Below are positions 1 to 7,863 of a stretch of DNA of 7,863 nt, one piece after another (position 1 is the stretch's first letter; every line of letters starts with the position of its first letter). The translations under genes were made by a program, and so were the position numbers. The notes beneath the pieces were generated by a model. That model was not told the origin of the DNA. It did not search any database and saw only the letters and a program-made list of their open reading frames with translations. The DNA comes from an uncultured Actinomycetes bacterium (GTDB lineage Bacteria; Actinomycetota; Thermoleophilia; Solirubrobacterales; 70-9). The stretch is taken from the NCBI GenBank assembly GCA_946479725.1, contig CAMLHB010000107.1, forward strand, positions 1 to 7,863, given 5' to 3'.

Positions 1-402
1 GCGGGGCCTGCTCGTCGAGCACTCGGCGCCGCGGTCGCCGTAGTAGCCGACCGCCGACTGGCTGACCAGGACCTTCGGCGGGGTCTCAAGGCCGATCAGC
101 GCCTGCACCAGGTTGTGGGTCCCCTGGCGGCGGCTCTCCATGATCCGCTCCTTCGCCTCCGCGGTCCATTTCTGGTCGATTCGCTCGCCCAGCAGGTGGA
201 CGACCCCGTCGACGCCCTCGAAGGCGGCGGGATTGGGGCGTTCCAGGGTCGGCTCCCACTTGCGCCAGTCGACGCGGGGATTGGCGGAGCGGGCGCGGCC
301 GGGGTCGCGGGTCAGACCGACGACGTCGTCGCCGCGGGCAAAGAGCGCGTCGCACAGCGCCTGGCCGATCAGGCCGCTGGCGCCGGTGACGAGGACCCGC
401 AA
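1..402 (-). CDS. TIGR01777/YfcH-type NAD(P)-binding epimerase, partial and apparently frameshifted at its 3' side
   Basis: The visible 134 codons begin with the strand-turn MRVLVTGASGLIG, a Rossmann dinucleotide-binding loop with glycines at residues 7, 10 and 13. Further on are a VHLLGE segment and SQSAVGYYGDRGAE (about residues 114-127), the signature of the TIGR01777 branch of the extended SDR family (E. coli YfcH relatives). These are predicted cytoplasmic NAD(P)-dependent oxidoreductases or epimerases of unknown substrate. The TTG start at 402 is chosen because it directly precedes the Rossmann strand and has a GGAGG ribosome site (minus strand, 414-418) 11 nt upstream, inside the end of the malic enzyme gene. 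The gap to that gene's stop is 3 bp, so the two are probably co-transcribed. After residue 127 the family's expected reading (LDEQAP) continues only in another frame, so one base seems to be missing near 19-24. The gene then leaves the window. The family call is solid; the state of the gene is uncertain. Confidence 0.85.
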   Translation of the reverse strand, partial: MRVLVTGASGLIGQALCDALFARGDDVVGLTRDPGRARSANPRVDWRKWEPTLERPNPAAFEGVDGVVHLLGERIDQKWTAEAKERIMESRRQGTHNLVQALIGLETPPKVLVSQSAVGYYGDRGAECSTSRPR

Positions 403-405
403 GGG

Positions 406-1863
<1,458 letters not shown>

Positions 1864-1919
1864 CCCGGCTATCGAATCAGATCGGGCCTGCCGGCCAGCT
1901 TCTCGACGTACGGCTGCCA

Positions 1920-1925
1920 TAGGGT
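1920..1925 (+). promoter_or_regulatory. Candidate -10 hexamer (TAGGGT) for the secreted-protein pair
   Basis: TAGGGT fits the actinobacterial -10 pattern TANNNT and ends 9 nt before the ATG at 1935, so transcription could begin at or next to the start codon. No Shine-Dalgarno sequence is visible before that ATG, which agrees with a leaderless message. No convincing -35 box is seen. It lies in the 71-bp divergent gap between the malic enzyme start (1863, minus strand) and the first secreted paralogue. Confidence 0.35.
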
Positions 1926-1934
1926 CCGCGACTA

Positions 1935-2864
1935 ATGAAGCGGTCTTCCTCCATATGCCTCTTCCTGCTGGCGATGCTCGTCTCTGCCGGCTCTGCTCCC
2001 GCTGCGGAGGAAGCGCCCTTTCCCCCGGGAGGCTTCCGCCTTCCCACCAGCAACGGCTACTCGCTGCACGCGCTTTCCTTCGACGGCGACCCGCACGGGA
2101 AACCCGACGAGCTGATCCTCTTCGTCGGTCGCAAAGGCGGCGGGGCCACCTACTTCGTGCTCCATCACGTGACTATCACCGAAACGACGATCGCCGCCGA
2201 CCTCGGCCGCCTCGGTTCGATCGATCTCCACTTCGTCCCCAGCGGCGAGACGAAGAAGGAGCACCCGCGCTGCCAGCCGAAGCAATCGGTCGAATTCGAC
2301 TCGGGCTTCTACGAAGGGCGGGTCGACTTCGAAGGCGAGGAAGGCTTCACCGCCGCCCACGCGACGCGCGCGGCCGGAGAATTGCAGTTGGGCCTGAACC
2401 TGTTCTGTCCCGGTGGCCCAAAGGTAGACGGCATCGGTGGGAACGCTCCCGGCGCTCAACTGCACGGTTACCGCCGCTGGCCCGGCGGCAAGGTGGAGCT
2501 GCAGGCGAGCACGAACTCACCCACTCGTCCGGTGCATTTCAAGGCCTCGATCGAGGAACGCGGGGGAGATCTCCTCGTTATCCGCGAAGTCGCGGTAACC
2601 GGGGCACCCTCGGCCTTCCGGTTCGACGTTCCCGCGCAGACCGCGCGCCTGGCGCCACCGGCGCCGTTCCGAGGGGTGGGCCACTTCAAGAGGCGGGAAG
2701 AGGCGCTCGGGCGGCTGCGAGGCGGGCTGACCGTAGATTTCCCCGGCAACTCCCACGTTTCCTTGGCGGGCATCCAAGGGGGAATGGTGCGCTACGTGGC
2801 GAACCCGGGCCAGGTGTTTCGGCCGCTCTCGCGGCTGTCCCTCGAAAGGATGCTGGACGAATGA
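1935..2864 (+). CDS. Secreted protein of unknown function, paralogue 1 of a tandem pair
   Basis: A 309-residue protein that I do not recognise as a named family. It starts with a Sec-type signal peptide: basic KR, a hydrophobic core (about residues 7-17) and a likely cleavage after APA at 23. No lipobox is seen, so it should be released or wall-associated. The mature part is rich in Gly, Phe, Asp and Glu and has no other membrane segment, consistent with a beta-rich extracytoplasmic domain (inference). It has only two mature cysteines, Cys113 and Cys158, both matched in the next gene, so a disulfide is plausible. The most distinctive segment is SGFYEGRVDFEGEEGFT (residues 123-139). A second conserved block, APPAPFRGVGHFKRR with GGLTVDFPGN, lies at about 240-272. 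The start is the ATG at 1935, immediately before the signal peptide. Its stop overlaps the start of the downstream paralogue as ATGA, so the two are translationally coupled. Confidence 0.85.
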   Translation: MKRSSSICLFLLAMLVSAGSAPAAEEAPFPPGGFRLPTSNGYSLHALSFDGDPHGKPDELILFVGRKGGGATYFVLHHVTITETTIAADLGRLGSIDLHFVPSGETKKEHPRCQPKQSVEFDSGFYEGRVDFEGEEGFTAAHATRAAGELQLGLNLFCPGGPKVDGIGGNAPGAQLHGYRRWPGGKVELQASTNSPTRPVHFKASIEERGGDLLVIREVAVTGAPSAFRFDVPAQTARLAPPAPFRGVGHFKRREEALGRLRGGLTVDFPGNSHVSLAGIQGGMVRYVANPGQVFRPLSRLSLERMLDE

Positions 2865-3796
2865 AAACGAAGCTGATCCTCTGCATCTGTGCCGCGCTAC
2901 TGATCTCAGCGGCCCCCGCCCGAGCTTTCAGTCCCCTGCCCCCGCATCTCGCCGCTGCTGAGTTCCTCGGCTACGGCACCGGCTTCCAACTGCAGGGCAC
3001 GAACGGCTACAGGATCGGCGTCTACGGCTTTTCCGAACGCCGGGACGGGAAGGGGAAGATCTATGTCAGCGCCGGTCGCAGGGGTCGGTACGGGAGCGGC
3101 GCCTCCTATCTGGCTCCCGCGGTCGTCTCCGAAGGCTTCATCAGAGCTGACCTCAGCTCGCTCGGGAAGGTGGACCTGGCGCTCCATCCCTCGGGCATCG
3201 AAAAGAAGATCCACATCAAGTGCAGCAAGCACACCTATCCCTTCGAAACGGGTTACTTCGAAGGCGTCGTGGAATTCGAAGGCGAGGGGGGCTACACCAC
3301 CGTCACCGCGACCCAGATCCCATTCCAGCCGCCGATCACCTCCTTCTGCGGCGGCTTAAGCGGCAAAGGCGAATCGCGAGCCGCCGGGCTTCCGGGGGCG
3401 AGGCTCCAGGGTCTTTCCTTCGCACACGGTCGCCGCCTCACCTTCCAGGTCAACAAGAACCACCCGCGGCGGGGGCGGGTGCCCTTTAGCTTCGACCTCC
3501 GGGAGCGGCACGAAGGCATCCAGATCCACCGCTTCATCGAAGGCTTCGCGCCGTCGAGCAGCTTCTCCTTCGATCCCAACCTGAGCGAAGCCGAGCTGAA
3601 CCTCCCCGCGCCCTTCTCCGGCTCCGCCACCCTGCGCCGTCGGTCCAACGCCGTCACCCCGAAATGGAACGGCGACCTCACCGCCGACTTCGTCGGCCAC
3701 CCCGACTTCCGCCTCGCCGGCCCGGGCGTCTACGTCAGCCTCACCCACGCCTGCTTCTCCTACAGCGGCGAATCCTCGTTCGCAGAGACCTGCTGA
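2861..3796 (+). CDS. Secreted protein of unknown function, paralogue 2 of a tandem pair
   Basis: A 311-residue relative of the preceding gene. The ATG at 2861 overlaps the upstream TGA and is preceded by AAAGGA (2845-2850) 10 nt away. It opens directly into a signal peptide (basic MKTK, hydrophobic to about residue 19, probable cleavage after ARA at 22). The frame stays open far upstream, but that extension has no secretion signal and runs out of frame across the first paralogue, so it is not coding. Segments shared with the neighbour are GTNGYRIGVYGF (47-57), LGKVDLALHPSG (101-112), Cys121, TGYFEGVVEFEGEGGYT (130-146), Cys163 in SFCGG, LPAPFSGSATLRRR (248-261) and GDLTADFVGHPDFRLAGPG. Unlike its partner it has two more cysteines, Cys298 and the final residue Cys311, which may form a second disulfide. 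The role is unknown. The conserved pairing suggests the two proteins act at the same extracytoplasmic site, or that this is a recent duplication. Confidence 0.86.
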   Translation: MKTKLILCICAALLISAAPARAFSPLPPHLAAAEFLGYGTGFQLQGTNGYRIGVYGFSERRDGKGKIYVSAGRRGRYGSGASYLAPAVVSEGFIRADLSSLGKVDLALHPSGIEKKIHIKCSKHTYPFETGYFEGVVEFEGEGGYTTVTATQIPFQPPITSFCGGLSGKGESRAAGLPGARLQGLSFAHGRRLTFQVNKNHPRRGRVPFSFDLRERHEGIQIHRFIEGFAPSSSFSFDPNLSEAELNLPAPFSGSATLRRRSNAVTPKWNGDLTADFVGHPDFRLAGPGVYVSLTHACFSYSGESSFAETC

Positions 3797-3829
3797 GATC
3801 GCCAGGCCGCTCCCAACGGCCGATCGGTT

Positions 3830-3835
3830 TAGCCT
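3830..3835 (+). promoter_or_regulatory. Candidate -10 hexamer (TAGCCT) before the TfoX-like pseudogene
   Basis: TAGCCT matches TANNNT and is followed by exactly 7 nt and then the GTG at 3843, the same geometry as the hexamer before polA. There is no ribosome site between them, so a leaderless start is suggested. No matching -35 box is visible. If the downstream gene is dead, this may be a relic or may drive transcription into the DUF559 gene. Confidence 0.33.
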
Positions 3836-3842
3836 TGCCGTC

Positions 3843-4171
3843 GTGGCCTTCGACGAAGCCCTCGCCGACCGCATCCGCGACGCCCTCGCTTCTCGCGACG
3901 GGGTGAGCGAGCAGAAGATGTTCGGCGGCACCGCCTTCATGCTTGGCGGCAACATGGCGGTGGGCGTGATCGGCAGCGACTGATGGTCCGCCTCGACCCC
4001 GCCGATGCCGCCAAGGCGCTCGACGGGCCGCACACGCGCCCAATGGACCTCACCAGCAAACCGATGTAGTACATGGTCTACGTGGACGCCGAAGGAACGG
4101 CAAGCGACGAAGCCCTCGCGTCCTGGGTAGACGCCGGCGCCGACTTCGCCGCCTGCCTCCCGCCCAAGTAG
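3843..4171 (+). pseudogene. TfoX N-terminal-domain protein, disrupted by a frameshift and a nonsense codon
   Basis: From the GTG at 3843 the frame reads a TfoX_N start (MAFDEALADRIRDAL, then EQKMFGGTAFM and GNMAVGVIGSD) and hits TGA at 3981-3983 after 46 residues. The homology continues in the frame two bases on: from CTG at 3980, LMVRLDPADAAKAL, TRPMDLTSKPM, a TAG at 4067-4069, then YMVYVDAEGT, ALASWVDAGADF and CLPPK to a final TAG at 4169-4171. Restoring one C at 3979-3980 gives GSDLMVRLDP, as the family expects. The internal TAG sits where relatives have a Lys- or Arg-like residue after PM. Repaired, the product would be about 109 residues, the usual size for stand-alone TfoX_N proteins, whose function is poorly known; the name comes from the competence regulator TfoX/Sxy. 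Two independent lesions make real gene decay more likely than a sequencing slip. No intact second start would yield a whole domain. Confidence 0.85.
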
Positions 4172-4228
4172 CGCGAAAAAGCAGCAGGTAAGGGGGAGAG
4201 GTCATCGACCTGTCGCCTTTGTCTTCCT

Positions 4229-5143
4229 ATGGAGGACAAACTCGACACCCTCGATCTGCGCATCGACGAAGTCGCTTCTCGGCAGCACGGCGTGATCACG
4301 TTGCGCCAGCTTGAAGCGGTCGGCTTAGGCCGACGGGGAACATCGAAGCGTGCAGGTAGGGGGCGACTACATCGCGTCCACCAAGGCGTCTATGCGGTGG
4401 GGCACCGCGTTCTAGGTCATCGCGGGCGCTTCATGGCCGCCGTCCTTGCTTGCGGCGAGGGAGCGGTCGTCAGTCACGCCTCCGCCGCGGTTCTTTGGGA
4501 GCTTCTCTATCCCCTCGAAGGCCCCATTCACGTTTCGATCCCAAGCACCTCGGGCCGCAAGTCACGTCGCGGGATCCACCTCCACCGCTGTCCCTCCCTA
4601 ATCCCGCCGCCCCGAGAGCCGTCTCCCTCACTCTCCTCCTCGCCAATTAGAGGAGGGCGAGGGAGACGGCTCACCACCGCCACCCTCACCACCCACCGCC
4701 ACCGAATCCCCGTCACGACCGTCCCCAGGACCATCGAAGACCTTCGCGCCACGGCGCTCCTCCCACCGCACCTAACCCGCCGCGCCATGCGCCAAGCCGA
4801 GCTCAAGGGGTACCGCCTCGACCGTGTCGAGAGCGACCGCACCCGCAGCGACCTCGAGTCCCTCTTCCTCGCCACCGTCGACCCCTACCGCGACCGCATC
4901 CCACCCCCCGAGGTCAACGCCAGACTGGGCCACTATGAAGTCGACTTCCTTTGGCGCCAGCAGAAGCTCGTCGTCGAAGTGGATTCCTTCACCTACCACC
5001 GCGGCTCGGTCGCCTTCCACGATGACCACGAGCGCGATCTCGACCTCCAGAGCACGGGCTACGCCGTCCTCCGCTTCGACGACCAACAGCTCGAAGCCGA
5101 GCCCGAGCGCGTCGTCGCGTTGATCCGGGAGGCGCTGTCGTAG
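4229..5143 (+). CDS. AbiEi-like winged-helix and DUF559 (PD-(D/E)XK nuclease-fold) protein with an in-frame palindromic insert
   Basis: A 304-residue two-domain protein. Residues about 8-60 (RIDEVASRQHGVIT through GRLHRVHQGVYAVGH) match the winged-helix domain seen in AbiEi-type antitoxins and related actinobacterial proteins. Residues about 205-300 are a DUF559 domain related to very-short-patch-repair-like endonucleases. Candidate active-site residues of that PD-(D/E)XK fold are Glu210 (DLESLFL), Asp239 (YEVDFLW), and Glu250 with Asp252 (VVEVDSFTYH); the closing strand is GYAVLRFDD. Such proteins are abundant in actinobacterial genomes, are usually not paired with a toxin, and have no established role. 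No partner toxin gene is seen here. Residues 130-148 are encoded entirely by a 57-bp palindrome, giving a basic Ser/Pro/Arg/Gly linker between the domains. The ATG at 4229 fits the family N-terminus, but neither a ribosome site nor a TANNNT box precedes it at the usual distance. The stop overlaps the putative polA -10 hexamer. Confidence 0.87.
   Translation: MEDKLDTLDLRIDEVASRQHGVITLRQLEAVGLGRRGTSKRAGRGRLHRVHQGVYAVGHRVLGHRGRFMAAVLACGEGAVVSHASAAVLWELLYPLEGPIHVSIPSTSGRKSRRGIHLHRCPSLIPPPREPSPSLSSSPIRGGRGRRLTTATLTTHRHRIPVTTVPRTIEDLRATALLPPHLTRRAMRQAELKGYRLDRVESDRTRSDLESLFLATVDPYRDRIPPPEVNARLGHYEVDFLWRQQKLVVEVDSFTYHRGSVAFHDDHERDLDLQSTGYAVLRFDDQQLEAEPERVVALIREALS
4616..4672 (+). repeat. 57-bp near-perfect palindrome inside the DUF559 gene (REP/palindromic-element-like)
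   Basis: The arms are 4616-4638 and 4650-4672, 23 nt each, pairing at 21 of 23 positions. The outer 14 bp (GAGCCGTCTCCCTC against GAGGGAGACGGCTC) are perfect. The loop, 4639-4649, is comparatively AT-rich (CGCCAATTA within it). The two imperfect positions are A4630/C4658 and T4632/G4656; in the mRNA the second can form a G-U pair. The element begins on a codon boundary (Glu130), spans exactly 19 codons and contains no stop. An alternative inner register (4635-4641 with 4650-4656) gives a tighter 8-nt loop. No second copy is present in the window and no target duplication is obvious. Confidence 0.85.
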
Positions 5144-5146
5144 AGT
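5141..5146 (+). promoter_or_regulatory. Candidate -10 hexamer (TAGAGT) for polA
   Basis: TAGAGT fits TANNNT, contains the TAG stop codon of the DUF559 gene, and is followed by 7 nt and the polA GTG at 5154. A possible -35-like TTGATC lies at 5120-5125, but its 15-bp spacer is short. The nearest purine-rich ribosome-like sequence (GGGAGG, 5127-5132) is 21 nt from the GTG, too far to serve it, so a leaderless polA message is the simplest reading. Confidence 0.45.
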
Positions 5147-5153
5147 CGCCCCC

Positions 5154-7787
5154 GTGCCTGACGACGGCGACGCCCCACAGCTCTTCCTGATCGACGGCAA
5201 TAGCCTCGCCTATCGCGCCTTCTTCGCCCTGCCCGAGTCGATCGGGACCAGCGACGGGCGGCCGACCAACGCGATCTACGGCCTCGCCTCGATGCTGGTG
5301 AAGATCATCGACGAACACCACCCGCAGGGGGTCGTCGTCGCCTGGGACGCGGGCTGGAGCGGGCGCGAGAAGACGTATGACCTCTACAAGGCCCAGCGCA
5401 AACCGCGCCCCGACCTGCTGCGCGAGCAGTGGCCACACCTGATGCCGCTGGTCGAGGCCTTCGGCTACACCAACGTCAAGGTCGACGGCTACGAGGCCGA
5501 CGACGTGATCGCCTCGATGGTCAAGCAGGCGCGCGAGCAGGGGATCGAGGTGATGGTCGTGACCGGCGACCGCGACGCCTACCAGCTGGTCACCGAGGGG
5601 GTGCGGGTGATGAGCACCTCCCGCGGGATCACCGAGACCAAGGTTTACGACCGGGCCGCGGTCGAAGAGCGCTACGGGGTGCCACCGGAGCTGATCTGCG
5701 ACCTGATGGGGCTACGCGGCGACACCTCCGACAACATCCCCGGCGTCCCCGGGATCGGCGAGAAGACCGCGACCCAGCTGCTGCAGCAGTTCGGCTCGCT
5801 GGAAGCGGTGCTGGAAAGCGTCGACCAGATCTCCGGGAAGAAACGCAAGGAAAACCTCACCGCGCACGCCGACGACGCCCGCCTCTCCAAGCAGCTGGCG
5901 ACGCTCCAGTACGACATCGAGACCGGGGTCGACCTGCGGGAGGCGATGGCGAAGCATCCCGACCGTGGCGCCCTGCGCGAGTTCATGCGCGAGTTCGAGC
6001 TGCGGGCGGTGATGGAGCGGCTGGAAGAAGCGCTGCCCGAGGGCGACGCGGTGCCGGGACGCAAGGTCGAGACCGAGCTCGCGGTCGAGGCGGTCGAGGG
6101 CAGGCCCGAGGACCTGGGGGAGGGGCCGGTGGCGCTGGCGGTCGCCGGGGGCCGCTGGGCCGGCGCCGAAGGCGACCGCGTCCTCAGCGGCGAGAGCACG
6201 CTCGACGAGCTCGCCGTCGCGCTCGGCGCCAAGCCGTTCGCCGCCCACGACGCCAAGTCCCTCGGCGGCGGCCGCCACGGTCTCCTTGCCGCCGCGGCGC
6301 GCGAGGGCATCGAGCCGCAACTCGACCACGACACGATGATCGCCGCCTACCTGCTGGAGCCCCAGCGCCGCACCTACGACCTGGTCGAGCTCTCCGCCGA
6401 CGCCGGCATCGGCCTCGCCGAGGGCGCCGCCGCCGACAAGCAGGAAGAGGATGACGGGCAGCTGGCCCTGGGCGAGGAGCTGGACGCGGGCCTCGAGCCC
6501 GCCGAGGAAGCGCAGCTGGTCGCCGCTCTTGCCGCCGTGCAGCGGCCGCGGATCGAGGAGCTCGGCCTGGAGCAGCTGCTGCGCGAGGTCGAGCTGCCGC
6601 TCGTCGCGGTGCTGGCGGCGATGGAGCGCGAGGGGCTGAAGCTCGACGCCGAGCGCTTGGCCGAGGTCGGCGCCGGCTTCGGCGAGCGGATCGACATCCT
6701 CGAAAAGGAGATCTTCGAGCTGGCCGAGGAGGAGTTCACGATCGGCTCGCCGCAGCAGGTCGGCCGCATCCTCTTCGAGAAGCTCGGGCTGACGAAGAAG
6801 CGCCGCGGCAAAACCGGCTTCTCGACCGACGCCCGCGTCCTCGCCCAGATCCGCGACGAGCACCCGATCGTCGAGAAGATCGAGCAGTGGCGGGAGCTCT
6901 CGAAGCTGAAGAGCACCTACCTCGACACCCTGCCGGAGCTGATCGACCCCGAGACGGGCCGCGTCCACACCACCTTCAACCAGGCTTCGACCACCACCGG
7001 CCGCCTCTCCAGCACCAACCCGAACCTGCAGAACATCCCGATCCGGACCGAGATCGGCCGCCCCGTCCGCGCCTGCTTCGTCGCCGAGCCGGGCGCCCAG
7101 CTGCTCTCCGCCGACTACAGCCAGGTCGAGCTCCGTGTCCTCGCCCACGTCGCTGACGAGGGGGTGCTTAAAGACGTCTTCCACAAAGGCGAAGACGTCC
7201 ACGCCGCCACCGCCGCCGAGGTCTTCGAAATCGGCCGCGACGAGGTCGACGTCGGCCAGCGCTCGAAGGCGAAGATGGTCAACTTCGGGATCGTCTACGG
7301 GCTGACCGGGTTCGGCCTCGCCGACCGCCTCAACATCCCCCGCAAGGAGGGCGAGGAATTCGTCTCCCGCTACCTCGAGCGCTTCCCCGCCGTCCGCGCC
7401 TTCCGCGAGCAGGTGATCGAGCGCGCCCAGGAGGAGGGCTACGTGAAGACGCTGATGGGGCGGCGCCGGCCGATCCCGGAGCTGCGCTCGGGCAACCCCA
7501 ACACCCGCCGCCTCGGCGAGCGGCTGGCCGTCAACACGGTGATCCAGGGCACCGCCGCCGACATCATCAAGGTGGCGATGGTGCGCTGCCAGCGGGCGCT
7601 GAAGGAGGCCGGGGGGGAGACCCGCCTCGTCCTCCAGATCCATGACGAGCTCCTCTTCGAGGGGCCGCCGGGGGAGATGGAAGCGGCGGCCGAGCTGGTG
7701 GAGCGCGAGATGTGCGCCGCCTACCCGCTCGACCCGCCGCTCGAGGTGGACGTCGGCATTGGCCGCGATTGGCTCGAGGCGAAGTAG
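5154..7787 (+). CDS. polA: DNA polymerase I
   Basis: An 877-residue family A polymerase that fills gaps, removes RNA primers and completes excision repair in the cytoplasm. The N-terminal 5'-3' exonuclease (about 8-295) has Asp14 in FLIDGNSLAYRAFF, DGYEADDV (Glu114, Asp116, Asp117), VTGDRDAYQL (Asp139, Asp141) and LRGDTSDN (Asp190, Asp193) followed by a helix-hairpin-helix GVPGIGEKTA. The middle domain (about 320-470) corresponds to the 3'-5' exonuclease, but the first motif, normally DxE, reads VALAVAG (326-332), and only Asp393 (DHDTM) resembles a remaining motif, so proofreading is probably absent. The polymerase part is complete: motif A SADYSQVELR (Asp654), O helix with Arg703, Lys707, Phe711 and YG at 715-716, and motif C QIHDELLFE (His830, Asp831). 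Phe711 occupies the position that discriminates against dideoxynucleotides. An acidic stretch lies at 430-453. The GTG at 5154 is the first start after the upstream stop and directly precedes conserved sequence. Confidence 0.97.
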   Translation: MPDDGDAPQLFLIDGNSLAYRAFFALPESIGTSDGRPTNAIYGLASMLVKIIDEHHPQGVVVAWDAGWSGREKTYDLYKAQRKPRPDLLREQWPHLMPLVEAFGYTNVKVDGYEADDVIASMVKQAREQGIEVMVVTGDRDAYQLVTEGVRVMSTSRGITETKVYDRAAVEERYGVPPELICDLMGLRGDTSDNIPGVPGIGEKTATQLLQQFGSLEAVLESVDQISGKKRKENLTAHADDARLSKQLATLQYDIETGVDLREAMAKHPDRGALREFMREFELRAVMERLEEALPEGDAVPGRKVETELAVEAVEGRPEDLGEGPVALAVAGGRWAGAEGDRVLSGESTLDELAVALGAKPFAAHDAKSLGGGRHGLLAAAAREGIEPQLDHDTMIAAYLLEPQRRTYDLVELSADAGIGLAEGAAADKQEEDDGQLALGEELDAGLEPAEEAQLVAALAAVQRPRIEELGLEQLLREVELPLVAVLAAMEREGLKLDAERLAEVGAGFGERIDILEKEIFELAEEEFTIGSPQQVGRILFEKLGLTKKRRGKTGFSTDARVLAQIRDEHPIVEKIEQWRELSKLKSTYLDTLPELIDPETGRVHTTFNQASTTTGRLSSTNPNLQNIPIRTEIGRPVRACFVAEPGAQLLSADYSQVELRVLAHVADEGVLKDVFHKGEDVHAATAAEVFEIGRDEVDVGQRSKAKMVNFGIVYGLTGFGLADRLNIPRKEGEEFVSRYLERFPAVRAFREQVIERAQEEGYVKTLMGRRRPIPELRSGNPNTRRLGERLAVNTVIQGTAADIIKVAMVRCQRALKEAGGETRLVLQIHDELLFEGPPGEMEAAAELVEREMCAAYPLDPPLEVDVGIGRDWLEAK

Positions 7788-7820
7788 TGTCCCCGCCCGC
7801 TCGATTGGGGCGCCGCCGCC

Positions 7821-7863
7821 ATGGATAAGGGCGTGGCTGTGCTGCTGACGGCGGTGACCGGAG
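7821..7863 (+). CDS. Possible start of a downstream gene, cut by the window edge
   Basis: An ATG at 7821, 33 nt after the polA stop, opens a frame for 14 codons to the window end (MDKGVAVLLTAVTG). The short basic head followed by a hydrophobic run looks like the beginning of a membrane segment or signal sequence, and it resembles the N-termini of small DMT/YdcZ-like membrane proteins, but 14 residues cannot decide this. No strong ribosome site is seen. A TAGTGT hexamer (7785-7790) overlaps the polA stop and could be a -10 box with a roughly 25-nt leader, which is weak evidence. Confidence 0.4.
   Translation, partial: MDKGVAVLLTAVTG

Follow-up and report, generated by a model that had tools for sequence, protein, structure and literature searches.

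The window, by which we mean the whole 7,863 nt stretch of DNA analysed here, carries a 57-nt palindrome inside the open frame of a gene for a two-domain protein. This raises the questions of how such a palindrome came to lie within a gene, how long it has been there and what may have brought it. A preliminary description made from the sequence alone had read it as a dispersed insert of the REP or Rickettsia palindromic type lying between two protein domains, and had proposed a search for a RAYT/REP-associated transposase. We followed the palindrome through the relatives of its gene and of its host, using genomes which include MAGs.

The palindrome and its gene

The features of the window used below are as follows.
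4211..4247, + strand: weaker palindrome spanning the start codon (sequence, pair list)
4229..5143, + strand: AbiEi_4 + DUF559 gene encoding 304 aa, carrier of the palindrome (ORF list, Pfam domains, fold matches)
4259..4399, + strand: AbiEi_4 winged-helix domain, residues 11-57 (Pfam)
4616..4672, + strand: in-frame palindrome of 57 nt, residues 130-148, EPSPSLSSSPIRGGRGRRL (ORF, arm pairing, RNA fold)
4616..4638, + strand: 5' arm, C-rich (inverted-repeat scan)
4639..4649, + strand: loop (inverted-repeat scan, RNA fold)
4650..4672, + strand: 3' arm, G-rich (inverted-repeat scan)
4922..5137, + strand: DUF559 nuclease domain, residues 232-303 (Pfam, Foldseek, invariant residues)

The inverted-repeat scan confirmed the two 23-nt arms with 21 matches that had been described (21/23 paired, 91% complementary, 11 nt spacer), and placed them first among the 8 pairs listed. 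The RNA fold of 4616-4672 reached −44.5 kcal/mol, compared to a shuffle mean of −20.4 (z = −7.9), and none of 200 shuffles equalled it. From the ORF at 4229-5143 it is also clear that the palindrome is exactly 19 codons long, starts on a codon boundary at 4616 and contains no stop, as had been stated. A perfect pair in place of the arm mismatch at columns 15/43 of alignment A1, one of two such mismatches, would create an in-frame TGA. Searching the window against Rfam gave no match.

The palindrome was said to sit where the winged-helix domain passes directly into the nuclease fold. It does lie between the Pfam domains AbiEi_4 and DUF559, but not at their exact junction, since in an AlphaFold model of the 304-aa protein (mean pLDDT 85, input alignment A3 of 50 proteins) the insert forms a loop between strands 116-120 and 154-157, after which one more strand and two helices precede the nuclease part. 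The model has pLDDT < 50 at residues 131-150. The best PDB fold match of the modelled protein, using Foldseek, was AbiEi 6y8q; the catalytic domain of the homing endonuclease I-Bth0305I (3r3p) was matched with a probability of 1.00 and a TM by target of 0.75, and Vsr (1cw0) was a weak match (E = 0.09). Five residues of the DUF559 domain (D239, E250, D252, H257 and D266) are invariant in the 50 aligned proteins of A3, as is E210 just N-terminal to the domain, and we take these acidic and histidine residues to be catalytic. In Pfam's own wording DUF559 is a large family of unknown function. No relative was found when viral contigs were searched with the DUF559 protein.

Upstream of the gene, at 3843-4171, are the interrupted remains (by eye) of what is presumably a TfoX-like gene, and 1935-2864 and 2861-3796 are neighbouring paralogues which look secreted by eye and to which no function was assigned.

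Age of the insert and changes in its arms

We scored 7995 candidates in a protein search, 5116 of which had E ≤ 0.001, and examined the best 120. Alignment of the DUF559 relatives gave the pattern of presence and absence that the preliminary description had looked to. The insert peptide was present in all of these best 120 homologues (62-74% identity; 18 or more of the 19 insert columns filled), and absent from 12 sister genes of 48-56% identity (L070-L078, L080, L081 and L083) as well as from the more distant L004, L005, L006 and L048 (40-44% identity). One of the sisters, L070, has four additional residues near the insert site. A simple S/P...G/R motif fits 115 of the best 120, and among the five proteins off this motif a matched double change was seen only in P0120 (by eye). 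Within the searched genomes the insert clade occurs in 2 of 201 and in the same two of 232.

Because all 120 of these homologues carry the peptide, the insert is ancestral to a large clade and is not a recent insertion; on this point the earlier reading needs correcting. A dispersed class of coding palindromes, absent from sister genes and with similar elements in other genes of relatives, is supported. One old insertion is the simplest reading of the distribution. The 57-nt element would then be an old in-frame copy of a palindromic repeat class dispersed in the lineage, which entered the loop of an AbiEi-DUF559 gene once and has been inherited ever since. It probably persists as a disordered peptide which the protein tolerates, and matched changes in both arms would maintain its hairpin.

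The insert DNA was compared for the window (W), L001, L002 and L003, which have three distinct sequences of 57 nt each. Three arm pairs differ on both sides between W and L002 and are still paired, and likewise three between L001 and L002, with no compensatory pairs between W and L001. In alignment A1, which holds the three distinct rows, 3 of the 23 pairs have a two-sided change; this count was reached in 19 of 500 shuffles and was 0 in every slid register. Two of the three changed pairs involve a swap between G and R in the 3' arm (W vs L002) opposite silent changes in the 5' arm. The stem has thus been preserved, and because the 3'-arm G/R swaps match silent 5'-arm changes it seems to be the stem rather than the peptide that is followed.

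These swaps in step with silent changes are not what would be expected if the element were a chance or locally duplicated linker, palindromic by accident and kept for its peptide or for an mRNA hairpin. The peptide in 120/120 of the best homologues is consistent with such a linker, but the sister genes lack the insert and the same class occurs in other genes, and we consider this account highly improbable. A palindrome arising by chance is ruled out by the fold statistics, the loci of the same class elsewhere and the compensatory pairs, and a one-off local duplication by the sister genes without the insert taken with the peptide in the best 120 homologues.

Genome G002 has another DUF559 gene of the insert clade (L003 10025-10908), which is split into two frames near the 3' edge of the palindrome and is probably decaying.

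Palindromes in other genes

To follow the class of the window insert we used a covariance model, R1, trained on 11 C-rich palindromes (alignment A2). Three were the DUF559 gene inserts from W, L001 and L002; seven came from DUF559 3' ends in G001 and G002, and the last from a G002 membrane-protein gene. The model was run on seven genomes, with 150 first-look candidates scored per genome and a cut-off of E ≤ 0.01, and matched 9 loci in G001, 8 in G002 and none among the 150 candidates from each of G006, G007, G021, G036 and G066. These 17 loci consist of 10 training sequences, the near copy in L003 and 6 new loci. At the new loci no long frame spanning the palindrome matches the DUF559 profile. 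Taken with one training member, the new loci give three pairs in which G001 and G002 share the site of the palindrome, in frame. A Pfam scan of one gene per pair identified an ABC transporter and an iron-ADH-like protein and left the third, a large protein which by eye is a membrane protein, without a match. At the sixth new locus (G002 C4:95534) the frame that was tried has no Pfam match. The three orthologous inserts contain 4, 2 and 4 compensatory pairs (P = 0.0012, 0.033 and 0.0007 for changes coinciding on both sides, by a simple position shuffle).

No single clear cognate gene was found for the C-rich class of the window insert. The nearest link of this class is to DUF559 genes of G001 and G002 at their 3' ends, and in 5 of the 7 training palindromes from such ends the stop codon falls within the middle part of the palindrome. 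The tetranucleotide GTAG, a tag of REPs, is found near the middle, not the end, of 5 of the 11 C-rich palindromes in A2, the window copy being without it; this may be chance.

We also looked for solo copies of other palindrome families. In G002 (797 kb) 60 hairpins with a score of at least 12 were compared with 86 DUF559-associated palindromes. Many of the 60 were unmatched, and one group was strongly matched, including solo copies of several families. The copy numbers of the families are modest. The clearest example, family A, is a 45-nt palindrome found at 9 places in G002, 8 in G001, 1 in G033 and 0 in the 22 others of the 25 genomes, where its reversed pattern, used as a control, was found at no place. 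Seventeen of the 18 copies were examined: 4 lie at DUF559 genes, and for the other 13 there is no DUF559 gene within 1.5 kb. The eight copies in G001 form two subfamilies of four, each represented at the 5' end of a separate DUF559 gene, and the sole copy in G033 is the start of a DUF559 gene. Raw hairpin density does not separate G002 from DUF559-poor genomes, because hairpins of the same score number 1 in 60 kb of G036 and 10 in 109 kb of G066 vs 60 in 797 kb; it is recurrence and the match to a cognate gene that distinguish G002.

In relatives, similar elements were found both inside and outside coding frames, the two kinds of position that the preliminary description had proposed to search. 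Solo palindromes occur in open frames matching TrmH, MR/MLE (muconate-cycloisomerase-like), PhzF, glycerate kinase, a DAO/GCV_T protein, RecJ, a FAD-oxidase/ferredoxin protein and a phosphodiesterase, and judging from these open frames the palindromes in frame are likely to be coding inserts. TrmH matches were found in 40 of 41 genomes, with the palindrome segment in G002 only and missing from 24/24 aligned relatives. Two of these, L232 and L223, have extra residues of a different sequence, about 4 and one respectively. For MR/MLE, matched in 32 of 41 genomes, the segment is present in G002 and G001 and missing from 23/24 aligned relatives, L240 having two extra residues. When aligned with PDB entries, the palindrome peptide falls in a 10-residue gap for PhzF and a net gap for MR/MLE; the result for TrmH was ambiguous and is settled by the alignment with relatives. 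Some copies of family A are not coding: around L262 there is no open frame as long as 130 codons, and the frames at L272 and L278 look marginal. The palindromes lie inside domains, at gene ends and in linkers, and this variety does not favour the suggestion that the mRNA hairpin slows ribosomes between two folding domains.

The copies at L262, L272 and L278 (~1501-1545) share the adjoining sequence TGAAGATTCG.TTTTCAC, as if they belonged to a longer repeat; the shared flank of L262 is on the opposite side and less exact, and all three are apparently outside long genes. A 678-codon open frame in G002 (C28:69644-71677, L179), a membrane protein by eye, contains four palindromes of four families.

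Concerted change was observed at one locus pair. In G001 as in G002, 10-12.5 kb separate the MR/MLE gene from the DUF559 gene of family A. Between these genomes the neighbouring frames are ~87-96% identical (best frame), MR/MLE 78% and the DUF559 protein 61%. Within one genome the DUF559 and MR/MLE palindromes are identical at 43/45 and 37/45 positions, compared to 33/45 and 31/45 for the orthologous palindrome sites of G001 vs G002. This reflects either conversion to the palindrome of the resident gene or independent arrival at one site in both genomes, and both readings point to a process which recognises palindrome sequences. The MR/MLE palindrome has only 1 compensatory pair (P = 0.34).

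DUF559 genes and their palindromes

Hairpins were scanned around 116 DUF559 gene pieces, taken from G001's relatives and from the seed loci (Solirubrobacterales, Thermoleophilia or Actinobacteria), and the 106 complete genes among them were kept for the hairpin counts. Hairpins with a score of at least 12 were found at the 5' end of 47 of the 106 genes vs 6 of 297 control ORFs (P = 4e−25), where the controls were picked by length only and the start was anchored on the first profile-matched residue for DUF559 genes vs the first start codon for controls; 59 of the 106 have no 5' hairpin at this threshold. At the 3' end the numbers were 19/106 and 9/297 (P = 2e−6), and there was no excess of gene-internal hairpins (6/106 vs 18/297). 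Away from DUF559 genes, a score of 16 was reached by 15 hairpins in 684,695 bases. In 5 of the 17 genes or pieces with palindromes at both ends (score 11) the arms match between the ends, vs 9 of 1430 cross pairs; one of the 17 is a piece of the split L003, the inner palindrome of which was counted as a 3' end. Palindrome similarity also tracks protein identity (54 genes, Mantel r = 0.26, 0 of 2000 permutations), the set being the 58 genes with a 5' palindrome less one with a palindrome > 100 nt and others which are short pieces. The palindromes thus have a likely partner in the DUF559 gene family, because many of its genes start or end with one, related genes have related ones and further copies are found elsewhere in the same genomes, several of them in frame within ordinary genes.

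The window gene itself has a weaker palindrome at its start, 4211-4247, with the ATG at 4229 in the middle. Of its 17 pairs 14 are Watson-Crick, one is T-G and two are mismatches. It fell under the threshold of the automatic hairpin scan. It resembles the TGTCGACTTT..AAAGTCGACA family, found at related DUF559 5' ends and as solo copies, and is outside the strict pattern of that family, which occurs at 3 places in G002, 2 in G004, 1 in G011 and 0 in 22 others; 3 of these 6 places are at DUF559 genes and 3 elsewhere.

This 5' position, with the ATG often mid-palindrome (by eye), would also be expected if the palindromes at DUF559 starts were operators through which the AbiEi-like winged helix regulates its own gene, the dispersed copies being extra sites or decoys spread by other means. 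The AbiEi fold of the structural model and the family-specific nature of the palindromes agree with such a role. However, arms of 14-20 pairs are long for operators, all of those known to us being shorter, and neither the copies within coding frames of ordinary genes nor the matching palindromes at both ends of some genes are easily accommodated, so that we regard operators as an unlikely explanation. It is somewhat less plausible still that the palindromes are passive repeats, for which DUF559 genes, being dispensable, are frequent landing sites and the arms of which are kept matched by replication template switching. Template switching does give compensatory changes without selection, but it leaves unexplained the related palindromes at related DUF559 genes, the copies matching the resident DUF559 gene of each genome and the rarity of 5' hairpins in control ORFs (6/297).

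The association appears to be confined to this lineage. We sampled 296 genomes across the phylum; 53 had a DUF559 match and the 30 best loci, one per genome, were scanned. Of the 22 loci from genomes outside the earlier sets 1 had a 5' and 2 had a 3' hairpin; the 8 loci from genomes already used (G001 included) gave 3 and 1. Because hairpins were few at the distant loci, the palindrome link belongs to this lineage and not to DUF559 at large, and a general DUF559-palindrome link is unsupported beyond the relatives by these 30 best loci.

The transposase for which the preliminary description had proposed a search did not materialise: none of 16 DUF559-rich genomes had PF01797, the Y1 transposase domain of RAYTs, with a positive E. 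coli control, and 2 of 3 DUF559-poor genomes had matches barely above the cut-off. The candidate partner is instead the DUF559 family. As in REP/RAYT systems, palindrome and gene co-vary (here in the Mantel test and at the one concerted locus pair) and solo copies of palindromes from the gene ends are dispersed elsewhere in the genome. The flanked arrangement of RAYT genes may be shared by some DUF559 genes, given the 17 genes or pieces with hairpins at both ends. In contrast to REP/RAYT systems, the DUF559-rich genomes searched gave no Y1 (HUH) domain, the nuclease has a homing/Vsr fold and an AbiEi-like part, the 17 of 18 family A copies taken with their flanks have no common GTAG or CGTC tag, and copies are fewer. 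A coding position alone is not new, because REPs within genes have been reported too (PMC2817692, PMC3733652), as have CGTC repeats with no known transposase, with Rickettsia among the hosts (PMC3733652).

In-frame inserts in conserved genes are described for Rickettsia palindromic elements and Wolbachia coding palindromes (PMC2229807). The inserts in TrmH, MR/MLE and DUF559 are similarly in frame in conserved genes and absent from orthologues, but are set apart by their size (~35-66 nt vs 105-146 bp), are in a different phylum and belong to several families paired with nuclease genes. Where it discusses the movement of Rickettsia-type coding palindromes, a 2007 review left it to future work (PMC2229807). 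The window protein shares the nuclease fold and the invariant acidic and His residues of the Vsr-like homing endonuclease I-Bth0305I, but is fused to an AbiEi-like part, has a palindrome as its partner and was seen with no intron or intein. It likewise resembles the AbiEi antitoxins of type IV toxin-antitoxin systems in its N-terminal AbiEi_4 and its best PDB match, 6y8q, and differs from them in being fused to a nuclease. Among the titles and abstract openings listed from open-licence PMC, none connects DUF559 with palindromes.

Taken with moderate confidence, the best reading is a REP/RAYT-like partnership with a Vsr/homing-type nuclease, which yields Rickettsia-like coding palindromes. The sequences themselves show insertion, dispersal, an association of palindromes with cognate genes and preservation of the stem. 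We infer that the nuclease drives the spread: the AbiEi-like part would recognise the cognate palindrome, the Vsr/homing-type nuclease would cut it or its cruciform, and repair would then copy palindromes from one site to another, in a role comparable to that of RAYT transposases for REPs. More tentatively, and without yet thinking it probable, we propose that AbiEi-DUF559 proteins are an undescribed palindrome-propagating class, unrelated to RAYTs, which spreads and homogenises cognate palindromes, often in frame, and so adds peptides to the proteins of its lineage; the window would then hold an enzyme gene that itself acquired such a peptide and retained it as its clade radiated. If the nuclease does spread palindromes, this would be a second, independent counterpart of REP/RAYT, and DUF559 would gain a function. 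The question of movement becomes testable in a lineage such as this, where several palindrome families each have a fast-changing nuclease gene as partner.

A separate, larger hairpin of 65-76 nt recurs away from DUF559 genes at the following places.
L071 518-583 and 1046-1111: larger hairpin
L076 492-567: larger hairpin
L077 515-584: larger hairpin
L086 426-490: larger hairpin
L093 1466-1533: larger hairpin
L117 11167-11233: larger hairpin
L125 7584-7649: larger hairpin
G002 C7:40380-40444: larger hairpin
G002 C28:45468-45533: larger hairpin
Several of these have a GGACAACAGCGGGGAGG-like middle, and they are possibly another repeat or an RNA element.
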